The position numbers were made by a program, and so were the translations under genes. Positions 1 through 6,411 of a stretch of DNA of 6,411 nucleotides are shown in pieces. Source of the stretch: an uncultured Eubacteriales bacterium (lineage in GTDB: Bacteria > Bacillota_A > Clostridia > Lachnospirales > Cellulosilyticaceae); contig USPX01000119.1 of the NCBI GenBank assembly GCA_900556665.1, positions 1-6,411 on the forward strand, in the 5' to 3' direction. Each line of letters starts with the position of its first letter. Within the stretch, counting starts at the first letter, position 1. The notes under the pieces were generated by a model. It made no database searches and was not told where the DNA came from. It worked only from the letters and a program-made list of their open reading frames with translations.

Positions 1-152
1 GTAGGGGGTTCTACTAACTACACCTTCTGTAATTTGTTACGCTCGCTTTATCGCGTTACGCTAAGTTTGATAAGTAAAAACTCTTTAACTAATAAACAAG
101 TTATTTGTGTAAATCTATTTGTCTACTACAGCCTTTGTTTTTAAAAGAAAAG
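1..152. other. Non-coding 3' flank of the reductase gene
   Basis: No gene is supported here. The stretch is AT-rich except for a CG-rich patch at about 36-62, where GTTACGCT occurs twice in direct orientation (36-43 and 55-62). Read on the minus strand, downstream of the reductase stop, there is a short AT-only inverted repeat (TAACT / AGTTA with an 8-nt loop, about 87-104) followed shortly by AGTTTTTAC. This could be a weak terminator, but the stem is only 5 bp without G-C strength, so it is not called as one. The first 14 bases form a short GTAG...CTAC inverted repeat at the window edge. Confidence 0.5.
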
Positions 153-1043
153 TTAGCTGCCTACAACGGTTCCGCCGTTGACGTGGAGGATTTGGCCTGA
201 TACGTAGGTGGAGTCGTTGGATGCTAGATAGACGTAAGTTGGGGCGAGTTCTACGGGTTGTCCGGCACGTTTCATAGGCATTTTTTGGCCGAAGGTTTTT
301 ATATATTCGGCTTCAAATGAAGAAACGATTAAAGGGGTCCAAATAGGACCAGGCGCTACAGCGTTAACGCGAATACCTCTGTCCATAAGGGCAAGAGAGA
401 GAGAGCGTGTAAAAGCTACAAGAGCACCTTTGGTAGCAGAATAATCAATGAGATTAAGTGAGCCTTCATAAGCTGTAATGGAGGTTGTATTAATAATGGT
501 GCTACCACGTTTCATATAGTTAAGAGCAGCTTGGCTAAGATAAAAGGCAGGAAAGACATTGGTTGCAAAGGTAGTTTCTAATTGTTCTTTGGAGATATTT
601 TGAAAGTTATCTTGAGGAAATTGAACAGCAGCATTATTAATTAAAATATCTAACTGGCCATAATGTGCATAAGTATCTTTTACGATTTGTTCGCAGTGAC
701 TTTTAGAACGTATGTCGCCGGGAAGGAGTAGGCACTCACCGCCATAGCTTTCAATAATTCGTTTAGTTTCATTAGCATCCTCTTCTTCATTGCGATATGA
801 AATAGCAAGCCTAGCTCCTTCTTTGGCAAATGCTATAGCTACGGCTCTCCCAATGCCACTATCGCCACCTGTAATTAAACACACTTTTCCAAGGAGTTTA
901 TGAGACCCTTTATAACAGGTATCATCAAAAATAGGAAGAGGTGTCATTTTAGATTCAATTCCCGGTTGAATAGATTGATGCTGAGCAGGGAAACTTGATG
1001 GGAATTCATTATAATTAAGACAATCAGAATGTGGATTAGACAT
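153..1043 (-). CDS. SDR family NAD(P)-dependent oxidoreductase (stress-protein type, N-terminally extended)
   Basis: A 296-residue classical short-chain dehydrogenase/reductase, probably cytosolic. The Rossmann nucleotide-binding motif TGGDSGIG lies at residues 58-65, the structural NNAA at 136-139, the catalytic Ser at 188 (TTSI), and the catalytic pair in YSATK at 201-205 (Tyr201, Lys205). The PGPIWTPL loop follows at 231-238. Arg84 just after the second strand favours NADP(H) over NAD(H), which is an inference. The ~50-residue leader containing FPAQHQ and QPGIES is typical of the Bacillus/Clostridium general-stress SDR subgroup (YdaD/YhxC/YhdF-like), whose physiological substrate is not established. 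All catalytic residues are present and the length fits the family. The start is supported by AGGAGG six bases upstream. It lies downstream of the DUF11 operon on the same strand but is separated from it by a hairpin terminator and a 200-base leader, so it is probably transcribed separately. Confidence 0.93.
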   Translation of the reverse strand: MSNPHSDCLNYNEFPSSFPAQHQSIQPGIESKMTPLPIFDDTCYKGSHKLLGKVCLITGGDSGIGRAVAIAFAKEGARLAISYRNEEEDANETKRIIESYGGECLLLPGDIRSKSHCEQIVKDTYAHYGQLDILINNAAVQFPQDNFQNISKEQLETTFATNVFPAFYLSQAALNYMKRGSTIINTTSITAYEGSLNLIDYSATKGALVAFTRSLSLALMDRGIRVNAVAPGPIWTPLIVSSFEAEYIKTFGQKMPMKRAGQPVELAPTYVYLASNDSTYVSGQILHVNGGTVVGS

Positions 1044-1073
1044 ATAAAGCCTCCTAGAAATATTATTATCTAG
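1044..1073 (-). promoter_or_regulatory. Ribosome-binding site of the SDR gene with overlapping inverted repeat
   Basis: On the minus strand AGGAGG (1050-1055) sits six bases before the ATG and fixes the start. Immediately upstream is an inverted repeat, CTAGA (1069-1073) and TCTAG (1054-1058), with a 10-base AT loop. Its 3' arm shares the first two bases of the Shine-Dalgarno core, so the site could be partly occluded. The stem is only 5 bp, so the regulatory meaning is uncertain; the ribosome site itself is clear. TAGATAAT in the same place (read on minus) could also be a -10 element, but no matching -35 was found. Confidence 0.7.
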
Positions 1074-1263
1074 TGTGTGTGCAGTAAAAGATAAAAATAA
1101 CTTGTAATAATTAGAAATTCTTATATCCTACGCCTGTTAGATTTATGACACAAAATAGAGAAAATATCATAGTCGTATGGACATAATGAATTAAGATTTA
1201 ATGTATGATAAGAGCAAGGTCAATAGAACCCTTTGGTGCATATGTAAGTAAAAAGGAAATAAA
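1074..1263. other. Intergenic leader between reductase gene and operon terminator
   Basis: AT-rich with no convincing coding sequence. The reductase promoter should lie here on the minus strand, but no clean -35/-10 pair stands out; a TATAAG-like element near 1117-1124 lacks a good -35. On the plus strand, ATGACA (1145-1150) and CATAGT (1168-1173) are 17 bases apart, a weak sigma-A-like pair facing the hairpin at 1264-1293. A 16-codon plus-strand frame at 1201-1251 has no ribosome site and is not called. Confidence 0.4.
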
Positions 1264-1293
1264 GGCTGCTGTAAACTAAAATTTGCAGTAGCC
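1264..1293 (-). terminator. Rho-independent terminator of the DUF11 operon (possibly bidirectional)
   Basis: A 12-bp stem (1264-1275 with 1282-1293) encloses a 6-base loop. It begins 9 bases after the stop of the 188-aa gene. Read on the minus strand, the stem ends ...CAGCC and runs straight into TTTATTTCCTTTTT, a good U-tract. On the minus strand two positions are A-C mismatches, while on the plus strand the same two are G-U wobbles, so the hairpin is more stable in a plus-strand RNA; there it is followed by CTTATTATTTT. It may act in both directions. No other gene intervenes, so it most simply ends the minus-strand operon. Confidence 0.75.
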
Positions 1294-1302
1294 CTTATTA
1301 TT

Positions 1303-1869
1303 TTAAGGTAGAAAGTGGCTAGGTTTGATATATTCGATTTCATATTTAATAATGGTATTAAACATGAGATGGTCGCAGTTTATTTGATGCAAATAAATCT
1401 GGGAAATCTTTAAATTAAGATTGAAAACGGGTTCATAATTAACATATTTAGGAAGCCAGATTTTGAGCTTAATAGGTTTTGTAAAAACCATATAGCGTTT
1501 TCGCTCATAGGAAATATATGAAATGATGGTACATAAATTAGCAGAAATAGAGAGTAAATTGTAATGTTTATGGGCATAAATTTGATAAGTGCATGTTCTA
1601 AGGGCTTGCTTAATAGCACAAAGTTTGTGTAAAGGACCGCAAGTAAAACAAATATGATTTTTATAGTTCTTAAAGGCTATAAAATTATTTGTAGGAATAG
1701 GAATGCGTAAAATATTGCGTACAGAATCTTGTATAGTAAATTTTCGTACTGTACAGGAAGCAGCTACAGGATCTGTAATAGCAAATGTTTGTAGTGCGCT
1801 AGGACAGCCCACATTATAGTAATAAGTGAGCGTAGCAGTATTTGTAATAACTTTAGAACAAAAGTACAT
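1303..1869 (-). CDS. DUF11-type donor strand fused to a SPOCS/DUF3794-like domain; putative spore-surface anchor protein
   Basis: A 188-residue protein, last in the operon, 13 bases after the 586-aa gene. ATG at 1869 is chosen because AGGTG (1876-1880) lies six bases upstream; a GTG at 1878 would extend it by three residues but overlaps that site. Residues 7-21 (VITNTATLTYYYNVG) match the closing strand of DUF11 domains and the N-terminus of the 270-aa protein. Residues ~40-185 are beta-rich and basic. They follow the pattern I associate with clostridial SPOCS (DUF3794) domains: FTIQDSVRNILRIPIP near 45-59, a strand pair around NLLSISANLCTIISYIS (104-120), then VFTKPIKLKIWLP (128-140) and a final strand block. 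SPOCS domains are found in spore-coat morphogenetic proteins such as SipL. Nine cysteines (4, 22, 39, 74, 77, 84, 93, 113, 165) are unusual. There is no signal peptide or membrane helix. The reading frame and donor strand are clear; the SPOCS call is tentative and the anchoring role is inferred. Confidence 0.6.
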   Translation of the reverse strand: MYFCSKVITNTATLTYYYNVGCPSALQTFAITDPVAASCTVRKFTIQDSVRNILRIPIPTNNFIAFKNYKNHICFTCGPLHKLCAIKQALRTCTYQIYAHKHYNLLSISANLCTIISYISYERKRYMVFTKPIKLKIWLPKYVNYEPVFNLNLKISQIYLHQINCDHLMFNTIIKYEIEYIKPSHFLP

Positions 1870-1875
1870 ATTTTT

Positions 1876-1880
1876 CACCT
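1876..1880 (-). promoter_or_regulatory. Ribosome-binding site deciding the start of the 188-aa gene
   Basis: AGGTG on the minus strand lies between the stop of the 586-aa gene (1883) and the ATG at 1869, with six bases of spacing. The alternative GTG start at 1878 uses the last two bases of this site plus the next one, so it would leave no ribosome site upstream. The ATG start is therefore preferred. Confidence 0.75.
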
Positions 1881-1882
1881 AC

Positions 1883-3643
1883 TTAACAGTTAACAGAAAG
1901 TTGATATAAGAAAATGAGTGAAGATTGGGCGGGGATATTGAGTGGTAATGTATTAGTAATTGTTTGCGTGGTAACATTAAAAGCAAGCCCTAAAGTATTA
2001 GGGACAATACTAGATGTAATGTAAGTTGTACCTGGAGGAATAGGATCTGTGAAAGCATATGCTGGGATTGTAGAAGAGGTATTACCTTGATTGGTAATCG
2101 TAATAGTATACATGATTACGCCACCGCATGCTAAGATATCTTCGGTAGAGGTTGCCTTATCAATAGAAAGTGTACCAGAAATAATATAAGTATAAGCTGT
2201 TTCACTAGTTAAGGTGTTTCTGGTAGTACCCGTAGAAGTAATGATATCATATGAAATGTTTGCAGTGTTTTCAACCATATAATTAGGTGGTGGTGGTAGA
2301 GCAGTTACAATGACTTTAAAAGTAACGGTAACAGATGTTTTATCTAAAGTAGTAGCAATCGTAAAGCCAGTTTGTGGATTATAGTTAGGGTAAGAAATAT
2401 TATTAATGGTTACACTACCTGTTTTAAAGGTTGTATATTGTGGGATATTATCTTGAAAAAATACATTTCGCCAAGGAAGTGCAGTACCAGGGTTTGTAAC
2501 GGAAACTGTGTAGGTAAGTTCACTATCCACAGCAGCAGTAGTTGGTGTAACGGTTTTAGAGATAGAAGGAAAAACATCTATTTGCGTGCCAAAGGCAACA
2601 GGAATATAGTTATCATTACTTGTATCAAATGTTAAAATAGCACTTGTTTGATTAGGGGAAAGCCCTCCACTAATATCTACATTTGTAATATCAATGCCTT
2701 GTCTGGCACCTAAAATGCTATTAAGTGCATTGTGATTATTATTTCCCATACTTCCTCTTGTATCTACCGTTCCTACTGGAAGCGTGCCATTATAATCTCC
2801 CACATTAATGGCACTTGTAAAGAAATTAGAAGCACCGTTGTTCGGACCAGATAGAGTAACTTGTGAGTTAAGTGTTGCACCAAATTTAACAAAGTCACCA
2901 GAAAAACGAATATCACCTTCACCAGCAGCAATGACAGCCCTCCCAAAAATAGGCGGCGCATTAGGGGTGATGACATTAGGGATTGTAACAGATACAGCCC
3001 TTGGCGTCGTGTCATTTCTGACAGGAACGCCTAAGACATAAATGCTTAAATTTCTATAGGGTTGTGTGAAATCCTGGTAAGCAACCAGCAAACACCAGCC
3101 GCCACAGACAGAATTATCATTATTAGCAGCAACTGCGCCGGGAATACCAAGGGCTGTATAGGTTCTAGTCCCTGAAATGATTCTGTTTGTTACGTTGGCA
3201 CTACGCACATAAACATTATAGCCAGGCATTGCAACCGTATTGGCAGTAGTGGGATCTGGTGTAATAGAATAGGAGACATTCACACCAGAAGTATTAGGTG
3301 CAATGAAGGTGATATTGGCATTAGGATTTAAGTTGTTTAATATAGTGGCAAACCAAACGAGTTCGGCATAAAGTATGGTAGCAGCAGGTGGAACATAAAG
3401 GACAGCTCTTGAACCAATATTAGAGGTGGTATTATTTGTACTAATACCAACCGTAGAATCAAGACTAGCTTGTGAGGTCCATCCAGTGGCAACACTTAGG
3501 TTATTCGTACTAAGATGCGCACCCTGGGAACCATTATTACCAGGTAATAAGGAACCTACACGTTTATCTAGTCCTATGGTATTCCCAGTTATAACAACAG
3601 CGCCCCTAGTAGTAGTTAAAAAACGATTATTAATGGTTGCCAT
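1883..3643 (-). CDS. DUF11 domain surface protein without signal peptide (putative spore-surface fibre subunit)
   Basis: A 586-residue Thr/Asn/Ser-rich, beta-rich protein. Residues 1-355 form a large N-terminal region starting MATINNRFLTTTRGAVVITG; this opening recurs, as I remember, in DUF11 proteins of the Bacillus cereus group. It contains CGGWC (180-184) and AGEGDIRFSGD (240-250). A complete DUF11 domain spans ~357-488: SKTVTP, SELTYTVSVTNPG, VFFQDNIP and the closing strand ENTANISY (458-465). A second module (489-586) opens GTLSIDKAT, has ACG (Cys506), MYTITITNQGN and AFTDPIPPGTTY, and stops at a final Cys586. It thus lacks the usual closing NTA strand. There is no signal peptide, transmembrane segment, LPXTG or S-layer motif, so ordinary export is unlikely. 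AAGGAGG seven bases upstream fixes the start. Middle gene of the operon, 20 bases after the 270-aa gene. Domain family is sure; spore-surface location is inference from context. Confidence 0.8.
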   Translation of the reverse strand: MATINNRFLTTTRGAVVITGNTIGLDKRVGSLLPGNNGSQGAHLSTNNLSVATGWTSQASLDSTVGISTNNTTSNIGSRAVLYVPPAATILYAELVWFATILNNLNPNANITFIAPNTSGVNVSYSITPDPTTANTVAMPGYNVYVRSANVTNRIISGTRTYTALGIPGAVAANNDNSVCGGWCLLVAYQDFTQPYRNLSIYVLGVPVRNDTTPRAVSVTIPNVITPNAPPIFGRAVIAAGEGDIRFSGDFVKFGATLNSQVTLSGPNNGASNFFTSAINVGDYNGTLPVGTVDTRGSMGNNNHNALNSILGARQGIDITNVDISGGLSPNQTSAILTFDTSNDNYIPVAFGTQIDVFPSISKTVTPTTAAVDSELTYTVSVTNPGTALPWRNVFFQDNIPQYTTFKTGSVTINNISYPNYNPQTGFTIATTLDKTSVTVTFKVIVTALPPPPNYMVENTANISYDIITSTGTTRNTLTSETAYTYIISGTLSIDKATSTEDILACGGVIMYTITITNQGNTSSTIPAYAFTDPIPPGTTYITSSIVPNTLGLAFNVTTQTITNTLPLNIPAQSSLIFLYQLSVNC

Positions 3644-3650
3644 TAAAATT

Positions 3651-3657
3651 CCTCCTT
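3651..3657 (-). promoter_or_regulatory. Ribosome-binding site of the 586-aa gene
   Basis: AAGGAGG on the minus strand, seven bases before the ATG, lies wholly in the 20-base gap after the preceding stop. The segment GGAGGAATTTTAATGGCA closely resembles the site of the 270-aa gene (GGAGGGAATTTTATGGCA), consistent with gene duplication or matched translation rates. Confidence 0.85.
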
Positions 3658-3663
3658 AGCAAA

Positions 3664-4476
3664 CTAGAATGTTGGACATTGGACCGTAACATTATAAACA
3701 ACAACAAAATTAGTTTGAGGTGGAATGACTATTGAAGTGGTATTAGTAACCGCGCTGCCATTAAAAGTAAAAGTAGCAGGAGATAGAGATTCAGCATAGG
3801 CTACACCATGAGGAAGTGGGTCCGTGAAATCACCAGCTAGAATAGTGGCTTCAACATTTCCTGTATTTCTAATTGTAATAGTATAAGTTAGAACTTGACC
3901 ACAAGCAACAGGGGTACCTTCAGGAACAGATGATGCCTTATCAATTGTTAAAGTACCATTTTGGATTTGTAAGTTACAAGCATCTGTTAAATCATTTGTA
4001 CTACCTGTAGTTGGTTCTGTAAAAAAGGCTGTTGCAATTGTATTATAATTATAAGTTAAATCTGCACCAGGTAATAATTTAAGTGTAACTGTTGCAGTGA
4101 CTGATTCGCCAGGTCCGAGGCCTCCACTAACTTGAGCAAGATCCATGTCAAAACGTCCAGTTGTAACAATGTAGTTAAGGACATTATTTGTATTCAAAAT
4201 AACAATATAAGGATTACTGATTAAAATATCATCTTGTACAGCAATATTAGAAAACACAGGTGTTGCAGCAGCGGTATTATTAGTAGCGGTATAAGTAATG
4301 GTAATTTCTTGATTGACATCAGAAAAGTGTGGATTACATACCTTTTGAAAGTCAACAATCGTATTTGTAACGGTATTTGTAACTGTATCAAAAATAGGTG
4401 TCGCAATGACTTTGATGGTATCACCTACATTATATTGATACTTTCCAATGGTGGCAGTATTAATAATTTGTGCCAT
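3664..4476 (-). CDS. Two-module DUF11-type protein with N-terminal donor-like strand; putative polymerising fibre subunit
   Basis: A 270-residue (about 29 kDa by length) protein, first gene of the operon. Residues 4-18 (IINTATIGKYQYNVG) look like the closing strand of a DUF11 fold, displaced to the N-terminus. A first DUF11-like module runs ~44-170: QKVC, EITITYTATNNT, FSNIAVQDDI, VSGGLGPGESVTATVTL, then its own closing strand YNTIATAFF near 144-152, with Cys47 and Cys167 at its ends. A second module (174-270) opens GTLTIDKASS, with ACG (Cys192), LTYTITIRNTGN, DFTDPLPHGVAY and VTVQC (Cys267), three residues before the end; it matches the C-terminal module of the 586-aa protein and likewise lacks a closing strand. 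No signal peptide or membrane anchor is present. From memory, the ~29-kDa spore-appendage proteins P29a/P29b of Clostridium taeniosporum were described as carrying DUF11 domains; homology to them is untested. The start is fixed by GGAGGG upstream. Domain call is firm; function is inferred. Confidence 0.78.
   Translation of the reverse strand: MAQIINTATIGKYQYNVGDTIKVIATPIFDTVTNTVTNTIVDFQKVCNPHFSDVNQEITITYTATNNTAAATPVFSNIAVQDDILISNPYIVILNTNNVLNYIVTTGRFDMDLAQVSGGLGPGESVTATVTLKLLPGADLTYNYNTIATAFFTEPTTGSTNDLTDACNLQIQNGTLTIDKASSVPEGTPVACGQVLTYTITIRNTGNVEATILAGDFTDPLPHGVAYAESLSPATFTFNGSAVTNTTSIVIPPQTNFVVVYNVTVQCPTF
4361..4384 (-). repeat. Tandem 12-bp repeat inside the 270-aa gene
   Basis: GTATTTGTAACG and GTATTTGTAACT (plus-strand reading) are adjacent and differ at one base; a degenerate partial copy follows. 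They encode the VTNTVTNT stretch at about residues 32-39, the linker between the N-terminal strand and the first DUF11 module. The unit is four codons long, so slippage would change linker length without a frameshift. Confidence 0.8.
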
Positions 4477-4482
4477 AAAATT

Positions 4483-4488
4483 CCCTCC
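4483..4488 (-). promoter_or_regulatory. Ribosome-binding site of the 270-aa gene
   Basis: GGAGGG on the minus strand lies six bases before the ATG at 4476 and supports that start. Confidence 0.85.
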
Positions 4489-4506
4489 ATTTAACTTTAT
4501 TTACTA

Positions 4507-4534
4507 CATCATATGTATGTTTTTATAAAAAGGT
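4507..4534 (-). promoter_or_regulatory. Candidate mother-cell sigma (sigma-K/E-like) promoter of the DUF11 operon
   Basis: Read on the minus strand, AC (4534-4533) is followed after 17 bases by CATATGATG (4515-4507). The sigma-K consensus, from established knowledge, is AC, 16-17 bases, CATAnnnTA; only the last base differs. The overlapping CATACATA (4519-4512) also resembles a sigma-E -10 (CATACAnT), though its -35 is poor. Transcription would start near 4500, leaving a leader of roughly 24 bases that just accommodates the ribosome site. No good sigma-A pair was found: TTGTCA and TATGAT are present but 20 bases apart. The region is AT-rich, so chance matches are possible. Confidence 0.4.
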
Positions 4535-4554
4535 GACAAGTTAAAAGAAGAATA

Positions 4555-4583
4555 TGGACATTAAGGGGGAGAAAGCGTATAGT
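4555..4583 (+). promoter_or_regulatory. Sigma-A-type promoter of the SNF2 gene
   Basis: TGGACA (4555-4560) and TATAGT (4578-4583) are separated by exactly 17 bases, each one mismatch from the vegetative consensus. Transcription would start near 4590, about 36 bases before the ATG. It diverges from, and does not overlap, the candidate promoter of the DUF11 operon. Confidence 0.65.
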
Positions 4584-4614
4584 AGGATTTTAGGGAAATA
4601 AATACACTAGAAAA

Positions 4615-4620
4615 GAGGTG
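4615..4620 (+). promoter_or_regulatory. Ribosome-binding site of the SNF2 gene
   Basis: GAGGTG lies five bases before the ATG at 4626, and supports this as the start of the SNF2 frame. Confidence 0.8.
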
Positions 4621-4625
4621 CAAAA

Positions 4626-6411
4626 ATGGAATGGATTAAACCTATTTTAAAAGTAAATACAGAACGGGGAAAATTTGATAGCGGCGTCGCTATGTATAAA
4701 AATGGCGTTGTAACAGAGGCATATGCCAAGGAACGTGGTAATGAAGTGTTATTTTATGGCAATGTCCATGATGAATATCGTAGACAAACTTTTAGTTGTA
4801 TGGTGAACATAGATACACTAAGAAGACGTGTCATTGAAAGCAGTTGTGATTGCCAAAATATATTAGATCAACATGCAGGACCTAATATTTGTCCTCATGT
4901 GGTAGCAGTAGCTTATAAAGGCATTGATGTTTTACATCAAAAAGTTACTGAACCAGAAGAAGGGGCAATTTTAACGCCTAATATTTTTCTTACAATAGGT
5001 GCATTAAAAAAAGGTTCATTTGGTATGAACTTTGAAATCGAAGGAGTGGCTAAATCTGAGTACCGCAAAATTTTTACTGCTTATAAAGAAAAGAAAAAGC
5101 ATTTTTATATAGGTGAAGGGCGATATTTAAATCTAGAAGAAGAAAAGCTGAGACAAACCTTATCAATGATTGATATTTTAGGGGTTTATAATGAGATTGA
5201 GCAAATTAAAATTCCAGAACAAAAAGCGCTATTCTTAATGCATGAGTTAGAAGGAATGGACTTTGTAGAAGGTAAGGAAAACGTAGAAAAAAGCCTTAAG
5301 AAGCTTATGAAAATGAAGGTAAATGATAAAGTGCCAGCTCATTTAGAAGAAACACTACGTAGCTATCAAAAAGAAGGCTTTAATTTCTTAGTTTCAGCAG
5401 CAAGTTATGGACTGGGTGCTATTTTAGCAGATGAAATGGGGCTTGGGAAAACGTTGCAAATGATTAGCTTTTTAGCTGCCCAAGAAGGTGCTAAAAGTTT
5501 AGTCATTACACCAACTGCCCTTATTTATAACTGGAAAAAGGAAATCGAGCATTTTGCACCTGACTTAAAAGTAGGCATTGTCCATGGGGCAAGAGAAAAG
5601 CGTTTAAAAGTCATTGAAGACTATATGGATTATGATATTTTACTGACAACTTATACAACTTATCGCAATGATGAAGCAAGTTATGGGGACATTACTTTTG
5701 ACTACTGCGTCATTGATGAAGCCCAACAAATTAAAAATGCAAAATCTCAAATTACAAAGACTATTAAAGGTGTAAAAAGTAAAGTACGCTTTGCTTTAAC
5801 AGGAACACCTATGGAAAATAATTTAATGGAATTATGGTCAATTATGGACTTTGTTATGCCAGGCTATTTATATAATGAACTAAGATTCCAAAATATCTTT
5901 ATGACCGAGCCACCACAAATTGAGGAGCTTAGACGTTTAATAGGGCCATTTATGCTAAGACGAACAAAGAAAGAAGTGTTAAATGAACTGCCAGATAAGA
6001 TTGAACAAAAAGTAGTAGTCACATTAGATCCTTATCATCAAAAAGCTTATTTAGCCATGAAAAAGATTATTAAAGAAAAAATTCAAGTTGATGAAACAAA
6101 TCGCATGGCTCTACTTGCCTACCTCACAAAACTACGTCAAATTTGTTTAATGCCAGAACGTATGGTGAAACAATATAAAGGTCGAAATTCTAAATTAGAT
6201 TATTTAATGAGTGTTTTAAAAGAAGTATCAGATCAAAAAGTACTTGTGTTCTCACAATTTACAACAGTACTTAAAGCTATAGGAGAACGCTTTGAAGAAG
6301 CTGGTATCAATTATAGTTATTTAGATGGACAAACAGAAGCAAAAGAGCGACTTGCTTTAGTCGATGACTTTAATACAAACCCAGAAAAACGTGTGTTTTT
6401 AATTTCATTAA
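4626..6411 (+). CDS. SNF2-family DNA-dependent ATPase/helicase with SWIM zinc finger (3' truncated by window)
   Basis: The open frame runs from ATG at 4626 to the window edge (595 full codons, no stop), so the gene is partial here only because of the window. A SWIM zinc finger is visible as C74-x-C76-x12-C89-x-H91. An SNF2-associated region follows (~115-240). The ATPase core begins near LRSYQKEGF (Q-type motif, Gln248), with Walker A motif DEMGLGKT (269-276), motif Ia around VITPTALIYNW, Walker B DEAQ (364-367) and motif III LTGTPMENN (391-399). The second RecA lobe starts with KVLVFSQF (538-545) and YLDGQT (565-570); the window ends at FLISL, just where motif V should follow. Full-length Firmicutes homologues are usually around 1,000-1,100 residues. 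Such proteins translocate on or remodel protein-DNA complexes; the exact role of this subgroup is not settled. It is divergently transcribed from the DUF11 operon with its own promoter; no functional link is evident. Confidence 0.93.
   Translation, partial: MEWIKPILKVNTERGKFDSGVAMYKNGVVTEAYAKERGNEVLFYGNVHDEYRRQTFSCMVNIDTLRRRVIESSCDCQNILDQHAGPNICPHVVAVAYKGIDVLHQKVTEPEEGAILTPNIFLTIGALKKGSFGMNFEIEGVAKSEYRKIFTAYKEKKKHFYIGEGRYLNLEEEKLRQTLSMIDILGVYNEIEQIKIPEQKALFLMHELEGMDFVEGKENVEKSLKKLMKMKVNDKVPAHLEETLRSYQKEGFNFLVSAASYGLGAILADEMGLGKTLQMISFLAAQEGAKSLVITPTALIYNWKKEIEHFAPDLKVGIVHGAREKRLKVIEDYMDYDILLTTYTTYRNDEASYGDITFDYCVIDEAQQIKNAKSQITKTIKGVKSKVRFALTGTPMENNLMELWSIMDFVMPGYLYNELRFQNIFMTEPPQIEELRRLIGPFMLRRTKKEVLNELPDKIEQKVVVTLDPYHQKAYLAMKKIIKEKIQVDETNRMALLAYLTKLRQICLMPERMVKQYKGRNSKLDYLMSVLKEVSDQKVLVFSQFTTVLKAIGERFEEAGINYSYLDGQTEAKERLALVDDFNTNPEKRVFLISL

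Follow-up and report, generated by a model that had tools for sequence, protein, structure and literature searches.

Three neighbouring genes in the window (the whole stretch of DNA analysed, 6,411 nucleotides, from a spore-forming bacterium) divide a DUF11 module and its Lys-Asp-Asn isopeptide triad between proteins: those of 586 and 270 amino acids (aa) end in a module that lacks its closing strand, and those of 270 and 188 aa begin with a strand of the missing type. I propose that the three genes form one operon, turned on in the mother cell at a late stage of sporulation, and that its product would be a spore-surface chain of DUF11 (CLIPPER) beta-sandwich modules, cut at the loop ahead of the closing strand that bears the Asn. 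The subunit that follows (270 or 188) would supply its N-terminal strand in trans to complete the open last module of the 586- or 270-aa protein. The resulting chain, 586-(270)n-188, would carry the head of 586 at one end, and 188 would be its base or cap. Since the open module still has its Lys and the catalytic Asp, and Asn comes with the donor strand, an isopeptide bond between the chains would then probably form spontaneously and lock the joint, linking Lys180 or Lys496 to Asn6 or Asn10. I put the probability of this account as a whole at about 0.6. The parts concerned are these:

4507..4535, minus strand: sigma-K-like promoter, 9/10 consensus bases; begins 59 bases upstream of the start codon of the 270-aa protein
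3664..4476, minus strand: 270-aa two-module protein; donor strand and two DUF11-like modules, of which the second has an open C-terminal end; predicted donor and acceptor
4426..4467, minus strand: donor strand of 270, residues 4-17, IINTATIGKYQYNV; Asn6 codon at 4459-4461
4012..4356, minus strand: module 1 of 270, about residues 41-155, complete; Lys45, Asp82, Thr146 in place of Asn; conserved Cys47/Cys167 pair
3667..3957, minus strand: module 2 of 270, about residues 174-270, open; Lys180 (3937-3939), Asp219 (3820-3822), Cys192/Cys267
1883..3643, minus strand: 586-aa head protein; head region 1-358, a complete DUF11 module and an open terminal module; predicted acceptor only
2204..2569, minus strand: module 1 of 586, about residues 359-480, closed in cis by ENTANISY; triad Lys363-Asp398-Asn459, Asn459 codon at 2267-2269
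1886..2176, minus strand: terminal open module of 586, about residues 490-586; Lys496 (2156-2158), Asp533 (2045-2047), Cys506/Cys586
1303..1869, minus strand: 188-aa third protein; donor strand and a variable Cys-containing C-terminal part with no Pfam match; predicted donor only
1810..1851, minus strand: donor strand of 188, residues 7-20, VITNTATLTYYYNV; Asn10 codon at 1840-1842

The trio has an SDR and an SNF2 helicase as its neighbours in the window. The 188-aa protein is counted from an ATG (the list of open reading frames gives 191 aa from an upstream GTG), and its gene lies outside 1883..4476, the interval of the original prediction. The 586-aa protein matches DUF11 profiles above their cut-offs (PF01345 at 38.2 bits, cut-off 24.6; TIGR01451 at 63.2, cut-off 24; TIGR04226 at 33.1, cut-off 30), and the 270-aa protein passes TIGR01451 (32.1 bits, cut-off 24) and falls under PF01345 (22.9, cut-off 24.6). 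Fold searches returned many beta-sandwich matches, taken for fold class only. The 270 sequence found no match in the PDB; a genome search with its own patterns gave 45 pattern matches, none confirmed, and a plasmid search none. A SPOCS anchor (PF12673) was considered for the 188-aa protein because the DUF11 relatives P0063 and P0070 end in that domain, and was rejected, since profile comparison gave the third-gene families at most 0.6% probability, against 73-99.7% for SPOCS with SPOCS.

Terminal modules that lack their closing strand

According to the original prediction, the closing strand is missing from the C-terminal modules of the 586- and 270-aa proteins, and the positions at which profile matches end bear this out. 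The internal module of 586 runs through VENTANISYDI (N459), the terminal one stops with LIFLYQLSVNC, and the terminal module of 270 stops with VVVYNVTVQCPTF. With a first HMM, made from complete internal modules, matches to the internal modules of the loci mostly reach position 104-114 (one L044 module ends at 94), and those to terminal modules end at 84-88 in 12 of 15 locus proteins; of the other three, W586 and L004b have weak matches that stop at 60-63, and L004h has no match. A second HMM, trained outside the lineage and applied to the last 110 residues alone, ends at 84-88 in all 15. Alignment A2 (the window sequence and 13 others) agrees: its 14 sequences all end at a Cys that never varies and lies no more than one residue from the terminus, and none has a closing strand. 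The same prediction took both internal modules to close with an NTA-type strand. ENTANISY in 586 agrees with this; YNTIATAFF in module 1 of 270 carries Thr at the place that Asn takes in most modules.

Across the 270 family, the terminal module has both cysteines of its pair or neither, and this co-occurrence within one module speaks against a disulfide between subunits.

N-terminal strands of the missing type

That the 270- and 188-aa proteins begin with a strand of the closing type had also been claimed, and here the comparison was made with 105 control N-termini, among them a gene of locus L047 (340 aa) that is itself a possible donor. With one insertion allowed, the strand profile scores above all 105 for 6/6 two-module donors (one of them from the divergent locus L045), for 6/6 third-gene donors of the lineage and for 9/9 database rows, one of which is identical to L004b. 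This gapped profile was devised after the family's extra residue had been noticed, and the controls were treated identically. Without the insertion, 6 of the 105 controls do as well as the strand of the window's 270-aa protein, whose family has a one-residue bulge. Three candidates elsewhere are weaker even with the gap: L043 and L046 are borderline (4/105 controls as good) and L044 fails (71/105).

The strand also sits where a closing strand should. Across 142 internal junctions the distance from the Asn to the next module has a median of 34.5 (interquartile range 34-36), and in the L042 two-module protein 36 residues, counted by hand from the HMM match, separate Asn6 from its module. Conservation is concentrated here: mean pairwise identity of the third-gene strand is 48%, against 19% in the remainder of the protein, and the 270 strand ranks second among 256 windows.

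The full gene trio occurs in four further genomes, and a divergent one carries a two-gene form (L045), a parallel system of a 567-aa head and a 252-aa two-module protein, both open, of which the second also has a donor strand. In the five three-gene loci that were read (the window, L001, L003, L004 and L042), the predicted roles, with 586 as acceptor only, 270 as both and 188 as donor only, fit the sequence every time.

It might be argued that DUF11 is simply truncated at the open ends in the ordinary way and that the leading strands merely look like NTA strands, by chance or as an effect of domain boundaries. Beta strands are both short and degenerate, with the ungapped profile the window's 270 strand does not stand out, and of 112 homologues of 586, 30 end at the open position, 30 are classed as closed, 3 end earlier and 49 are unclear. 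Yet all five three-gene loci conserve both halves, which score above the controls once an insertion is allowed, and a natural fusion (below) restores the module profile. I regard this reading as already disfavoured and highly improbable.

A triad divided between proteins

DUF11 (CLIPPER) is a solved isopeptide domain, in which Lys715 is bonded to Asn806 with the help of Asp748 (structure 9IFR), as the available text of PMC12617251 reports. In the PDB, the module profile finds this same structure as its best match, with an alignment that takes in the Lys and the Asp. These three residues are present in 148 of the 163 complete modules whose Lys column is covered, and in module 1 of 586 they are invariant throughout A2, so that this module should, by its sequence, form an intramolecular isopeptide bond.

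Neither the open modules nor module 1 of 270 has the complete triad within its own chain. In the 32 open modules chosen, only 3 columns of 96 are fully invariant, and Lys and Asp fill two of them, although module 1 of the 270 family keeps both with its Asn replaced, and their retention is therefore no proof of a partner Asn. The Asn is found on 23/23 distinct donor strands, at positions that I chose from the motif; it counts for much in the profile by which donors are recognised, and so its presence is not independent evidence. The invariance on one side and the Asn on the other suggest that the joint between subunits may become covalent. What would result is a natural split-isopeptide polymer, with Lys and Asp on the acceptor and Asn on the donor, in which spore-surface chains lock themselves by Lys-Asn bonds with no sortase, chaperone or enzyme. 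I hold this to be just short of an even bet.

Donor-strand complementation could of course do without the bond, the strand inserting in trans in the way known from TasA or type 1 pili. The evidence for a split module fits that possibility, and TasA polymerises by a donor strand according to the text available (PMC9674648). It leaves the constancy of the Lys, the Asp and the donor Asn to be accounted for, together with a spacing close to that of the solved DUF11 triad, and I consider it unlikely.

Joins, a natural fusion and structure models

When 6 third-gene donors of the lineage were joined to 15 acceptors, the HMM scored 90/90 joins above all 105 controls. Joins with two-module donors are mixed, several being no better than controls: the W270 strand on the W270 module exceeds every control, on W586 it is equalled by 6/105, the self-join of L001b is equalled by 102/105, and self-joins of L003b and L042b likewise fail.

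A rival reading is a fixed heteromeric complex, a short stalk in which each donor has one acceptor (270 on 586, 188 on 270) and no polymer is made. The one-residue insertion of 270-type strands, lacking in third-gene strands of the lineage, could encode a choice of partner, and a single 270-type gene was found in each of four genomes (G001, G003, G004 and G672). On the other side stands the W270 self-join, despite the three failures; moreover the 270-aa protein has both ends, so there is no bar in its sequence to 270-270 joints. The fixed complex seems to me improbable, and polymerisation through the 270-aa protein the better reading.

Nature has made one such join. P0011, known from one metagenome record only, is a 586-188 fusion, in which the score of the terminal module under the second HMM rises from 26.4 to 34.1 bits and the end of the match moves from 87 to 110. 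AlphaFold2 does not place the strand in P0011: residues 589-765, which have no aligned relatives, fall below pLDDT 50, with ten-residue means mostly of 21-33. The prediction that one module is split across subunits is supported at the level of sequence (by motif, position, junction length, conservation, linkage, fusion and the two-gene system), and its insertion in trans would be a further step.

The same model gives the terminal module without its strand (491-580) ten-residue means of pLDDT 81-94. This would suit an arrangement in cis, where open modules are stable by themselves, for example through Cys192/Cys267, and the N-terminal strand packs on the first module of its own chain; the all-or-none Cys pair of the 270 family would suit it too. 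In the monomer model of the 270-aa protein, residues 1-39 are of low confidence and not firmly paired in the chain (ten-residue means of pLDDT 33-55 over residues 1-40). Against action in cis, too, the strand mimics a closing strand, with the junction spacing of tandem repeats, and in third proteins, where no DUF11 module is recognised, no other part is as well conserved. Action in cis is accordingly the poorer prospect, less probable than either a bond-free chain or a fixed complex, and insertion in trans remains the preferred reading.

A candidate sporulation promoter

The clue to where such a chain might be built lies upstream. The consensus mACm-N16-CATANNNTA for sigma-K comes from the available text of a paper on the appendages of Clostridium taeniosporum (PMC5749712). 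A site like it precedes the first gene in 5/5 three-gene loci, with 9 or 10 of 10 bases, at -57 to -63, and precedes 0/10 internal or flanking genes; the interval of -65 to -55 was fixed after these positions had been seen. Shuffled sequences have a site of equal quality anywhere in 160 bases in 1.1-7.1% of cases over the five loci. The motif is absent before the heads of L045 and L044, and in L043 it stands at -60 if the protein starts at an internal Met 63 bases into the open reading frame. SpoIVA was found in 8/8 genomes tested, all of them carriers, 7 above the cut-off. The occurrence of the promoter in all five three-gene loci therefore suggests, from sequence, that the trio encodes a spore-surface structure.

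Relation to known systems

An incomplete beta-sandwich and an N-terminal extension resembling the missing strand, the general marks of donor-strand filaments, are both found here at the level of sequence. The original prediction invoked chaperone-usher pili, which holds as a likeness only: no chaperone or usher family occurs among the five window proteins, nor is a signal peptide evident on inspection. Features of sortase pili are likewise lacking, with no LPXTG-type tail on inspection and no sortase match among the same five proteins.

In SpyTag/SpyCatcher, isopeptag and other tag/catcher pairs, a beta-sandwich isopeptide domain has been divided by engineering: one strand carries the acyl residue, and the rest keeps the Lys and an acid. 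The division is the same here, but theirs is engineered, and that of the window would be natural and part of a subunit that forms chains. The DUF11/CLIPPER protein of PMC12617251, so far as its available text goes, shares the common domain family and a triad that agrees by alignment (Lys, Asp) and by spacing (Asn), and differs in having the triad in one chain, where here the Asn sits on another protein. The same text cites sporesilk, spore fibres with autocatalytic intermolecular isopeptide bonds. In the open-access titles, abstract openings and passages covered, no split DUF11 and no DUF11 donor-strand assembly is described.

Two filaments invite comparison. In TasA/TapA of Bacillus subtilis, an N-terminal donor strand completes the next subunit and the operon's accessory protein is modelled as a further strand donor, but the fold is a jelly roll, there are signal peptides, the monomer is self-complemented, and no isopeptide triad was found in the text available (PMC9674648). 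The archaeal thread Saci_0406/0405 combines donor-strand complementation with an intermolecular isopeptide bond and a cap that lacks an acceptor site, both of them proposed; as described in the portion available, it differs in that the bond joins the N-terminal amine to an Asn two subunits away, with no Pfam domain and with a signal peptide (PMC9715654).

Among spore structures the comparison is different again. The domain of ENA subunits is DUF3992, and neither this nor DUF4183 gave a Pfam match at E up to 1 among the window proteins. S-ENA and F-ENA are, like the proposed chain, spore fibres linked by N-terminal extensions, but F-ENA subunits are of DUF4183, and the text available mentions DUF11 only in F-Anchor-3, with four domains (0-4 in homologues) (PMC11952670, PMC8619143).

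If the account is true, it would provide a natural counterpart of SpyTag/SpyCatcher that builds a chain and does not brace one domain, a new route to spore appendages by way of a domain widespread in bacteria and archaea, and a new family of self-locking protein tags. The open C-termini of various DUF11 proteins would become a readable code (acceptor, donor or both).

It would also suggest a testable mechanism for the long-known ribbon appendages of C. taeniosporum. Their gene cluster (P29a/P29b, CRD1/2, HYPO2/3, with candidate sigma-K promoters) encodes, by description only, proteins of 269, 564 and 158/160 aa, with DUF11 in 4/9, destined for a spore appendage, and differs in including the collagen-like GP85, according to the text available (PMC5749712). 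New here are this resemblance in size, the split triad and the sigma-K-like promoter. The Lys-Asp-Asn triad and a promoter of the sporulation type were both absent from the original prediction. In a family-level search of 71 genomes, the 270 profile matched only long frames, of 1,016-2,721 aa.

Open terminal modules

The system considered here is encoded by three co-directional genes, flanked in the window by genes for a short-chain dehydrogenase and a SNF2-type helicase:

3664-4476, minus strand, ORF of the 270-aa (two-module) protein
1883-3643, minus strand, ORF of the 586-aa (head) protein
1303-1869, minus strand, ORF of the 188-aa (third-gene) protein

The 586-aa protein exceeds the cut-offs of both Pfam DUF11 and the NCBIfam isopeptide domain TIGR04226, the 270-aa protein passes the cut-off of TIGR01451 alone, and the 188-aa protein matches nothing in Pfam at E up to 10 or in NCBIfam at E up to 1. 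By inspection, no signal peptide or sorting tail is evident in any of the three.

The original prediction was that a DUF11 fold is split across subunits, the N-terminal strand of one protein completing the C-terminal module of another. In an HMM built from 66 complete internal modules, the closing strand occupies positions 94-105 (consensus PISNQASVTYQF). The terminal module stops at 84-88, which is also the end of the chain, in 12 of 15 proteins from the window and from loci in other genomes; in the 586-aa protein and the two-module protein of locus L004 the match breaks off at 60-63, and the L004 head gives no match. An independent HMM, built from 54 modules outside the window's lineage and given only the last 110 residues, places the stop at 84-88 in all 15. 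Such modules are called open. Among 112 homologues of the 586-aa protein, 30 end at 84-88, 30 are classed as closed (a class that takes in the fusion protein P0011 and also P0022, whose terminal module is unmatched), 3 stop before that point, and the other 49 belong to no class, among them three of the 586 type (P0008, P0012, P0019), with a weak terminal match that breaks off early, and many with VTATG-like ends.

A large number of DUF11 proteins, roughly 730-850 aa in length (P0034, P0037, P0040 and others like them), have a conserved ..C.VTATGx or ..CTVQ tail and stop directly behind the penultimate strand. By inspection, P0034 and P0102 at least have a signal-peptide-like start. P0063 and P0070 carry DUF11 modules and a C-terminal SPOCS domain (PF12673) in a single chain, and at L047 (6422-6919) a SPOCS protein adjoins a DUF11 protein that has one module and a junction-like N-terminus.

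Donor strands

A 14-position profile of the missing strand, taken from the same 54 modules, was slid across the first 45 residues of candidate donors and of 105 controls. With one inserted residue allowed, every control N-terminus is outscored by 6/6 two-module proteins (five from the lineage and that of L045), by 6/6 third-gene proteins of the lineage, and by 9/9 database rows, one of them identical to the L004 two-module protein. Without the insertion, 1 to 16 of the 105 controls equal 10 of the 15 two-module rows. The extra residue also occurs within complete modules of L043 and L046 (VVNTANLASYTY). The observation from which the prediction set out is confirmed.

The strand is conserved beyond its surroundings. 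Seven third-gene sequences average 48% identity over it, 19% over the remainder and 25.5% in the best other window; among 13 270-type proteins, residues 4-18 are the second most conserved of 256 windows. At internal junctions (n=142) the strand's Asn lies a median of 34.5 residues from the next module (interquartile range 34-36), and in the L042 two-module protein, computed from its HMM match, the spacing is 36. The one-residue insertion is found in the 270-type strands of the lineage and is absent from third-gene strands, a difference that might encode partner choice.

L045 provides a parallel in a divergent genome: a 567-aa head adjoins a 252-aa two-module protein, both end open, and a canonical closing strand opens the latter. 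L043 and L046 make a weaker case, in which an open-ended multi-module head has as its downstream neighbour a Cys-rich protein carrying LINTAYVT close to the N-terminus (4/105 controls as good, insertion allowed). The L044 partner lacks support from the donor-strand profile (71/105). The small proteins that follow the heads at L043 (7835-8551) and L046 (4666-5379) have Cys-Pro repeats and 26-27 cysteines.

Joining the halves

P0011 (765 aa), known from a single metagenome record, runs in frame from a 586-type protein into a 188-type one. Truncated behind its penultimate strand, the terminal module of P0011 earns 26.4 bits from the independent HMM; left whole, it earns 34.1 and the match extends to position 110. 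AlphaFold2 models this module well (491-580, ten-residue means 81-94) and leaves the tail unmodelled (means mostly 21-33), the 25 aligned relatives having covered the 586 part only. In the 270-aa monomer model, residues 1-40 have means of 33-55.

Joined in silico, 15 acceptors and 6 third-gene donors of the lineage beat all 105 controls in 90 of 90 combinations. Joins with two-module donors are mixed, 0 to 104 of 105 controls being as good. For self-joins the figures are 0/105 in the 270-aa protein and in that of L004, 1/105 in L045, 43/105 in L042, 96/105 in L003 and 102/105 in L001.

A split isopeptide triad

A 2025 survey (PMC12617251) describes a solved DUF11 domain, renamed CLIPPER, with an intramolecular Lys715-Asn806 bond for which Asp748 is the presumed catalyst. 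A profile built from 15 internal modules finds that structure, 9ifr, as its top PDB hit (E 0.00038); the alignment spans Lys and Asp, and Asn is matched through spacing (Asp+58 in 9ifr, Asp+59 in the HMM). All three residues are present in 148 of the 163 complete modules whose match covers the Lys column, and Asp replaces Asn in 8 more. Lys and Asp are each found in 32/32 distinct open modules, selected among the loci and their close relatives; of the 96 columns, just one besides these two shows no variation. In a wider set of 50, Asp is present in 50/50 and Lys in 32/32 where the match covers it. Open modules lack the Asn because the chain ends before it. Asn stands at the matching place in 23/23 distinct donors, a count that is not independent, the donor motif being partly defined by it. 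By sequence, then, the triad is split: one protein supplies the reactive Lys and the catalytic Asp, a different one the Asn. A caution against over-reading this comes from module 1 in the 270 family, where Lys45 and Asp82 are kept though Asn has become Thr or Ser. That same module has a conserved Cys47/Cys167 pair. Cys192 and Cys267, in the terminal module, are both present or both absent across the family.

A proposed chain

I propose, as the most likely reading, that an open module of the 586- or 270-aa protein takes the N-terminal strand of a 270- or 188-aa protein, that the resulting chain would be 586-(270)n-188, and that the strand's Asn would then react with the acceptor's Lys. The Cys192/Cys267 pair may keep the open module ready. 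Of the split-fold interpretation, the core is supported; insertion and polymerisation are unproven, and I infer them, together with chain length, subunit order and the Lys-Asn bond.

By the features tested, this is not a chaperone-usher, sortase, ENA or F-ENA system. It resembles TasA/TapA (PMC9674648) and the archaeal thread (PMC9715654) in the donor strands and donor-bearing partners described or modelled in those accounts, and differs from both in being made from CLIPPER domains. Sporesilk, as cited in PMC12617251, is a spore fibre of helical fold with autocatalytic intermolecular isopeptide bonds. This indicates that self-crosslinking spore fibres already exist, so the novelty is confined to the split DUF11 joint.

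Possible sporulation link and distribution

The split triad and a candidate sporulation promoter extend the donor-strand interpretation. By the sigma-K consensus of PMC5749712, a site agreeing at 9 or 10 of 10 bases begins between -57 and -63 of the first gene in 5/5 three-gene loci, although L001, L003 and L042 resemble one another and the five are not independent. In shuffled sequences a site this good turns up between -65 and -55, bounds set after an initial inspection, at a rate of 0 to 1.1%, and at any place in the 160 bases at 1.1-7.1% for the five loci. A match also precedes the heads of L046 (-61) and L043 (-60 from an internal Met); none was found upstream of the L044 and L045 heads or of any of 10 internal or flanking genes. 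SpoIVA is present in 8/8 genomes tested, all of them carriers (7 above cut-off, one split over two contigs). The appendage cluster of C. taeniosporum, as described in PMC5749712, has proteins of nearly the same sizes, and it too contains DUF11 domains and carries candidate sigma-K promoters.

A protein search found seven relatives of the 270-aa protein, one 99% identical, and an alignment search (27 hits) raised the same-type proteins to ten; these, and the copies at L001, L003 and L042, are 269-271 aa long. A 586 relative is encoded on four genome contigs. Three of these, L001, L003 and L004, have the complete order 270-586-third gene, as does one further genome (L042). L002, from a Cellulosilyticum MAG, has the third gene and a 586 relative whose match starts at residue 119. 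The gene set is sporadic: among sampled genomes of the same family or class (sets of 24, 391 and 397), only G004 and G672 gave strong full-length matches to the 270 profile. Four other Clostridia (G784, G647, G829, G854) have frames of about 2,100 to 2,900 aa that match the 270 profile repeatedly or partly.
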